NCBI GenBank assembly: GCA_947166385.1
Contig: CAMVEB010000011.1
Span: 1-64,000, forward strand
DNA from: an uncultured Clostridia bacterium
GTDB taxonomy: Bacteria; Bacillota; Clostridia; Christensenellales; Aristaeellaceae
Reading direction: 5' to 3'
DNA length: 64,000 nucleotides
The stretch's first letter is position 1. The number at the start of each line of letters is the position of its first letter. The translations under genes were made by a program, and so were the position numbers. The notes beneath the pieces were generated by a model. The model saw only the letters and a list, made by a program, of their open reading frames with translations. It was not told where the DNA came from and searched no databases. Positions 1 to 64,000 of the stretch are shown here, in pieces.

Positions 1-88
1 CCATGCTCCCCGCCGCTTTGGACGGATTACGTGGACCGCTTTGCCTGCGACTGGCCTCGGCTTGCAACCACAGACCCGAAGGACTCAA
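1..88. other. Unassigned sequence before a terminator
   Basis: This left edge precedes a clear plus-strand terminator, so it is probably the 3' end of a plus-strand transcript that starts outside the window. The frames that stay open here run through the terminator hairpin without family-like sequence, so I do not call a CDS. A structured RNA end is possible, but I do not recognise tmRNA, RNase P RNA, SRP RNA or a tRNA. Confidence 0.3.
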
Positions 89-117
89 CCGGCGAACATT
101 ATATCGCCGGTTTTTTT
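89..117 (+). terminator. Rho-independent terminator
   Basis: A perfect 7-bp stem (CCGGCGA / TCGCCGG) with an 8-nt loop is followed by seven T residues. It ends a plus-strand transcript entering from the left. On the minus strand there is no T-run after the stem. Confidence 0.85.
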
Positions 118-182
118 AAAAAACAATCCTTTTTTCCTGATATTCCCAAAAAGCAGAAAGAAAACAGGAAAAAATCGTGAAA

Positions 183-890
183 TCAGGTCGTTTTCTGCCC
201 ATAATAGGCATTCGGACCGTGTTTGCGCATAAAATGCTTCTCCTTCACATGGTCCGGCAGGCAGCTCCGCGTCTGGGTTTCGGGCAGGGCTTCCGTATGC
301 CAGGCCATCATGGCCACCTCTTCCAGCACGACAGCATTGTGCACCGCCTCCATGGCATCTTTGCCCCAGGCAAAGGGACCGTGATGCCGGGCCAGCGCGC
401 AGGGCACGTGCATCGGATTCAGCCCATGGGTCTCAAAATGATCCGCGATGAGTTTCCCGGTTTCCAGCTCATAGGCCCGCTCCACTTCTTCTCGGGTCAG
501 ATCGCGGCAGCAGGGCACATTTCCGTAGATATAGTCCGCGTGGGTGGTGCCGTAAGCCGGAATATCCCGCCCGCTCTGGGCCCAGATCGTCGCCCAGCGG
601 GAATGGGTGTGCACCACACCGCCGATCCCTTCAAAGCGCCGGTACAGCTCCGCGTGGGTCGGCGTATCGGAGGAGGGATTCATTTTCCCTTCCACCTTTT
701 TGCCCTCCAGGTCGATCACCACCATGTCCTCCGGCTTCATCTCCTCATAGGGCACGCCGCTGGGCTTGATGACGAACAGGCCCTGCTCCCGGTCTATCCC
801 GGAAACATTGCCCCAGGTAAAGGTGACCAGATGATAGGCCGGCAGCAGCATGTTCGCCTCATAGACTTTCTGTTTCAACTCTTCCAGCAT
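183..890 (-). CDS. araD: L-ribulose-5-phosphate 4-epimerase
   Basis: Class II aldolase/epimerase family, 235 aa, close to the usual 231. It should convert L-ribulose-5-phosphate to D-xylulose-5-phosphate, the last step of L-arabinose entry into the pentose phosphate pathway. Visible motifs are TWGNVSG near residue 25, KPSGV, the SSDTPTH segment near 74, and the zinc ligands in VVHTHSRW near 95, plus a C-terminal conserved His segment. It starts 7 nt after the clpC stop, with its SD (AGAGGAG) inside the clpC 3' end, so it is probably co-transcribed with ctsR-clpC. No araA or araB is nearby and no separate promoter is seen. That stress-operon context is odd for a sugar gene. Confidence 0.93.
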
Positions 891-897
891 TATTTTA

Positions 898-3675
898 TTA
901 CTCCTCTCCCGTATTTTTCACCGCTGACGCGGTTGTTTCCGTTTCCGCAGGAACAGCTTCCCGGTTTTCCTCCCCGCTGTCCGGGAAATCCAGCGCAATC
1001 CGGTCATCCCGAAGCACCAGCCGAACCTCCCGGCCCAACGTGACATGCCCCTGCAGCAGCTCCTCGCTCAGGGTATCCTCGACCGTCCGCTGGATCAGGC
1101 GGCGAAGCGGCCGCGCGCCGAATTTCGGATCATAGCCGTCGGAAGCCAGCTTCGCCGTGACCCCTTCATCCCAGGTCATCCGGATCTCCTGCTCCTCCAG
1201 CCGGGCTGCCACCTGGCGCAGCATCATTTCCGTAATCCGGCGGATCTCCTCCTCGGTCAGCGCGTGGAAGACAATCAGCTCATCCACGCGATTGATAAAC
1301 TCCGGACGGAAGAGATCCTTCACTTCCTTCATGACGGATTCCTTCATCGACTCATAATCCCGGGCCTCGTCCTTCCGGGAAGCGCCGAAACCCATGGCCC
1401 GGCCGCTGCTGATCGAATGCGCGCCGGCGTTGGATGTCATGACCACGATGGTGTTCTTAAAGCTGACGACCCGGCCGGTGTTGTCCGTCAGGCGGCCGTC
1501 CTCCAAAATCTGCAGGAGGACATTGAACACATCCGGATGCGCTTTCTCGATTTCATCCAGGAGAACCACGCTGTAGGGCTTCCGGCGGACCGCCTCGGTC
1601 AGCTCTCCGCCTTCCTCATAGCCCACATACCCGGGCGGGGATCCCATCATCCGGGAAACGGTGTGCTTCTCCATGAACTCGCTCATGTCCAGCCGGATCA
1701 CCGCATCCTCATCCCCGAACATCGCCTCGCCGAGGGCCCGGCACAGTTCCGTCTTGCCCACGCCTGTCGGGCCAAGGAAGATGAAGCTTCCGATCGGCCT
1801 TTTCGGGTCCTTCAGGCCAGCGCGTGCCCGGCGGATCGCCCGGGCTACGGCGCTGACCGCTTCCTCCTGACCGACGAGCCTGCTGTGCAACGTTTCCTCC
1901 AGGCGAATCAGCCGCTGCGCCTCCTGCTCCGTCATCTGGCTGACGGGAATGCCGGTCCACTGGGAGACCACCTGGGCGATATCCTCCTCGCTGACCACAT
2001 CGCGCGCGGTGCTCTGGGAGCGGTTCCATTCCGCCCGCTTCTCCTCAATCTCCCTGTGGAGATTGCGCTCCTGGTCCCGCAGGGAAGCCGCCTTCTCAAA
2101 ATCCTGATGGGAGATGGCTTCCTTCTTCTCGATCACCACGGCTTCCAGCCGCTTCTCCTGCTCCCTCACATCCGGCGGTGCCGTGCACGCCTGGATCCGG
2201 ACCCGGCTGGCCGCCTCGTCCATGAGGTCAATGGCCTTGTCCGGGAGGAAGCGGTCCGGGATATACCGGTCCGACAGCTTCACCGCGGCCATCAGGGCCC
2301 CATCCGTGATGCGGACCTTATGATGCGCCTCATAGCGATCCCTGAGCCCATAGAGGATCGACAGCGTCTCCTCCGCCGTCGGCTCCCCGACCGTTACCGG
2401 CTGGAACCTGCGCTCCAGGGCAGCATCCTTCTCAATATGCTTGCGATACTCATCCAGCGTCGTGGCGCCGATGCACTGAATTTCTCCCCGGCTGAGAGCC
2501 GGCTTCAGGATATTGGCCGCGTCCAGGCTGCCTTCCGAGCCGCCCGCGCCAATAATCGTATGGATCTCATCGATGAAAAGCAGGACATTGCCGGCTTTCT
2601 TCAGCTCATCGAGGACATTCTTCAGGCGCTCCTCAAACTCGCCCCGGTACTTGGTTCCGGCGACGAGGCTGCCCATATCCAGGCTCAGAACCCGCTTGCC
2701 GCTCAGCAGATCGGGCACATTCCCCTGGACAATGCGCTGAGCCAGGCCCTCCGCGACGGCGCTCTTGCCGACACCCGGCTCGCCGATCAGCACCGGATTA
2801 TTCTTCGTGCGGCGAATCAGGATCTGGATGATACGCTGGATTTCCTTCTCCCGCCCGATGACGGGATCCAGCTCATTTTTCTCCGCGGCGGCCGTCAGGT
2901 CCCGGCTGAACTTATCCAGCAGCATCTTGCTGCCTTCCCCAGCTCCCTGGCGTCCCCGCGCCTGAGCGAAAGGCATGGACCCGGGGAACCTGCGGAGCGG
3001 CTCCTCATTGCCGGCGTTTTCCCGCATCTGCCTGAGAAGCTCCTCCCGGGCGGCGGACAGATCCACCCCGGCCCGGCGCAGCAGCGCGCCGGCCACCCCA
3101 TCATCATTCCCCAGCAGGGCCAGCCACAGGTGCTCCACGGTGACATAGTTCTGCCCCAGCTTATGGGACTCCAGGATACTGTTCTCCAGCGTTTTTTTGG
3201 CCCGGGGGCTCAGCTCGATCCTGCCGGTGGGCGACTTGCCTGTTTCAGGATCATTCAGCGCGGCAATCTCCTTCCTGAGCTCTTCGGTCACGGAGTCATA
3301 GCTCATCCGGGCGGAGACCGCCGCAGGCACGGAGGCGTTCAGCTTCAGCAGAGCCAGCATCAGGTGCTCGGTGCCGACATAGGGCTGCTGCAGCTCCGCG
3401 CCGATTTTCTGGGCCAGGGCCAGCGTCTGCTGGGCTTTCTGGGTAAAGCGGCCGAAAATGGGCATGGAGAATTCCTTTCTGTTCTCCTGCTGCGCGGTGG
3501 CCTTGACGGCGTTCAGGATGGTATGCAGCAGGCTGCCGACCGCGTTTCCCTTCATCAGGTCCGCGTTCATGCGGCTCATGCAGTCGGCGCAGAGATGGCG
3601 GACTTTTGTCTCTTCCCCCGCCATGACGGAAACAGTAAAATTCGCTTCGTTGATATGGCATTCCTCACACAGCAT
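898..3675 (-). CDS. clpC: ClpC AAA+ unfoldase with N-terminal McsA-like zinc domain
   Basis: The open frame gives 925 aa. Residues 1-70 resemble the first zinc module of McsA (C3-x2-C6 and C29-x2-C32). From residue 71 a complete ClpC follows: Clp_N repeats starting at FGRFTQKAQ, Walker A GEPGVGKS with Walker B LLFIDE, a middle coiled region with a UVR motif ([12 protein letters not shown]), second Walker A GPTGVGKT, and an MGFG tripeptide loop typical of ClpP binding. It unfolds substrates for ClpP. An ATG at 3465-3463, preceded by AAAGGA at suitable spacing, could start a conventional 855-aa ClpC. Whether the long form, the short form or both are made cannot be decided from sequence. It starts 27 nt after ctsR; no mcsB is present. 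Confidence 0.92.
3463..3475 (-). promoter_or_regulatory. Internal start and SD for conventional ClpC
   Basis: On the minus strand, AAAGGA lies about 7 nt before an in-frame ATG whose product begins [12 protein letters not shown], the normal N-terminus of ClpC. This supports internal initiation inside the McsA-ClpC frame. Confidence 0.5.
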
Positions 3676-3702
3676 CTGTTCCTTCTCCTGTTATGTTTTT
3701 CC

Positions 3703-4173
3703 TTATGTTCTGTTTTGCGAAGCCAGGGTCATCAGCATGCTTTTCATGATTCTGGCGCGGAGGGCGTTCTTCAGATTGTCCGGAAGCGGAACGCCCAGCG
3801 CCCGGCTGCTGACCGAGGCGGCCATCAGCGCCGCCTCATCCGCCGTAACAATCCGCTGCTCCTTGAGCTGGCTGATGAGCCGGATGCATTCCTCCTCGCC
3901 GATGGCATCCCCGATCCGCTCGTTGACCAGATACATCAGCCGCTGGGCGCCGCTCTCCACCACCCGGACAATCCGGATGTATCCGCCGCCGCCCCGGCGG
4001 CTCTCCGTCAGATATCCGTGATCCGGGGAAAAGCGGGTCGCCAGCACATAGTTGATCTGGCTGGGCGCGCACCCGAAATACTCCGCCAGCTCATTCCGCT
4101 TCAGCTCCACCTCGGTGGATTCCTCATTCAGCAGCGTTTTGATAAAACTCTCAATCGAATCGCTCAGTCGCAT
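3703..4173 (-). CDS. ctsR: Transcriptional repressor CtsR
   Basis: CtsR is the class III heat-shock repressor of clp genes in Bacillota. The protein is 156 aa from the ATG at 4173, chosen because MRLSDSIESFIKTLL matches the family N-terminus and GGGAGG sits 8 nt upstream. The open frame extends 21 codons further, but that part lies in the promoter leader. The winged-helix part includes AEYFGCAPSQINYVLATRF, and the glycine-rich RRGGGGYIRI wing contains the Arg residues used for operator and McsB recognition in the family. It is first in the ctsR-clpC-araD unit and has a CtsR box over its own promoter, so autoregulation is expected. Confidence 0.95.
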   Translation of the reverse strand: MRLSDSIESFIKTLLNEESTEVELKRNELAEYFGCAPSQINYVLATRFSPDHGYLTESRRGGGGYIRIVRVVESGAQRLMYLVNERIGDAIGEEECIRLISQLKEQRIVTADEAALMAASVSSRALGVPLPDNLKNALRARIMKSMLMTLASQNRT

Positions 4174-4204
4174 TTCCGAGACCTCCCTGCCATGCCAAAG
4201 GTAT

Positions 4205-4221
4205 TCTGACTTTCTTTGACC
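4205..4221 (-). promoter_or_regulatory. CtsR operator
   Basis: On the minus strand the sequence is GGTCAAAGAAAGTCAGA, a direct heptad repeat with a 3-nt spacer. It matches the known CtsR box (A/GGTCAAA-NAN-A/GGTCAAA) except in the second-to-last position. It starts 5 nt after the -10 box, overlapping the expected start of transcription. Confidence 0.88.
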
Positions 4222-4226
4222 TACAG

Positions 4227-4255
4227 AGTATAACACAATCCGTTCGGTTTTTCAA
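4227..4255 (-). promoter_or_regulatory. ctsR-clpC promoter
   Basis: Minus-strand TTGAAA, a 17-bp spacer, then TATACT. This is a sigma-A-type promoter directly upstream of the CtsR box. Confidence 0.85.
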
Positions 4256-5436
4256 GATTCTTCAAAAGGGATTTCAGCCAGGCCCAGGGTCTCCGCCACA
4301 GCCCGATGGAGATGCGCGTCCTTCTGATGGACATATTTCACGGAGGAGAGGATCACTTCCCCGTCAGACCAGCGGAAAGAACCCGAGCCGTCCCCGTTCA
4401 GGCCGTAATCCGCAATCGTTTTCCCTTTCTCCGGGAGCAGGACCGTGAGCCGGTTGCGTACCCGGTTGCCCAGGAAAACGGTAAACAGATCCCTCTCCGG
4501 GTCCACGGAGACATGATTGCCGGTAAAACCGCCGATCCCGAAAGCCCGGCTGCCCATATAGACCGGGATTTCCGAATAATACTGCTCCGGATGACGGACA
4601 TAGCACTGCAACCCCAGATACTGGGTATGGCTGCCGTCCGGCAGTCTGCGCCCGGTCCGGTTCACCGCCATTTCCCGAAGCAAGTGATCCCCGACGATTC
4701 TCCGATCCAGCACGGCCCGGCAAAAACGGATCATATCGGCCCGGGTGGAAAACAGCCCCGCGTGGCCGCACAGGTCGCCCGTATCCCCCTGGAGGACGGC
4801 CGCCTTCGGATCATGGGGGACGCCCGGCTTCAGCCCGGAACGCAGGATCCGCCGTCCGTTCTCGATCCGGTGCTCCCGGTCATAGCAGAGGCAGTCCCCG
4901 AGCCGCTCCGGTGGCACTGCCGCCCATGTCTCCCTCATTCCCGCAGGGATGAGCACCAGGTCGCGCACGCAATCGGCAAAAGGCTCCCCTGCGGCAGCCT
5001 CCAGGACATACTTCAGGATCATGGCCGGAATATCGGAATAGGCCCGCGCATCCTGCCTGTCCGCCACCTGCGCGGCAAAGAGCGTGCGCAGGGCGCTTTC
5101 CCGATCCGCACAGGCATCCAGCCGCTCCGGCGTGCGGACCGTGACGGAGAACGCCATCAGCGCTCCGACCGGGAGATCCCGCAGGGCACGGAAACGGCTG
5201 TCATAGGAAAAAACAGACCTGCTGAAATCCAGCAGACCCTGTTCCTTCAGTTTCATCGCACACAGGCCCGTGAACAGTTTGGTCACGCTGGCCAGGTCAA
5301 AGACACTGTTCTCCCGGACATTCCCGTCCAGATCGCATTCAACGCGTTCCCCCGCGCCACAGGCGACGGACAGTCCGTCCAGGATCCCGGTTTCCCGGGT
5401 GAAAAAGCGGATCCCCTCCGCGAGGACCGCGCTCAT
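4252..5436 (-). CDS. Beta-lactamase-family serine hydrolase
   Basis: Class C beta-lactamase/penicillin-binding-like fold, 394 aa from the ATG at 5436. The catalytic SxxK is visible as SVTK (S50, K53) in the segment DLASVTKLF, the second motif is YSD near 133-135 where the family usually has Y-x-N, and the third region appears as GFTG near 350. The family covers esterases and D-amino-acid peptidases; the substrate cannot be told. No signal peptide is seen, so it is probably cytoplasmic. Its ATG overlaps the TGA of the preceding kinase (ATGA), which implies translational coupling. An upstream extension of 34 codons is rejected because it overlaps the kinase coding sequence. Confidence 0.8.
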   Translation of the reverse strand: MSAVLAEGIRFFTRETGILDGLSVACGAGERVECDLDGNVRENSVFDLASVTKLFTGLCAMKLKEQGLLDFSRSVFSYDSRFRALRDLPVGALMAFSVTVRTPERLDACADRESALRTLFAAQVADRQDARAYSDIPAMILKYVLEAAAGEPFADCVRDLVLIPAGMRETWAAVPPERLGDCLCYDREHRIENGRRILRSGLKPGVPHDPKAAVLQGDTGDLCGHAGLFSTRADMIRFCRAVLDRRIVGDHLLREMAVNRTGRRLPDGSHTQYLGLQCYVRHPEQYYSEIPVYMGSRAFGIGGFTGNHVSVDPERDLFTVFLGNRVRNRLTVLLPEKGKTIADYGLNGDGSGSFRWSDGEVILSSVKYVHQKDAHLHRAVAETLGLAEIPFEES

Positions 5437-6260
5437 CGCTCCGTCCCGATCCGCGTGCAGGGAACGCGCCCCTCCGTCAGATCCGAGAGGCGATGACGCG
5501 CGTGCCCGATGATTACGGTCGTCCCGCCGCGGACGCACTGCAGGGCATACTCCAGCTTTGCCCGGGCCCCGTTCGCTCCGGCGCGGCTGGCGCCGACGCA
5601 GCTGCGCTGCAGTTCGCGCACCTTTTTCTCCACTTCCTCATAGGTTGCGCCGGTCACTTCCCGCACGAGGGTGGAGGGATCTCCGCTTTCCCGGTAAATG
5701 CCTTCCGTCGATGTCATCAGCACCAGCATTCTAGCTTTCACGAGGCCGGCAATCACCGCCGCCGTCTCGTCATTATCCACGCACTCGTGCACTTCGCCCC
5801 CCAGTTTTCTGCGGGCCGCCAGCTCCATCTTGCGGTTTTCCTCGTCGGAGACCGGGTCATTGTAATTGATGATGGGAATCGTCTTCTGTTTTGCCGCGCG
5901 GATCAGCAGCTCCCGGATATGCTCGCTCTTCTCCGGATCGTTGAAATGGGTATGCTCCACCAGAATCTGCCGGATGCCGTATTCCGGACGAATGAACTGG
6001 CGGTAGTTCTGCATCAGGATCGACTGCCCCTGAGCGGAATAATCCGTCTTATCCTGCTCCGGATCCCCGCTGAGCTCATGCCCGGTGCGCTTCATATAAT
6101 CCAGCCGGCCGATCTCCGTGGCGCCGCTGGTAACCCAGATCATGCCGGGCTTCAGCTCCGCTCCCAGCCGGGAAAAAATATTATAGTCAATATCCTGATC
6201 CTCCCTGCGGATCAGCGCCATGGAACCGATCTTCCCTACCAGATCAAACTGAAACTCCAT
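5433..6260 (-). CDS. Amino-acid-kinase-family protein, glutamate-5-kinase-like
   Basis: The 275-aa product resembles the kinase domain of ProB: VGKIGSMAL at the N-terminus (phosphate loop position), VTSGATEIG, INYNDPVSDEE, DNDETAAVIAGLVKA, LVLMTSTEGIY, and a C-terminal stretch with AKLEYAL. It lacks the C-terminal PUA domain of many ProB proteins, and no proA is nearby, so proline synthesis is uncertain. The ATG at 6260 was chosen since the longer frame would overlap aroK; GGAG lies upstream. It is translationally coupled to the serine hydrolase downstream. The real substrate may be another carboxylate or phosphate compound. Confidence 0.72.
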   Translation of the reverse strand: MEFQFDLVGKIGSMALIRREDQDIDYNIFSRLGAELKPGMIWVTSGATEIGRLDYMKRTGHELSGDPEQDKTDYSAQGQSILMQNYRQFIRPEYGIRQILVEHTHFNDPEKSEHIRELLIRAAKQKTIPIINYNDPVSDEENRKMELAARRKLGGEVHECVDNDETAAVIAGLVKARMLVLMTSTEGIYRESGDPSTLVREVTGATYEEVEKKVRELQRSCVGASRAGANGARAKLEYALQCVRGGTTVIIGHARHRLSDLTEGRVPCTRIGTER

Positions 6261-6282
6261 CCCGATCACTCCGTTCCGCCGG

Positions 6283-6792
6283 TCAGAACCGCTCTTTGAC
6301 CAGCCTTGACAGCGTATAGACCGCCATATGATATCCCTGATCGTTCCTGACGGTGATGTCCGCCAGCGAACGGTAAACCCCGATCCGCTCATGATAGACG
6401 CGTTCGACTTCCGCCAGGCCCCCGTCCCGCAGCGTGGGTCTGCGGTCCAGCTTGATATCCGTCAGGATTTCCTCCAACGGCCGGTCGATCAGCACAATCC
6501 GCCCCCAGGAGCGCATGATCCGACGATTCTCCGGGTTCATGACCGTGCCGCCGCCGGTGGAGATCATCATGGGCCGGGCCCGCGTCAGCAGGACCAGCGC
6601 GTTAGTCTCCGCCCGGCGGAAGACATCCTCCCCGTAGCGCTCAAAAAACTCGTTCACGGTGCATCCGGCGCTCTGCGCCACCATGGCGTCCGTATCCGCG
6701 AAGGGAAGCCCGGTCTCTCTGGCTACGCGCTTGCCGAGGCTGCTTTTCCCGCAGCCCTGCATCCCGATCAGGAAAATATGTCTGTCAGGCAT
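6283..6792 (-). CDS. aroK: Shikimate kinase
   Basis: 169 aa, normal size. It phosphorylates shikimate with ATP in chorismate synthesis. Walker A is GMQGCGKSS (residues 10-18), the shikimate-binding Asp is in FADTDAM, the FRRAE and STGGGTV motifs follow, and the lid Arg segment is LDRRPTL. A strong SD (GGAGAGGAGG) precedes the ATG. It lies 22 nt upstream of the ProB-like kinase on the same strand. No other aromatic pathway gene is in the window. Confidence 0.95.
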   Translation of the reverse strand: MPDRHIFLIGMQGCGKSSLGKRVARETGLPFADTDAMVAQSAGCTVNEFFERYGEDVFRRAETNALVLLTRARPMMISTGGGTVMNPENRRIMRSWGRIVLIDRPLEEILTDIKLDRRPTLRDGGLAEVERVYHERIGVYRSLADITVRNDQGYHMAVYTLSRLVKERF

Positions 6793-6826
6793 GACCGTCC
6801 TCCTCTCCTGTTTGCATCCTGATTAC

Positions 6827-6855
6827 ATCATACATCATATTGCATCATACATCAT
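6827..6855. repeat. Tandem direct repeat CATCATACATCAT x2
   Basis: Two 13-bp copies with 2 nt between them span the end of the histidine kinase gene and the gap before aroK. One copy covers the kinase stop codon. No known function; likely a short slippage duplication. Confidence 0.6.
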
Positions 6856-8314
6856 TTTTCATTTCCGTCAAGTCGTTCGTTGTTTTGCGATCACAGTATT
6901 CCAAGGTAAAGCGGAAGGCTGCGCCAACTTCCGTATCCAGCAGGCACAGGCTCTGCCCGTGCATCTCCATGATCCGCTGGCAGATGCTCAGGCCCAGTCC
7001 CGTTCCCTTGCCGGAGGTATGCGCCCGGTCCACGGTAAAGAAGCGCTCAAAGATCCTGTCCCGATCCTCCGCCGCCACGCCGATGCCGTTATCCTGCACC
7101 GTGATCTCCGCCGTTTTTCCCCGCACCGCGGAGGAGAGCCGGATCATTCCGCCCTCGCCTGTAAACTTGATGGCGTTATCCAGGAGGTTGATCACCACCT
7201 GCTCAATCCGGTCGCGATCCGCCCGCACCATGCAGGGATCGGTTTCCGGCTCGCAGGAAATATCAATATGCTTCTCCTCCAGGGCAGTCATGCGCCGGAT
7301 GATCGCCGTGCGCAACATCTCGTTGATATCAAAGACCGACCAGTCCAGCTGCACATCGTCCCGCTCCAGCCGGGACAGGGCCAACAGATCGTCCACCAGA
7401 CCCGAGAGCCTCTTGGATTCATCCGCAACGAGGCGCAGGTATTTCGGATGCTCCTCCTCGGGAATCACGCCGTCCGCCATGCCTTCCGCGAATCCCCGAA
7501 TGCTGGTAATGGGGCTGCGCAGCTCATGGCTCACATTGGCGACAAACTCCCTGCGTCCTTCCTCCACGCCGGCCAGTTTCTTCGTCATCGTATTGAACGC
7601 CCGGCTGACTTCCCGCAGCTCCCGTCCGCCCCGGTTTTCATCCACCTGAACGCTGAAATCGCCCTCCGCGATACAGCCGGCCGAGACGGTCATCTTCTTC
7701 AGCGGGCGCAGCGCCGAGCGCATATACAGGAACACCGCGACCCCGGAGAGCAGCAGCACGGCGGCCGTGGTCAGCACAATCATCGACAGGATATTCTCCA
7801 GCCCCGACTCAATCTTCTGCGCCTTTGTCTGGATGAACACGGCGCCGATCACCCGCTCATTCTTCATGAAAGGAACACCCACCGTGAAGGTCGGCGCCTG
7901 GTCCACCTCATACCGGATCCGGATGGTTTCCCCGTTCAGAATGGATTCCAGGGCATCGGTGATGATCTCCCCGGACAGGGAGCGGATAAAATCAGGATCA
8001 TCGCTGTAGGCGGCCTCGATATTGTCCATGATGTTTCCCCACTGATCCACCACCGCGATATAGGCGCCGAACTCCCTGTAAACCTTGTTCGCCTTCGCCT
8101 CCAGGTGCTGCCGGGACGTGCTGCCCCAGTAGGTTTCGATCGCAGTCCCGGTCAGCTCCGAAGCCAGGTAGGCAATCTCCTCCGCCTCGGAGATCAGGTA
8201 ATCCAGTCGGCCGTCAATCTGCTGGTCCCGCAGCGTAATCCACCAGATCCCGGAAAGGCAGACCGCGGTAATCAGAATGGCTGTCATGACGACGGCCATG
8301 ATCCGCGCAAACAT
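6845..8314 (-). CDS. Sensor histidine kinase (HAMP, HisKA, HATPase)
   Basis: 489 aa. An N-terminal membrane helix (about 6-27), an extracytoplasmic domain, a second helix (about 176-198), a HAMP linker, then the HisKA H-box SHELRSPIT with the phospho-accepting His at 263. The ATPase domain shows the N-box LLDNAIKFTG, DNGIGV and GKGTGLGLS. The architecture is that of PhoR/WalK-like kinases. It lies 25 nt downstream of the response regulator on the same strand, so the two form a two-component pair. The signal is unknown; the extracellular part resembles a dCACHE/PAS-like sensor only loosely. Confidence 0.93.
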   Translation of the reverse strand: MFARIMAVVMTAILITAVCLSGIWWITLRDQQIDGRLDYLISEAEEIAYLASELTGTAIETYWGSTSRQHLEAKANKVYREFGAYIAVVDQWGNIMDNIEAAYSDDPDFIRSLSGEIITDALESILNGETIRIRYEVDQAPTFTVGVPFMKNERVIGAVFIQTKAQKIESGLENILSMIVLTTAAVLLLSGVAVFLYMRSALRPLKKMTVSAGCIAEGDFSVQVDENRGGRELREVSRAFNTMTKKLAGVEEGRREFVANVSHELRSPITSIRGFAEGMADGVIPEEEHPKYLRLVADESKRLSGLVDDLLALSRLERDDVQLDWSVFDINEMLRTAIIRRMTALEEKHIDISCEPETDPCMVRADRDRIEQVVINLLDNAIKFTGEGGMIRLSSAVRGKTAEITVQDNGIGVAAEDRDRIFERFFTVDRAHTSGKGTGLGLSICQRIMEMHGQSLCLLDTEVGAAFRFTLEYCDRKTTNDLTEMKNDV

Positions 8315-8339
8315 CTTTTGTCCCCCTCAAAGCACTTTT

Positions 8340-9029
8340 TTAGGTGGCGAATTTGTAGCCGACGCCCCGCACCGTGTACAGGGTCCAGCCGTACTTTTCG
8401 CTGCCCTCCAGCTTCTCCCGCAGGCGCTTAATATGCACATCCACGGTCCGGCTGTCGCCGAAGAAATCAAAGCCCCAGACCTGCTGCAGCAGCTGCTCCC
8501 TGGTGAAGACCTGATTCGGATGGGAAGCCAGAAAATAAAGCACTTCCAGTTCTTTCGGCGGCATCTCCAGCCGCTTCCCCTCATAATGCACGTCATATTC
8601 GGCCAGGCTCACGGTCAGCCCCGGGAAGGAAAGATCCGAGGCCTTGTCCTCCTCGCCGCCCTGGGCCCGCCGCAGCACCGCCTTGACACGGGCCGCCATT
8701 TCCTTGCCGTCAAAAGGCTTGGTAATATAGTCGTCCGCTCCCAACTCCAGACACAGCACCTTGTCAAAGGTTTCCCCCTTCGCGGTGACCATGATGACCG
8801 GAATATTCCCGCTCTTGCGGACCGCCTTCAGCACCTGGTAGCCGTCCATCCCCGGCAGCATCACATCCAGCAGGATCAGATCCGGCGGCAGGCGGCGGAA
8901 TTCCTCCAGCGCCTTATCCCCCCGGTCCGCCACCCGAACCTCGAAATTCTCTCTTTCGAGGTAAAGCTGCTCCAGGTGGCTGATATTCGGATCGTCATCC
9001 ACCACGAGGATACTCGGCTTATCTTTCAT
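8340..9029 (-). CDS. OmpR/PhoB-family response regulator
   Basis: 229 aa. The receiver domain has the acidic DDD near residue 11, the phospho-acceptor D55 in LLDVMLPGMDG, the Thr in VTAKG and the Lys in ITKPFD. The C-terminal winged helix shows LYFLASHPNQVFTREQLL, DVHIKRLREKL and a terminal VRGVGYKF hairpin. It binds DNA as partner of the kinase encoded just downstream. It begins 16 nt after mutS2, with AAGGAGG upstream of the ATG, so it shares a long minus-strand transcription unit. Confidence 0.95.
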   Translation of the reverse strand: MKDKPSILVVDDDPNISHLEQLYLERENFEVRVADRGDKALEEFRRLPPDLILLDVMLPGMDGYQVLKAVRKSGNIPVIMVTAKGETFDKVLCLELGADDYITKPFDGKEMAARVKAVLRRAQGGEEDKASDLSFPGLTVSLAEYDVHYEGKRLEMPPKELEVLYFLASHPNQVFTREQLLQQVWGFDFFGDSRTVDVHIKRLREKLEGSEKYGWTLYTVRGVGYKFAT

Positions 9030-9045
9030 GAAAACGCGCCCCTCC

Positions 9046-11400
9046 TTATTTCAGCGTCACCACGGTGACGCCGTCCTCTCCCTCGCCGTACACCCCCCGA
9101 CGGAAGCTCTTTACATGGCGATTCTTCCGCAGGTCCTGCTGAATGCCGGCCCGCAGGATTCCGGTGCCTTTGCCATGGATGATATAAACTTCGTTCAGCC
9201 CGGCCAGCACGGCCTCATCCAGGTATATTCCGACGGCGCTCAGTGCTTCCTCCAGGGACATGCCCCGCACATCGCATTCCGAAGAGACCGTCCGCGACAT
9301 CATCCCAGTTCTGGCCCGGACCGTGCTCTTCTCCTTCGGCTGGGCTTCCCGGGTCAGGCGCAGCTGGCTCAGGTGCGCCTTGAACTTCATGGCCCCGGCC
9401 TGCAGGGAGACCTCCCCTCTGTCATCCGGCGCTTCCAGTACGGTGCCTTCCGCTCCCAGGGTCAGGATCCGGACCCGGTCTCCCGGTTTCACCGTCTTCG
9501 GCGGTTCCGTATCCTCCCGAACCTCCCGGCGCAGGCCTTCCGACAGATCGTCAATGCCATGCTCCAGCCTTCGTCTCAGTTCCGCCGCCGATCCATCCCC
9601 GGCCGCGGCGTTTTTCTTCATCTTCTTCAGCTCGGCAATCACCGATTCGCTTTCCCGGCGGGCCTGTTCCAGGATCCTCTTCGCCTCCTCGCGGGACTTG
9701 CGCAGCGTCTGCTCGCGTTTCTCCTCCATCTCGCGCCGGAGTTTTTCCGCCTCGTCCCGGAGCCGGATCGTTTCCTTTCCGGCTTCCTGGGCAATCTGCC
9801 GTTCCCGCTCGGCCACCTGCCGGTGGTACTCGGCATTGGCAATCACATCTTCAAACCGTACCGTATCCCCGCTGAGGAGTTTCTTCGCCGCGTCAATCAG
9901 ATTCTCCGGCAGGCCCAGCCGGCGGCTGATCTCAAAGGCATTGCTCTTGCCCGGAACGCCGATGGAGAGCCGGTAAGTCGGGCGCAGGGTCTCCACATCA
10001 AACTCCACCGACGCATTCTCCACGCCCCGGGTTGTGAGGGCGAAAATTTTCAGCTCGCTGTAGTGCGTCGTCGCCAGGGTGCGCACCCCGATGTGCAGCA
10101 GCCTGGTCAGGATGCTCTGGGCCAGGGCCGCGCCCTCAACAGGATCCGTTCCGGCTCCCAGCTCATCAAAAAGGACCAGGTCCCGCGGCGTGACTTCCCG
10201 CAGAATTGTGACGATATTCGTCATATGGCCGGAGAAGGTGGACAGGCTCTGCTCAATGCTCTGCTCATCGCCGATATCGGCAAACACCTGGCCGAACACC
10301 GCCAGCTCCGTGCCCAGATCCGCCGGCACCTGCAGACCGGCCTGCGCCATGAGCGTAAAGAGGCCCACGGTCTTCAGTGTCACCGTCTTGCCGCCCGTAT
10401 TCGGGCCCGTCACCACCAGCGTGGTAAAATCCTTGCCGAGCCAGACAGTCTCCGGCACGACCTTATCCGGGTCAATCAGCGGATGCCGGCCGCGGATGAT
10501 ATGCAGGTATCCGTCCCGGTTCATCTTCGGCTGGACGCAGACAAAACGCCGGCTCAGCAGCCCCTTGGCAAAAATGAAGTCCAGCTCCGCGAGCAGCCCG
10601 ACCGTATCCAGGATCTGGGCCGCATACGGAGCCACCGCAGCGCTCAGCGCCGCCAGAATCCGGGCGATCTCCTGCTGCTCCCTGAGCTCCCACTGCTTCA
10701 GTTCGTTGCCCATCTCCACCGCGGCCATCGGCTCAATAAACAGGGTGGCCCCGGAGGCGGACTGGTCATGAACCAGTCCCGGAACACTGGACCGGAATTC
10801 CGCCCGCACCGGCAGCACATAGCGGTCTCCCCGCATGGTGATAATCGGATCCTGCAGCACTTTCTGCATGGCGGATGAATGGATCATCTGATTCAGCTTT
10901 TCCCGGATCCGGTCCTGCGCGCCGCGCAGGTGCCGCCGGATATTCATCAGTTCGGAGGAAGCCCGGTCCGCGATTTCATCCTCGGAGAGGATAGCATCCG
11001 TAATATCCTTCTCCAGATTCCGCGCGGTAAAGAGTCCCTCCGCTTTCGCCCGCAGGAGCGGCGTGTTTTCCCGATCCGCCAGCGCGTCCCGGGTGCAGCG
11101 CGCCGCCCGCAGCAGGACCGCCACATTCAGCAGCATGCCGGCGGACAGCACCCCGCCCTTCTCGCAGACAGTCACCGCCGGCCGCACATCCGGGAAGGCC
11201 GTCATCGGATGCCCGCCCACATACTGCAGCACCACCGTCGCCTCTTCCGTCTCGGCCTGCGCCGCCTGCACCGCGGCCAGATCGTCAAAAGGCACGAGAG
11301 TGCGGCATTTTTCCGCGCCCGCTTCTGTCAGCGCGCCTTCCGCCAGCAGTTCCCGGATCCTGGTGAATTCCAGGACCCGCAGCGTTCTTTCTGTCATCAT
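9046..11400 (-). CDS. mutS2: MutS2 endonuclease
   Basis: 784 aa, the usual size. It has the MutS-type ATPase with Walker A GPNTGGKTVTLK and Walker B region LFDELGAGTDP, a long coiled coil (about 505-630), and a C-terminal Smr nuclease domain with CDVRG and HGKGTGILR. MutS2 proteins act on recombination intermediates and, in Bacillus, rescue collided ribosomes; they lack the mismatch-binding domain of MutS. It lies between the U32 gene (19-nt gap) and the response regulator gene (16-nt gap). Confidence 0.96.
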   Translation of the reverse strand: MMTERTLRVLEFTRIRELLAEGALTEAGAEKCRTLVPFDDLAAVQAAQAETEEATVVLQYVGGHPMTAFPDVRPAVTVCEKGGVLSAGMLLNVAVLLRAARCTRDALADRENTPLLRAKAEGLFTARNLEKDITDAILSEDEIADRASSELMNIRRHLRGAQDRIREKLNQMIHSSAMQKVLQDPIITMRGDRYVLPVRAEFRSSVPGLVHDQSASGATLFIEPMAAVEMGNELKQWELREQQEIARILAALSAAVAPYAAQILDTVGLLAELDFIFAKGLLSRRFVCVQPKMNRDGYLHIIRGRHPLIDPDKVVPETVWLGKDFTTLVVTGPNTGGKTVTLKTVGLFTLMAQAGLQVPADLGTELAVFGQVFADIGDEQSIEQSLSTFSGHMTNIVTILREVTPRDLVLFDELGAGTDPVEGAALAQSILTRLLHIGVRTLATTHYSELKIFALTTRGVENASVEFDVETLRPTYRLSIGVPGKSNAFEISRRLGLPENLIDAAKKLLSGDTVRFEDVIANAEYHRQVAERERQIAQEAGKETIRLRDEAEKLRREMEEKREQTLRKSREEAKRILEQARRESESVIAELKKMKKNAAAGDGSAAELRRRLEHGIDDLSEGLRREVREDTEPPKTVKPGDRVRILTLGAEGTVLEAPDDRGEVSLQAGAMKFKAHLSQLRLTREAQPKEKSTVRARTGMMSRTVSSECDVRGMSLEEALSAVGIYLDEAVLAGLNEVYIIHGKGTGILRAGIQQDLRKNRHVKSFRRGVYGEGEDGVTVVTLK

Positions 11401-11419
11401 TCCGTATCTCCGTCCGCTC

Positions 11420-13726
11420 CTACTCCACCGCCCGCAGCCAATGCCCGGACGTGGTTTTCATTCCTGTTTTCCGGCCTTCTGCGAGGGCAGCCAGCACCTG
11501 TTCCGCCTCCCCGGCGGTCTCCGTTGTCAGCTCTGCGACAAGGAAAAGAAATCCCTGCCGGCCGGGCCACTCCGTTGGCAGCGTATTCATCAGGCGGATC
11601 AGACAGCCCTCCGGCAGCCGCTGCCGCAGCAGTGGAAACCGGTGACCCATCCGATCCTCCAGGACATGGCCTTTCAGCGCGTCCGGATCCCCTGTGTCGC
11701 ACATCCGGCATGACCGGTGCCCCGACGTACAGCCCAGCGCTGTCCGTGCCGGGCAGTGATGCAGCAGCATCAGCTGCGTCCGCCCGTAAGCCGTTACGGC
11801 AACCGGCGGATCTCCCGCCGTGAGCTCTTCCAGCTCCTTCCCGGTCAGCTCGACAGAGGCCATCACGAACTCGCAGCCCTGTTCCAGCAGCAGCGCCGCC
11901 GCCTGCCGGTTCATGACGGGGATCCCGCTTCCGGCCCCAAAGGGAACCGGCCAATCCATCCCCAGCTGGCCGACCGTCGCCAGGACGACACCGCCCAGTT
12001 TATCCCGGTACTTTTCCGTCATCGCGCGCAGCATTTGAAGCGTGTCCTCGACGCAGACCTGGGGCAGCTGCAGCCATTCCCCCGCCGGCATTGTCCGGAT
12101 CAGTTTTTCCAACGCTTCGCTCCGGTAATCCTCCGGGCAGTGAACCACCCGCATACCCCGATTCCGGGCGCATGCTGCCTGTTCCTCCGTCCTCACGAAT
12201 GCCATCGGCGAGATCTTCCGCCGGGGCAATACCGCTTCCGGCACGGGGCCTTCCTCCCCGCAGTCCGGGGCAAAGGCCTCCTCCCGGGCCTTTTCCAGCT
12301 CCTGCAGCGCCTGCCGCCGGATCCCGTTGATCTGCGACACCGGAACAAAAGCATTCCGGGTCTCGATCGTGATCTCTCCCGGCACAAACAGGGAGTCTCC
12401 CGTCCGGCTCAGATTTCTGCGCACCTCTTCCTCCAGGGCAGGGCGGGTCCTGGCCTCTGCCACAGGCTCCCCCGTCACGGTCACAAAGCTCTCCCCGTCC
12501 GTCGCGGTCAGCATCAGCGCTTCCCCGGCTACCGCGCGCAGGAACAGGTCCGCCCTGACCCGTCTGCCGGGCCGGCTTCCGGCCTCCCGGATCTGCCGGG
12601 CGCTGGTCAGCCGGAACACGGCATCCCCTTTTCCCGCCCGGACGCCTTCCCGCAGGCGCAGCAGCGCGGTCTCCCCGGCTTCCGTGTCCTTTCCGGAGTA
12701 AATCAGGGCGTCTTTCCTCTGCCCGCCGCGGATTTCCAGCTCGTCTCCGTCCTGCAGGGATCTTTTCAGGCGGATCCGGGCAAACTTTCTGTCCGCCTGT
12801 TCCACGCGGCCGATCTCCACCCCGCAGTGACTGACCCCTTCCGGCCAGATCACCCCGGCATCCTCGCAGCCCATCGCGTATCCTTTCATGAATCCGCCGC
12901 GGTTGAAGATCTGCTCCAGGGCTTCCTTTTCCCCGGTGTCCGCCTTCCGGAAGGATCCTTCCGCCAGGCTCCGCAGCCCCCGGTGATAGGCTTCCGTCAC
13001 CACGGCGGCATACTCCGGCCGCTTGGCCCGCCCTTCCAGCTTCACAGAGGTAACCCCCGCCTCCTGCAGGCGGGGCAGCTCATCCCGGAGGCAGATGTCC
13101 CGCGCGCTGAGCCATGCTCCCGGCACGCCGCGGTACAGGTACTCCTGCCGGCAGGGCTGGGCGCACCGGCCGCGGTTGCCGCTCCGCTCCCCCACCATGC
13201 TGGAAAACAGGCACAGCCCGCTCACGGCCACACACTGCGCGCCGTGGCCGAAGACTTCCACCTCAATGCCCGCTTCCCCGCAGAGGCGGATTTCCTCCAG
13301 GGAGCATTCCCGGGCCAGCACCACCCGGCGCATCCCCATTTTCCGGCACCAGGAGGCGCCGGTCCGGTTATGAATCGCCATCTGGGTGCTGGCATGCACC
13401 GCCAGCCCGGGGCAGACGGACCGGATCAGCCGCAGGACGCCCAGATCCTGCACCAGCACTCCGTCCACCCTGATCCGGCGCAGGAGACGGATCACTTCCG
13501 TCACCTCCGCCAGCTCGGCATCCCTGACCAGCGTGTTCAGCGTTACGTGAACCCGCATGTGCCGCGCGTGCGCGTAGCGGACAGCCTCCTCCAGGCCCTG
13601 CCGGTCAAAATTACCTGCCCCGGCCCGGGCGCTGAACATCGTATATCCCAGATAGACCGCATCCGCTCCGGCCGCGTCGGCCCGTTCCAGTCCCTCCCGG
13701 TTTCCCGCCGGAGCCAGATTCTCCAT
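11420..13726 (-). CDS. Peptidase U32 family protein
   Basis: 768 aa from the ATG at 13726, preceded by GGGGAGGAAACAGC; the longer frame is rejected because it runs into zapA. It starts MENLAPAGNREGLERA, typical of U32 proteins. The family signature is visible as EVFGHGAQCVAVSG, continuing to the Cys-rich GRCAQPCR. A second Cys cluster (CTSGHRSCRMC) lies near the C-terminus. E. coli RlhA/TrhP relatives hydroxylate 23S rRNA or tRNA, so an RNA-hydroxylation role is more likely than classical proteolysis. It follows zapA by 16 nt, a common pairing in Bacillota. Confidence 0.9.
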   Translation of the reverse strand: MENLAPAGNREGLERADAAGADAVYLGYTMFSARAGAGNFDRQGLEEAVRYAHARHMRVHVTLNTLVRDAELAEVTEVIRLLRRIRVDGVLVQDLGVLRLIRSVCPGLAVHASTQMAIHNRTGASWCRKMGMRRVVLARECSLEEIRLCGEAGIEVEVFGHGAQCVAVSGLCLFSSMVGERSGNRGRCAQPCRQEYLYRGVPGAWLSARDICLRDELPRLQEAGVTSVKLEGRAKRPEYAAVVTEAYHRGLRSLAEGSFRKADTGEKEALEQIFNRGGFMKGYAMGCEDAGVIWPEGVSHCGVEIGRVEQADRKFARIRLKRSLQDGDELEIRGGQRKDALIYSGKDTEAGETALLRLREGVRAGKGDAVFRLTSARQIREAGSRPGRRVRADLFLRAVAGEALMLTATDGESFVTVTGEPVAEARTRPALEEEVRRNLSRTGDSLFVPGEITIETRNAFVPVSQINGIRRQALQELEKAREEAFAPDCGEEGPVPEAVLPRRKISPMAFVRTEEQAACARNRGMRVVHCPEDYRSEALEKLIRTMPAGEWLQLPQVCVEDTLQMLRAMTEKYRDKLGGVVLATVGQLGMDWPVPFGAGSGIPVMNRQAAALLLEQGCEFVMASVELTGKELEELTAGDPPVAVTAYGRTQLMLLHHCPARTALGCTSGHRSCRMCDTGDPDALKGHVLEDRMGHRFPLLRQRLPEGCLIRLMNTLPTEWPGRQGFLFLVAELTTETAGEAEQVLAALAEGRKTGMKTTSGHWLRAVE

Positions 13727-13742
13727 GCTGTTTCCTCCCCGG

Positions 13743-14087
13743 TCAGTCCGTCTCTTTCCCCGATATTGCCGTCTGTTCCTGCACGATGCGCTCCGCCGCC
13801 GCCCGGCTTTCCGCCGCGGCCTGGCGCTCCGCGGCCGTCTGGCGCTGGATCCGCTCCATGCGCCTGCAGAGCATGGCATTCTCATCCTGGGCCCTGATCA
13901 GATCCTCCGCCAGATTGAAGCAGGTCAGCACCGCAGCCTGCGCTGAAGGCAGCTGGGTTACCGAGATGGTTTCGCTCAGCTTCCGATCCACAAAATCCGC
14001 AACCCTGCGAACGTATTCCGGCGGGTCGGAGGAAACCAGCGTATAAGGCTTCCCGCCGACCGTCACGGTCATTTTTCTTTTCTCCAT
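13743..14087 (-). CDS. zapA: Cell division protein ZapA
   Basis: 114 aa from the ATG at 14087. The N-terminal segment TVTVGGKPYTLVSSDPPEYV and the following VADFVDRKL match ZapA, an FtsZ-ring stabiliser. The second half is a coiled coil rich in Ala, Glu and Arg. The upstream 39 codons of open frame cross the cyclophilin terminator and overlap that gene, so they are excluded. GGAAGGG serves as SD. Confidence 0.88.
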   Translation of the reverse strand: MEKRKMTVTVGGKPYTLVSSDPPEYVRRVADFVDRKLSETISVTQLPSAQAAVLTCFNLAEDLIRAQDENAMLCRRMERIQRQTAAERQAAAESRAAAERIVQEQTAISGKETD

Positions 14088-14112
14088 AATACCCTTCCCG
14101 CTCTCCTTTTGC

Positions 14113-14147
14113 AAAAAGCGCGGAAGGAGACGCTCCCCTTCCGCGCT
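14113..14147 (-). terminator. Terminator of the cyclophilin gene
   Basis: Minus strand: an 11-bp perfect stem AGCGCGGAAGG / CCTTCCGCGCT with a 9-nt loop, followed by TTTTT. It lies just before zapA. Confidence 0.9.
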
Positions 14148-14160
14148 GTACACGTATCTG

Positions 14161-14679
14161 TCAGATCTGTTCAAAGGGATAGACCTGCCCGAAGGTTTCC
14201 ACACGGACAGATTCCATCACCTGCGGCTCCAGGGGTTTGTCCGCCGCATCCCGCGGGGTCTTCACAATCTTCTCCGCCGCTTCCATGCCCTCCAGGACCT
14301 TGCCGAAGGCAGCATACTGCCCATCCAGGTGCGGACTGTCGCTCGTCATGATGAAGAACTGGCTCCCGGCTGAGTCCGGCATCATGCTGCGGGCCATGCT
14401 CAGCACACCGTAGGTATGCTTCACCGGATTGCTGATCCCGTTGGCGGCAAACTCTCCCTTAATGCAGTATCCGGGGCCGCCGATCCCCATGCCTTTCGGA
14501 TCCCCGCCCTGGATCATGAACCCGGGAATCACCCGGTGAAAAATCAGCCCGTCATAAAACCCGCTGTTCGCCAGCGCAATAAAGTTGCCCACGGACTGGG
14601 GCGCCGTTTCAGGATACAGCTCGCCCTTCATTACTCCGCCGTCACGCATTTTAATCGTAAAAACAGGATTCTGCGCCAT
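14161..14679 (-). CDS. Peptidyl-prolyl cis-trans isomerase (cyclophilin)
   Basis: 172 aa, no signal peptide, so a cytoplasmic cyclophilin. Visible family motifs are NFIALANSGFYDGLIFHRVIP, FMIQGGDP, GSQFFI and the active-site Arg of FHRVIPGF; the position after LDGQYAAFGKV is also typical. It catalyses proline isomerisation during folding. It has its own promoter and terminator and so is transcribed on its own. Confidence 0.95.
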   Translation of the reverse strand: MAQNPVFTIKMRDGGVMKGELYPETAPQSVGNFIALANSGFYDGLIFHRVIPGFMIQGGDPKGMGIGGPGYCIKGEFAANGISNPVKHTYGVLSMARSMMPDSAGSQFFIMTSDSPHLDGQYAAFGKVLEGMEAAEKIVKTPRDAADKPLEPQVMESVRVETFGQVYPFEQI

Positions 14680-14748
14680 AGCTGCGCCTCCTTTGCACGA
14701 TGGCCGGGACAGCCCGGCTTAATGGACTCCGTTCCCGGATACATTTCT

Positions 14749-14777
14749 ATTTTATCAGCATTTTCCGACTATGGCAA
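14749..14777 (-). promoter_or_regulatory. Cyclophilin promoter
   Basis: Minus-strand TTGCCA, 17-bp spacer, TAAAAT. Its -35 box lies 5 bp from the -35 box of the divergent GNAT promoter. Confidence 0.75.
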
Positions 14778-14782
14778 GCGTT

Positions 14783-14811
14783 TTGACAACAGCAGGGAAT
14801 CCCTGTATAAT
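14783..14811 (+). promoter_or_regulatory. Promoter of the GNAT gene
   Basis: TTGACA, 17-bp spacer, TATAAT: a perfect sigma-A consensus, back to back with the cyclophilin promoter. Confidence 0.9.
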
Positions 14812-14862
14812 AAATCGGTTTTCCCATATCAATTTCCTTGCAGCGGGAAAGGACTTTGCATC

Positions 14863-15666
14863 ATGACGATTGTGCACCCCCAGGAGCCTGTCAACGGGCT
14901 GAATCCGGAAGATGTCTTTTACGCGGTTGATGATCTCGGCACGCAGACGGGGTACGGCTTTATTCTTTATCAATACCAGCCCGGGCTTTATCCGGACTGC
15001 CCCGTGAATCTGTATTTTTCCCTGGCCGGGGATGTGTCCTCCCGTTACCTGCTCTTCGGCGCGCTGGTTGCCCGGGCTCGGGTTCTGCAGGCCCTGAATC
15101 CCGTGCTCCGCGCCCGCCTGTATACGAGCATTGCTCCCGGGGATGTCCAGATGAAGGATTTTTACCTGAGCAACGGGTTTGACTGCGAAGAGACCGACGA
15201 AATCCTCCAGCTGACGATTCCCATCGGCGACGGGCGGATTCCCATGAGCTGCACGGTCGCCCCGACCCCGCTGAACACCTGGGACGAGCAGAACAGCCTG
15301 ATCTACCGGCTGCAGATGAACGACATCGCGTTTGTGGACCTGAACTACCTGCAGTCCCTGCAGCATATGCCGCATTTCATGACGCTCGGGCTGTACCGGA
15401 ACGCCCTGCTCATCGGCGAGGTCATCATGGCCGGCCGCGGCGCCGACTGCGAGCTCGTCGCCATCTACATCGAGCCCTCCAGCCGGAATCAGGGCATGGC
15501 CAAAGCCCTCCTGCACAGGATGATGGCCATCATGGCCGCCGAGGGCGTCACCCGGATCACGACACGCATCATGAGCCGCAGCCTTCCGCAGCAGAAGCTG
15601 ATGAACCATTTTGCCCCCGCCTCTCTCGGGGTGAACATGATTTTCCCCGGTATGTATCTGAACTGA
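14863..15666 (+). CDS. GNAT-family N-acetyltransferase
   Basis: 267 aa from the ATG at 14863; a longer upstream frame crosses the promoter and is excluded. The C-terminal half (about 150-255) is a GNAT domain: GEVIMAG, then CELVAIYIEPSSRNQGMAKALLHRMM, in which RNQGMAK is the acetyl-CoA-binding R-x-x-G-x-G/A-like loop. The N-terminal half (also with a possible degenerate GNAT fold, KDFYLSNGFDCEE) suggests a tandem-GNAT protein. The substrate is unknown. It has a consensus promoter of its own and ends just before the secD promoter. Confidence 0.8.
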   Translation: MTIVHPQEPVNGLNPEDVFYAVDDLGTQTGYGFILYQYQPGLYPDCPVNLYFSLAGDVSSRYLLFGALVARARVLQALNPVLRARLYTSIAPGDVQMKDFYLSNGFDCEETDEILQLTIPIGDGRIPMSCTVAPTPLNTWDEQNSLIYRLQMNDIAFVDLNYLQSLQHMPHFMTLGLYRNALLIGEVIMAGRGADCELVAIYIEPSSRNQGMAKALLHRMMAIMAAEGVTRITTRIMSRSLPQQKLMNHFAPASLGVNMIFPGMYLN

Positions 15667-15670
15667 TATA

Positions 15671-15699
15671 TTGACGAAAAAACGCTCAGTGGGTATAAT
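15671..15699 (+). promoter_or_regulatory. secDF promoter
   Basis: TTGACG, 17-bp spacer, TATAAT, 37 nt before the secD start. Confidence 0.85.
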
Positions 15700-15735
15700 T
15701 GCTTTATCTGTGTTTCGAAGGAGGAAACGATCGTC

Positions 15736-17055
15736 ATGAAATCCAACAAAAAGCGTTCCGGCGGCAGAACCGGTTCCGTCGTAGCGCTGTGCATCGTGCT
15801 CGTTGTCACGATCCTGCTTGGCTGGATCGGCCTGACCGGGCTGAGCATCCCCCCCAGAGGGCTGTACAAGGTGCTCTCCTGGCTGCCCACAACGAACGCC
15901 GAAAACTGGCCGAAATCCCTGTCCCTGGGTCTGGACCTGCGGGGCGGTATGTATGTGGAATACTCCGGCAAGGCGCCGGCGAATTCCGAAGCGAATTTCG
16001 ATGAGCTGGTGGAAGGAACCATGTCCATCATCCGCCAGCGCCTGAGCGACAAAGGCTACAACGAGGCCAACGTCCAGCGCATCGGGACGGATGGGATCCG
16101 CGTGGAAATCCCCGATGTTCAGGATGATACCGTACTGGATCTGATCGGCGCCGCCGCCAAGCTCGAGTTCTACAATCCCGACGGGGAAGTCTTCATGACC
16201 GGCGATATGGTCAAGACCGCGACCTATCTGTACAACGAAGGTGATCATCAGATCGCCTTCCAGCTGACCGATGAGGGCTCCAGGCTGTTCGGGGATGTGA
16301 CCTCGAAGAGCATCGGGAAGACCATCGCCATTTATCTGGACGGCGAGCAGCTGATCGCGCCCACCGTGCAGACCGCGATTACCAACGGCTCCGGCGTGAT
16401 CAACGGCCTGGGCAGCGCTGAGCGCGCCACCACGATCGCCGCCAAGATCCAGTCCGGCGCCCTGCCGCTGGAGCTGACGCAGCAGAAAGTTGACAAGGTT
16501 TCTGCCACGCTGGGCCAGGATGCCCTGTCTTCCTCCGTGAGAGCCGCTGTCATCGGTATCGCTCTGATCATGCTGCTGATGATCCTGCGCTACCGGCTGA
16601 ACGGACTAATCGCCTCCTGGGCGCTCACGCTCTACATCATCATCCTCTTCATGCTGATTGCCGTATTCCATATCCAGATGACGCTGCCCGGCCTGGCCGG
16701 CGTGGTGCTCGGCATCGGTATGGCAGTAGACGCCAACGTCATCATCTTCGAGCGCTTCAACGAGGAAGCCCGGAAGGGCCGCTCCGCGAAGGCCTCCGTC
16801 CGCGCCGGATTTAAGAACGCCATGTCCGCCGTTCTGGATGCCAACGTGACCACCCTGATCGCCGCCATCGTGCTGCTGATCTTCGGCACCGGCTCCATCC
16901 AGGGCTTCGCGAAGACCCTGCTGCTGGGCGTGGTGGTGTCCATGTTCAGCGCGATCCTGATCACCCGCTTCCTGATGAACCGTTTCGTCGGCGCCGGCGC
17001 CACGAAGATTACGCTCTATACGAAAACCAGCTCCGGAAAGGAGGCTGATCAGTAA
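15736..17055 (+). CDS. secD: Protein translocase subunit SecD
   Basis: 439 aa. SecD works with SecF at the membrane to drive late steps of Sec export with the proton gradient. Visible parts: an N-terminal helix (about 14-36), the DLRGGMYVEY motif, the periplasmic P1-like domain, and a six-helix RND-type region with GIGMAVDANVIIFERFNEE. It is shorter than the proteobacterial SecD, as expected in Bacillota. GGAGG lies upstream of the ATG. Its TAA overlaps the secF ATG by one base. Confidence 0.96.
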   Translation: MKSNKKRSGGRTGSVVALCIVLVVTILLGWIGLTGLSIPPRGLYKVLSWLPTTNAENWPKSLSLGLDLRGGMYVEYSGKAPANSEANFDELVEGTMSIIRQRLSDKGYNEANVQRIGTDGIRVEIPDVQDDTVLDLIGAAAKLEFYNPDGEVFMTGDMVKTATYLYNEGDHQIAFQLTDEGSRLFGDVTSKSIGKTIAIYLDGEQLIAPTVQTAITNGSGVINGLGSAERATTIAAKIQSGALPLELTQQKVDKVSATLGQDALSSSVRAAVIGIALIMLLMILRYRLNGLIASWALTLYIIILFMLIAVFHIQMTLPGLAGVVLGIGMAVDANVIIFERFNEEARKGRSAKASVRAGFKNAMSAVLDANVTTLIAAIVLLIFGTGSIQGFAKTLLLGVVVSMFSAILITRFLMNRFVGAGATKITLYTKTSSGKEADQ

Positions 17056-17948
17056 TGGAAATCAAGAATCGTTCCAAGATCTGCCTGATCATTTCCGCGG
17101 CGATTATTGTCATTGCCCTGGTGCTGACCATCTGCGGCCGCGGCATCAACCTGGGGATCGACTTTGAAGGCGGTCTCTCCATGCAGTATGACCTGAAAGC
17201 CCCTGCCGAGAAGGGCGATGTGGACGCCGTGCTGTCCGGCATGGGCATCCAGTCCTTCACGGTGACCGTTCAGGGCGCCCAGAACAGCGAGATCAACGTC
17301 CGCATCAAGGACGTCGCCAAGGACGATATCCAGAAGGTTCAGGATGAATTCGAAGCCGGAATCCTGGCAAAATACCCGGATGCTGTTTCCATCGGCGATG
17401 TGAACTATGTCGGTCCCGTGGCCGGCGCCACCCTGGTCAAGAACGCCATCGTGTCCGTGCTGCTGGCCGCTGTGCTGATGCTGATCTACATTGCCATCCG
17501 GTTTGACTTCAACTCCGGTGTATCCGCTGTGTTCGGCCTGCTGCACGACGTCCTGATCATGCTTTCCTTCATGGTCATTTTCCGCAGCTTCATCCAGATG
17601 AACTCCTCGTTCATCGCCGCCGCGCTGACCATCGTCGGTTATTCGATCAACAACACGATCGTGATTTTTGACCGGATCCGTGAGAACCACAAGAAGATGC
17701 CCACCGCCCCCAAGGAAGAGGTTACCAATCTTTCGATCAAGGAATGTCTGGGCCGCACCATCTGCACGACCGTCACCACGCTGATTACCATCGTGGCGCT
17801 GTGCATCCTGGGCGTCGCTTCCATCCGGGAATTCGCACTCCCCATCATCATCGGTATCCTGTCCGGCGTCTACAGCGCCAACATGATCAACGGTTATGTC
17901 TGGGCTTTCCTGGAGGAAAAGCGCCGCACCCGCAAGGCGAAGGCCTGA
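17055..17948 (+). CDS. secF: Protein translocase subunit SecF
   Basis: 297 aa. Family motifs include LGIDFEGG after the first helix and GYSINNTIVIFDRIRE in the fourth, plus five further hydrophobic helices. It forms the SecDF complex with the upstream gene; the start codon overlaps the secD stop, so translation is coupled. Confidence 0.96.
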   Translation: MEIKNRSKICLIISAAIIVIALVLTICGRGINLGIDFEGGLSMQYDLKAPAEKGDVDAVLSGMGIQSFTVTVQGAQNSEINVRIKDVAKDDIQKVQDEFEAGILAKYPDAVSIGDVNYVGPVAGATLVKNAIVSVLLAAVLMLIYIAIRFDFNSGVSAVFGLLHDVLIMLSFMVIFRSFIQMNSSFIAAALTIVGYSINNTIVIFDRIRENHKKMPTAPKEEVTNLSIKECLGRTICTTVTTLITIVALCILGVASIREFALPIIIGILSGVYSANMINGYVWAFLEEKRRTRKAKA

Positions 17949-17967
17949 TTCCGCATTCTGTCTATCC

Positions 17968-18001
17968 GAGGGGCTGTTTCTTGATGCAGTCCCTCTTTTC
18001 T
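17968..18001 (+). terminator. Possible weak terminator after secF
   Basis: A 9-bp stem GAGGGGCTG / CAGTCCCTC with one G-T pair and a 10-nt loop is followed by TTTTCTG. It could reduce readthrough from secDF into recJ. Confidence 0.45.
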
Positions 18002-18025
18002 GTCATTTGATCAAGGAGGCCGCCT

Positions 18026-19696
18026 ATGGTTTTTACCCGGCGCGACGTGACGGACCAGACGCCGTTTTCCTGCTGTGAGCCCTGGCTTTCCGTCCTCCTG
18101 CGGCAGCGCGGCATCGTTTCTGAGGAGCAGGCCAGGCGTTTCCTCACCCCGTCGCTGCAGGATCTGCATGATCCCTTTCTCCTCCCCGGCATGCGGAAAA
18201 CCGTTTCCCTGCTGCGGGAAGCGATCCGCCGCGGGGACCGGATCCTGGTCTGGGGGGATTATGACGCAGACGGCATCTGCGCCTCTTCCATTCTCCGGGA
18301 AGCGCTGGAGGAAGAAGGCGCAGACGTGGAGGTTCACCTCCCGTCCCGCCATGAGGAAGGCTACGGCCTGAACACGGAAGGCATCCGCCGCAAAGCGGAA
18401 ACCTGCCGCCTGCTGATCACCGTGGACTGCGGCATCTCAAACCGGGAGGAGGTCGCCCTCGCGAAATCCCTGGGGATGACCGTCATCGTGACCGATCACC
18501 ACACCCTCCCGCCGCAGCTCCCGGAAGCTGATGCCGTCATGGATCCCCTGCTGGGCGATTATCCCTGCCCCTTCCTGTGCGGTGCCGGCGTCGCGCTGAA
18601 AATCTGCCAGGCACTGCAGGGCCTTCCCGGCGTGGAAAAGCGTCTGGATCTGGCGGCCATCGCCACGGTGGCGGATGTTGTTCCCCTGCTGGATGAAAAC
18701 CGTGTCCTGGTCCGGGAAGGACTCTCCCGGATCGAAAGGACCGACCGCCCTGGCCTGCGCGCGCTGCTGAAGACCGCCGCCGTTTCCCCGCCTCTGCGCG
18801 CAGATCACCTGGCCTTCCGCCTCGGACCGCGCCTAAACGCCGCCGGCAGACTGGAGGACGCTTCCCTGGCCGCTGAGCTTCTGCTGACGCGGGACGCTGC
18901 CCGCGGGGAAGCCCTGGCCCGCCGTCTGGAGGATCTCAACGCCCGCCGCCAGTCCATGGAACGGGAGATGACCGCCTCCGCCGTCTCTCAGGCAGAATCA
19001 TCCGATGACTTCGCATCCTCCCGTTCCCTGGTCGTTTGCGGGGAAGGCTGGAACGCAGGACTCATCGGGCTGACTGCCGGGAGGCTCTGCGAAAAGTATT
19101 ACCGCCCCACCGTCGTTCTCTCCCTGCAGGGAGAAACCGCGGTCGGCTCCTGCCGGTCCATTCCCGGGATCCATATTTTTGATATGCTGCAGCGCTGCGA
19201 AGACCTGCTTGTCCGCTACGGCGGCCACGCGCAGGCCGCCGGCCTCACCGTCCGCGCCGACCGGATCGGAGATTTCCGTGCCCGGCTGGACCGGGTGATC
19301 CGGGATTCCTGTCCGGAGGAAGTCTTCCTCCGCCGACTGGAATATGATCTGGAGGTTCCCTTCCGCCAGTGGACAGCGGAATCCCTTGCTGAACTGGCCC
19401 GGCTGGAACCCACCGGCTGCGGCAATCCGCCCCCGGTCTTCCTGCTCTCCGGTCTCTCCGTCCAGAGCATGCGCCGTGTCGGCCGGGATTTATCCCACCT
19501 GCAGCTGGGCCTGCTGGATGAGAGCAATACCCTCCTGAAGGGCATTGCCTTCTCTCAGGGAGAGATCGCGGACCGCGGGTGGTCCGATGTCGATATCCTG
19601 TATCAGCCGATCCTCAATGAGTTCCGCGGCCGCGTCTCCGTCGAGGCGCAGATTTCCGCGATCAAGGAGGCTTCCCATGGCTTTCACATCCTATGA
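18026..19696 (+). CDS. recJ: Single-stranded-DNA-specific exonuclease RecJ
   Basis: 556 aa, slightly shorter than E. coli RecJ. The DHH phosphoesterase motifs are visible: DYDADG (78-83), VDCG (133-136) and DHH (157-159); the DHHA1 motif follows as GGHAQAAG. It degrades single-stranded DNA 5' to 3' in recombination and repair. AAGGAGG precedes the ATG. Its end overlaps the rel start by 20 nt, so the two are probably coupled. The apt gene often found between recJ and rel in Bacillota is absent. Confidence 0.94.
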   Translation: MVFTRRDVTDQTPFSCCEPWLSVLLRQRGIVSEEQARRFLTPSLQDLHDPFLLPGMRKTVSLLREAIRRGDRILVWGDYDADGICASSILREALEEEGADVEVHLPSRHEEGYGLNTEGIRRKAETCRLLITVDCGISNREEVALAKSLGMTVIVTDHHTLPPQLPEADAVMDPLLGDYPCPFLCGAGVALKICQALQGLPGVEKRLDLAAIATVADVVPLLDENRVLVREGLSRIERTDRPGLRALLKTAAVSPPLRADHLAFRLGPRLNAAGRLEDASLAAELLLTRDAARGEALARRLEDLNARRQSMEREMTASAVSQAESSDDFASSRSLVVCGEGWNAGLIGLTAGRLCEKYYRPTVVLSLQGETAVGSCRSIPGIHIFDMLQRCEDLLVRYGGHAQAAGLTVRADRIGDFRARLDRVIRDSCPEEVFLRRLEYDLEVPFRQWTAESLAELARLEPTGCGNPPPVFLLSGLSVQSMRRVGRDLSHLQLGLLDESNTLLKGIAFSQGEIADRGWSDVDILYQPILNEFRGRVSVEAQISAIKEASHGFHIL

Positions 19697-21881
19697 AGCG
19701 ATGCCCCTGGACCAGATGCTGAACCGCGTCCAGAAGTATCATCCCGGCGACGGCTACAAGCTGGTGGAGCGCGCATGGGGCTTTGCGGAAAACGCCCATC
19801 ACGGCCAGGTCCGCAAGTCCGGCGAGCCCTATTTTACCCATCCCTGCCTGGTCGCCTCCATCCTGACCGATCTGATGATTGATCCGCCGACGATTGCCGC
19901 GGGTCTTCTGCACGATACCGTGGAGGACTGCGAGGGCATCACCGTTGAAACCATCCGCCAGGAATTCGGCGCGGAGGTCGCGGACCTGGTGGACGGCGTC
20001 ACCAAGCTGAACAAGCTGGACTTTGCCAACCGGGAGGAGGCCCAGGCAGAATCCCTCCGGAAGATGATCCTGGCCATGAGCCGGGATATCCGCGTCGTGC
20101 TGATCAAACTAGCGGACCGGCTCCACAATATGCGCACCCTGCGCTACCAGCCGGAAGACCGGCGTATCGCCATCGCCCGGGAGACGCTGGATATCTACGC
20201 GCCGCTGGCTCACCGTCTCGGCGTTTACGCCCTGAAGCAGGAGCTGGAGGATCTCTCCCTCAAGTATCTTGATCCGGACGGGTATAACCAGATCGTCCAT
20301 CTCGTCGGCATGAAGCGGGCGGAGCGGGAGGAAAGCATCCGCCTCGTGATCGACGAGCTGTCCGAGCGCCTTGACCAACAGCATATCCATTACGATATCG
20401 ACGGCCGGTCCAAGCATTTCTATTCGATTTACCGGAAGATGATCCTGCAGCAGAAATCCTTCGACCAGATCTACGACCTGATCGCGATCCGCGTCATCGT
20501 GGATACCATTCCGGACTGCTACACGGTTCTGGGAATCGTCCACACGCTGTGGAACCAGGTGCCCGGCCGTTTCAAGGATTATATCTCCGTTCCCAAGGCC
20601 AACATGTACCAGTCCCTGCATACGACTGTGGTCGGCGGACGCAAGATTCCCTTCCCCTTCGAGGTCCAGATCCGGACCTGGGACATGCACCGCGTGGCAG
20701 AGTACGGCATCGCCGCTCACTGGCGGTATAAGGAAGGCGCATCCCAGGAAGACAACCTGGATCATAAGCTGTTCTGGGTTCGTCAGATGCTGGACTGGCA
20801 GACGGAGACCCGGGACTCCAGGGAGTTCCTGGATACCCTGAAAACCGATCTCTTCTCGGAGGAAGTGTTTCTCTTCACCCCCAAGGGGGATGTGATCTCC
20901 ATGCCCAAGGGCGCCACGCCCCTGGACTTTGCCTACCGGATCCATTCCGCTGTCGGCAATCAGTGTGTCGGCGCCAGGGTCAACGGAAAAATCGTCCCCC
21001 TGGATACCACACTGAACACCGGCGACCGGGTGGAAATCATCACCTCCGCCTCCTCGAAGGGGCCGGGAACCGACTGGCTGCGCATCTGCAAGACACCCCA
21101 GGCCAAGGCCAAGATCCGCCAGTTCCTGAAAAAAGCGCTCCGGGAGGAAAACATCGAGCTCGGCCGCTCCATGCTGGAGAAGGAATGCACCCGCCGCGGC
21201 GTCCGCCTGGGCGATATCGCGAAAAGCGAGTATTACGAGCCTCTCCTGCGCAAGTACGGCTTCCTGGATTTCGACGATATCTGCGGATCTGTCGGTTACG
21301 GCGGAATGGCCGCCATGTATGTGGTTTCCCGCCTGCTGGAGGAGCAGAAGGATAAAGAGTCCCCCTCCCAGCCCGTCAAAACCATTTCGGACCTGGTCAC
21401 CACGGAGCAGCAGCTCCGGGAGCGCCGCGCGCATCACGGCATCGTGATGACCGGCAACGAGGACCTGGATATCCCCGTGCGTTTCGCCAAGTGCTGCAGC
21501 CCGGTTCCCGGCGATGAAATCGTCGGCTATATCACCCGGGGCCGCGGCGTCACGATCCACAAGGCGGAATGCGTCAATGCCGCCGCCGGGGAGCAGGAGC
21601 GGAAAATCGCCGTCGAATGGGCCATGACCAGCGAGAGCACCTTCCCGGCCACCGTCACCATCCTGGCCTACGACCGGGTGAACATGCTCGGCGAAATCGC
21701 CACAATCATCGGGGAAAACGGGGTATCCATCCGCGCGGCTTCCATCCAGGCCAGCGACAAAACCCGGATCTCCACGCTGCGCCTGACGCTGGATGTCCAC
21801 TCCCGGGAGGAAATGGACCGCGTCATCAACGCCCTCCGCAACAAATCCGACATCCTCGATGTCTACCGCACGACCACCTGA
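19677..21881 (+). CDS. rel: Bifunctional (p)ppGpp synthetase/hydrolase
   Basis: 734 aa from the ATG at 19677, which has AAGGAGG six nt upstream. Domains in order: HD hydrolase (HDTVED, HD at 79-80), synthetase (with YDLIAIRV and the GRFKDYISVPKANMYQSLHT substrate loop), TGS (VFLFTPKGD), a Cys-containing zinc/helical region (CCSPVPGDEI) and a C-terminal ACT/RRM domain. Both catalytic motifs look intact. It controls the stringent response on the ribosome. The recJ-rel-dtd order is the usual one. Confidence 0.96.
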   Translation: MAFTSYEAMPLDQMLNRVQKYHPGDGYKLVERAWGFAENAHHGQVRKSGEPYFTHPCLVASILTDLMIDPPTIAAGLLHDTVEDCEGITVETIRQEFGAEVADLVDGVTKLNKLDFANREEAQAESLRKMILAMSRDIRVVLIKLADRLHNMRTLRYQPEDRRIAIARETLDIYAPLAHRLGVYALKQELEDLSLKYLDPDGYNQIVHLVGMKRAEREESIRLVIDELSERLDQQHIHYDIDGRSKHFYSIYRKMILQQKSFDQIYDLIAIRVIVDTIPDCYTVLGIVHTLWNQVPGRFKDYISVPKANMYQSLHTTVVGGRKIPFPFEVQIRTWDMHRVAEYGIAAHWRYKEGASQEDNLDHKLFWVRQMLDWQTETRDSREFLDTLKTDLFSEEVFLFTPKGDVISMPKGATPLDFAYRIHSAVGNQCVGARVNGKIVPLDTTLNTGDRVEIITSASSKGPGTDWLRICKTPQAKAKIRQFLKKALREENIELGRSMLEKECTRRGVRLGDIAKSEYYEPLLRKYGFLDFDDICGSVGYGGMAAMYVVSRLLEEQKDKESPSQPVKTISDLVTTEQQLRERRAHHGIVMTGNEDLDIPVRFAKCCSPVPGDEIVGYITRGRGVTIHKAECVNAAAGEQERKIAVEWAMTSESTFPATVTILAYDRVNMLGEIATIIGENGVSIRAASIQASDKTRISTLRLTLDVHSREEMDRVINALRNKSDILDVYRTTT

Positions 21882-21956
21882 GATCCCTGTGCCATTTCCG
21901 CCGGCCGAGGCAAACAGGGGGAATCTTCTCTGCCGGTCCATGAAAGGAGCAGTCCT

Positions 21957-22406
21957 ATGCGCTGTGTTGTCCAGCGGGTTACCCTGTCTTCCGTCACCGT
22001 GAACGGGGAAGTTGCCGGCGCCATCGGCCCCGGCCTGATGGTGCTCATCGGCATCTCCGTCGATGACACGGAAACGGATCTGAAATATATGGCGGACAAA
22101 GTGCCGAACCTCCGCATCTTTGATGATGAGAACGGTGTCATGAACCGTTCCGTGCTGGATGTCGGCGGCAGCATCCTGGCCGTCTCCCAGTTCACGCTGT
22201 ACGGCGATGCCCGGGGCGGGCGCCGCCCATCCTATATCCGCGCTGCCCGTCCCGAAGCCGCGAACGCGCTCTATCTTCGGCTGGTGGATGCCTGGCGTTC
22301 CAAAGGGGTGCATGTGGAGACCGGCGTTTTCCGGGCGGAGATGAAGGTCGCTCTGGTCAACGACGGTCCGGTCACCATCCTGCTCGACAGCGAAAAGGCT
22401 TTCTGA
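21957..22406 (+). CDS. dtd: D-aminoacyl-tRNA deacylase
   Basis: 149 aa, full length. The two catalytic signatures, SQFTLYGD and the NDGPVT variant of the Gly-cisPro motif, are visible. It hydrolyses D-amino acids and glycine from mischarged tRNAs. It follows rel by 75 nt and the MBL gene follows after 14 nt. Confidence 0.96.
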
Positions 22407-22420
22407 AAGGAGCAACCACG

Positions 22421-22987
22421 ATGCAGATCCGGGAAATCACCGTCGGCTTCGTCTCCACCTGCTGCTATCTTCTCTCTCAGGAAAACGCCTCCGAATGCAT
22501 CGTCATTGATCCGGGCGCTTCCCCGGACCGGATCCGGAAAGCGGCGGACGGGAAGCGTATTTCCGCGATCCTGCTGACCCACGGGCATTTTGACCATATC
22601 GGGGCTGTGTCCTCCCTGGCGGAAGGCGGCGTTCCCATCCTGATTCATGCCCTTGACGCGCCGATGCTGACGGATCCATCGCTCAACGCCTCGCTGTCCC
22701 TGCTAAACAGGCCGGTGTCTGTCTCTCCGGCAACGGATCTGCTGCGTGACGGAGACCGCCGGACGCTGGCCGGTCTGTCCGTGGAGGTCCTGCACACTCC
22801 CGGTCATACCCCGGGCAGCGTCTGCTACCTGATCGAAAACGAGCTTTTCACCGGGGATACCCTTTTCGAACACGGCTGGGGCCGGACAGATCTTCCGGGC
22901 GGCAGCGAAACAGACCTGTATGCTTCCCTCCGGCGCGTGATGCCACTGGCCCGCACCATGCCCTTCCATCCCGGCCACAATACATGA
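22421..22987 (+). CDS. MBL-fold metallo-hydrolase
   Basis: 188 aa. The metal-binding motif is THGHFDH (53-59), with further ligands in HTPGHTPGS, the Asp in FTGDTLF and a C-terminal HPGH. It resembles the small glyoxalase II-like proteins (YqgX-type) found beside rel-dtd in Bacillota. The thioester or other substrate cannot be told. Confidence 0.9.
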   Translation: MQIREITVGFVSTCCYLLSQENASECIVIDPGASPDRIRKAADGKRISAILLTHGHFDHIGAVSSLAEGGVPILIHALDAPMLTDPSLNASLSLLNRPVSVSPATDLLRDGDRRTLAGLSVEVLHTPGHTPGSVCYLIENELFTGDTLFEHGWGRTDLPGGSETDLYASLRRVMPLARTMPFHPGHNT

Positions 22988-22999
22988 CGGAGGCAGCCC

Positions 23000-24460
23000 A
23001 TGACAAAACCGGATCCCGCTGAACTGAACGCCGCTCTGCAGACCATCCATCCGGAGCTGCTGGCCATGACCCGGCTTTTCGGCCTGCCGGATGAATACTG
23101 GAATCCACCCGCCCGCTATGTCATGCGGGCGGAAACGCTATCCGACGCCTATCAGATCACCTTTTCCTCTGACCACCTGGCAGCAGGACGCCAGATCCCG
23201 ATCCCATGCGAAGAGGATCCCCGCCTGCAGTCGCTTCATCGCCGCCGCGCCGTGCGCCGTCTCTGCAAGCAGACGCTGTATGATCTCTGCCGTCAGATCA
23301 CCGACATCCATCCGCCCTGGGGCAGCCTGACCGGCGTGCGCCCGACCCACCTGATGCTGGAGGCCCTGGCGGAAGGCCTTTCCCCGGAAGAAAGCGTCTC
23401 CCGGCTGGTCCGGGATTACGATGTTCTGCCGCCGAAGGCAGAGCTCCTGGCCGAGATCGCCGCGATTCAGCGACAGCTGCCTGCCCCCGGCGATTCCTTC
23501 ATGGATGTTTATATCGGCATTCCCTTCTGCACGACCCGCTGCGCCTACTGTTCCTTCTCCTCCGGTGAAATCGGGGACGGACATCTGGTGACGCCGTATA
23601 TGGATGCCCTGGAACGCGAAATCCGCGCGTGCGCACCGATCATCCGGCAAACCGGTCGCAGCCTTCGCGCGCTGTATGTCGGCGGCGGCACGCCCACCGC
23701 GCTGCCGCTAGCGGATTTCCGGCGACTGCTTACCCTGATCCGGGAATTCTTCCCCTCCGCCCGCGAATATACCGTGGAAGCCGGTCGGCCGGATACGCTG
23801 TCCCGGGAAAAACTCCGGGCGATCCGGGAAGCGGGGATCTCCCGCATCTCCATCAATCCCCAGACCATGAACGACCGCACGCTCCGGGTGATCGGCCGGG
23901 CACATACCGCGGAGCAGGTGCAGGAGGCCTATGCCCTGGCCCGGGAAGAACAGATTCCGCATATCAACATGGATGTCATCGCCGGCCTGCCCGGAGAGAA
24001 TGAAGACGACTTCCGCCGCACGATGGCGGAAGCCGTCCGCCTGCATCCGGAAAGCCTCACGGTTCATACCCTGGCCCTGAAGCGTTCCTCCCGCATGAGT
24101 CTGGAGAACGCCCCGCTGCCAGACGGCGATATGACCGCAAGAATGGTCATGGACGGCCTGCAGACCGCCCGTAAGCTCGGAATGTCTCCGTATTATCTTT
24201 ATCGCCAGAAATATATGGCCGGCAATCTGGAGAATACCGGCTATGCCCTGCCGGGCCATGCCTGTCTTTATAACGTGGACATGATGGAGGAAACCTCCCA
24301 CATCCTGGCTCTCGGCGCCGGCGGGATCTCCAAACGCATCTGGCCCGAGGAGGGGCATATCACCCGCGCCCCCAATGTCAGCAATATCGGGGATTATATC
24401 GCCCGTGTGGAAGAAATGATCCGGCGGAAAGAGGAGCTGTTTGAAACCGCAGGATCCTGA
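23000..24460 (+). CDS. hemZ: HemZ-like radical SAM protein (coproporphyrinogen dehydrogenase-like)
   Basis: 486 aa. The iron-sulfur ligands are C177, C181 and C184 in PFCTTRCAYCSF, followed by VGGGTPTAL and the TVEAGRPDT segment; a 165-residue N-terminal domain matches the layout of Bacillus HemZ. The family is annotated as oxygen-independent coproporphyrinogen III oxidase-like, although the reaction of HemZ itself is not firmly established. It is the last gene of the plus-strand recJ-rel-dtd-MBL unit. Confidence 0.88.
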   Translation: MTKPDPAELNAALQTIHPELLAMTRLFGLPDEYWNPPARYVMRAETLSDAYQITFSSDHLAAGRQIPIPCEEDPRLQSLHRRRAVRRLCKQTLYDLCRQITDIHPPWGSLTGVRPTHLMLEALAEGLSPEESVSRLVRDYDVLPPKAELLAEIAAIQRQLPAPGDSFMDVYIGIPFCTTRCAYCSFSSGEIGDGHLVTPYMDALEREIRACAPIIRQTGRSLRALYVGGGTPTALPLADFRRLLTLIREFFPSAREYTVEAGRPDTLSREKLRAIREAGISRISINPQTMNDRTLRVIGRAHTAEQVQEAYALAREEQIPHINMDVIAGLPGENEDDFRRTMAEAVRLHPESLTVHTLALKRSSRMSLENAPLPDGDMTARMVMDGLQTARKLGMSPYYLYRQKYMAGNLENTGYALPGHACLYNVDMMEETSHILALGAGGISKRIWPEEGHITRAPNVSNIGDYIARVEEMIRRKEELFETAGS

Positions 24461-24498
24461 CCCGCTCGCGTTTCCCGCCGGCCGCAGCAAAACATCAC

Positions 24499-26127
24499 TT
24501 AGCAGCCGTCATACCGGATGCACACCATCGTCAGATCGTCAAACTGCGGCGCATCGCCCACGAACCGATCCACATCCTCCCGGACCTTCTCCAGCACCTC
24601 CCGGGGCTTCAGATCCCGGTTTCTGCTTTTGAGCGCGTTCAGGACTTCGATCAGCCGCCCTGTGCCGTACATTTCCTTCGCGGCGTTCGTGGCCTCCGGC
24701 ACTCCGTCGGTATACAGGAACAACTCCTGGCCTTTTTCCAGCGTCAGTTCGTATTCCCTGTAGGTGATTCCTTCCATCCCGCCGACCACAAACCCGTGCT
24801 TCTCCTGCACCAGACTGAACAATCCGTCCCCGCCGGTCACCAGCGGATATTCATGCCCGGCGTTGGAAGCCGTTATCCGCCCTGTCCGCAGGTCCAGAAT
24901 CCCCAGCCATACCGTCACGAACATTTCCTCACGGTTGTTCTGGCAGACGCGGTTGTTCGTCATCTCCAGAATCTCCCGGGGGCTCGCGCCGGTCAGTGCG
25001 ATGTTCTGGATCATGATCTTCGTCGCCATCATGAACAGCGCCGCGGGCACGCCTTTTCCGCTCACGTCCGCGATCACGATTGCCAGATGATCCTTGTCCA
25101 CCAGGAAGAAATCATAGAAGTCCCCGCCCACCTCTTTCGCGGGGGTCATGGAGGCATAGATATCAAACTCATGCCGGTCCGGGAAAGCCGGGAAAATATT
25201 CGGCAGCATGTCCGCCTGGATGCGTGTCGCCAGCGACAGCTCCGTGCTGATGCGTTCCTTCTCCGCCGTGGCTGCCGTCAGTTCCTTCATGTAGCGGGCT
25301 ACCTGCTCTTCCATCTGGTCCACGGAGGACGCAAGCTCCCCGATCTCATCCCTGTTCCGGACCGCTTCCCGCAGCTTCCGCTGCGCGGGTTTTCCTTCCT
25401 TCGCGAATCGGCCCGCTTCCGCCGTGATGGTCTGCAACGGTTTGAGCAGCACCCGGCGCAGGTAGAAATGCTGGCCGATAATGATGGCTATCATCAGCGC
25501 CGTCAGCACCTGAAACACTCCGCTTAAAAACCGGTTCCGCACCGCGGTCAGGTTCTCCATCTGCCGCTGGACGCACAGAATCGCCTGCGTCTTTCCATCG
25601 CTTCCCTTCAGAGGCACCATCGCGGTAATATGGGCGTCCGTTTCGATCCGCCCCCGGTCCCGGATCACGATCTCCGCATCCGACACCCCGTCGTACAACC
25701 GGCGGTATTTTGTTCTGTAGTCATCGTTGGTTGTCTCCCGGTAGTAGCCGAAGTCGTACTTCGTGTAGGTGCTTCCATGGTTGATCGTGGAAAACAGGAA
25801 AGTGATATGGCCGTAGTCCGTCAGATCCGGCCGAATCACATAAATGAATGTCACGCCGGCTATGTTGCACAGGCTGTCCATCCGGCTCCATGCCTGCTGG
25901 TACTCCTCCCCTGTACCGCCGCTCTCCGCATAAGCGTCCAGCCGGTCGGCGTCAATCTCCGCCGCGGCGGTATTCGCAATTTCGATCGCGCCTTTTTCGT
26001 AGATCTCCATCATCCCGTTCGTGAACGCGCCGTAGCCCACCGTGGCAACCACCAGCGCCAGTACAACCAGCGGAATGATGATACCTATGATACTTTTGAA
26101 CACCACGCGCTGTGTCATTTTTCGCAT
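24499..26127 (-). CDS. SpoIIE-type PP2C phosphatase with sensor and HAMP domains
   Basis: About 542 aa. A first membrane helix (about 15-38), an extracytoplasmic sensor region, a second helix near 205-225, a HAMP segment, a short coiled coil and a C-terminal PP2C/SpoIIE domain (ARIQADMLPNIFP, GGDFYDFF, IADVSGKGVPAALFM, LFLYTDGVPEA). Such proteins dephosphorylate anti-sigma-factor antagonists. No partner kinase or STAS protein is nearby. The second ATG was chosen because AAGGAGG sits only one base from the first (26136). It lies 10-20 nt after the ABC permease. Confidence 0.88.
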   Translation of the reverse strand: MRKMTQRVVFKSIIGIIIPLVVLALVVATVGYGAFTNGMMEIYEKGAIEIANTAAAEIDADRLDAYAESGGTGEEYQQAWSRMDSLCNIAGVTFIYVIRPDLTDYGHITFLFSTINHGSTYTKYDFGYYRETTNDDYRTKYRRLYDGVSDAEIVIRDRGRIETDAHITAMVPLKGSDGKTQAILCVQRQMENLTAVRNRFLSGVFQVLTALMIAIIIGQHFYLRRVLLKPLQTITAEAGRFAKEGKPAQRKLREAVRNRDEIGELASSVDQMEEQVARYMKELTAATAEKERISTELSLATRIQADMLPNIFPAFPDRHEFDIYASMTPAKEVGGDFYDFFLVDKDHLAIVIADVSGKGVPAALFMMATKIMIQNIALTGASPREILEMTNNRVCQNNREEMFVTVWLGILDLRTGRITASNAGHEYPLVTGGDGLFSLVQEKHGFVVGGMEGITYREYELTLEKGQELFLYTDGVPEATNAAKEMYGTGRLIEVLNALKSRNRDLKPREVLEKVREDVDRFVGDAPQFDDLTMVCIRYDGC

Positions 26128-26145
26128 CCGGAACATTCCTCCTTA

Positions 26146-26796
26146 TCAGAGAGAGAGATCAGCCGTTTCAAAGCGCTTGGTGCTCCTCAGCATCACGCTG
26201 TAGGTGCCGCCGGCCCAGAGGGCCAGCCCGCCCAGCGTAAACAGGGCTTTTTCACTCATATGGGCCGGATCCGGCGTATCCAGTACATACTGCACAAAAG
26301 GAACCGCGTACGTGGCGACCACTTCGCCGGCAACCCACAGGAACACGGCGATGGATCCCGCCGCGAAGGCCTTTCCGGGCTTGTTGATATCCCGGTAATA
26401 GATCGGGAAAAAAATCAGATTGAACAGGGTGAAAATCAGGAACCCTTCGCCGATCAGAGCAAGACCGGCGTCCAGCCCGGCGGGGTTGGGCATCGTCCCG
26501 ATCGCATACTTGATCACAGTGAACAGACCCATCAGGAGCAGCTGAACCAGCTCCAGCAGCGCGCAGAAAAGGATCCGCCCCGCCACTGCGTCCCGCCGGG
26601 AAACCGGCAGGGTCAGCGTATAAGCTGCATCATGATTCTCGCGGGCAGACAGGCAGATGAAGTAGATTCCCAGTGCCATGTAGAAGCAGCTGACGCCGTA
26701 GGGATATCCCGGAATCAGGACCATCGCGGAAAGCAGCAGCATCACATACGCCGCCGGATGCATACAGAGCGTGAATTCCTTCCTCAGCAGTTTCAT
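26146..26796 (-). CDS. ABC-2-type transporter permease
   Basis: 216 aa with about six hydrophobic segments. It starts MKLLRKEFTLCMHP, a common N-terminus in ABC-2 permeases of Bacillota, and carries the AAYTLTLPVSRRDAVAGR cytoplasmic loop. Its ATG overlaps the ATPase stop (ATGA), so it pairs with that gene as an exporter. The substrate is unknown. Confidence 0.85.
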   Translation of the reverse strand: MKLLRKEFTLCMHPAAYVMLLLSAMVLIPGYPYGVSCFYMALGIYFICLSARENHDAAYTLTLPVSRRDAVAGRILFCALLELVQLLLMGLFTVIKYAIGTMPNPAGLDAGLALIGEGFLIFTLFNLIFFPIYYRDINKPGKAFAAGSIAVFLWVAGEVVATYAVPFVQYVLDTPDPAHMSEKALFTLGGLALWAGGTYSVMLRSTKRFETADLSL

Positions 26797-27638
26797 GCTT
26801 CCGCCTCCTTTTCCAGATGCACCATGATTTCATCCAGCGTCGCTTCCCGGGTTTTCTCCGCGGGATATGCGTCCCGCAAAACCAGCACAGTGGAACCATC
26901 CCGCGTTCTGCTGATGCCGTGGGAGGCCTCCTGCAGCTCCTGGGGAACCGTTCCGACAACCTCCGCGATGCGGTATCCGTCCCGGAAGTCATCCAGCGCT
27001 TCGTCTGCCATCAGGCTCCCCTGCTGAATGAACAGGATCCTGTCCGCGCATTTCTCCAGGTCAGAGGTAATGTGTGTAGAGAAGAGAATGGTCTTTCCTT
27101 CATCCTTCAGGCGCAGAAATATCTCGACCAGTTCTTCCCGGCTGATGGGATCCAGCCCGCTGGTCGGCTCGTCGAGCATGAACAGCTCCGCATTGTGGCT
27201 CAGCGCCAGTGCCAGCGCGTACTTAATCTTCATCCCGTTGGAGAGCTCCGCGGGCGTCTTGTCCTCCGAGAGATGGAACGCCTGCATATACTGCCGGTAA
27301 ACCGCATCGTCCCACGCCGGATAGAAGCTCTTTGTCACCGCAGTAATCGTCTGCAGCTTCTTCCGCGTGTAGTAGGTCATCCCCGCGGAGACAAACCCGA
27401 TTTTTTCCCGGATCTTCCGGGGGTCCTCTTCAAAGGGGACACCGCGGAAAAGGACTTCCCCGCTGTCCGGCCGGACAAAGGAGAGGATGGAATTGATTGT
27501 CGTGGTTTTGCCTGCGCCGTTGCGGCCGATGAACCCGGTGATCATTCCCTCCCGCAGATCAAATGTTATCTCTTTCAGTGTAAACTCCGGATATGTTTTT
27601 GTCAGTCCCCGGACCGACAGCAGCCCCATTGTTGCCAT
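26793..27638 (-). CDS. ABC transporter ATP-binding protein
   Basis: 281 aa. Walker A is GRNGAGKTTT, the signature appears as ELSNGMKIKYALAL (an S-N-G-M variant of LSGGQ, common in this subfamily), and Walker B is LFMLDEPTSGLDP. The C-terminal part is the accessory domain of YtrB/BcrA-like exporters. It is the first gene of the ATPase-permease-phosphatase unit and has its own promoter. The GntR regulator often found upstream of such pairs is missing. Confidence 0.93.
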   Translation of the reverse strand: MATMGLLSVRGLTKTYPEFTLKEITFDLREGMITGFIGRNGAGKTTTINSILSFVRPDSGEVLFRGVPFEEDPRKIREKIGFVSAGMTYYTRKKLQTITAVTKSFYPAWDDAVYRQYMQAFHLSEDKTPAELSNGMKIKYALALALSHNAELFMLDEPTSGLDPISREELVEIFLRLKDEGKTILFSTHITSDLEKCADRILFIQQGSLMADEALDDFRDGYRIAEVVGTVPQELQEASHGISRTRDGSTVLVLRDAYPAEKTREATLDEIMVHLEKEAEA

Positions 27639-27664
27639 GCATCTTTCTCCCCTTTCGGTGATAC

Positions 27665-27693
27665 AGTATACGGAAAAAACGCTCCCGCCGCAA
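27665..27693 (-). promoter_or_regulatory. Promoter of the ABC transporter unit
   Basis: Minus-strand TTGCGG, 17-bp spacer, TATACT, 27 nt before the start codon. Confidence 0.7.
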
Positions 27694-27946
27694 GAGCCAG
27701 AAACAGATGATTACCCCGGGCTATCCCGCCGTCTTCGGCAAATTACGTTTTCCCGGCGCGGACTGCTCCGGATGCGGAAATCATACGCCCGGGGGATCAT
27801 GAACTGTCCGTGACAGCAGGATTATCCCCCTCCTGTGTCGAAGCAGTAAACGGATATATTTACGCACACGATCATCATGAAGAAGGTACGCAGCAGCCAT
27901 TCTGGCTGAAATCCCGGCTTTCCTGCCGAGAAACGGAGTCTTTTTG
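27694..27946. other. Intergenic region between divergent genes
   Basis: About 250 nt without a supported gene. It should contain the promoter of the EAL gene, but the best candidate -10 (TATATT at 27855) has no good -35. I see no convincing riboswitch or terminator. Confidence 0.4.
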
Positions 27947-30112
27947 ATGGAAAAATATGTCTTTTCCGAGGATCGGCGTTCCCTTCTGGAGGGAATGCAG
28001 GTTCCGTTTGCCATTTACCAGTTCCTGGACAAGCGTGTTGTCACCCTGATCCTCTCGGACGGCTTCTGCAGGCTATTAGGCTATGAAGACCGCGCCGAGG
28101 CGTATTATGACATGGATCATCATATGTATAAGGATGCCCATCCCGACGACGTGGCCCGGATCGCCGGCGCCGCCGTTCGTTTTGCGACGGAGGGCGGCAG
28201 CTACGAAGTGGTCTACCGTTCCCGCCGGAAAGGTTCGAGCGACTATGTCATCATCCACGCCCGCGGCGAACATGTGATCACTGACACAGGCGTCCGTTTG
28301 GCTCAGGTCTGGTATACGGATGAGGGAGCCTACACAGGCGACGCAACCGTTCCCGGCATGTCGGAACTCACGGACTCGCTCAGCAACGCCCTGCATGAAC
28401 AGAGCCTGGTCAAGGCCAGCCATTATGATTTCCTGACCGGTTTGCCGAACATGACCTATTTCTTCGATCTGGCGGATTCCGGCAAGGAAATCATCCGCCG
28501 CCGGGGCGATCAGCCCGTCCTGCTGTACATGGACTTGAGCGGTATGAAATTCTTCAATTCAAAGCACGGCTTCGCCGAAGGCGACCGGATGCTCCGCTCC
28601 TTCGCACAGATCCTGACCCGACCCTTCAGCCATGAAAACTGCTGCCGCATCGGTGCGGATCATTTCGCCGTCATCGCCGGGGAAAATGGGCTGGAGGATC
28701 TCCTGCGGCAGATCTTCCGGGAGTTCGGGGATCTGTATGAGGGCCAGACGCCGCCGGTTCATGTCGGCATCTATCCTTACCGCCTGGAGGATGCCGCGGC
28801 CAGCACCGCCTGCGACCGGGCCAAACTTGCCTGCACCGCCCTCCGCGGATCCTATTCCTCCGCCTTTCATATCTACAATGATGAACTCAGCCGGAATGCC
28901 GTCCTGAAGCAGTATGTCATCGAGAATATCGATACAGCGATCCGGGAAAACTGGATCCAGGTGTATTACCAGCCGATCATCCGTTCTGTCAATGAGCTTG
29001 TATGCGATGAGGAAGCCCTGGCCCGCTGGATCGATCCGGTCCGGGGATTTATGTCACCGGCCGCCTTCATCCCCGCGCTGGAGGAGTCCGGCCTGATCTA
29101 CAAACTGGATCTCTATATGCTTGAGCAGGTTCTGCGGGATATGCAGACCCTGAAAGCGGAAGGCATTCCCGTCGTTCCCCACTCAATCAACCTTTCCCGA
29201 TCCGATTTTGATATGTGCGATATCGTGGAGGAAATCCGCGCCCGTGCAGACGCGGCCGGGATTCCCCACAGCCTGATTACTATCGAGATCACGGAAAGCA
29301 TCATCGGCAGCGATTTTGATTTCATCAAGACGCAGATCGCCCGCTTCCGCCGCCTCGGTTTCCCGGTCTGGATGGATGATTTCGGCAGCGGGTATTCTTC
29401 GCTGGAAGTCCTGCAGAGCATCCGTTTTGATCTGCTGAAGTTTGATATGAGCTTCATGCGCCGCCTGGACGAGAGCGAAAATGCCCACGTCGTTCTGACC
29501 GAGCTGATGAAGATGGCCTCCGCCATGGGGCTGGACACGGTCTGCGAAGGGGTGGAGACCGAATCACAGGCCCGTTTCCTGAAGGAAATCGGCTGTTCAA
29601 AGCTGCAGGGGTTCTATTACGAGAAACCGAATCCCTTCTCCCATATCCTGGAATGGCACCGGAAGAATGGAAGGGGCGGCTATGAAAACCCGGCTGAATC
29701 CGCGTATTATGATTCCATCGGCCGCGTCAATCTGTATGATCTGGATGTCATCGCCCAGGGCGATACCGATTCCGTCCGGAATGCCTTTGACACCCTGCCC
29801 ATGGGCCTCATTGAAATCCGGGGCGACAGCGCCCGCTTTTTGCGCAGCAACCAGTCCTACCGGAATTTTATCAGCCGCTTCTACGGCATGAATCTGTCGG
29901 ATATGAATCGGGATTTCAAGCCCATCACCTCGCCCTTTATGCATCATATCATCCGGAACTGCTGCGAGCGGGGCATTCGCTCCTTCTTTGATGAAAAGAT
30001 GCCGGACGGTTCCATCGTCCATTCCTTTGCGCGCCGCATCAGCACGAATCCCGTCACAGGGAGTATGTCCGTGGCCGTTGCCGTTCTGTCGGTCAGCGCG
30101 GCAGATGCGTAA
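27947..30112 (+). CDS. PAS-like/degenerate GGDEF/EAL protein
   Basis: 721 aa from the ATG at 27947 (CGGAG upstream). Residues 1-125 look like a PAS domain. A GGDEF-type fold follows (160-310), but its signature reads GADHF (236-240), so diguanylate cyclase activity is unlikely. The EAL domain (320-570) keeps EALARW with EAL at 356-358, the MDDFGSGYSSL segment, CEGVE and LQGFYYEKP, so c-di-GMP phosphodiesterase activity is likely. A last domain of about 120 residues may be a second PAS. No transmembrane helix is seen. It ends at a shared terminator with glyS. Confidence 0.9.
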   Translation: MEKYVFSEDRRSLLEGMQVPFAIYQFLDKRVVTLILSDGFCRLLGYEDRAEAYYDMDHHMYKDAHPDDVARIAGAAVRFATEGGSYEVVYRSRRKGSSDYVIIHARGEHVITDTGVRLAQVWYTDEGAYTGDATVPGMSELTDSLSNALHEQSLVKASHYDFLTGLPNMTYFFDLADSGKEIIRRRGDQPVLLYMDLSGMKFFNSKHGFAEGDRMLRSFAQILTRPFSHENCCRIGADHFAVIAGENGLEDLLRQIFREFGDLYEGQTPPVHVGIYPYRLEDAAASTACDRAKLACTALRGSYSSAFHIYNDELSRNAVLKQYVIENIDTAIRENWIQVYYQPIIRSVNELVCDEEALARWIDPVRGFMSPAAFIPALEESGLIYKLDLYMLEQVLRDMQTLKAEGIPVVPHSINLSRSDFDMCDIVEEIRARADAAGIPHSLITIEITESIIGSDFDFIKTQIARFRRLGFPVWMDDFGSGYSSLEVLQSIRFDLLKFDMSFMRRLDESENAHVVLTELMKMASAMGLDTVCEGVETESQARFLKEIGCSKLQGFYYEKPNPFSHILEWHRKNGRGGYENPAESAYYDSIGRVNLYDLDVIAQGDTDSVRNAFDTLPMGLIEIRGDSARFLRSNQSYRNFISRFYGMNLSDMNRDFKPITSPFMHHIIRNCCERGIRSFFDEKMPDGSIVHSFARRISTNPVTGSMSVAVAVLSVSAADA

Positions 30113-30181
30113 TACAGACCCCGGCCGATCGGAGGAATCATTCCTGCCGCTGGTTGTCGGCATCCGTCCGGCAGCGAAAAG

Positions 30182-30212
30182 AAAAACGGCGTGATCTGTT
30201 CACGTCGTTTTT
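30182..30212. terminator. Bidirectional terminator between EAL gene and glyS
   Basis: A 13-bp stem AAAAACGGCGTGA / TCACGTCGTTTTT with one G-T pair has T-runs on both strands. It ends both convergent genes. Confidence 0.88.
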
Positions 30213-30227
30213 CCGTATGTCCTGAGA

Positions 30228-31607
30228 TCAGAACCGCATGCGGTCCTCGATGTACCTGCGAACCTCGCTGATCGGAATGCGTTCCTGCTGCATGGTGTCG
30301 CGGTCACGGACGGTCACCGTCTGTGCCTCTTCCGTCTCAAAGTCCACGCAGATGCAGAAGGGCGTTCCGATCTCATCCTGACGGCGGTAACGCTTGCCGA
30401 TAGAGCCGGTTTCATCATATTCCACGGGGAAATATTTGCACAGCTCGGCATGGATGCTGCCTGCCAGCTCGCCCAGCTTGTTCTTTTGCAGGGGAAGCAC
30501 CGCGGCCTTGTAGGGGGCCAGAGCGGGATGCAGGTGAAGCACGTTGCGCACGTCTCCGCCTTCCAGCTCCTGCTCCTCATAGGCGTTGCACAGGAATGCC
30601 AGCACCATCCGGTCCACACCCAGGGAGGGCTCGATACAATAGGGGATGTATTTCTCGTTGGTCACAGGATCCAGGTATTCCATGCTCTTGCCGCTGTGCT
30701 CCTGATGCTGTGTCAGGTCGTAATCCGTCCGGTCCGCAACGCCCCACAGCTCACCCCAGCCGAAGGGGAACAGGAATTCAAAGTCGGTGGTTGCCTTGGA
30801 ATAGAAGGCCAGTTTTTCCGGCTCATGATCCCGCAGACGCAGGCTTTCCTCCTTGATGCCCAGGCTCAGCAGCCAGTCGCGGCAGAAGGACCGCCAGTAA
30901 TTGAACCACTCCAGATCCTCGCCGGGCTTGCAGAAGAACTCCAGCTCCATCTGTTCAAACTCGCGGACGCGGAAGATGAAGTTGCCGGGGGTGATCTCAT
31001 TCCGGAAAGACTTACCGATCTGGGCAATGCCGGCCGGCAGCTTTTTCCGGGTCGTACGCATGGCGTTCTGGAAGTTCACAAAGATACCCTGAGCCGTTTC
31101 AGGTCGGAGATAAATCTCGTTGGCGCTGTCCTCATTGACACCGGCAAAGGTCTTGAACATCAGGTTGAACTGGCGGATGCCGGTGAAATCCTTCTTGCCG
31201 CAGACAGGGCAGACAATATCGTGCTCCGCGATGTACTTCTCCAGCTCCGCATTAGTCCATCCGTCGCCGGTTTCGGCTCCCTGGGTGAAGTCCTCAATCA
31301 GCTTATCCGCCCGGAAACGCGCTTTACAGGCCTTGCAATCCATCAGAGGATCGTTGAATCCGCCCACATGGCCGCTGGCCACCCAGACCTCGCGGTTCAT
31401 CAGGATCGCGCAATCCAGCCCGGTATTATACTTGCTTTCCTGCACGAACTTCTGCCACCAGGCCTTTTTCACATTGTTTTTGAATTCCACGCCCAGGGGA
31501 CCGTAATCCCAGGTGTTTGCCAGTCCGCCGTAAATCTCGGATCCGGCAAAAATAAAGCCGCGGTTCTTGCACAGGGCCACCAGCTTGTCCATTGTCAGCT
31601 CAGCCAT
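30228..31607 (-). CDS. glyS: Glycyl-tRNA synthetase, homodimeric type
   Basis: 459 aa, class II enzyme of the alpha-2 type. Visible features: [20 protein letters not shown] at the N-terminus, the four Cys of the zinc-like insertion (CKACK and CPVCGKK), motif 2 [25 protein letters not shown], motif 3 around [12 protein letters not shown] and the anticodon domain with [10 protein letters not shown]. It charges tRNA-Gly. No T-box leader is seen; transcription starts from a simple promoter. GGAGG precedes the ATG. Confidence 0.97.
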
Positions 31608-31650
31608 TTTCTTTCCTCCGTCACACTTACTTGATCAAAAACCATCGCCT

Positions 31651-31679
31651 ATAATAGGTTCAGAGGCCTGATTTGTCAA
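31651..31679 (-). promoter_or_regulatory. glyS promoter
   Basis: Minus-strand TTGACA, 17-bp spacer, TATTAT, between ftsY and glyS. Confidence 0.82.
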
Positions 31680-31691
31680 GGAAAATCCCCG

Positions 31692-32606
31692 TCAGAACAG
31701 GGCGTCCACAAATTCTTTTGCGTTGAAGGGCTGCAGGTCGTCAATCCCCTCGCCGACGCCGATATACCAAACCGGAACCTCCAGCTCCTGTCGGATCGCC
31801 AGCGCGATACCGCCCTTGGCCGTCCCATCCAGCTTGCTGAGGATGATACCGCCGATCTCCGCTACCTCCTTAAAGGCACGGGCCTGCATCAGGCCATTCT
31901 GCCCGGTGGTCGCGTCCAGAACAAGGATACAGCGGGTGTCCGCCTCCGGATACTCCCGGTCAATCACCCGGCGCATCTTGCTCAGCTCATCCATCAGATT
32001 TTTCTTATTGTGCAGACGGCCGGCCGTATCGACAATCAGCAGGTCGGCCTGCTGAGCCTTGGCGCTTTTGATCGCGTCGAACACCACAGCAGCCGGGTCG
32101 GCCCCTTCCTCATGTTTGATAATCGGCACCCGGGCACGCTCCGCCCAGACAGTCAGCTGCTCAGCCGCGGCAGCGCGGAACGTGTCGCCCGCGCAGAGCA
32201 TAACCTTGCGGCCGATGGCCTGGAAACGCAGCGCCAGCTTTCCGATTGTGGTGGTCTTGCCGACGCCGTTCACGCCGACAACCAGCATCACCATGGGCCA
32301 CTTCAGCGGCGGGCGCGGAATATCCATCTGCTCCACCATGATCTGTTTCAGCATCTCCCTGGCCTGGGCGGCGTCCTTCACCTTCCCGGCCTTCACGCGG
32401 TCGCGCAGCTCGTCAATGATGACTGTAGTGGCCTTAAGCCCGCAATCCGCCATGAGCAGGATATCCTCCAGCTCCTCATAAAAATCCTCGTCAATCTTCC
32501 GGTTCTCGCGGACCATCTCGTCCACTTTCTCGGTCATATTGCCGCGGGTTTTGCTCAGTCCTTCCCGCAGCCTGGCAAACAAACCTTTCTTTTTCTCATC
32601 GCTCAT
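31692..32606 (-). CDS. ftsY: Signal recognition particle receptor FtsY
   Basis: 304 aa from the ATG at 32606 (GGGAGGG upstream; the longer frame enters the promoter region). A short basic N-terminal segment is followed by the four-helix N domain and the GTPase G domain: GVNGVGKTTTIGKLA, DTFRAAAAEQL, DTAGRLHNKKNLMDEL, SKLDGTAKGG. It docks SRP-ribosome complexes at the membrane. It lacks the long acidic A domain of E. coli FtsY. It is divergent from alaS and is not adjacent to smc here, unlike in many Bacillota. Confidence 0.96.
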   Translation of the reverse strand: MSDEKKKGLFARLREGLSKTRGNMTEKVDEMVRENRKIDEDFYEELEDILLMADCGLKATTVIIDELRDRVKAGKVKDAAQAREMLKQIMVEQMDIPRPPLKWPMVMLVVGVNGVGKTTTIGKLALRFQAIGRKVMLCAGDTFRAAAAEQLTVWAERARVPIIKHEEGADPAAVVFDAIKSAKAQQADLLIVDTAGRLHNKKNLMDELSKMRRVIDREYPEADTRCILVLDATTGQNGLMQARAFKEVAEIGGIILSKLDGTAKGGIALAIRQELEVPVWYIGVGEGIDDLQPFNAKEFVDALF

Positions 32607-32671
32607 GGGAAACCCTCCCTTTCTTCGCTGCCTTTCAGTGTACCACATTTTTCGCAGGAAGAAAAGGCTGA

Positions 32672-32700
32672 TTGCTTTCTGTGGCCGGCTGTGCTATAAT
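32672..32700 (+). promoter_or_regulatory. alaS promoter
   Basis: TTGCTT, 17-bp spacer, TATAAT, 41 nt before the start codon. The short leader leaves no room for a T-box. Confidence 0.82.
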
Positions 32701-32740
32701 TCTGCGGATTCCATCATATGCAAAGGGAGAGAATTGACAG

Positions 32741-34570
32741 ATGATCACTTCCAAGGAACTGAGAAACGCCTGGATCCGCTTCTATGAAGAACGGGGGCAT
32801 GTCAATATCGGTGCCGTCTCGCTGATCGGCGACGGGAGCACCGGCGTTATGTTCAACGTGGCCGGCATGCAGCCGCTGATGCCCTATCTGCTCGGGAAGG
32901 ACCATCCCTCCGGGAAGAAAAGGCTGTGCAACGTCCAGGGCTGCGTCCGTACCGTAGATATTGAGAGCGTTGGCGACCCGACCCATTTCACGTTTTTTGA
33001 GATGATGGGCAACTGGTCCCTGGGAGATTATTTCAAGAAGGAAAAAACCCGCTGGAGCTATGATCTGCTGACCGAAGTGTTCGGCCTGGACGGAAAGGAG
33101 ATCTGCTCCACCGTTTTCGAGGGGAACGACGCCGCGCCCCGGGATGAGGAGACTGCCGGCCTGCTGAAGGAAGTGGGCATCCTGCCGGAGCATATCTTCT
33201 ATCTGCCTAAGTCCGACAACTGGTGGGAGCTGGAAGGAACGACCGGGACGCCCTGCGGCCCCGACAACGAGTGGTTCTATCCCCGCCATAACAGGCCCTG
33301 CGGTCCGGATTGCGGCCCGGCTTGTGGCTGCGGACGGTATGTCGAGATCGGCAATGACGTATATATGCAGTACGTCAAAAACGCCGACGGGTACGCCCCC
33401 CTGGCAAACAAAAACGTGGATACCGGTTTCGGTCTGGACCGGATGCTGGCTTTCCTGAACGGGCTGACCGACGGCTATAAGACCGACCTGTTCCTGCCGG
33501 TCATCCGCCACCTGGAGGAGAAGTCCGGCCTGAGCTACGATCAGGACGCGGACGCACAGAAAGCGATGCGGATCGTAGCGGATCATATCCGCACCTCCAC
33601 CATGCTGATCGGCGATGTCAATGGCATCCTGCCCTCCAACGTGGGCGCCGGCTATATCCTGCGCCGCCTGCTCCGCCGCGCCATCCGCTACACACGGAAA
33701 CTGGGGCTGGAAACCTCCGTGCTGGCCGAAGTCAGTAAAATCTTCATCGAGCAGATTTATGACGAGGCCTACCCCCTGCTGGTGGAAAAGGAAGCCTATA
33801 TTCTGGATGAAATCATGAAGGAAGCCGCCCGCTTTGAAGCTACACTGGTGACCGGCATGAAGGAATTCAACAAATGCATCACGGGCATCCGCCGCAAGAA
33901 TGAGTTCATGGCTCAGAAGGATCCATCCTATCAGCCGGAGACGGAAATCAGCGGCAAGCAGGCCTTCCGCCTCTACGATACCTACGGTTTCCCACTGGAG
34001 CTGACCGAAGAGCTCGCAGCCGAGGAAGGCCTGACCGTGGACGCGGCCGGCTTTGCCGAAGCATTTAAAGAGCACCAGCAGATCAGCAAGCAGGAGGGAA
34101 CCTTCAAGGGCGGTCTGGCCGAGCAGAATGAAGAAACTGCGAAGCTGCACACCGCCACCCACCTGCTCCATGCCGCGTTGCGCAAGGTGTTGGGAGACGA
34201 GGTAGCCCAGAAGGGCTCCAACATTACCGCCGAGCGTCTTCGGTTCGACTTCAGCTTCGGCCGGAAAATGACTCCCGAAGAAATTCAGGAAGTCGAGCGT
34301 CTGGTGAATGTTGCGATCGATGCTGCGGTTCCGGTCGTCTGCGAAGAAATGACCGTTCCGGAAGCCAAGGCAAAGGGTGCCATCGGCCTGTTCGAAAGCA
34401 AGTACGGCGAGCGCGTGCGTACCTATAAGATGGGCGATTATTCCTTTGAAATCTGCGGCGGTCCGCACGCCAGCAACACCGGGGACCTCGGATCCTTCAA
34501 AATCCGGAAGGAAGAATCCTCCTCCGCCGGTGTCCGCCGGATCAAGGCCACCATCCAGCCCAAAGCCTGA
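32741..34570 (+). CDS. alaS: Alanyl-tRNA synthetase, short form without C-Ala
   Basis: 609 aa, against about 875 in most bacteria. The class II catalytic core is present (ELRNAWIRFYEERGH, MFNVAGMQPLMPYLLG, CNVQGCVRTVDIESVG, FGLDRML), followed by the tRNA-recognition part (VADHIRTSTMLI, NVGAGYILRRLLRRAIR) and the editing domain with HTATH and CGGPH. The protein ends right after the editing domain, so the oligomerisation/tRNA-binding C-Ala domain is missing. A Cys-rich stretch near residues 175-200 (CGPDCGPACGCG) may bind metal. It charges tRNA-Ala. Its TGA overlaps the ATG of the next gene. Confidence 0.92.
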   Translation: MITSKELRNAWIRFYEERGHVNIGAVSLIGDGSTGVMFNVAGMQPLMPYLLGKDHPSGKKRLCNVQGCVRTVDIESVGDPTHFTFFEMMGNWSLGDYFKKEKTRWSYDLLTEVFGLDGKEICSTVFEGNDAAPRDEETAGLLKEVGILPEHIFYLPKSDNWWELEGTTGTPCGPDNEWFYPRHNRPCGPDCGPACGCGRYVEIGNDVYMQYVKNADGYAPLANKNVDTGFGLDRMLAFLNGLTDGYKTDLFLPVIRHLEEKSGLSYDQDADAQKAMRIVADHIRTSTMLIGDVNGILPSNVGAGYILRRLLRRAIRYTRKLGLETSVLAEVSKIFIEQIYDEAYPLLVEKEAYILDEIMKEAARFEATLVTGMKEFNKCITGIRRKNEFMAQKDPSYQPETEISGKQAFRLYDTYGFPLELTEELAAEEGLTVDAAGFAEAFKEHQQISKQEGTFKGGLAEQNEETAKLHTATHLLHAALRKVLGDEVAQKGSNITAERLRFDFSFGRKMTPEEIQEVERLVNVAIDAAVPVVCEEMTVPEAKAKGAIGLFESKYGERVRTYKMGDYSFEICGGPHASNTGDLGSFKIRKEESSSAGVRRIKATIQPKA

Positions 34571-35157
34571 TGAAACGGGAGTTTGCACTGATGAATGCCA
34601 ACATGAAAAGCGAGAACGAACGTCTGCGGGAAATCAAAACCTCATCGGAAGATATTTTTGACGGAGTCATCCTGCATGTGAAGCGGGACCTGGTGGCGCT
34701 GCCAAACGGCAATACCTCCGTACGGGAGGTTATCCGGCATATCGGCGCGGTCTGTGTCATTCCGGTGCTGGATAACGGCGACGTCATCGTCGAGCGGCAG
34801 TATCGCTATCCGCTGGATCGGGTGATTCTGGAAATCCCCGCCGGGAAACTGGATTCTGCCGGGGAGAACCGGCTGTCCGCCATCCAAAGGGAGCTCAGCG
34901 AGGAAACCGGATATACCGCGGACGAGTGGACGGAGATCGGCCCCTTCCATCCCGCCCCCGCGTATTCCGATGAGTATATTACGATGTACATGGCCCGCAG
35001 TCTCCACAAGGGGAACCGCCACCTGGATGCCGATGAGTTTCTGGATGTCTATACCGTACCGCTGAAGACCCTCGTGGAAGATGTCATGGCCGGCCGCATT
35101 TCCGACGCGAAAACCCAGGTCTGTATCCTGAAGGCCGCCCGCATCCTGAATATCTGA
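34570..35157 (+). CDS. NUDIX hydrolase (ADP-ribose pyrophosphatase-like)
   Basis: 195 aa from the ATG that overlaps the alaS stop. A second ATG at 34591 has a better SD (GGGAG) and may be the real start. The Nudix box ends ENRLSAIQRELSEETGY, preceded by EIPAGKLDSAG, which is one residue longer than the canonical spacing. The length and the IPAGK motif match ADP-ribose pyrophosphatases (NudF type). It is co-transcribed with alaS and ends at a strong terminator. Confidence 0.9.
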   Translation: MKREFALMNANMKSENERLREIKTSSEDIFDGVILHVKRDLVALPNGNTSVREVIRHIGAVCVIPVLDNGDVIVERQYRYPLDRVILEIPAGKLDSAGENRLSAIQRELSEETGYTADEWTEIGPFHPAPAYSDEYITMYMARSLHKGNRHLDADEFLDVYTVPLKTLVEDVMAGRISDAKTQVCILKAARILNI

Positions 35158-35174
35158 CCTGTCACACCCGTAGC

Positions 35175-35212
35175 AAAAGCTTCCCGCAGATCCCGCGGGA
35201 AGCCTCTTTTAT
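35175..35212. terminator. Bidirectional terminator
   Basis: A 9-bp stem GCTTCCCGC / GCGGGAAGC with a 7-nt loop; CTCTTTT follows on plus and TTTTGC on minus. It separates the NUDIX gene from convergent mgtC. Confidence 0.85.
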
Positions 35213-35239
35213 TCATCCTGATCATAGCAGAAGGTCTGA

Positions 35240-35971
35240 TCAGATCTCTTCAATATGCCGGACATACTCCAGCGTGGCCAGTGCCTGAATAATCTCGGCG
35301 TGGGATTTGTATTTCTTCAGCATCGCGCTGGAAACAGTAATCGCGACAGAGTAGACCGAAAGTCCGCTTCCCACATAAGCGGGATTCTGCTCGATCTCAT
35401 TGATCGTCAGTCCAAGAGAACGGATCACGCTCACAAAATCCTGCAGACTCACACTGTTCGTCAGCTCCAGGTGCACTTCGAAATGGTTGGAACGATTCTT
35501 CAGCGCAGTTTCCAGCGTCGGGAACCAGAGCAGCGCGCACAGCAGCGCCAGGAAGGAAATCAGAGCCACCGTATAAATGCCCAAGCCCAGTGCCATGCCA
35601 ATCAGCCCGTCAGCCCACAGACCCACTGCCGTCGTCAGCCCGCGAATCTGGTTGCGGGAGCTGTAGATCACGGAATGGATGCTGATGATTGCCCCGCCGA
35701 TCACCGCTGCCGTACTGAGCAACATGTGCCCCGAGCCGGTCCGTGCAATGGCATAGCAGTCCAGCAGGGCGGCAATTGTTCCCGTCAGGGAAACAAGCAT
35801 GAAAGTACGCAGGCCGGCGGAATGGCGCTTGTTGGAGCGTTCCCATCCGATCACGGCGCTCAGCAGCAGCGACAGGCAGACCCGCAGCACCACTGCCCAC
35901 AGGTTCAGTCCGGCCGCCCACTCTCCCAGCAGACCGGCCAGCGGATCCGGCGCGATATGCATTCCGTTCAT
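35240..35971 (-). CDS. MgtC/SapB family membrane protein
   Basis: About 243 aa from the third of three consecutive ATG codons, chosen because GGGAG is 8 nt upstream of it. Family features: AVIGWERSNKRHSAGLRTFMLVSLTG, an AAVIGGAI segment and the RGLTTAVGLWADGLIGMALG helix pair, giving about five membrane helices, then a 90-residue cytoplasmic ACT-like tail. MgtC proteins are linked to magnesium homeostasis and survival under Mg limitation. It follows the antiporter gene by about 25-30 nt, so the two form an ion-homeostasis unit. Confidence 0.9.
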   Translation of the reverse strand: MNGMHIAPDPLAGLLGEWAAGLNLWAVVLRVCLSLLLSAVIGWERSNKRHSAGLRTFMLVSLTGTIAALLDCYAIARTGSGHMLLSTAAVIGGAIISIHSVIYSSRNQIRGLTTAVGLWADGLIGMALGLGIYTVALISFLALLCALLWFPTLETALKNRSNHFEVHLELTNSVSLQDFVSVIRSLGLTINEIEQNPAYVGSGLSVYSVAITVSSAMLKKYKSHAEIIQALATLEYVRHIEEI

Positions 35972-36000
35972 CATCATCTCTCCCTTTCTTTTCCTTCGTT

Positions 36001-37449
36001 CTACAGGATCCGGTTCCAGGCGCGTGTCTTTCGCTGCCGGTACTGTTCCCGGTAATATTCCTCCGCGGCCTCGGTAAAGGCCCGCTCATTCTCCCCTTCC
36101 GGATCGTGCGGCGGCAGCTCACTCTGGATGCGGGCGATCCGTTCGATCAGCAGCTGCGCCTCCGTCTTGGGCACGCCCTCCGCGGTTGTCTCCTCGACCT
36201 CCACCTTTTCCTCCAGTTTGTTGGAATAGGAGCCGGACAGATACAGGGACATCTTGGCGCACGCGGGGCCGATCAGTTCATACAGCACGCTGGAGGAGAG
36301 GATAATTGTCTCCAGTGCCTCCCCCATTTCCCCGCCGATCTCCCGGGCGCCCATGGCGGCCAGGCCAATGGCAACCCCGGCCTGGGGAATCAGCGCCAGG
36401 CCAAGATACCGGCTGACTTTCGCGGATTTCTTCACCATTTTGCAGCCGGACCAGGCGCCCAGGTATTTCCCCGCGATGCGGATCAGGAAATACAGGATCC
36501 CCACCAGGAGCAGCGGCACCGTTCCGATGCTTTCCGACTGGTTCAGCAGAGACCCCAGGTCAAAGGACAGCCCGGAACGGACAAAGAACAGCAGCAGGAT
36601 CGGCGGGCTGAAATAGTTCAGCTGCCGGAAGAGGCGTGCGTCGCCGCCGGCGTTGATATACACCGTGCCCATCGCCATACAGCCGAGCAGCGGGGAAATG
36701 CCGATCCCGGCACAGATGCCGCAGTGGGCAAACAGCATAGCGATGGCAATAATCAGGCGATTGTCGGTGCTGCGCTTCCCGGTCATCCATTTCAGCAGGA
36801 GCCCGAAGAAACCGCCCAGCAGCATCGTCAGCAGCGTCTTCCCCATCGGCAGCAGTACGTTCCCGATCTGAAAGCCCGCCGCGGACAGGGAAGCTGAGGC
36901 CAGCGCGATCGCCATGCTGTAGAGCACCAGCCCGACAATATCATCCAGCGCTACAACCTGCAGCAGCGTTTCCACAAAGTCGCCCTTCGCTCCGGTCTGC
37001 CGGATCGTCATCATCGTGGAGGCCGGCGCGGTGGCTGTCGCCAGCGCGCTGAGCACCACCGAGAAAGCAAAGTTCAGCTTCAGCACAAACTGGCACACCA
37101 GGAACACCAGCACCGCCGCACCCAGAGATTCCATGACTGTGATGACAATCACCTTCGGACCGTTCTTCTTCAGCGTGGACACGCGGAAAAACTCGCCGGT
37201 CGAAAAGGCGATGAACGCCAGCGCGATATCCGGAAGATAGCCGGTGTTCTCCACAAACGTCGTCGGGATCAGATTCAGGCAGAAGGGCCCCATCAGGATG
37301 CCACCGACAATATAGGCCGTCACATTCGGCAGGCGCAGTTTCTTGGTCACGCGGGTCATCAGGAACCCACAGGAAAGGATCAGCGCCATGGAGATAATAG
37401 CCACCGCGACCGGAGACTGGTCCGGGATCAGTTCAGTCCATTTGGGCAC
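36001..37449 (-). CDS. CPA2-type cation:proton antiporter
   Basis: About 482 aa from a GTG at 37449, with GGGGGG 7 nt upstream. The ATG at 37497 is in frame, but it directly abuts a good -10 box and would lie upstream of the transcript start. About 12 hydrophobic helices are seen. NVTAYIVGGILMGP and LAFIAFSTGEFF resemble Na+/H+ exchangers of the KefB/NapA type; QVVALDDIVGLVLY contains the paired acidic residues expected in helix 5. The C-terminal 80 residues are a charged cytoplasmic tail without a clear RCK domain. It is paired with mgtC. Confidence 0.86.
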   Translation of the reverse strand: MPKWTELIPDQSPVAVAIISMALILSCGFLMTRVTKKLRLPNVTAYIVGGILMGPFCLNLIPTTFVENTGYLPDIALAFIAFSTGEFFRVSTLKKNGPKVIVITVMESLGAAVLVFLVCQFVLKLNFAFSVVLSALATATAPASTMMTIRQTGAKGDFVETLLQVVALDDIVGLVLYSMAIALASASLSAAGFQIGNVLLPMGKTLLTMLLGGFFGLLLKWMTGKRSTDNRLIIAIAMLFAHCGICAGIGISPLLGCMAMGTVYINAGGDARLFRQLNYFSPPILLLFFVRSGLSFDLGSLLNQSESIGTVPLLLVGILYFLIRIAGKYLGAWSGCKMVKKSAKVSRYLGLALIPQAGVAIGLAAMGAREIGGEMGEALETIILSSSVLYELIGPACAKMSLYLSGSYSNKLEEKVEVEETTAEGVPKTEAQLLIERIARIQSELPPHDPEGENERAFTEAAEEYYREQYRQRKTRAWNRIL

Positions 37450-37497
37450 GGGCCGCCCCCCTTTTCCCTGTATGTCTTCACTTTGTTTCTTGGCCAT

Positions 37498-37526
37498 ATT
37501 TTACCACTGACTGACGGGAAATGCAA
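37498..37526 (-). promoter_or_regulatory. Antiporter-mgtC promoter
   Basis: Minus-strand TTGCAT, 17-bp spacer, TAAAAT. The -10 box touches the in-frame ATG at 37497, which argues for the downstream GTG start. Confidence 0.7.
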
Positions 37527-37544
37527 TTCCTCCCGCGAATTAGA

Positions 37545-37574
37545 TTGACAAATCCCGTCTTCCGGTGGAATAAT
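37545..37574 (+). promoter_or_regulatory. MFS gene promoter
   Basis: TTGACA, 18-bp spacer, AATAAT, back to back with the antiporter promoter. Confidence 0.7.
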
Positions 37575-37608
37575 AAAGAAAAAAGATACCGGGGGGAGCG
37601 TGGCTTCT

Positions 37609-38925
37609 ATGGCTTCCGGAAAGCAAAAGCGATTTAACAAAACAGAATGGTCCTGGATCTTCTATGACTGGGCCAACTCCATCTACGCCACCAATATCAT
37701 GGCAGCAATCTTCCCAATTCTATATTCCCAGATAGCCGGGAAGGGGACACCCGGGGATCATCTCTACGGCTACGCTGTTTCCTTCGCCAATCTGCTGGTG
37801 GCCGTGCTGGCGCCGTACCTGGGCTCCATCGCGGACTTTCGCGGGATGAAGAAAAAGCTCTGGCTCGGCTTCATGTTGGCCGGCGTCATCTTCACCGCAG
37901 TCATGGGCATCGTCGGCAGCTGGCAGCTGATGCTGCTGGGCTTTGTCATCAGCCGTATCGGGTTCAGTGGCTCCTGCATGTTCTATGACAGTTTCCTGAC
38001 AGACGTCACCAAGCCGGAAAAAATGGATGAAGTCAGCTCCTGGGGGTTTGCCATGGGGTACATCGGCGGTTCCACGATCCCCTTCCTGATCTCCATCGGC
38101 ATCATGATCCTGATGAACATGAGCGAACTGAGCATGCGCATCGCCGTGCTGATCGTGCCGGTCTGGTGGCTGGTGTTCTCCCTGCCCTTCATGCGCAATG
38201 TGCACCAGGTTTCCTACGTGGATACTCCGCCAGCTGAGCTGGGCAAGGTTGCGTGGAAGAATACCGTCGGCACCTTTAAAAGCATTCTGAAGAACAAGGC
38301 CATCCTGTTCTTCTTGCTCGCCTATTTCTTCTATATTGACGGCGTCGATACGATTATCTCCATGGCCACGAAGTACGGTGATACCCTCGGGCTCGGTGCC
38401 ATCGGCATGATTCTCGCCCTGCTGGTCACCCAGCTGGTCGCCATGCCCTGCAGTATTCTCTTCGGCAAGTGGGCGAAGAAAATCGGCACCCTGAAGCTGA
38501 TTACCTTCTCCGTCCTGATGTACGCCTTCATTACAATTGTCGGCTTCTCCATGGGCTATATTGTGGACTTCAGTGCAAGTTTGGGGCTGACTATGGAAAA
38601 GGCCGTCTCCATCAGCCAGGTGCTCTTCTGGATCCTGGCCACCCTCGTCGGAACGGTGCAGGGCGGCATCCAGGCGCTGAGCCGCAGCTATTTTGGCCAG
38701 CTGATCCCGCCGGAGCGAAGCGGCGAATACTTCGGTTTCATGGATATCTTCGGCAAGTTTGCCTGTGTCATCGGTCCCGCGCTCTATGAGCTCTTCTATG
38801 GTCTGACCGGCAAGGCCTGTTTCGGGATCCTCAGCATCATCCTGTTGTTCATCCTCGGCTTCCTGTTCCTGAGCGTCGGCCGGAAGCATTTCCACATCGC
38901 CGAACACGGAGAAGTTCAGGAATAA
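37609..38925 (+). CDS. MFS transporter, UMF1 (Atg22-like) family
   Basis: 438 aa from the ATG at 37609 (GGGGGGAG is about 10 nt upstream; an in-frame GTG at 37600 is too close to it). Twelve hydrophobic segments are visible. The WSWIFYDWANSIYATNIMAAIFP N-terminus and the loop DFRGMKKK are typical of UMF1 proteins, related to vacuolar Atg22. A late RSYFGQLIPPERSGEYFG segment is also family-typical. The substrate is unknown, possibly amino acids. It ends at a bidirectional terminator. Confidence 0.88.
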   Translation: MASGKQKRFNKTEWSWIFYDWANSIYATNIMAAIFPILYSQIAGKGTPGDHLYGYAVSFANLLVAVLAPYLGSIADFRGMKKKLWLGFMLAGVIFTAVMGIVGSWQLMLLGFVISRIGFSGSCMFYDSFLTDVTKPEKMDEVSSWGFAMGYIGGSTIPFLISIGIMILMNMSELSMRIAVLIVPVWWLVFSLPFMRNVHQVSYVDTPPAELGKVAWKNTVGTFKSILKNKAILFFLLAYFFYIDGVDTIISMATKYGDTLGLGAIGMILALLVTQLVAMPCSILFGKWAKKIGTLKLITFSVLMYAFITIVGFSMGYIVDFSASLGLTMEKAVSISQVLFWILATLVGTVQGGIQALSRSYFGQLIPPERSGEYFGFMDIFGKFACVIGPALYELFYGLTGKACFGILSIILLFILGFLFLSVGRKHFHIAEHGEVQE

Positions 38926-38940
38926 ATGCAGGCATACCGA

Positions 38941-38973
38941 AAACCGCCGCATCATCTGCGGCGGTTATTTTTT
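38941..38973. terminator. Bidirectional terminator
   Basis: An 8-bp perfect stem ACCGCCGC / GCGGCGGT with a 7-nt loop; TATTTTTT follows on plus and TTTTCGG on minus. It overlaps the stop codon of the J-domain gene. Confidence 0.88.
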
Positions 38974-39492
38974 CCGGATATTCTTCAGGACTTTTTTCAT
39001 CCTGCCATGAATGGTGGCCTGCTCCCTCTGAGCCACGACAGCGGCCAGCGCGCCGCTTCGGTATACATTGTTCTCCGGGCTCAGGCGGATCGCCTCCCGA
39101 AATGACTGGTGCGCGCTGTCATACTGTTCCAGCGCCATCAGCACTTTTCCCTGCATATAATACCAGTCCCCGTCCCGCTTTTCGCTGCGCATCAACTGCC
39201 GAAGCGCAGCCTCCGGATTATCCCGGGCCAGGGATCGCTCCGCCATCAGGATCACTTCCGCAGTGCTCGGCTCCATGCCGGGTTGCTGCGGATGGTTCCG
39301 AGGCGAAGCCAGTCTCAGCGCTTCCTCATAGGCCAGGTTCAGCGCCACCATACGTGTCTGAGCTTCTTCCTTCATGCGCGGATCCTGGATCATATCCGGG
39401 TGGCACTGTTTGACCAGCGCCCGGTAAGCGGCACGGATTTCATCCGGATCCGCCCATCCCTGAAGCCCCAGAACCTCGAACGGATTATTCAT
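38965..39492 (-). CDS. J-domain protein with TPR-like tail
   Basis: 175 aa. Residues 1-65 are a J domain with the HPD tripeptide in KQCHPDMIQDP, so it should stimulate an Hsp70 ATPase. The C-terminal half contains a TPR-like segment (GKVLMALEQYDSAHQSFREAIRLSPEN) and a basic end. It lacks the Gly/Phe and zinc regions of DnaJ. It starts 21 nt after murA on the same strand. Which Hsp70 it serves is unknown. Confidence 0.87.
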   Translation of the reverse strand: MNNPFEVLGLQGWADPDEIRAAYRALVKQCHPDMIQDPRMKEEAQTRMVALNLAYEEALRLASPRNHPQQPGMEPSTAEVILMAERSLARDNPEAALRQLMRSEKRDGDWYYMQGKVLMALEQYDSAHQSFREAIRLSPENNVYRSGALAAVVAQREQATIHGRMKKVLKNIRKK

Positions 39493-39513
39493 GAACGACT
39501 CCCTTCCGGCTGT

Positions 39514-40779
39514 TTACAGCACCGGTTCACGCCGGATCTCCGCCCCCAGTGAGCGAAGCTTGTCTTCAATATGCTCGTATCCCCGGTCAATATACCCCGG
39601 TTCATAAATTTCAGATGTTCCCCGCGCCATCAGGCTGGCAATAATCAATGCCGCTCCGGCACGCAGATCGGTAGCCGTCATCGGCGCGCTGTACAACTCT
39701 GAAACACCCTCGATAATTGCGGTGCGCCCCATCACGCGGACATGCGCCCCCATCCGGCGGATTTCATCCAGATGGCGGAAACGCTGCTCAAAAATGGTTT
39801 CCGTAACAATACTGGTCCCCTTCGCTGTCGTCAGCAGAGCACTCATCGGCTGCTGCAGATCCGTCGGGAAACCGGGATACACCTGCGTTTTCACATTGAT
39901 CGCCCGACGCTGACCGACCACATGCACGCGAATCGCATCATCCTGGTCTGTCACCTTGACACCCATCTCCAGCAGCTTGGCACTCAGCGCGTCCATATGC
40001 GTGGGAATGCAGCCGTTGATGATAATATCCCCGCCGGTGGCGGCTGCGGCAATCATCAGTGTCCCGGTTTCGATCTGGTCAGGAATCACCGCATAGGTGC
40101 TGCCATGCAGATACTGCACGCCGCGGATGCGGATGATATCCGTTCCGGCACCGCGGATCCGCGCGCCCATGCTGTTCAGGAAGTTCGCCAGGTCAACGAT
40201 GTGGGGCTCCTTCGCCGCGTTATAAATAACCGTGTTCCCCTTCGCCTTGCAGGCGGCGAGCATCACGTTCACCGTAGCACCAACGGTCACGATATCAAAG
40301 AAAACATCCCCGCCAGTCAACTGTTCGCATTCCGCGGTCAGGATACCGCCGATCTCGCCGGCTTCCGCACCGATAGCCTGGAAGCCTTTCAGGTGTTGAT
40401 CCACCGGGCGCGTCCCGATCTCGCAGCCTCCGGGGGTGGGAATTTTTGCTTTTCCGCAGCGTCCCAGCAGCGCGCCCAGCAGGTAATAGCTGGCGCGCAG
40501 GCGCTGTGCATTGTGGTAGGAGATGGAGATGCCCTCCGCCGGGCGCGGATCGACGCGCATCATCTTCCCCGGTTCATACTCGACCCTGGCGCCCAGCTCC
40601 GTCAGGATATCCGCCAGAGCGTGGACATCCTCGATATCCGGAAGGTTCTCAATGGTGCAGGGCTCATTACACAGCAGGGTTGCCGGGATCACTGCGACGG
40701 CTGTATTCTTCCCGCCGCTGACGCGCACCTGGCCTTCCAGCGCGTGCCCGCCGGTCACAAGCATCCGCTCTTTACCCAA
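39514..40779 (-). CDS. murA: UDP-N-acetylglucosamine 1-carboxyvinyltransferase
   Basis: 421 aa from a TTG at 40779. GGAGG lies 7 nt upstream of this TTG, whereas the ATG at 40764 is 22 nt away; the resulting length equals the family norm. It performs the first committed step of peptidoglycan synthesis with phosphoenolpyruvate. Seen: VSGGKNTAVAVIPATLL, the catalytic-loop Cys in GGCEIGTRPVDQHLKGF, and YPGFPTDLQQP near residue 300. It is followed by the J-domain gene in the same unit. Confidence 0.95.
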   Translation of the reverse strand: MGKERMLVTGGHALEGQVRVSGGKNTAVAVIPATLLCNEPCTIENLPDIEDVHALADILTELGARVEYEPGKMMRVDPRPAEGISISYHNAQRLRASYYLLGALLGRCGKAKIPTPGGCEIGTRPVDQHLKGFQAIGAEAGEIGGILTAECEQLTGGDVFFDIVTVGATVNVMLAACKAKGNTVIYNAAKEPHIVDLANFLNSMGARIRGAGTDIIRIRGVQYLHGSTYAVIPDQIETGTLMIAAAATGGDIIINGCIPTHMDALSAKLLEMGVKVTDQDDAIRVHVVGQRRAINVKTQVYPGFPTDLQQPMSALLTTAKGTSIVTETIFEQRFRHLDEIRRMGAHVRVMGRTAIIEGVSELYSAPMTATDLRAGAALIIASLMARGTSEIYEPGYIDRGYEHIEDKLRSLGAEIRREPVL

Positions 40780-40812
40780 AGAATTCACCTCCCGCGGAAT
40801 TTCCTTCTGTCT

Positions 40813-40841
40813 ATTATACACGCTTCCGCCCCTGCTGACAA
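40813..40841 (-). promoter_or_regulatory. murA promoter
   Basis: Minus-strand TTGTCA, 17-bp spacer, TATAAT. Confidence 0.85.
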
Positions 40842-40864
40842 GCCAATGAAATCCTTTGCCCGCA

Positions 40865-40893
40865 TTGACGTGGGAAAAAGAAACAGGTACAAT
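40865..40893 (+). promoter_or_regulatory. Promoter of the small membrane protein unit
   Basis: TTGACG, 17-bp spacer, TACAAT, divergent from the murA promoter. Confidence 0.8.
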
Positions 40894-40922
40894 GATTTCT
40901 GCGATACAGGGAGGAAATGCGT

Positions 40923-41138
40923 ATGAACAGAAAGCTGATAGTCCCCGGCGGAATCCTGTGGATTGCCGGGCTGGTGCTGAGCATTGTCGGGATGAATATC
41001 CGGACGGATACCGGGAAGTGGATGGCGATCGTCGGGAATATCCTGTTTCTGATCGGGCTGGGCATCACAGGCGCCGCCTGGATGATGGCCCGCAGGAGTG
41101 AGGAGCAGGCCAGGCAGGAGAAAGAGAAGGAGGCATGA
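40923..41138 (+). CDS. Small two-helix membrane protein
   Basis: 71 aa. The ATG at 40923 has GGGAGGAA 8 nt upstream; an in-frame ATG at 40917 is only 2 nt from it. Two hydrophobic segments (about 6-24 and 34-56) with an NIRTDTGKW turn between them are followed by a charged tail rich in Glu and Lys. No family recognised. The next gene's SD overlaps its end, so both are co-transcribed. Confidence 0.75.
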   Translation: MNRKLIVPGGILWIAGLVLSIVGMNIRTDTGKWMAIVGNILFLIGLGITGAAWMMARRSEEQARQEKEKEA

Positions 41139-41142
41139 TCCC

Positions 41143-42027
41143 GTGTTCCGGAGATTCCTGTGCGTTTTCCTTTTGCTGGTGGCACTGTTTCCTTTTTCCG
41201 CCGCCTGCGGGGAGGAAGAAGCGCTCCCGCCCGCGGAATACGCGTACAGGGGGCGCGTTGTCTGCTCCTATGAGTCGGAAACGCTGCACTTTTCCATCGA
41301 AAAATGCAGGCCCGGCGGGGCGCTGTGCTACCTGACCAAAATCTGGGTGAGCGATCCTGCCCGGCAGATCCGGAAAGCGACCGCCGAATGGGAAAAGGAC
41401 ATCCGCCTGCCCATGACCATCGCCTCCGGGATCGAAGAGGCCCTGCTGGCCTCGAACGCCAGCGGATATGTCAGCCCAACCTATCCCGGCATTCCGGATC
41501 ATTATCCGGGAACCAGTGAGGACTATTATTACACCCCGCTGGGGTCCCTGACCGTGACCGACGGAGAGGTTTTCCGCAACCTGTCCGGCGTTCCCTATTA
41601 CGGCCTGACGCTGGAGGCAGACGGGCTCCATATGTACACCGGCGAAGAGAATGAAACCGTGCTTTCCGCTTCCCCGAGGCAGACCTGGGCCTTCTACGAG
41701 CAGTGTGGCATGCAGCGCGACGGGGAAGATCTGCTGCCGAATGAGAAGGAATGGCCCTTCGCCGGGCGGACACACGCGAGAACCGTGCTGGCCCGGGTGG
41801 ACCGTAACAATTATCTGATGCTGCACATCACGCGGGAATATAACTCCGGCCTGACGCTCTATCAGGTTAGCAGCTTTTTATCGAAGAATTTTTCGACCGA
41901 ATGGGTCTATAATCTCGACGGCGGGCCTTCCTCTGCCCTGATGTACCGCCAGCAGCCGGGCCGGAAAATGCGCCTGCTGACCAGAAAAGGCCAGAAGATC
42001 GCGGATATCATCTATTTCACCGACTGA
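41143..42027 (+). CDS. Secreted phosphodiester-glycosidase-like (NAGPA) protein
   Basis: 294 aa from a GTG at 41143, with AAGGAGG 9 nt upstream. A signal peptide spans about residues 1-22 and ends SAACGEEE, possibly a lipobox with a weak -3 position. The NAGPA/DUF2233 signature is visible near the C-terminus as NLDGGPSSALMY, and IASGIEEALLASNASGY matches the early conserved region. Proteins of this family remove or rearrange glycosyl phosphodiesters at the cell surface in some bacteria. It is convergent with the SH3 gene. Confidence 0.82.
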   Translation: MFRRFLCVFLLLVALFPFSAACGEEEALPPAEYAYRGRVVCSYESETLHFSIEKCRPGGALCYLTKIWVSDPARQIRKATAEWEKDIRLPMTIASGIEEALLASNASGYVSPTYPGIPDHYPGTSEDYYYTPLGSLTVTDGEVFRNLSGVPYYGLTLEADGLHMYTGEENETVLSASPRQTWAFYEQCGMQRDGEDLLPNEKEWPFAGRTHARTVLARVDRNNYLMLHITREYNSGLTLYQVSSFLSKNFSTEWVYNLDGGPSSALMYRQQPGRKMRLLTRKGQKIADIIYFTD

Positions 42028-42061
42028 TCCGCACCTTCCGGCCCTGCCGTTTCTCCCTGCT

Positions 42062-42910
42062 TTACTCCGCGGCAGCCGCCTGCTGGGGCAGCTCCCCGGT
42101 GATAAATTTTGTCTGAATAAATCCATGGTATCCGCCCGCATCCACCTCGGCCCATTTTCCCGTTTCGTCCACCAGGTAGATGCTCAGTGGTGTACCCAGC
42201 GCAATCTGCAGTTTTCCCTTGCCTTTGCCCTTCACCACGTCGCCGTAAACCGGCACGGTATCCTCCCCCCGGGTCCGTCCTTTGACGCTGGCCACGCCCG
42301 CGGTGTAAGGGATCTGCATATTCGGCAGAAACTGCAGGTAATCGTTCCACAGGTAGCCGAGGGGATATACATACCCCGCGTTGTCCAGCACGACCTTGGC
42401 CCAGTCTTTGCCGACAGCTACTACCCGGACTACCATGCCCCGTCCGACCCGGCACATGACCAGAGACTTGGTATTCGGTTTGGCGTGCAGTTTCGCCTCG
42501 GAAACCTTGCCGGTCGGTGTAACCACCGCCAGCATCTTATCCTCCGGGGCTTCCGATTCCCATCTTAGCCGCCAGGTTTCCACCAGCTGCTCCGCGTCGT
42601 TCACCAGAACCATGGAACGGGCCAGGCCCATATAAACCACCTTGGCCTCTGTTTCGTTCCCGGCATCATCCGTGAGGAAAGTCCTGGCTTCCACGCCGTT
42701 GCGGATCGCCGCCTTGGCGATGCCCCGCTGCCATGCGGCATCCCGGTCAACCTGGCTGATCTCTTCCTCAGGCTCCTCCGGGAGCTCAGGAACATAGTCG
42801 TCACCGCCGACCTCCATGTTGGGAGCCCATATGGCATCAGTATCCGCCAGGGCTGACAATGCCGTACACAACACTGCGACCAGCACCATCCAGGCTATCC
42901 CACGTCTCAT
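42062..42910 (-). CDS. Secreted protein with two SH3-like domains
   Basis: 282 aa from the ATG at 42910 (AGGAGG upstream); an earlier ATG at 42931 is possible. A signal peptide (about 1-22, ending ALSALADT) precedes an acidic linker and an Arg/Ala-rich region. Two bacterial SH3-like segments follow: SEAKLHAKPNTKSLVMCRVG to YVYPLGYL, and a C-terminal one ending WAEVDAGGYHGFIQTKFI. Such domains bind cell wall peptides. No catalytic domain is seen. Confidence 0.78.
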   Translation of the reverse strand: MRRGIAWMVLVAVLCTALSALADTDAIWAPNMEVGGDDYVPELPEEPEEEISQVDRDAAWQRGIAKAAIRNGVEARTFLTDDAGNETEAKVVYMGLARSMVLVNDAEQLVETWRLRWESEAPEDKMLAVVTPTGKVSEAKLHAKPNTKSLVMCRVGRGMVVRVVAVGKDWAKVVLDNAGYVYPLGYLWNDYLQFLPNMQIPYTAGVASVKGRTRGEDTVPVYGDVVKGKGKGKLQIALGTPLSIYLVDETGKWAEVDAGGYHGFIQTKFITGELPQQAAAAE

Positions 42911-42941
42911 CGGCAGCTCCTCCTGTCTCATGATTATGTTG

Positions 42942-42971
42942 ATTATCCCATAAAACGACCCGGTTTGTCAA
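42942..42971 (-). promoter_or_regulatory. Promoter of the SH3 protein gene
   Basis: Minus-strand TTGACA, 18-bp spacer, GATAAT. Confidence 0.78.
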
Positions 42972-42980
42972 CCATTTTGT

Positions 42981-42997
42981 AATATTTTCGAAATATT
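42981..42997. repeat. Inverted repeat AATATTT-TCG-AAATATT
   Basis: Perfect 7-bp arms with a 3-nt centre lie between the divergent SH3 and radical SAM genes, just upstream of the SH3 promoter. It may be an operator. Confidence 0.6.
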
Positions 42998-43031
42998 TTG
43001 AACGTGGAATAACACGCGGAAAGGATCCTCC

Positions 43032-44198
43032 ATGAAGATTTCAAAACAGGATGCCCTGACCTGGTTCCAATTCTTTGCCGACCTTCCGGAGGACGAGCCT
43101 CTCGGCTGCCGGCAGCAGGAAATCGCCCTTGCCGTCTTTGCGCAGATTGAGGATGCCGTGGAGGCTCACCGGGCAGAGATGCTTTGCCGCATTCCCGGGC
43201 TGAAGGCCATCGTGGCGGATCATCCGGAAGGCATCCCCTATACGCCTTCCCTTCCGGCCTGCACGCTGTACCTCGGATCCGCGGATCGTTTCCCCGCCGG
43301 CTGTCGCAGCTGTCTGCTGGGCAGCGGCCTCTCTGCCGTCCGGAAAACCAACCGCTGCAACGCGGCCTGCCCCTTCTGCTATGACTACGGTGTCCTGGAT
43401 CAGATTCCCCCCATCGGCGAAGGCCTGTGGGAAATCGGCGGAGGCCGCTACCGGGAAGAGGATCTGGATCTGCTCTTCGCACTGCAGCGGAAGCCGACCG
43501 GCGTCGCCTATGTCTACCTGGAGCCGTTCATGGAGATTGAAAAGTATTACGGCATCATCCGCCGCTTCCATGACGCCGGAGTCCACCAGCATATGTACAC
43601 AAACGGCATCGGGGCCGACGAAGAAAACCTCCGGGCCCTGGGTGAATCCGGGCTGGATGAGCTGCGATTCAACCTGGGAGCCACCGGCTGCTCGGACCGG
43701 GTGATCCGCGCGATGGAAACCGCGAAGCGATTCATCCCACAGGTCGGCATCGAAACTCCTATGACCCGGGAGTTTGACCGTATTTTTCGGGATAAGAGGC
43801 GGATTATCCTGGACACGGGTATTGATTTTATCAACTGCGCCGAACTCCATCTGAATGAAAACAATCTCCCCAATTATTGGGGAGAAAACATGTACTTCTG
43901 CCGGATGGGCTACCTGAGCCCGGTCTTCAGCCGGGATCTGACACTTTCCCTGATGATGACCGCCGCGGAAGAAAAATGGCCCGTTGCTGTGCACGACTGC
44001 TCCAACCGGACCAAATTTGCCCGGGATCTGAACCTGCGGGCAAAGGAAGGGGGATGGTTCGGCCAGACCAGCTACGGCTGCGAGTTCGAACGCATCCCCT
44101 ACGGGGCATTTCTGCCCGTGCTGCAGGACCCCGCCTTCGCCTTCATTGAGGAAGAACCGCTCCCGCCGGGTTTCCGCCCCGGCGATGTCATTCTGTAA
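43032..44198 (+). CDS. Radical SAM protein of unknown function
   Basis: 388 aa. The cluster ligands are C109, C113 and C116 in TNRCNAACPFCYDYG. An extra C-x2-C pair (C91, C94 in AGCRSCLLG) stands directly before the domain. The SAM-binding region continues with VAYVYLEPFMEIEKYY and an HQHMYTNGIGA strand. The C-terminal 90 residues contain two further conserved-looking Cys (HDCSNRTKF and SYGCEFER). The substrate is unknown. It overlaps convergent lysA by 11 nt. GGAAAGGA acts as SD. Confidence 0.82.
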   Translation: MKISKQDALTWFQFFADLPEDEPLGCRQQEIALAVFAQIEDAVEAHRAEMLCRIPGLKAIVADHPEGIPYTPSLPACTLYLGSADRFPAGCRSCLLGSGLSAVRKTNRCNAACPFCYDYGVLDQIPPIGEGLWEIGGGRYREEDLDLLFALQRKPTGVAYVYLEPFMEIEKYYGIIRRFHDAGVHQHMYTNGIGADEENLRALGESGLDELRFNLGATGCSDRVIRAMETAKRFIPQVGIETPMTREFDRIFRDKRRIILDTGIDFINCAELHLNENNLPNYWGENMYFCRMGYLSPVFSRDLTLSLMMTAAEEKWPVAVHDCSNRTKFARDLNLRAKEGGWFGQTSYGCEFERIPYGAFLPVLQDPAFAFIEEEPLPPGFRPGDVIL

Positions 44199-45471
44199 CC
44201 GGTTTATTCGTCTTCTTCAGACATAACGCCTCAGCTGCCGGATCCCCGTCCAGCGTGGCAAAATAATCCTCCGCCCGTTCTGCCCGCCGGATCATCCGGA
44301 AGCTGCCGTCCGCCGTGTGCAGGATCTCCGCGCCGCGCAGCCGGCCGTTGTAGTTGTATCCCATGGCAGATCCGTGGGCGCCCGTATCGTGGATCACCAG
44401 CAGGTCTCCCAACCGGATTTCCGGCAGAGGCCTTTCAATTGCGAATTTGTCATTGTTCTCGCAGAGGCTGCCGGTAATGTCGTAGATATGATCTGCCGGC
44501 GCCTCTCTTTTTCCGCAGACCGTAATGTGGTGGTATGCACCGTACATGGCCGGACGCATCAGATGCACCGCACAGGCATCGACGCCGATATAGTCGCGGT
44601 AGATCTTCTTTTCGTGCACCGCATGGGTCACCAGCCAGCCGGCCGGGCCCGTCATCCAGCGGCCCAGTTCCGTCTTCACGGCCACACCACCCTCAGGCAC
44701 CTCCTCTTCAAAAACTTTCCGCACGCCTTCACCGACAGCCCCGATATCAATCTCCGGCTCCTCCGGCCGGTAGGGAATCCCAATGCCTCCGGAAAGATCC
44801 ACAAATGTGAATCGCAGCCCGCTCCCGACAGCCAGCTCCTTCCCCAGTTTCAGAAGCGCCTTTGCCAGTTCCGGATAATAGCTTCCGTCCGTCGTGTTGG
44901 AGGAAAGGAACGCGTGCAACCCAAAACTGCGGACGCCCAGCATCTTCAGCCGTTCCAGGCCTTCCCGCAGCTGCTCCGGGGTAAAGCCATACTTAGCCTC
45001 CCCCGGGTTGCCCATGATTGTGTTGCCGATGGAAAAATGTCCGCCGGGATTGTACCGGAGGCAGATGCTCTCCGGCACGCCGCCGTGGGTTCGCAGCAGT
45101 TCGATATCCGTCAGGTCGTCCAGGTTGATCCTGGCGCCCAGCGCCCGGGCTTGAGCAAATTCCTCCGGCGGCATCGCGTTCGCGGAGAGGATCACTTCAT
45201 CCCCTGAAAAACCGCATACTTCCGCCAGCTTCAGTTCCGTGGCGGAAGAGCAGTCGAGCCCGCATCCCTCCTCCTTCAGGATCCGCAGCACTGCTGGATT
45301 GGGCAGGGCTTTTACCGCAAAGTATTCCCGGAAATCTTCGCACCAGGCAAACGCTTTGTTCAGCGCCCGGGCCCGGTTCCGGATCGTTGTTTCATCGTAC
45401 AGATGAAAGGGGGTGGGATACTGTTCTGCCGCGCGCAGGAAAACTTCGTCCTTGAGTGTGAAATTCGGCAT
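44188..45471 (-). CDS. lysA: Diaminopimelate decarboxylase (LysA-like)
   Basis: 427 aa, fold type III PLP enzyme. The PLP lysine is in YFAVKALPNPAVL (about residue 53), the glycine-rich phosphate site is in DLSGGIGIPY, and the active-site Cys and Tyr regions are SLCENNDKFA and AMGYNYNGRLR. It converts meso-diaminopimelate to lysine. The sequence differs from the commonest LysA in several loops, so a related decarboxylase (for example of carboxynorspermidine or ornithine type) is possible. It follows smc by 58 nt on the same strand. Confidence 0.85.
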   Translation of the reverse strand: MPNFTLKDEVFLRAAEQYPTPFHLYDETTIRNRARALNKAFAWCEDFREYFAVKALPNPAVLRILKEEGCGLDCSSATELKLAEVCGFSGDEVILSANAMPPEEFAQARALGARINLDDLTDIELLRTHGGVPESICLRYNPGGHFSIGNTIMGNPGEAKYGFTPEQLREGLERLKMLGVRSFGLHAFLSSNTTDGSYYPELAKALLKLGKELAVGSGLRFTFVDLSGGIGIPYRPEEPEIDIGAVGEGVRKVFEEEVPEGGVAVKTELGRWMTGPAGWLVTHAVHEKKIYRDYIGVDACAVHLMRPAMYGAYHHITVCGKREAPADHIYDITGSLCENNDKFAIERPLPEIRLGDLLVIHDTGAHGSAMGYNYNGRLRGAEILHTADGSFRMIRRAERAEDYFATLDGDPAAEALCLKKTNKPVTE

Positions 45472-45512
45472 GGTTCATCCGCCTCCGTGATTTGATTTCA
45501 TCATTTTGATTT

Positions 45513-45529
45513 CAGGATCGTTGATCCTG
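45513..45529. repeat. Inverted repeat CAGGATC-GTT-GATCCTG
   Basis: Perfect 7-bp arms at the end of smc, before lysA. There is no T-run on the minus strand, so it is not a normal terminator; it could be an operator or an mRNA-processing hairpin. Confidence 0.5.
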
Positions 45530-48500
45530 TTATTCGCTGTAATCCTGCAGGGAAACCGATACCATCCTGCTGACACCCTGCTCCTCCATCGCCACACCGT
45601 ACAGGCCGTTGGCACGCTCCATGGTACCCTTCCGGTGGGTGATGACCACAAACTGTGTGTCCCCGGAATACTCCGCCAGGTAATCCGCGAAATAGCCGAT
45701 GTTCGCGTCGTCCAGCGCTGCCTCAATCTCATCCAGGATACAAAAGGGCGTCGGTTTCAGCTTCAGCGTCGCAAACAGAATCGCAATCGCGGTCAGCGTT
45801 TTCTCGCCGCCGGACAGCAGCGACAGTAGCTGCAGCTTCTTTCCTGGCGGCTGCGCGTTGATTTCTATGCCGCAGTTCAGCGGATCGTTCGGATCGGTCA
45901 GCTGCAGCTCGGCATGTCCGCCGCCGAACAGGCGCTCAAACGTTTCGGAGAAATACCCCTGCAGCAGCGTAAAGCGTTCCACAAACGTCCCGCGCATCTG
46001 CTCCAGCAGCCTGGCAATCAGGTCCCGCAGGTCCTTCTCCGCCTTTTCCATATCCTCCCGCTGTACGTACATCTCATCGTACCGCGCCTTCGTCTGCGCA
46101 TACTCTTCCACCGCGTGCACATTCACCGGGCCGAGAGCGCGGATCTCTGCGGAAAGCTGAGCAGCCTGCCGGTCCGCCTCCGTTACGTTGAAGGGGTCCT
46201 TTCGGCGGAATTCCTCTGCCCCGGCATAGGTCACCTCATAGGTGTTCCAGATCCGGTCCCGCAGTGCTTTCAGGTCACCCTCCGTGCGCGCCCGGGCCAG
46301 TTCCAGCCGGTGGGCCTTGTCACTGTCACGGCTGTAGGTCTGGTGAAGCCCTTCCATGTCCGCCAGCAGCTCCTTCAGCGCCTGCTGCTTCCCTGTACGA
46401 TCCTCCTCCAGTTCCTTCGCGATCCGCTCCCGACCGGCCTGTTCCTCCTGTGCCGCTTCCAGCGCCGCCTGCAAACGTTCGCCCTCCTCAGCGTCCGCAA
46501 TGTCTCCGTTGTCCATTTCCTTCAGCAGACTTTCCCGGCTTGCCTGTTCCCGGGCGTTCCGATCCCGTTCCTGTTCCAGCCGGGCCTGGTCCCGCTGCAA
46601 ATTGTCCAGCTCGTGCTGCAGATCGTTGACCGCCAGCGTCAGTCGAACAGTCTCCTCCGCCTGCTCCTCCGCGACTTTCCGGGCCTCCAGCGCCGCCTGT
46701 TGCAGCGCGGCCGCCCGTTTTTCCATCTCTTCCCTGGTTTCCTCGGTTTTCTCGGTATGATCGTTAGCCATGGACAGCTGTTCCCGGATCTGCATCATGG
46801 ATTCCATCAGCTGCTCGCGGGCCGCTTCGGTTTCACTCCGCTGCATCGCGTGCATCCGGCGGTCTTCCTCCGCGTTCTGCAGACGCTCCGTCTCCCGGGC
46901 CACCGCGATCTCCTGCTGGTGCAGGTTTTCCAGCGCTTCGGCCGAGGCTCCCTTCAGGCGGTCTTTCTCCGCCTGTCCGTCCTTCATCTGTTTCAGGAGC
47001 CGCTCCAGCTCATCCTGTCCCGTCTGCAGCGCCTCGGTCAGTTCCTTCAGTTCCCGCTCCCGGGAGAACAGGTTTACGCTCCGGGAGGAAACCGATCCGC
47101 CCGTCATTGATCCGCCGGAATGCATCACGTCACCCTGCAGCGTCACCAGGCGGAACTCGTGCCCGCCTTTGCGCATGATGGTGATCCCGTGATCCAGGTT
47201 GTCCGCTACGACGGTGCGACCCAACAGGTTTTCCACAATTCCGCGGTATTTCCCGTCGCATTCCACCAGGTCCGACGCCACACCCAGGCAGCCGGGCATA
47301 CCCAGCGCTTCCCTTTCCTTCGGTGTCAGCCCCCGCGGCCGCACCGAAGATACCGGCAGGAACGTTGCCCGGCCCTGATGATTCTCCCGCAGATATTCGA
47401 TCAGCGCCTTCGCCGTCTCCTCATCCTCGGTCACCACGTTCTGCTGTGCGTTACCCAGCACCATATCCAGAGCAGTTTCAAATTTCTTTGGTACAGAGAT
47501 CAGCATGTTCAGCGGTCCGTACACCCGGTCCATGCCCTTCTCCCGGGCATACCGGACTACGGAGCGTACGGAGTTCTGGTAGCCCTCCAGCTCACGGGAC
47601 ATCTCGTCCAGCAGCCTCCGGCGGGATTCCATGTCCCGCAACTCTGCCAACCGAGCATCATAATCCTTCCGGGCCCGGATCACCGCGGCGTCCGCCTCCT
47701 CCAACCGGTTTCGGGCTTCCTGCACGCCATTGGCAAGCTTTTCCTGCTCCGCGGTTTCCCGATTCAGTCTTCCCCGGGCTTCCCGCACAGCGTCATCCTT
47801 CACGTCTGCGGCTTTCCGCATCTCCCCGCAGGCAACAGTTACCTCCTCCAGCCGGTTTTCCATCGTGGCGAGCATGGTTTTCAGCCGTGTCTGATCGTTC
47901 AATGCGGCTGCCCGGCGGTTGATGGCGTCCATCATCGCGTTCTTGTGGGTTTCCAGTTCCTCTTCCTTCTCAGCGGCATTCTTCCGGGCAGCCTCTTCCG
48001 CTTCCCGTGCGTGTTCCAGCTCGTCAGTCCGCCGGCGCAGCGTCTCCGTTCTCTCTTCTCTGCCGTCTCCGCTTTCCGCGGTCAGCCGGTCCAGTTCCGC
48101 CATCCGTTCCGCGGCGATGCTGATTTCCCCTCGAATGCGCTCCCGGTTCTCTTGTCGGTTTCGCCGCCGCTCTTCCACGGTATGAACCGCGTCCTGGGCA
48201 TCATGCACCTTTTCCATCCCGGACAGCAGTGCGCTATGTGCCTCAGTCACCTTCTCGTCCAGTGCGGCGATCTGCGTCTGCTTCCTGTCCCGCTCCTCTG
48301 TCTTTTCATGCAGGGTAATCTCCGTCGTGTCAAGCACCGTACGGATCATTTGCAGGTCCTGGTCGTTCTCCCGCAGTTTCGCCTCCATCCGGTCTGACCG
48401 CACGAGGAACAGGTTCAAATCCAGTTCCTTCAGCTCCGCAGCCAGGTCCAGATACACCCGGGCGTTCTTCGCCTGATCTTCAAGGGGATTCAGCTGCCGC

Positions 48501-49096
48501 TTCAGCTCGTCCAGAATATCGTCCACCCTGGCCATGTTTTCCATCGTCCGGGACAGTTTCTTCTCCGCTTCCTCCTTGCGGGCCTTGAATTTCACAATCC
48601 CGGCCGCCTCTTCGAAAACCTGGCGCCGATCCTCCCCCTTGCGGGAAAGGATCTCATCGATCCGTCCCTGGCCGATGATGGAGTAGCCTTCCTTGCCGAT
48701 ACCGGTGTCACGGAACAGATCCACCACATCTTTCAGCCGGCACGAGGCGCGGTTCAGGAAATATTCGCTCTCTCCGCTGCGGTATACCCGCCGGGTTACC
48801 ATAACCTCGGCGTATTCCAGCGGCAGCGTATGATCCTCGTTGTCAAAAACCAGGGAAACTTCACAGTAACTCAGTGGTTTGCGTTTCTGGGTCCCGCTGA
48901 AGATCACGTCCTGCATGCTGGCGCCGCGCAGCGTCTTTGCGCTCTGCTCGCCCAGCACCCAGCGCACCGCGTCGCCGATATTGCTTTTTCCGGAGCCATT
49001 GGGTCCGACAATCGCCGTAATGCCTTCCTTGAAGACGATCTCGGTCCTCTGGGCAAAAGATTTGAATCCGTAAAGCTCCAGTTTCTTCAGTCGCAT
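45530..49096 (-). CDS. smc: Chromosome segregation protein SMC
   Basis: 1188 aa, full length. N-terminal Walker A GPNGSGKSNIGDAVRWVLGEQS; two long coiled coils (about 170-500 and 670-1020) flank a hinge (about 510-660) with conserved glycines (GGSMTGG follows it); the C-terminal signature is LLSGGEKTLTAIA and Walker B is FCILDEIEAALDDAN. With ScpA and ScpB it condenses chromosomes. The usual rnc and ftsY neighbours are not here. GGAGG precedes the ATG. Confidence 0.97.
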   Translation of the reverse strand: MRLKKLELYGFKSFAQRTEIVFKEGITAIVGPNGSGKSNIGDAVRWVLGEQSAKTLRGASMQDVIFSGTQKRKPLSYCEVSLVFDNEDHTLPLEYAEVMVTRRVYRSGESEYFLNRASCRLKDVVDLFRDTGIGKEGYSIIGQGRIDEILSRKGEDRRQVFEEAAGIVKFKARKEEAEKKLSRTMENMARVDDILDELKRQLNPLEDQAKNARVYLDLAAELKELDLNLFLVRSDRMEAKLRENDQDLQMIRTVLDTTEITLHEKTEERDRKQTQIAALDEKVTEAHSALLSGMEKVHDAQDAVHTVEERRRNRQENRERIRGEISIAAERMAELDRLTAESGDGREERTETLRRRTDELEHAREAEEAARKNAAEKEEELETHKNAMMDAINRRAAALNDQTRLKTMLATMENRLEEVTVACGEMRKAADVKDDAVREARGRLNRETAEQEKLANGVQEARNRLEEADAAVIRARKDYDARLAELRDMESRRRLLDEMSRELEGYQNSVRSVVRYAREKGMDRVYGPLNMLISVPKKFETALDMVLGNAQQNVVTEDEETAKALIEYLRENHQGRATFLPVSSVRPRGLTPKEREALGMPGCLGVASDLVECDGKYRGIVENLLGRTVVADNLDHGITIMRKGGHEFRLVTLQGDVMHSGGSMTGGSVSSRSVNLFSRERELKELTEALQTGQDELERLLKQMKDGQAEKDRLKGASAEALENLHQQEIAVARETERLQNAEEDRRMHAMQRSETEAAREQLMESMMQIREQLSMANDHTEKTEETREEMEKRAAALQQAALEARKVAEEQAEETVRLTLAVNDLQHELDNLQRDQARLEQERDRNAREQASRESLLKEMDNGDIADAEEGERLQAALEAAQEEQAGRERIAKELEEDRTGKQQALKELLADMEGLHQTYSRDSDKAHRLELARARTEGDLKALRDRIWNTYEVTYAGAEEFRRKDPFNVTEADRQAAQLSAEIRALGPVNVHAVEEYAQTKARYDEMYVQREDMEKAEKDLRDLIARLLEQMRGTFVERFTLLQGYFSETFERLFGGGHAELQLTDPNDPLNCGIEINAQPPGKKLQLLSLLSGGEKTLTAIAILFATLKLKPTPFCILDEIEAALDDANIGYFADYLAEYSGDTQFVVITHRKGTMERANGLYGVAMEEQGVSRMVSVSLQDYSE

Positions 49097-49193
49097 ACTT
49101 CCTCCAAAGTTTCCCGCGCCTGATGCGCAGACGGGTTATTATATCATGAAATTGTTCCGCGAAACACCCCGCCGACATGAAAAATACAGGCCC

Positions 49194-49221
49194 TTGACTT
49201 TCCCCTGCTTCCATGTACAAT
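49194..49221 (+). promoter_or_regulatory. Promoter of the first MATE gene
   Basis: TTGACT, 16-bp spacer, TACAAT, 38 nt before the start codon. Confidence 0.65.
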
Positions 49222-49258
49222 GAATCTGGATATTCCGGAAGGTTGAGGTCTCCAAACG

Positions 49259-50644
49259 ATGTGGAAACGCTATGTGGGCAGTAAGGCTTTTTATAAGGGT
49301 GTACTCACCCTGCTGATCCCGATCATCGTGCAGCAGTTTATTTCTTCCTTTGTTTCCCTGCTGGACAATATCATGGTCGGCAGTCTCGGTACGGAGTCAA
49401 TCTCCGCCGCCTCCATCAGCAACACCGTGCTCACCGTCCATATGCTGGCCGTCTTCGGCGGTCTCAGCGGCGCAAGCATTTTCGGTGCCCAGTTTTTCGG
49501 TAAGGGTGATATGGACGGGATGCGCCATACCTTCCGTTTCAAGGTGTACTTCGGCGTTGTATGTACGGCCGTTGCCATCCTGGTGTACGCGCTCTTCGGC
49601 GATTCATTCCTTCGCTCCTTCCTGCAGGGGGAGAGCAACGGCGGAGATTTGGAGCTGACGCTACGCCAGGGCTCCGGCTATCTGCGCATCATGCTGTGGG
49701 GGCTCCTGCCCTTTACCCTCGTGCAGGTCTATGCCGGAACCCTCCGGGAGTCCGGGCAGACCACCGCGCCCATGGTCGCCGGCATCTGCGCCATCCTGAC
49801 AAACCTGTTCCTGAACTGGGTTCTGATCTTTGGACATCTGGGCGCGCCGTCTCTGGGGGTGGAAGGCGCCGCCATCGCCACCGTCATCTCCCGCTATGTC
49901 GAGCTTCTGATCGTTGTCATCCATTCCCACCGGCATACGGATCGCTATGTCTTCCTGTACGGTGCCTATCGGAGCGGCTTTGTGCCCCGCAGGCTCATCG
50001 GGAAGATCACACGCACCGGCCTGCCCCTCCTGATCAACGAAATCCTCTGGTCCCTGGGTATGACCTTTATCAACCAGTTCTATTCCACCCGCGGGCTGAA
50101 TGCCGTCGCCGCGCTCAACATCACCGGTACCGCATGGAACCTCTTCTGCGTCATTATGTTCGCTATGGGCAGTGCGGTTTCCATCATGGTCGGGCAGCGC
50201 CTTGGCGCCGGCAAAATGGAGGAGGCCCGGGATGTGGACAGAAAACTGATCGTCCTGACCGAGGTCATCCATATTCTGATCGGTCTGGCCATGATCGTCT
50301 TTTCTCCCCTGGTTCCGCGCCTGTATAACGTCGGAGAAGAGGTCCGGGAGCTCACCCGGCAAATGCTGGTGGTCGCCGGTCTCTCGCTCCCGCTTCATTC
50401 CTTTGCCCATGTGACCTATTTTACCATCCGCTCCGGCGGCCGCACCGTGATCACCTTCTTCTTCGACGCGGTCTACACCTGGTGTGTAACAGTGCTCGTG
50501 GCTTTCCTGCTCACGCGGTATACGGATCTGTCTATCATTCAGATCTATTTCTGCGTCCAGTTTATTGATATCATCAAACTCATCCTGGGCCTGCTTATGC
50601 TCCGGTCTGATTTCTGGGCCCGCAATGTGGTCAGGGACGACTGA
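49259..50644 (+). CDS. MATE-family efflux transporter
   Basis: 461 aa with twelve hydrophobic helices in two similar halves. SSFVSLLDNIMVGSLGTESISAAS is a typical first-helix region and VAALNITGTAWNLF the matching one in the second half. It exports drugs or metabolites with a sodium or proton gradient. The broken GH5 locus begins 19 nt after its stop codon. Confidence 0.92.
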   Translation: MWKRYVGSKAFYKGVLTLLIPIIVQQFISSFVSLLDNIMVGSLGTESISAASISNTVLTVHMLAVFGGLSGASIFGAQFFGKGDMDGMRHTFRFKVYFGVVCTAVAILVYALFGDSFLRSFLQGESNGGDLELTLRQGSGYLRIMLWGLLPFTLVQVYAGTLRESGQTTAPMVAGICAILTNLFLNWVLIFGHLGAPSLGVEGAAIATVISRYVELLIVVIHSHRHTDRYVFLYGAYRSGFVPRRLIGKITRTGLPLLINEILWSLGMTFINQFYSTRGLNAVAALNITGTAWNLFCVIMFAMGSAVSIMVGQRLGAGKMEEARDVDRKLIVLTEVIHILIGLAMIVFSPLVPRLYNVGEEVRELTRQMLVVAGLSLPLHSFAHVTYFTIRSGGRTVITFFFDAVYTWCVTVLVAFLLTRYTDLSIIQIYFCVQFIDIIKLILGLLMLRSDFWARNVVRDD

Positions 50645-50662
50645 ACCGGGAGGAATCAACCC

Positions 50663-51199
50663 ATGAAAAGAATCAGGAAGATCGCCACAGTCATCAGTCA
50701 GGGATTCCTGCCGACTCTCTGTGCGGCAGTGCTGCTGCTTTGCTGCGCCGCGCATCCCGCCTGAGCGGAGGCGCCGGCGCGGCACGCCAGGCCTTCCGTA
50801 AACGGGCGCCTCCATGTGGAAGGCTCGCAGCTGGTGGATGCCTCCGGCCAGCTTGTACAGCTGCGGGGCATGAGCACTCACGGGCTTGTCTGGTATCCGG
50901 AAATGGTCAGCGAAAACCTGTTTCGCCAGCTTTCCGAAGACTGGAACTGCAATCTGATCCGCCTCGCCATGTATTCGATATCCTATCAAGAGAAAAAAAC
51001 GCGCGCCGAAAGCCTGCGCCTGATGCGTAAAGGCATTGAAGCGGCCGTCGCCGCCGATACCTATGTAGTGGTAGACTGGCATATCGTATCGGACGGCGAT
51101 CCAAACGAGTATAAAGCGGAAGCCATCGAATTTTTCGACCTGATCGCTTCCGAGTATGCGGACTGCCCAAACCTGATTTTTGAGATTTGCAATGAACCG
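50663..51199 (+). pseudogene. Truncated GH5 endoglucanase fragment with in-frame stop
   Basis: Starting at the ATG at 50663 (GGAGG upstream), the frame encodes a signal peptide (MKRIRKIATVISQG to LLLCCAAHPA), then TGA at 50762-50764. The same frame then continues as a glycoside hydrolase family 5 N-terminal half: LVDASGQLVQLRGMSTHGL, LIRLAMYS, VVVDWHIVSDGDPN and FEICNEP with the acid/base Glu. The second half of the GH5 fold, with the nucleophile Glu, is absent; after NEP the sequence becomes a glycosyltransferase. Either a decayed gene or an assembly chimera. Confidence 0.85.
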
Positions 51200-52857
51200 C
51201 CGGATCTCCTGCGCAAAATGCTCAATGGCTGCATTCATATGAAATATCCAGACCCGGCAAAAGTGCATATCTGGCTCTGCGATGACCACCGCCGCGCAGA
51301 AATGCGCGCCCTGGCGGAAGAAATGGGCGTCGGCTATTTCGACCGGCCGGACAATAAAGGTGCGAAAGCCGGCAATCTGAACCATGCCCTGAGGCTGACT
51401 TCCGCCCCCTATATCGTCAGCTTTGACGCGGATATGATTCCGCGTAGCGATTTTCTGCTGAAAACCATTCCGTATTTTGTAGATGCGGAGCTGTGGGAAC
51501 AAAGCCGGCCGGAAGCGGAACGGCTTCATCTGGGCCTCCTCCAGACGCCCCAGTGCTTTATGATCCGGATGTGTTTCAGCATGCGCTGTACTGTGAAAAG
51601 CGTGCGCCCAACGAGCAGGATTTCTTCTACCGCACCATTGAGCCGGCGAAGACGGCCACCAACAGCGTCATCTACCGCGGTTCCAACACAGTCCTCTCCC
51701 GCCGAGCTCTGGAAGATATCGGCGGATTCTATACGGAGTCCATCACCGAAGACTTTACAACCAGCCTCCTGATCGAGTCGGCCGGCTATGTCAGCCTCGG
51801 CCTGTCAGAGCCCCTGGCCAGCGGGCAGACACCGCATACCTTCCGGGAGCATATCCAGCAGCGTACCCGCTGGGGGCGCGGGGTCATCGTCACGGCAAGG
51901 AAGCTGAGAATCCTGCGCCGCAGGGAACTGACAGTCGCTCAGAAGGTCAGCTACCTCAGTTCGGTCACATACTGGTATTCCCCGCTGAAAAATCTGGTTT
52001 ACCTGCTGTCCCCGCTGCTCTACGCGGCATTCATGATTCCGGTCTTCCGCTGTAACTGGCTGGAGTTGATGGCCTTCTGGCTCCCGATGTTCATCCTGCA
52101 GGATATGAGCCTCCGACTGAACAGCCGCAACACGATCTCCGTAAAGTGGAGCGGCATCTACGAAACCAGCGTTATGCCCCACCTGCTCATTCCGATCCTG
52201 AAGGAAAGCATGGGCATCACTTTGTCCACCTTCAAGGTCACGGACAAGTCCGGCGCCGGCAGGGAGCGGAAGCGGGATCTCCGGATGACCCTTCCCTTCC
52301 TCTGTCTGATTGCGCTATCCCTGGCCGGCATCGTCCGGGTGTTGTGGAATTTCAATGTCATGCAGATCATCAGCCTGCTGATTCTGCTCTTCTGGATCGT
52401 GCGTAATCTCTATTATCTGGTCATGGCTGTCTTTCTGGTAGATGGCCGCGATTCCGATGGCGAAGTTGTGAAGGTCACTGATGCGGAGCTTGTCCAGGTC
52501 ACGGCTGGCGGAAAAATGTATGACGGCGTGACAACGCTCCTGGCAGAGCACAGCCTGACAGTTTTCCTCGATGAAGCGGAGGATATGAAAACCGGTGCGT
52601 CCGTGGATGTGGAAATCACCCAAGATTCCGCCGCCACCAGGGTCAGCGGCGTGGTCACCGGTGTCCGGGAATCCCGTCGTGGCACTTCCCGTACCCATAC
52701 GGTGGAAATTCTGGATGACCTCGGCAACGGCATGGAATATCTCCAGCTCCTGTATGACAGGGTTCCGACCCTCCCGCAGTCCCTGCACCGGGATTTCGGC
52801 GCATTATATGATTTCTGGCAGAACATCGCTCACCGCGTCGGGCGTACCGCACGCTGA
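51191..52857 (+). pseudogene. Cellulose-synthase-like GT2 with PilZ domain, N-terminus lost, frameshifted
   Basis: Begins inside NEPPDLLRKMLNGC. GT2 motifs are kept: WLCDD, FDADM (DxD), ITEDF and QQRTRW, followed by about five membrane helices and a C-terminal PilZ-like domain (VDGRDSDGE, then a beta-rich stretch) that would bind c-di-GMP. The N-terminal membrane helices are missing. The frame is broken at 51557-51559, where adding one T to TTT would restore CFYDPDVFQ. The downstream part is open from about 51493 to 52857. It resembles BcsA-type polysaccharide synthases of Clostridia. Confidence 0.85.
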
Positions 52858-52881
52858 ACACGGCAAAGAAAAAGTGAAAGG

Positions 52882-52912
52882 AAAAACAGGGGATAACTCG
52901 TCCCCTGTTTTC
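52882..52912. terminator. Bidirectional terminator
   Basis: A perfect 11-bp stem AAAACAGGGGA / TCCCCTGTTTT with a 7-nt loop, ending the GT2 locus on plus and the rpsF-ssb-rpsR operon on minus. Confidence 0.9.
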
Positions 52913-52929
52913 TGTTTCCTGTAGGTTGA

Positions 52930-53187
52930 TCAGTCCACTGTATAGGGCATCAGCGCGATGGCACGGGCGCGCTTGATGGCCTCGCTCAGCTGGCGCTGAT
53001 GCTTGGCGCAGTTGCCGCTCATCCGGCGGGGCAGGATCTTGCCACGCTCATTGGTGAAGCGACGCAGGCGATTGATATCCTTGTAGTCAATGTACTCAAT
53101 CTTATCGACACAGAAGCTGCAAACCTTCCGGCGGGGACGGCGTCCTCCGCGGGGGCGCGGCCTTCTTTCGCCACGATCTTCAGACAT
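52930..53187 (-). CDS. rpsR: 30S ribosomal protein S18
   Basis: 85 aa. The core [32 protein letters not shown] and the C-terminal [19 protein letters not shown] are standard S18. The N-terminus is unusually Arg-rich ([14 protein letters not shown]). The CxxC is present, so this is the zinc-binding (C+) form or keeps its Cys pair. It is the last gene of the operon. Confidence 0.97.
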
Positions 53188-53212
53188 AGGGCTTTAACCT
53201 CCTTACTCAGCG

Positions 53213-53647
53213 TTAGAAAGGCAGTTCGTCGGTCTCCACTGCTGTGAAGCCGGCAGCTGCCTGGGGTACTGCAGAGGGAGCAGCAGCGGCAGGAGCGCTG
53301 TAAGCGCTTGCTTCGCTGTCATTCCGGGAAGAAAGGAATTCCACATCCGTAGCGTTCACTTCCATCGTGGCGCGGGTGGTTCCGTCGGCGGCCTGGTAAG
53401 TGCGGACACTCACGGATCCGACAACCGCAACCTTCCGGCCTTTGGCCAGATACTTCGCACAGTTCTCTCCTAGCTGGCGCCAGGCTGAAACCCGGAAGAA
53501 ATCAGTCTGTTCGTTCTGATTGCCCTGGGCATCCCGGCGGCCGCGGCGGTTCACCGCCACGCTGAAACTGCAAACGCTGTCTCCGGAAGGCGTGGTCCGC
53601 AATTCCGGATCATGAGTCAGATTTCCGATAATCGTCAGCCGATTCAT
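53213..53647 (-). CDS. ssb: Single-stranded DNA-binding protein
   Basis: 144 aa. The OB fold starts MNRLTIIGNLTHDPELR and includes FRVSAWRQLGENCAKYLAKG; the linker is Ala/Pro-rich and the protein-interaction tip is DELPF, a normal C-terminus. It coats single-stranded DNA in replication and repair. It sits between rpsF and rpsR as in most Bacillota. Confidence 0.97.
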   Translation of the reverse strand: MNRLTIIGNLTHDPELRTTPSGDSVCSFSVAVNRRGRRDAQGNQNEQTDFFRVSAWRQLGENCAKYLAKGRKVAVVGSVSVRTYQAADGTTRATMEVNATDVEFLSSRNDSEASAYSAPAAAAPSAVPQAAAGFTAVETDELPF

Positions 53648-53670
53648 GCTTTTCCTCTCCTTTTCCGTCG

Positions 53671-54120
53671 TTACTCCGCATCGGCGGGAGCGGCTTCTTC
53701 GGCGGGAGCAGCTTCAACAGCTTCTTCTGCGGGAGCGGCAGCTTCTTCTTCGGCAGGAGCGGCTTCCTCATCAGCGGGAGCGGCCAGGGGAGCGGGTTTA
53801 TTCGCGCGCGGCTTCACAGCAGAACGCTTCTCTTCCAGCTTCACGACCAGATAACGGAGCACGCTCTCGTTGATCTGCAGGTTACGCTCGAGCTCGCGGG
53901 GCAGGTCGGCGGGAGCCTTGAAGGTCACCAGCACGTACCAGCCTTCGGTCTTGTAGTTGATCGCATAGGCCAGGCGGCGCTTGCCCCATGTCTCATCAAC
54001 CTTTTCGATCTCACCACCGTTGTTAGCGATCAGGGCGGAAACCTTTTCAATCAGCTCTTTCCGGGCCGTTTCCTCCAGATCGGTGTCGATGATGTAGATC
54101 ATTTCATACCTGTTCATCAT
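53671..54120 (-). CDS. rpsF: 30S ribosomal protein S6 with Ala/Glu-rich tail
   Basis: 149 aa, against about 95 normally. Residues 1-97 are ordinary S6 (MNRYEMIYIID, WGKRRLAYAINYKTEGWY, RYLVVK). The last 45 residues are a low-complexity Ala-Pro-Glu tail made of PAEE-like repeats, encoded by a repetitive GCTTCTTC-type DNA stretch on the plus strand. Acidic tails occur on S6 in some bacteria; the role here is unknown. It is the first gene of the operon. Confidence 0.96.
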   Translation of the reverse strand: MMNRYEMIYIIDTDLEETARKELIEKVSALIANNGGEIEKVDETWGKRRLAYAINYKTEGWYVLVTFKAPADLPRELERNLQINESVLRYLVVKLEEKRSAVKPRANKPAPLAAPADEEAAPAEEEAAAPAEEAVEAAPAEEAAPADAE

Positions 54121-54183
54121 TCTTTCACCTCCTCACGGACTTTTGGCGCTGCTTTCCGCAGCGCAAGGATGTGCCAATTGATG

Positions 54184-54212
54184 ATTATAGCAGACTTCCC
54201 ATTGAATTGCAA
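54184..54212 (-). promoter_or_regulatory. rpsF-ssb-rpsR promoter
   Basis: Minus-strand TTGCAA, 17-bp spacer, TATAAT. Confidence 0.85.
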
Positions 54213-54312
54213 GGGTTTTTCTCGAATTCGTCAATTGTTTTATGTGTTTGTGTGTTTGTGGTGAGGGCTGGAGAACTGTCAGGGAGATTCCCTGCTCTGA
54301 TCTTCTGATGAT

Positions 54313-54342
54313 ACTATACCACGAGTCTCTCCCTGGATTCAA
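54313..54342 (-). promoter_or_regulatory. Possible second rpsF promoter
   Basis: Minus-strand TTGAAT, 18-bp spacer, TATAGT. The -35 box lies within the first 10-bp repeat. Confidence 0.4.
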
Positions 54343-54372
54343 CTGGAATTTACTGGAATCTGCTGGAATTTA
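54333..54372. repeat. Four tandem 10-bp repeats
   Basis: Units CTGGATTCAA, CTGGAATTTA, CTGGAATCTG and CTGGAATTTA follow each other without gaps. The 10-bp period equals about one helical turn, as in arrays of protein-binding sites. They lie between the divergent promoters. Confidence 0.75.
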
Positions 54373-54421
54373 TCAAATCATCCTGAACTCTTTGTCGCCC
54401 GGCAGCATCTGTATTGTACAA

Positions 54422-54450
54422 TTGATTTTATCCTGCAGTTTCGGTATAAT
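54422..54450 (+). promoter_or_regulatory. Promoter of the nine-helix membrane protein
   Basis: TTGATT, 17-bp spacer, TATAAT. Confidence 0.82.
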
Positions 54451-54532
54451 TTTCGTAAGATGTCAGCGGAAATACCGATGATTCTTTTGTTCAGCACAAC
54501 ACATCAGAAGAAAAATCAGGGAGACAGAATGC

Positions 54533-55948
54533 ATGAAAAAGAATCAGACACCCAAACAGCCGAAAAAAAAGCGGACAAGGCTCCATGAGTTCACTCACGA
54601 GAACGATATCCGTTACCTGGGTCCCCTTTCCTACCAGCATTTCCAGATCCTGGGTTGGGCGTGCATTGTTCTGTCGCAGGTCGTGCTCCTGATGAGACTG
54701 GTCGGCCGTCTGGATGCGCAAACAGCAGCGGATTCCGCCAGCCTTGTCGCAATCCTGTCCGGGATCGCCGCCTTCTCGCTGCCTTTCCTGCTGATCGCCA
54801 ACTTCTCCAGAATCCTGAACAACGAAGGATACAAACCCCAGCTGATTAAGAACATCGTCGCTTCTGCGGCGATTGCCGGGCTGTTTTATCTCTTCTTTTA
54901 CCGCTACCTGGTCGGCATTCTCCACGCGTTGATCGATACTCCCGAGCAGGCAATGCCGGTAATGCAGTCCCTTGTGGAAACAATCAATCAAAAAGGGTTC
55001 CTGTGCTTCAACATTTTCATCGACCTGCTTTTGTGCACGCTGGTAATGCTCTTCCTGAACTATAAGCCGAGGCGTTTCTTCCGTGGAAAATCCGGTATTA
55101 TCTTCCGGCTCTTCGCACTGTTGCCGATCGGGTACGAAGTTCTTTGCATGGTCCTGAAAATCCAGGCTGCACGGGGGACCCGGGCAATCCCGGTCTGGAT
55201 GTATCCGCTGCTGCCCGTGAAGCCTGCCATGACGTTCGTGCTGTTCGTCGTGCTGGCATTGTTTGTCAAGACACGGGAGCTCCGCTTCCGCCGCCACGGC
55301 AAAACCCATGAGGAATACAAAGTCTTCCTGAAAACCAGGAAGAATTCCCTGAATTTCTCGATCTTCCTGGCAGTGATGCTGGTGATTGTCAGTATCATCG
55401 ACTTTTTTGTCGTTGTCGGTTTCTCCGTCTCCGAAGGGGTCTTTAATATGGTGCAGGAGGAGGTGACGGCAATCACGGAAGTTACGCCAACGACCGGAGA
55501 AACGGGAGATTCCCTCCCGGACGCCATGCCGACCGTCTCAGAAACAGAGGATGCCTGCCAGGACACCGTGCCAATCGATAAAACGGTAACAGCTGACTCC
55601 AATGCAGAGCTGACCCAGGCATTTAAGAAATCCTTCGAGAAAGAGGGTTCGGAAATCTCCGATAAAACGGCGGAAGCCATAGTCAGGGGGATGAACATTG
55701 CCATCGCCGTCGGTTTTGGCGAATCCATCAACCTGTTTTTCCTGGCACCTCTTGTACTGCTGTTCTCCTACACCCGGAAACCAAAGAACAGCAAAATCGG
55801 GATTCTGATCCCTGCTGTGGGGATTGTGCTGATTGTCTTCCTCTACCTAGAGGGCCTTCACAGTGCTCTGTACCATCTGCCGTTCAAAAAGCTGAATCTG
55901 CAGGAACTGTTCTCGCATGCGGAGCAACTTGCACCCCTGTTCCAGTAA
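54533..55948 (+). CDS. Unrecognised multi-helix membrane protein
   Basis: 471 aa, no family recognised. A basic N-terminus (KKNQTPKQPKKKRTR) precedes about nine hydrophobic segments: roughly 38-60, 68-90, 103-122, 160-180, 190-212, 228-248, 280-300, 390-410 and 418-440. Between the seventh and eighth lies a 75-residue acidic, Thr/Glu-rich loop (VTAITEVTPTTGETGD and on). It has its own promoter downstream of the 10-bp repeat array. No catalytic motif or ligand-binding signature is visible. Confidence 0.75.
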   Translation: MKKNQTPKQPKKKRTRLHEFTHENDIRYLGPLSYQHFQILGWACIVLSQVVLLMRLVGRLDAQTAADSASLVAILSGIAAFSLPFLLIANFSRILNNEGYKPQLIKNIVASAAIAGLFYLFFYRYLVGILHALIDTPEQAMPVMQSLVETINQKGFLCFNIFIDLLLCTLVMLFLNYKPRRFFRGKSGIIFRLFALLPIGYEVLCMVLKIQAARGTRAIPVWMYPLLPVKPAMTFVLFVVLALFVKTRELRFRRHGKTHEEYKVFLKTRKNSLNFSIFLAVMLVIVSIIDFFVVVGFSVSEGVFNMVQEEVTAITEVTPTTGETGDSLPDAMPTVSETEDACQDTVPIDKTVTADSNAELTQAFKKSFEKEGSEISDKTAEAIVRGMNIAIAVGFGESINLFFLAPLVLLFSYTRKPKNSKIGILIPAVGIVLIVFLYLEGLHSALYHLPFKKLNLQELFSHAEQLAPLFQ

Positions 55949-55969
55949 TCCGAAAGCAGGCGGATCAAC

Positions 55970-55998
55970 TTGCTTTTTCGCCCATTTTCCGATATACT
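55970..55998 (+). promoter_or_regulatory. Promoter of the EamA transporter gene
   Basis: TTGCTT, 17-bp spacer, TATACT, 35 nt before the chosen start codon. Confidence 0.78.
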
Positions 55999-56032
55999 TT
56001 GTTGGATTTTGGTTCTGATGGAGGAGGATGGG

Positions 56033-57010
56033 ATGAGCTGGTTTTTCTTCGCACTGATCTGTATCCTGGGCTGGGGTTTTGCCGATCTTTTCTATAAGAA
56101 GGGATCGGATGAGCACGACCGATATTCCCACATGCGGATTGCCGTTTGGGTCGGGCTGGTCATGGGCGTGTGTTCCGTCGCCATGATGCTGATCCCCTTT
56201 GATGAAGAGTGGAAGAGCCCCATGACCCTGGGCACGCTCCTCGACAACAGCATCCGGTATTCTCCCGCTTCCCTGTGCTATATTCTGTCGATGGTCATCG
56301 GCTATGCCGGGCTGCGCTACATGGAGGTCAGCATTGTTTCCCCGGTCCAGAATGCCTCCGGCGGCCTCTCCGCCATCTTCATGACTGTCTGGTTCCTGGT
56401 CGCGGGTCGGCTCGGCAGCATTGCCGAAATCTTTGATACCCTGACTTCTGTCGGCACCGTACTGATCGTCGCAGGCGTCATTGCCCTGGCGATTGTGGAG
56501 CAGAAACTTGCCCGGGAAGAACGCAGGCTGAATACCCCGGAAAAGAAATACCGCTTCGGCGCCTTGGCCCTGTTGTTTCCCCTCCTCTACTGCCTCTTTG
56601 ATACCCTTGGCACTTCCGCCGACGGTATCATCCTGGATGAGGAGGTTGGCCTGGGGCTTGGGGAAATTGATGTCCTGATCCTCTACGGGCTCACCTTCCT
56701 GCTGGCCGGGATCGTGGCCTGGATCTACCTGTGGATCCGGGAAAAGAAACCCTACAATCCCTTTGCGCGCACAGAGCTGTCCAAAGGCATCGCCGCCTGC
56801 TGCGAGGAGTTTGGCCAGGTCTTCTATGTTCTCGCCATGTCCCGCAATCCGGTAATTGCCGCCCCCATGGTCGCCAGTTACTGCGTCGTCTCCGTGATGC
56901 TTGGAAGACTGCTGCTGAAGGAGAAGCTGAAAGCTGCCCAGTACCTCTGCATTTTCGCCGTGATCGCCGGAATTATCATCATCGGGATTAACGACGGCCT
57001 GACTGCCTGA
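56033..57010 (+). CDS. EamA/DMT-superfamily transporter
   Basis: 325 aa from the ATG at 56033 (GGAGGAGG upstream); an upstream extension begins at the promoter and is excluded. Ten hydrophobic helices form two five-helix halves. ICILGWGFADLFYKKG is a typical first helix, and the second half ends with ASYCVVSVMLGRLLLKEKL, a common EamA motif. A metabolite exporter or importer is likely; the substrate is unknown. The L,D-transpeptidase gene follows after 13 nt. Confidence 0.85.
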   Translation: MSWFFFALICILGWGFADLFYKKGSDEHDRYSHMRIAVWVGLVMGVCSVAMMLIPFDEEWKSPMTLGTLLDNSIRYSPASLCYILSMVIGYAGLRYMEVSIVSPVQNASGGLSAIFMTVWFLVAGRLGSIAEIFDTLTSVGTVLIVAGVIALAIVEQKLAREERRLNTPEKKYRFGALALLFPLLYCLFDTLGTSADGIILDEEVGLGLGEIDVLILYGLTFLLAGIVAWIYLWIREKKPYNPFARTELSKGIAACCEEFGQVFYVLAMSRNPVIAAPMVASYCVVSVMLGRLLLKEKLKAAQYLCIFAVIAGIIIIGINDGLTA

Positions 57011-57023
57011 AGGAGTGAATCGT

Positions 57024-58448
57024 ATGGTCGGAAAGAAACACTGCCTCCTGTGTCTGTTGCTTCTTTTCGGCTTTTTTTGCACTTTTCTTTCCCTGATTGT
57101 TCCCGCAGTCGCGGAGAACGGAGAAGTGCTGTCCGTTTCACTGCCGGAAACCGTCAAGGGATACACGCCCTGTAAAATCACAGTCTGCTCCCCGGCCGCG
57201 GGCGAGGCGGTGCTGCGACTGTATGACGCACTTGATAATCTTTGGCTGACCCGGCGGGATACGCTTTCCGAAGGGGAAAACAAGCTACCCTGGGACGGGT
57301 TGGGTACCCACGGGGAGCGCCTGCTGGCCGGGCCTTATCATTTTCAGGTCACCCTGGAAACGACGGATGGCCGTGAACTGACCGGTTCCGCCTCCTTTCA
57401 GATCAACGCCACCACGCCAACGCTGGTCTACGCGTTGCCATCTTCGGACATCCTGTATCTGGACCACGGCGAGCGCTGGTTTGTGGAGGTGTATGTCTCG
57501 GCAGAGTGTCTGGTCGCCATGGAGGTCCGAAACAGCGCCGGAAAGAAGATCTTTTCCCGGGATACCACAATCAGCGATCCGGACGGCGATGTAATCCGCT
57601 GGTCCGGCGCAATCAATGATCTGAAAAAGGCGCCGGCTGGGGAATACACCGTCCGCCTCTACAGCAAGCTGAATCCGTCCTACGATTTTACCTTTCCTCT
57701 GACTCTGACGGAAACCTCGCCGCCGGATCCGGCAGTGGAGACCACCGGACCGGTCATCCCGGAGAGGGGCATGACCGATGCGGAAATCTGGAAAATCATG
57801 ATGAAGCCTTCCGTCGTTATTGACGGAAACGGTTCCTTCCTCCGTTTCCAGCTTTATACCCGGATGAACTCCTCCAGCCGCAAGACCGGTTCACTCCGCT
57901 GTGCCACCCAGGGGCTGGAAATCCTGGGCGTCGAGGGAAACTGGGCGCAGGTGCGCGCCTGGAGCCACGATGGCGGGAAGGAAGTTACCGGATATATCCA
58001 GCTCAGGAAGCTGACCGTCTGTTCACCGAATCCTCATTATGGCATCCTGATCGATAAGCGGGCTCAGACGCTGACTGTCTATGAGGAAGGCGTTCCCATC
58101 GGCACAGTCCCGGTTTCCACCGGTCTGGCAACTAAAGGAAATGCTTACCGGGAAACCCCGGCAGGCGCGTTCCTGACCGATGTGCATATCGGGGCAAGCT
58201 TTGCTCAGGATGGCTGGCGCTATGATTATCCCCTGCGCTATGACGCTGGCAACATCATCCACAGCACCGGCTTCAAACGGATCGGACGTGTCCGGGATTA
58301 CAGCAAAAACCTGGAACTGCTGGGGCAAAAGGCGTCCCACGGCTGCGTCCGTGTCAGCCCCTTCCTCACCGGGGATTCCCCAATCAATATGTACTGGCTC
58401 TGGATTCACCTTCCCTATCACACCCGGGTCATCATTCTGAATGACTGA
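57024..58448 (+). CDS. Secreted L,D-transpeptidase (YkuD) with SH3-like domain
   Basis: 474 aa from the ATG at 57024 (AAGGAG 8 nt upstream). A signal peptide (about 1-28, ending PAVAENG) is followed by two FlgD-like Ig segments (LYDALDNLWLTRRDTLSEGENKLPWDG is the clearest part), an SH3-like domain around 275-335 and a C-terminal YkuD domain. The catalytic residues are visible as HSTGF and, 20 residues later, SHGCVRV. It should make 3-3 peptidoglycan cross-links or attach proteins. It shares the EamA transcription unit. Confidence 0.92.
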   Translation: MVGKKHCLLCLLLLFGFFCTFLSLIVPAVAENGEVLSVSLPETVKGYTPCKITVCSPAAGEAVLRLYDALDNLWLTRRDTLSEGENKLPWDGLGTHGERLLAGPYHFQVTLETTDGRELTGSASFQINATTPTLVYALPSSDILYLDHGERWFVEVYVSAECLVAMEVRNSAGKKIFSRDTTISDPDGDVIRWSGAINDLKKAPAGEYTVRLYSKLNPSYDFTFPLTLTETSPPDPAVETTGPVIPERGMTDAEIWKIMMKPSVVIDGNGSFLRFQLYTRMNSSSRKTGSLRCATQGLEILGVEGNWAQVRAWSHDGGKEVTGYIQLRKLTVCSPNPHYGILIDKRAQTLTVYEEGVPIGTVPVSTGLATKGNAYRETPAGAFLTDVHIGASFAQDGWRYDYPLRYDAGNIIHSTGFKRIGRVRDYSKNLELLGQKASHGCVRVSPFLTGDSPINMYWLWIHLPYHTRVIILND

Positions 58449-58526
58449 GTACGGAAAGCGGTCATTTCCTCCGGTTTGCATGAAATATCCCGCTTCATAA
58501 TATACAAGAATAATACGAAAGAATTC

Positions 58527-58556
58527 TTGAAGAAGCTTGGTTCTTATGCTTATAAT
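58527..58556 (+). promoter_or_regulatory. putP promoter
   Basis: TTGAAG, 18-bp spacer, TATAAT, about 57 nt before the putP start. Confidence 0.75.
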
Positions 58557-58613
58557 GTAAAACTGTATACAGAATCCATCATGAAATGAGATGAAGGGAT
58601 TGGTGATAGGAAT

Positions 58614-60080
58614 ATGAACAACCCAACGGAGCTGATTGTCTTTATTGTCTATCTCCTGGCAATGATCGGAATCGGTGTTTTCTTCTTCCTCCGGACGCGC
58701 AGCGGCGGAGAGAAGGAATACTTCCTCGGCGGCCGGAAAATGGGGCCCTGGGTTTCTGCCCTTTCTGCCGGCGCTTCCGATATGAGTGCCTGGGTGCTGA
58801 TGGGGCTTCCCGCTTCCGTCTACGCGCTGGGTCTGGGGCAGGTATGGATAGCCGTCGGTCTGGCCATTGGCTATGCCCTGAGCTGGATTTTTGAGGCGCC
58901 CCGCCTTCGCGCCTTCTCCATCGTGGCGGATGACTCCATTACGATCCCCCAGTACCTGACCAACCGCTTCAAGTCCAAATCCCATTCACTGCAGGTGGTC
59001 TGCGCCGTCATCTTCCTGGTGGCCTACACGATCTATGCCGCCTCCAGCATCAAGGCTGCCGGCACCCTGTTCAATACTGTGCTGGGTGTGGATGCGAACA
59101 TTGCCATGTATATCGCGGCAGCGATCATCGTGGCCTACACCTTTATGGGCGGATTCTCCGCCGTATGCTGGACCGACTTTTTCCAGGGTATGCTTATGCT
59201 GGGTGCACTGTTGCTCGCTCCCATTTTTGCCGCGTCGCACCTGTCCGGTGAAACAACGCAGATCACGGCAGAAACGCCTGCCTTCTTCTCTGTCTTCACC
59301 TCCTGGCAGGATATTGTCTCCGGCCTGGGCTGGGGCCTCGGCTACTTCGGCATGCCGCACATTATCATCCGCTTTATGTCGGTGGAAAGCCAGAAATCCC
59401 TGAAGCGCTCCGCGAAGATCGGAATCACCTGGACGGTGCTGATTCTGATTTTTGCCGTGCTGGTCGGCATCATCGGCCGGATGTATCTGGGCTTCGACCA
59501 GAATGTTTCCGACAACAGCCTGGTCTTCATCACCATGGTCCGCAAGCTGTTCCCGTCGCTGATTTCCGGCGTCCTGTTGTCCGCAATCCTGGCCGCGGCC
59601 ATGTCCACCGCCGACAGCCAGCTGCTCTCAGCGGCCTCCGCTTTCTCCAGCGACGTATATAAACCGTTGCTTCGCAAGAACAAGACTTCCGACAACGAAA
59701 TGCTCTGGACCGGCCGTATCGTCGTTCTGGTCATTGCTCTGCTGGCGCTGGTGCTCGCTCTCAATCCGAATGCCGGATCCATTATGGCGCTGGTTTCCAA
59801 TGCCTGGGGCGTTTTCGGCGCTGCCTTCGGTCCAGCCATCCTGCTGAGCCTCTTCTGGAAACGTTTCACGTTTAAGGGCGCCGTCGCCGGGATCACCGTC
59901 GGCGCGCTGGTGGATATCCTGTGGCTGATTTTCCTGGCCGGAACCGGCATCTACGAAATCGTCCCCGGTTTCGCAGCAGGCCTGCTGGCTGCCGTCGCGG
60001 CAACCCTGATGGATCAAGAACCTGGCAGCGAAGTCCAGGCCCTGTTCGACAAAGCCACCTCTCCGGAAAATCTGGACTGA
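58614..60080 (+). CDS. putP: Sodium/proline symporter (SSS family)
   Basis: 488 aa with about 13 hydrophobic helices. YFLGGRKMGPWVSALSAGASDMSAW is the conserved second-helix region, and SSIKAAGTLF, TFMGGFSAVCWTDFFQG, and AAAMSTADSQLLSAASAFSSD (sodium-site Ser/Thr residues) match PutP. It imports proline, or possibly another small solute, with sodium. It is a single-gene unit with its own promoter and terminator. Confidence 0.93.
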   Translation: MNNPTELIVFIVYLLAMIGIGVFFFLRTRSGGEKEYFLGGRKMGPWVSALSAGASDMSAWVLMGLPASVYALGLGQVWIAVGLAIGYALSWIFEAPRLRAFSIVADDSITIPQYLTNRFKSKSHSLQVVCAVIFLVAYTIYAASSIKAAGTLFNTVLGVDANIAMYIAAAIIVAYTFMGGFSAVCWTDFFQGMLMLGALLLAPIFAASHLSGETTQITAETPAFFSVFTSWQDIVSGLGWGLGYFGMPHIIIRFMSVESQKSLKRSAKIGITWTVLILIFAVLVGIIGRMYLGFDQNVSDNSLVFITMVRKLFPSLISGVLLSAILAAAMSTADSQLLSAASAFSSDVYKPLLRKNKTSDNEMLWTGRIVVLVIALLALVLALNPNAGSIMALVSNAWGVFGAAFGPAILLSLFWKRFTFKGAVAGITVGALVDILWLIFLAGTGIYEIVPGFAAGLLAAVAATLMDQEPGSEVQALFDKATSPENLD

Positions 60081-60094
60081 GATATGCCTTTCCG

Positions 60095-60130
60095 CGGTGA
60101 ACGGCTGCCCGTAGCTGTTTACCGTTTTTC
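60095..60130 (+). terminator. putP terminator
   Basis: A 12-bp stem CGGTGAACGGCT / AGCTGTTTACCG with two G-T pairs and a 6-nt loop is followed by TTTTTC. Confidence 0.85.
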
Positions 60131-60175
60131 TTTGGTTCTCATCCCTCTGCTCCAGCACGCCGGTGGCTTTTGTGG

Positions 60176-60204
60176 TTGACAACCGAATGCTGTTTTTGTA
60201 TAAT
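60176..60204 (+). promoter_or_regulatory. Esterase gene promoter
   Basis: TTGACA, 17-bp spacer, TATAAT: perfect consensus, directly followed by the AraR-like palindrome. Confidence 0.9.
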
Positions 60205-60216
60205 TTGTACGTACAA
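60203..60216. promoter_or_regulatory. AraR-like operator
   Basis: ATTTGTACGTACAA holds the perfect 12-bp palindrome TTGTACGTACAA. From memory, the Bacillus AraR box is ATTTGTACGTACAAAT, so 14 of 16 positions agree. It starts within the -10 box and covers the expected transcription start, a standard repressor position. Confidence 0.65.
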
Positions 60217-60253
60217 GGTTGACAATTTCACAGAACGCAGGAGGATAATCAAT

Positions 60254-61336
60254 ATGAAAAAGCAGTGGCCGCTGGATGTTACAGTTTCCTTTGATCCCTA
60301 CGCCGGTGAGCCGAACCGGGATGGAGAGCAGGGTGCGGAGGTCCTGTCCGACGGAAGGGTGCACTTCCGGATCATCGCGAAGGACGCGAAAAAAGTTGTC
60401 ATTGACCGTTTCGGGACGGAGTTCCCGCTTTCCCCCGCGGACGACGGTGCCTGGGAGGGAACCTTTGATATGGGCAGCGGTTTCCTCTACTTCTTCCTGA
60501 AGGTGGACGGAGCCGATGTTCTCTGTCCCTATCTGCCCATCGGGTACGGCTGCTGTCGGCCAATGAACTTTGTGGACGTACCGGTAGCCGATATGAAAGG
60601 CTGGGATGATCTGGACGGTGTTCCCCACGGTGCCGTCACCCGCCATTATTACCCTTCCTCTGTCACCGGGAAGCAGGAAATCTGCCTTGTATACACCCCG
60701 CCGGCCTGGGATCCGGCCAGGGATTATCCGGTGCTCTATCTTCAGCACGGATACGGCGAAAATGAAACCGGCTGGATTTACCAGGGGCATGCCGGCCGGA
60801 TTGCCGATCGGCTGATCGCAGAAGGCAAAATGAAAGAAATGCTGATTGTCATGGGCAACGGAATGGTGCAGAAAGACGGTCTTCCCTCAGATCGCGGCCT
60901 TTTCCCGCAGATGGTGGTCCAGGATCTGATTCCCTTCATTGAATCTCGCTATCATGTCCGGGCTGACAAATGGCACCGGGCTATGGCCGGGCTTTCCATG
61001 GGCAGCTTCCATACCAGCCTGACGACCCTGACCAATCCGGAGTTGTTCGGATACGCCGGGCTCTTCAGCGGGTTCATGCGGGCGCCCTGGCCGACAGATG
61101 ATCCCCAGGCGCACCTCGCCATCGCGGAGAACCCGGAAGCATTCAACCAGGCTTTCCGGGTCTTCTACCGCGCCATGGGAACAGAAGACCAGTTCTGGGA
61201 CAGCTTTGCCAAAGATGATGCCTGGCTGGAAAACAAAGGCCTGAACATCACCCGGGAAACCTTCCCCGGCGGGCATGACTGGACCGTTTGGCGCCGCTGC
61301 ATCCGTTCATTCCTGCCCCGGCTGTTCAGAGACTGA
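60254..61336 (+). CDS. CE1-type esterase with N-terminal E-set domain
   Basis: 360 aa from the ATG at 60254 (AGGAGG upstream). Residues 1-110 look like an immunoglobulin-like/CBM48-type domain (VHFRIIAKDAKKVVI). The alpha/beta hydrolase part shows VLYLQHGYGENETGW, the nucleophile S248 in AGLSMGSF and the His of GGHDW near 344, as in acetylxylan or feruloyl esterases of family CE1. No signal peptide is seen, so it would act inside the cell on imported oligosaccharides, or be released otherwise. Its 3' end overlaps the convergent GNAT-YunG gene by 11 nt. Arabinose-responsive repression is likely from the operator. Confidence 0.87.
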   Translation: MKKQWPLDVTVSFDPYAGEPNRDGEQGAEVLSDGRVHFRIIAKDAKKVVIDRFGTEFPLSPADDGAWEGTFDMGSGFLYFFLKVDGADVLCPYLPIGYGCCRPMNFVDVPVADMKGWDDLDGVPHGAVTRHYYPSSVTGKQEICLVYTPPAWDPARDYPVLYLQHGYGENETGWIYQGHAGRIADRLIAEGKMKEMLIVMGNGMVQKDGLPSDRGLFPQMVVQDLIPFIESRYHVRADKWHRAMAGLSMGSFHTSLTTLTNPELFGYAGLFSGFMRAPWPTDDPQAHLAIAENPEAFNQAFRVFYRAMGTEDQFWDSFAKDDAWLENKGLNITRETFPGGHDWTVWRRCIRSFLPRLFRD

Positions 61337-62195
61337 GCTTCAGGGCAGTCTTCAGGGCTTCATAGCGTTCCTTTTTTTCCTGTTTCAGGAAATGGGTTTC
61401 CCGGTGCTGCTCGGGATTGCCAGTGTAGGACAGCTTTTCCAGGCCGAACTGTTCGCTGGTCAGGTCAAAAACACAACCGGATACATCATTATAGCAGTGA
61501 TAGTTTCCGTCGCTCAGCGGTATGCCGTATACCCGCCCGCCAAAAATCTCCTGGGCCAGGAAAGCGGTGATCGAACACTGGCCCAGTGTCCGGTTTTCCA
61601 CAGTCCAATCGGCGCGCATCCTCGGCGCGCAGGTTTCCGCGCTCCACGCCTGCCACAGCTTGCGATACAGATCCCGGGGAGTTTCGATCCCCGGAAATTC
61701 CGGGTTTTCCGCGCGGATCACAGCCTGCTCCCAGCCGTAAAATCCATAGGTGTTCAGCCGATAGATTCGGCTGTTCGCTCCGCGGGTATCCTTCATCATG
61801 GTCAGATATTCTGCCCCGTATTTTTCATACAGGCCGGTCTCCCCGGTAGAAATATAGATCGTATCAAACCCGTCCTCCCGGGCCAGTTCCTTCGCCCGAC
61901 TGATCAGTCGGCCCATCAGCCGCCGCCCCCGGTATTCCGGGTAAGTATAGACAAAGCCGATCCACGGCGTCAGATCCGTATCCGGTGTGTCATCCCGCTC
62001 CGCATAAGTGCAAAAGGCCGCCAGTTTGCTGCCGTCCGTCAGCAGGAGTAGGCGTGATCTGTTCCCGGTCAGCTGATGAAAGCGGTTCTCCTGCAGCAGC
62101 TGGTAAAGGTACTGTCCGGCCACCCAGTCGGATTCGCCAATTTGTGCTTTCCACCAGGATGGATTCACCGTATTGCCGTATTCAAGAATATCCAC
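61326..62195 (-). CDS. GNAT acetyltransferase fused to a YunG-like domain
   Basis: 289 aa from a GTG at 62195 with AGGAG 8 nt upstream. The ATG at 62249 is excluded because it falls within the -35 box of the promoter. Residues 1-150 are a GNAT domain (WIGFVYTYPEYRGRRLMGRLISRAKE is the acetyl-CoA site). The C-terminal half, with NYHCYNDVSGCVFDLTSEQFG, resembles YunG-type proteins, a small family of unknown function. The fusion suggests that both act on one substrate. It is monocistronic. Confidence 0.8.
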   Translation of the reverse strand: MDILEYGNTVNPSWWKAQIGESDWVAGQYLYQLLQENRFHQLTGNRSRLLLLTDGSKLAAFCTYAERDDTPDTDLTPWIGFVYTYPEYRGRRLMGRLISRAKELAREDGFDTIYISTGETGLYEKYGAEYLTMMKDTRGANSRIYRLNTYGFYGWEQAVIRAENPEFPGIETPRDLYRKLWQAWSAETCAPRMRADWTVENRTLGQCSITAFLAQEIFGGRVYGIPLSDGNYHCYNDVSGCVFDLTSEQFGLEKLSYTGNPEQHRETHFLKQEKKERYEALKTALKLSL

Positions 62196-62220
62196 AGGAT
62201 CACTCCTTTCTTCCCTGTCC

Positions 62221-62249
62221 AGTCTACATGAATAAGAAAAAAATGGCAA
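62221..62249 (-). promoter_or_regulatory. GNAT-YunG promoter
   Basis: Minus-strand TTGCCA, 17-bp spacer, TAGACT. Confidence 0.6.
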
Positions 62250-62303
62250 GAGTGAACAACCAGCCGCCGTGACCGGGTACTACGGAAAGAATATCCCGGA
62301 TTC

Positions 62304-62332
62304 TTGACGGATCGGACATCTTCTGCTACAGT
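62304..62332 (+). promoter_or_regulatory. Promoter of the second MATE gene
   Basis: TTGACG, 17-bp spacer, TACAGT. Confidence 0.65.
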
Positions 62333-62341
62333 ACCTATGCG

Positions 62342-62366
62342 CCGCCGGTTTCAGCGAAACTGGCGG
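62342..62366. repeat. Inverted repeat in the MATE leader
   Basis: Arms CCGCCGGTTTC and GAAACTGGCGG (11 bp, one mismatch) with a 3-nt centre start 10 nt after the -10 box. It may be a repressor operator or an mRNA hairpin controlling the MATE gene. Confidence 0.65.
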
Positions 62367-62394
62367 TCCATTGCAGAAACGAGGTATGATTCCA

Positions 62395-63792
62395 ATGCAG
62401 AAGTCCGACCGTTCCGCGATGCTCGGTTCCATGAGCATGACCCGCCTGGTGCCGAAGGTCAGCATTCCGATTATGATCTCCATGCTTGTCCAGGCGATGT
62501 ACAACATCGTAGACAGCATTTTCGTTTCCCGTTTCGATCCCAACGGGCTGACAGCGGTCTCTCTGGCTTTCCCTTTCCAGATGCTGATGATCGCCCTGTC
62601 CACCGGCATGGGTACCGGAATCAACAGCCTGATCAGCCGCCGGCTTGGTGAAAAAAAGCCGGAGGAAGCCCGTCGCGCCGCCTGGAACGGGTTGCTGATC
62701 AACGGCTGCGGCACGTTGCTGTTCATCCTGGCGGGGCTGTTCCTGGCCCGGTCGCTGATGCGCATGGTCGTATCCGATAATCTGGCCAACGCGGAAAGCA
62801 TTCTGAACATGGGCGTGGACTACCTCTCTGTCGTCACAGTCTGGAGCACTGGCCTGTTCCTGGCCATCTATTTTGAGCGTCTCCTGCAGGCTACCGGTAA
62901 CACGGTATTCTCCATGGCGACCCAGCTAACCGGTGCCATCCTGAACATCATTCTGGATCCCATCCTGATCTTCGGATATCTGGGTTTCCCGCAGATGGGC
63001 GTTACCGGCGCCGCTGTGGCCACCGTCATCGGTCAGTGGGCCTCCGCCGCAGTCGGTTTTGTGCTGAATCAGTGGAAGAACCGCGAGCTGCGGCTGAATG
63101 TCCGGGATTTCAGGATCTATCGGGCCGATCTTTCCGGCATCCTGGCCGTCGGCCTTCCCAGCACCGTCATGCAGGCCATCGGTTCCGTCATGAACATGGG
63201 GATGAACGCAATCCTTTCCGGCTTCGAGCAGTCCAACGCCGCGTTGAATGTCATGTCCGTTTATTTCAAGCTCCAGTCCTTCATCTTCATGCCGGTGTTC
63301 GGCCTGTCCACCGGGATTATTGCCATTTTGGCCTATAACTACGGCGCCCGCCTGAAGGAAAGAATCTACCGTTGCATCAAGGTAGCGCTGATCTGGGCCA
63401 GCGTCATCATGCTGGCCGGAACGCTGGTATTCATGGTCTTCCCCGGTCAGCTGATGTCCGTGTTCGAATCGGATGCGGATCCTGTACTGACCGCACAGAT
63501 GACTGAGATCGGTGTGGTTGCTATGCGCATCATCTCCTCCAGCTTCCTCTTCGCCGCTATTGGTATTACCCTTTCCACCGTCTTCCAGGCTGTGGGTAAG
63601 GGCATTTACAGCATGATCATGAGCATCTGCCGCCAGCTGCTCGTCCTGCTGCCGGCCGCGTGGCTGATTACGCGGCTGACAGGCAGCGTCTTTGCCGTAT
63701 GGTGGTGCTTCCCCATTGCGGAATTTGTGACCCTCTTCATCTGTCTGTGGTTCTACCGGAAGTGCGACAGAAAAATGATTTCTGTGTTATAA
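62395..63792 (+). CDS. MATE-family efflux transporter
   Basis: 465 aa from the ATG at 62395, with GAGG 10 nt upstream; the closer ATG at 62386 is too near the SD. Twelve hydrophobic helices; MLVQAMYNIVDSIFVSRFDPNGL and MGTGINSLISRRLGE are typical of the NorM/DinF branch. The second half keeps VGLPSTVMQAIGSVMNMGMN. It is a different subtype from the MATE protein at 49.3 kb. It is followed by a probable MarR regulator, a common partner of drug exporters. Confidence 0.92.
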   Translation: MQKSDRSAMLGSMSMTRLVPKVSIPIMISMLVQAMYNIVDSIFVSRFDPNGLTAVSLAFPFQMLMIALSTGMGTGINSLISRRLGEKKPEEARRAAWNGLLINGCGTLLFILAGLFLARSLMRMVVSDNLANAESILNMGVDYLSVVTVWSTGLFLAIYFERLLQATGNTVFSMATQLTGAILNIILDPILIFGYLGFPQMGVTGAAVATVIGQWASAAVGFVLNQWKNRELRLNVRDFRIYRADLSGILAVGLPSTVMQAIGSVMNMGMNAILSGFEQSNAALNVMSVYFKLQSFIFMPVFGLSTGIIAILAYNYGARLKERIYRCIKVALIWASVIMLAGTLVFMVFPGQLMSVFESDADPVLTAQMTEIGVVAMRIISSSFLFAAIGITLSTVFQAVGKGIYSMIMSICRQLLVLLPAAWLITRLTGSVFAVWWCFPIAEFVTLFICLWFYRKCDRKMISVL

Positions 63793-63796
63793 CCGC

Positions 63797-63825
63797 TTGA
63801 CATCTTTACGGTACCGAACTATAAT
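63797..63825 (+). promoter_or_regulatory. Promoter of the probable MarR gene
   Basis: TTGACA, 17-bp spacer, TATAAT: perfect consensus. The left arm of a 12-bp inverted repeat fills most of the spacer. Confidence 0.88.
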
Positions 63826-63844
63826 GAATAATGTTCGGTACCGT
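63808..63844. promoter_or_regulatory. Perfect 12-bp inverted repeat over the promoter
   Basis: ACGGTACCGAAC and GTTCGGTACCGT flank a 13-nt centre that contains the -10 box. Each arm contains the palindrome CGGTACCG, so it could be two operator half sites for a dimeric repressor. The T-rich tail (ATTTTATTTT) means it could also form a terminator hairpin for the MATE gene. Confidence 0.8.
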
Positions 63845-63934
63845 ATTTTATTTTCAACGGCTGTCATACGATACGAAGGCGTCTGCCGGAGTGAAAGAAT
63901 CTGATCCGTTGATGAGGAAGAAGGAGGTAGAAAG

Positions 63935-64000
63935 ATGAATCCTGAAAAGGATGTGATTTTTGCTGTGCTGAAGCTGTCCCGCGCCATGCGGCGCTGTCCC
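63935..64000 (+). CDS. Probable MarR-family regulator, cut by the window edge
   Basis: Only the first 22 codons are in the window, after a strong SD (AAGGAGGT). The start, MNPEKDVIFAVLKLSRAMRRCP, resembles the first helix of MarR regulators, but this is too short for certainty. The inverted repeat over its promoter fits autoregulation. Confidence 0.5.
   Translation, partial: MNPEKDVIFAVLKLSRAMRRCP

Follow-up and report, generated by a model that had tools for sequence, protein, structure and literature searches.

How does a secreted cellulase come to run, in one reading frame, into the middle of a cellulose synthase? The question is raised by a gene at positions 50663 to 52857 of the window, the 64,000-nucleotide stretch from an uncultured Clostridia bacterium (contig CAMVEB010000011.1) analysed here. 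A sequence-only reading had described this gene as one frame that passes from a glycoside hydrolase family 5 (GH5) domain to a BcsA-type GT2 glycosyltransferase at an Asn-Glu-Pro (NEP) motif shared by both. Pfam supports the direct joining at NEP, with GH5 to the left and GT2 to the right of it (E values below), and in the frame opening at 50765 (P0001) the GH5 sequence runs up to FEICNEP and continues as PDLLRKMLNGC of the GT2. The gene is not, as had been supposed, a single reading frame. The frame of the start codon at 50663 opens with a signal-peptide-like segment, meets a TGA at 50762-50764 and then passes through the GH5 to the GT2, unbroken at the junction, and the final 431 GT2 codons (to 52857) lie in a different frame, downstream of a shift at about 51557-51562. 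The features of the locus are these:

49259..50644, + strand: MATE-family transporter, flanking and intact (named from its translation; 41 of the 45 genomes of the genus match)
50663..50761, + strand: start codon and signal-peptide remnant (compared by eye with the L102 and L103 N-termini)
50762..50764, + strand: in-frame TGA, a nonsense lesion at the end of the signal peptide (read from the sequence)
50765..51190, + strand: N-terminal half of the GH5 domain (PF00150, E 7.2e-23, profile positions 1-127 of 272; 73% identity to L102)
51191..51199, + strand: NEP junction, breakpoint of an in-frame deletion of about 1.0 kb, some 335-337 codons gone (the own-genome match skips from query residue 201 to 534)
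51200..51556, + strand: first part of the GT2 catalytic domain, in the GH5 frame (PF00535, E 2.8e-10; 88% identity to L102)
51557..51562, + strand: frameshift, approximate position (frames compared with L102)
51562..52857, + strand: C-terminal part of the GT2, channel helices, PilZ-like domain and stop, in the other frame (PF13632, E 1.8e-15; 81% identity to L102)
52930..53187, - strand: rpsR, flanking and intact, then ssb and rpsF (all three named from translations)

The window copy is a pseudogene with three lesions, namely the deletion, the TGA and the frameshift; the last two interrupt it so that it has no open frame from start to stop. We read the TGA as a stop because TGA also terminates the neighbouring MATE gene (50642-50644), and for this reason we rejected its recoding. 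Alignment with intact genes puts the deletion breakpoint inside the NEP codons. When the window's own genome was compared with an intact relative at E 1e-20, only three matches were obtained, to query residues 41-201, 534-658 and 656-1087 of 1088, and for the deleted middle the rest of the assembly offered nothing better than E 0.075. The lost stretch, present in L102 and L103, comprises half of the GH5 barrel including the nucleophile and all three helices preceding the GT2, in agreement with the earlier proposal of a deletion between the GH5 NEP and the GT2 YNEP. The window copy presumably makes no functional product, and as a pseudogene it is in itself ordinary.

What was the gene before it decayed? 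Intact copies were found in two of the 44 other genomes of the genus, many of them incomplete: G034 (1088 amino acids stop to stop) and G013 (1062 amino acids). The L102 and L103 proteins are each encoded by a single ORF that begins with a signal peptide, followed by a complete GH5 barrel, membrane helices and the GT2 synthase, and the intact ancestor-type protein is a single GH5-GT2 chain of about 1,060 amino acids. A scan of one genome per species gave 109 stretches encoding relatives of the GT2 part. Among the best 80 of these 109, GH5 and GT2 share one ORF of 1,019-1,252 amino acids stop to stop at 75 loci (start codons picked by script; L074 and L101 run off the contig at the right). At the other five, the contig end cuts the gene (L040, L064 and L072) or it is interrupted, by a stop and a frameshift in L067 and by one in-frame stop between the GH5 and the membrane helices in L075.

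Going by record titles, most of the loci come from Lachnospiraceae, Erysipelotrichaceae, Ruminococcaceae or Oscillospiraceae and from unplaced Clostridiales; four are titled as Actinomycetota and one as Fibrobacter (L101), and ruminant gut is the stated sample for many. The 79 genomes of the genus of Butyrivibrio sp. XPD2002 (L041) include nine with the fused gene nearly full length, two of these having one TGA inside the match, and one with a partial gene at a contig start; six match instead by an unfused synthase of 789 amino acids, at 45% identity. In the family of the L046 genome (140 genomes), six carry the gene nearly full length and two partially. We consider the GH5-GT2 family narrow, since among the matches listed for 398 phylum-wide genomes (at most two candidates scored per genome) no fused gene appeared besides the window's pieces, GH5 and GT2 being matched separately. 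Parts of the intact protein P0003 are matched by 280 plasmid records, none covering 80% of it, and by two PHROGs families of unknown function, which match its GT2 part only. In G021 a 44-residue C-terminal remnant of the family (L104:8854-8985), in a different gene context, is probably a second decayed copy within the genus. The genome of L083 (G470) carries the fused gene, an unfused synthase whose match contains one TAA, and a separate GH5 that is 56% identical to the GH5 of the query and possibly the source of the fused domain.

Both enzymatic halves of the family are conserved. P0003 scores 201.9 with PF00150 (cut-off 23.5), of which the window copy keeps the first half only, and in the four intact members scanned this was the only GH family above cut-off. 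An alignment (A1) was made of 67 of the 75 proteins; L032, L050, L073, L074, L096, L098, L099 and L101 were left out because the start was unclear, the row was close to another, the reference contained a stop or the end was open. The GH5 residues R89, H130, N167, E168, H227, Y229, E255 and W289 are invariant in it, E168 and E255 being the two catalytic glutamates, and so are the GT2 motifs DD, DxD, TED, QRxRW (QxxRW) and the FxVTxK gating loop. In the AlphaFold model of an intact relative, a GH5 barrel resembling Cel5A is followed by three membrane helices, then by a BcsA-like GT2 together with its channel helices, and finally by a PilZ-like barrel; the model has the BcsA fold, channel helices and PilZ included. 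We take the three-helix topology from this model, since a hydropathy count of the segments between GH5 and GT2 in the 75 members gave four in 37, three in 29, five in six and two in three. Among solved structures the GH5 comes nearest to Cel5A of the Bacillus type, and it also matches entries with 'family GH 5-2' in their titles; on these structure matches, a placement in GH5 subfamily 2 is tentative. With TIGR03030, the model for BcsA as UDP-forming cellulose synthase, three intact members score 340.3, 361.4 and 338.1 bits, below the cut-off of 699.1.

The PilZ domain named in the sequence-only reading is recovered in part: Pfam finds none in the window pieces or in the four intact relatives scanned, but the predicted fold has the barrel, with a degenerate c-di-GMP motif. 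In 74 members (L074 left out) the first arginine of RxxxR is present in all and the second in none, and [DN]xSxxG occurs in four, a pattern unlike that of c-di-GMP-binding PilZ domains. Since the motif is broken across the family, c-di-GMP probably does not gate these enzymes in the way it gates BcsA. The four unfused relatives checked contain RxxxR strings somewhere in the final 190 residues, without alignment to the PilZ site, and [DN]xSxxG occurs in none of the four.

In the GT2 part, the window copy is 81% and 78% identical to its two nearest relatives, each a single fused ORF, and in a tree that left out L074 and L101 its pieces branch with two same-genus copies with support of 100. The fused members form one clade relative to two unfused rows, which argues weakly for a single fusion, only two distant outgroups having been used. 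Distances in GH5 and GT2 correlate across the 75 members (Mantel r 0.62, 0 of 999 permutations), as expected of one inherited unit, but shared ancestry alone would give the same. The dN/dS of the window pieces against intact copies (0.127 and 0.170) is not clearly above the value between intact copies (0.130), and the window copy has 50 amino-acid singletons, compared with 35 and 59 in two intact copies; the decay therefore seems to be recent, or some constraint remained. Five of 165 near-invariant positions are changed in the window copy, a number reached by one of the 75 intact members.

The surroundings of the gene bear on how it came to be there. The interval between MATE and rpsR (window 50644-52930) varies across the genus. 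G011, G034 and G067 have their MATE and rpsR matches 52-76 bp apart and in the same orientation; in G063 the two are 126 bp apart and MATE is inverted. In 22 of 45 genomes, counting that of the window, one contig contains both MATE and ssb, and the gap between these two is 337-409 bp in five of the 22 and 1.3-15.7 kb in the others. In G034, MATE adjoins rpsR at the corresponding site and the intact GH5-GT2 copy is located elsewhere in the genome. Because MATE adjoins rpsR in relatives and the G034 copy sits elsewhere, the window copy was most likely, short of proof, gained at this site and then decayed; repeated loss at the site in other genomes, instead of gain in the window lineage, is less favoured. 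GC over the gene (0.54-0.59) is like that of its surroundings and uninformative on transfer. The rpsF of G034 (L133:3738-3954) matches in two overlapping pieces, suggesting a frameshift, perhaps an assembly error.

We also looked at what lies beside fused and unfused genes. A separate GH gene adjoins the synthase in three of the five unfused relatives examined: in G454 a GH5 directly after the GT2, where MBOAT and AlgX-like genes complete a ccs-like set; in G253 a GH5 after the GT2; and in G223 a GH8 before it. No GH gene was found near the unfused synthase of G134 or G161 (neighbours of G161 by BLAST only). The fused loci have few recurrent neighbours, the commonest cluster, an ABC ATPase judged by sequence, occurring at 17 of 75, and none of ten neighbours of fused loci scanned is MBOAT or AlgX-like. 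Where the ccs operon has a separate ccsZ beside ccsA, 75 of the 80 loci have the GH5 in the ORF of the GT2. At nine of the 75 loci a STAS-containing cluster lies beside the fused gene (genes L045:3705-4001, L041:7355-8527 and L056:7353-8507), two of the three genes scanned being fused to an APH-type phosphotransferase domain; these neighbours may hint at regulation of the fused gene.

Relatives have the one-ORF architecture, both active sites are conserved, the window copy carries three lesions, and MATE stands beside rpsR in several relatives. We conclude, with high confidence, that the locus holds a probably acquired gene that decayed recently and whose intact form encodes a single-chain membrane enzyme: a signal peptide, a GH5 endoglucanase outside the cell, three membrane helices, a processive BcsA-like GT2 in the cytoplasm together with its channel helices, and a PilZ-like barrel. 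Could the real gene be intact, a short repeat having made the contig skip about 1 kb and base errors accounting for the stop and the frameshift? The window's genome is assembled in 96 contigs, both NEP sites of intact relatives carry 10-bp matches, and the split rpsF match of G034 indicates that errors may occur in such assemblies. An artefact of this kind, which the sequence-only reading had also considered, would nevertheless have to place three separate lesions in one gene while SMC, MATE, rpsR, ssb and rpsF alongside stayed intact, and to change near-invariant sites as well; the missing stretch, moreover, has no good match in the rest of the assembly. Usual assembly word lengths far exceed 10 bp, against which the match is too short, and we regard mis-assembly as improbable.

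The explanation offered in that reading, adjacent separate GH5 and GT2 genes lost by a single microhomology deletion, fares worse still. It gains from the fact that the deletion ends fall at both NEP motifs and that two of the five unfused GT2 relatives (G454 and G253) do have an adjacent GH5 gene, but these are distant relatives, as are their GH5 neighbours themselves (25% identity in G253, no BLAST match at 1e-5 in G454), whereas the nearest relatives, with which the window pieces group, carry one fused gene; an ancestral gene pair is thus very unlikely. A microhomology deletion as such is compatible with the data, the NEP-to-NEP distance being 1005 and 1011 bp in L102 and L103, with 10 identical bases shared by the two sites in each (both NEP figures were computed for L022, the same gene as L102), but it is not demonstrated: direct repeats of 10 bases occur in 27 pairs in the L022 gene, and no more than 21 of 68 relatives have at least 9 bases in common at the two sites, so that we rejected the idea of exceptional microhomology. 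An intact fused protein in relatives had been named as an observation that would speak against a deletion. Relatives do have the GH5-GT2 fusion, but not the NEP-NEP junction, which occurs in none of the 68 measurable members (seven of the 75 were left out, the motif pattern being unmatched), all of which have 966-1023 bp between the sites. The same count bears on the idea that the truncated product works as a novel GH5-GT2 enzyme with half a barrel. The deletion preserves the frame, one frame spans the junction and dN/dS is low, but stop and frameshift break the frame, and the half-barrel with the nucleophile and all three pre-GT2 helices are lost; this we find scarcely credible.

A decayed single-chain enzyme directs attention to what its intact relatives do. 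The GT2 of the family would polymerise UDP-glucose into a beta-glucan (cellulose, possibly mixed-linkage glucan) and thread it through its own channel, and the tethered GH5 would cut or trim the emerging chain at the outer face, so that a single molecule would do the job of a BcsA or CcsA synthase and a separate BcsZ or CcsZ hydrolase. Since the cutter is a separate neighbour in three of five unfused relatives and cleavage is the role assigned to the separate GH5 CcsZ (PMC7710045), the fusion most likely combines these partners, polymerising inside, threading and cutting outside. A clostridial GT2 similar to the fused one can make mixed-linkage glucan, since RiGT2 of Romboutsia ilealis, like the family a BcsA-like GT2 with a PilZ domain from Clostridia, is described as a (1,3;1,4)-beta-glucan synthase active without c-di-GMP in the reported tests; it differs in having RxxxR, and the main text of that paper contains no GH5 term (PMC10374906). 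The literature searched yielded no activity for a GH5-GT2 family member.

Several known systems resemble the family. The clostridial ccs operon, described as pairing the CcsA synthase with the GH5_25 endoglucanase CcsZ (PMC7710045), likewise joins a Gram-positive BcsA-like GT2 with a GH5 endoglucanase, and the unfused set of G454 (GT2, GH5, MBOAT and AlgX-like) is of this kind; in the family, by contrast, a single polypeptide starts with the GH5 and continues as the synthase, and this GH5 is nearest to Bacillus Cel5A and GH5-2-type structures, whereas CcsZ was compared to the Thermotoga Cel5A type (PMC7710045). The pseudomonad Orphan and NdvB proteins, proposed to make cyclic beta-(1,3)-glucan, similarly link an extracytoplasmic N-terminal TIM-barrel glycosidase via helices to a BcsA-like GT2 in one chain, but theirs is a GH17 and they are described without a PilZ domain, so that the family, with GH5 and a PilZ-like barrel, is not of the GH17-GT2 type (PMC10237404). 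The tunicate CesA-GH6 protein, which a 2019 paper called without counterpart in public databases, also unites cellulose synthase and cellulase in one polypeptide, but with a C-terminal GH6 and in animals (PMC6523144). BcsAB fusions (PMC9693552; PMC7112194) and a BcsZC fusion (PMC7112194) have been described. With BcsA of Rhodobacter and E. coli (PDB 4P00, 9B8V) the family shares the GT2 core, gating-loop motif, channel helices and PilZ-like barrel, and differs in its GH domain, in not keeping RxxxR and in scores far below the TIGR03030 cut-off; the first membrane helix of BcsA appears to be replaced by the signal peptide and GH5. The bacterial GH5-GT2 family is a variation on the known synthase-plus-hydrolase theme, of which we found no description among the matches listed in the literature searched (titles, abstract openings and passages, with subscription journals outside its scope).

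A more speculative possibility, which we put forward tentatively and consider rather unlikely, is that the family is a self-contained, c-di-GMP-independent polymer machine in which the tethered retaining GH5 would act on the chain leaving the channel, releasing chains of set length or, by transglycosylation, rings, much as the GH17-GT2 proteins are proposed to be synthases of cyclic glucan. If so, gut bacteria would secrete defined beta-1,4-type glucan oligomers or rings, not cellulose fibres. To our knowledge, it has yet to be explained why making cellulose should require an enzyme that cuts it. The window copy exemplifies a GH5-GT2 gene decaying at a variable site, and its family provides a prokaryotic parallel to the tunicate CesA-GH6 fusion. 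The single-chain version fixes the ratio of synthase to cutter at 1:1 and probably puts the cutter at the channel exit, and with it the need for the cutter becomes directly testable.
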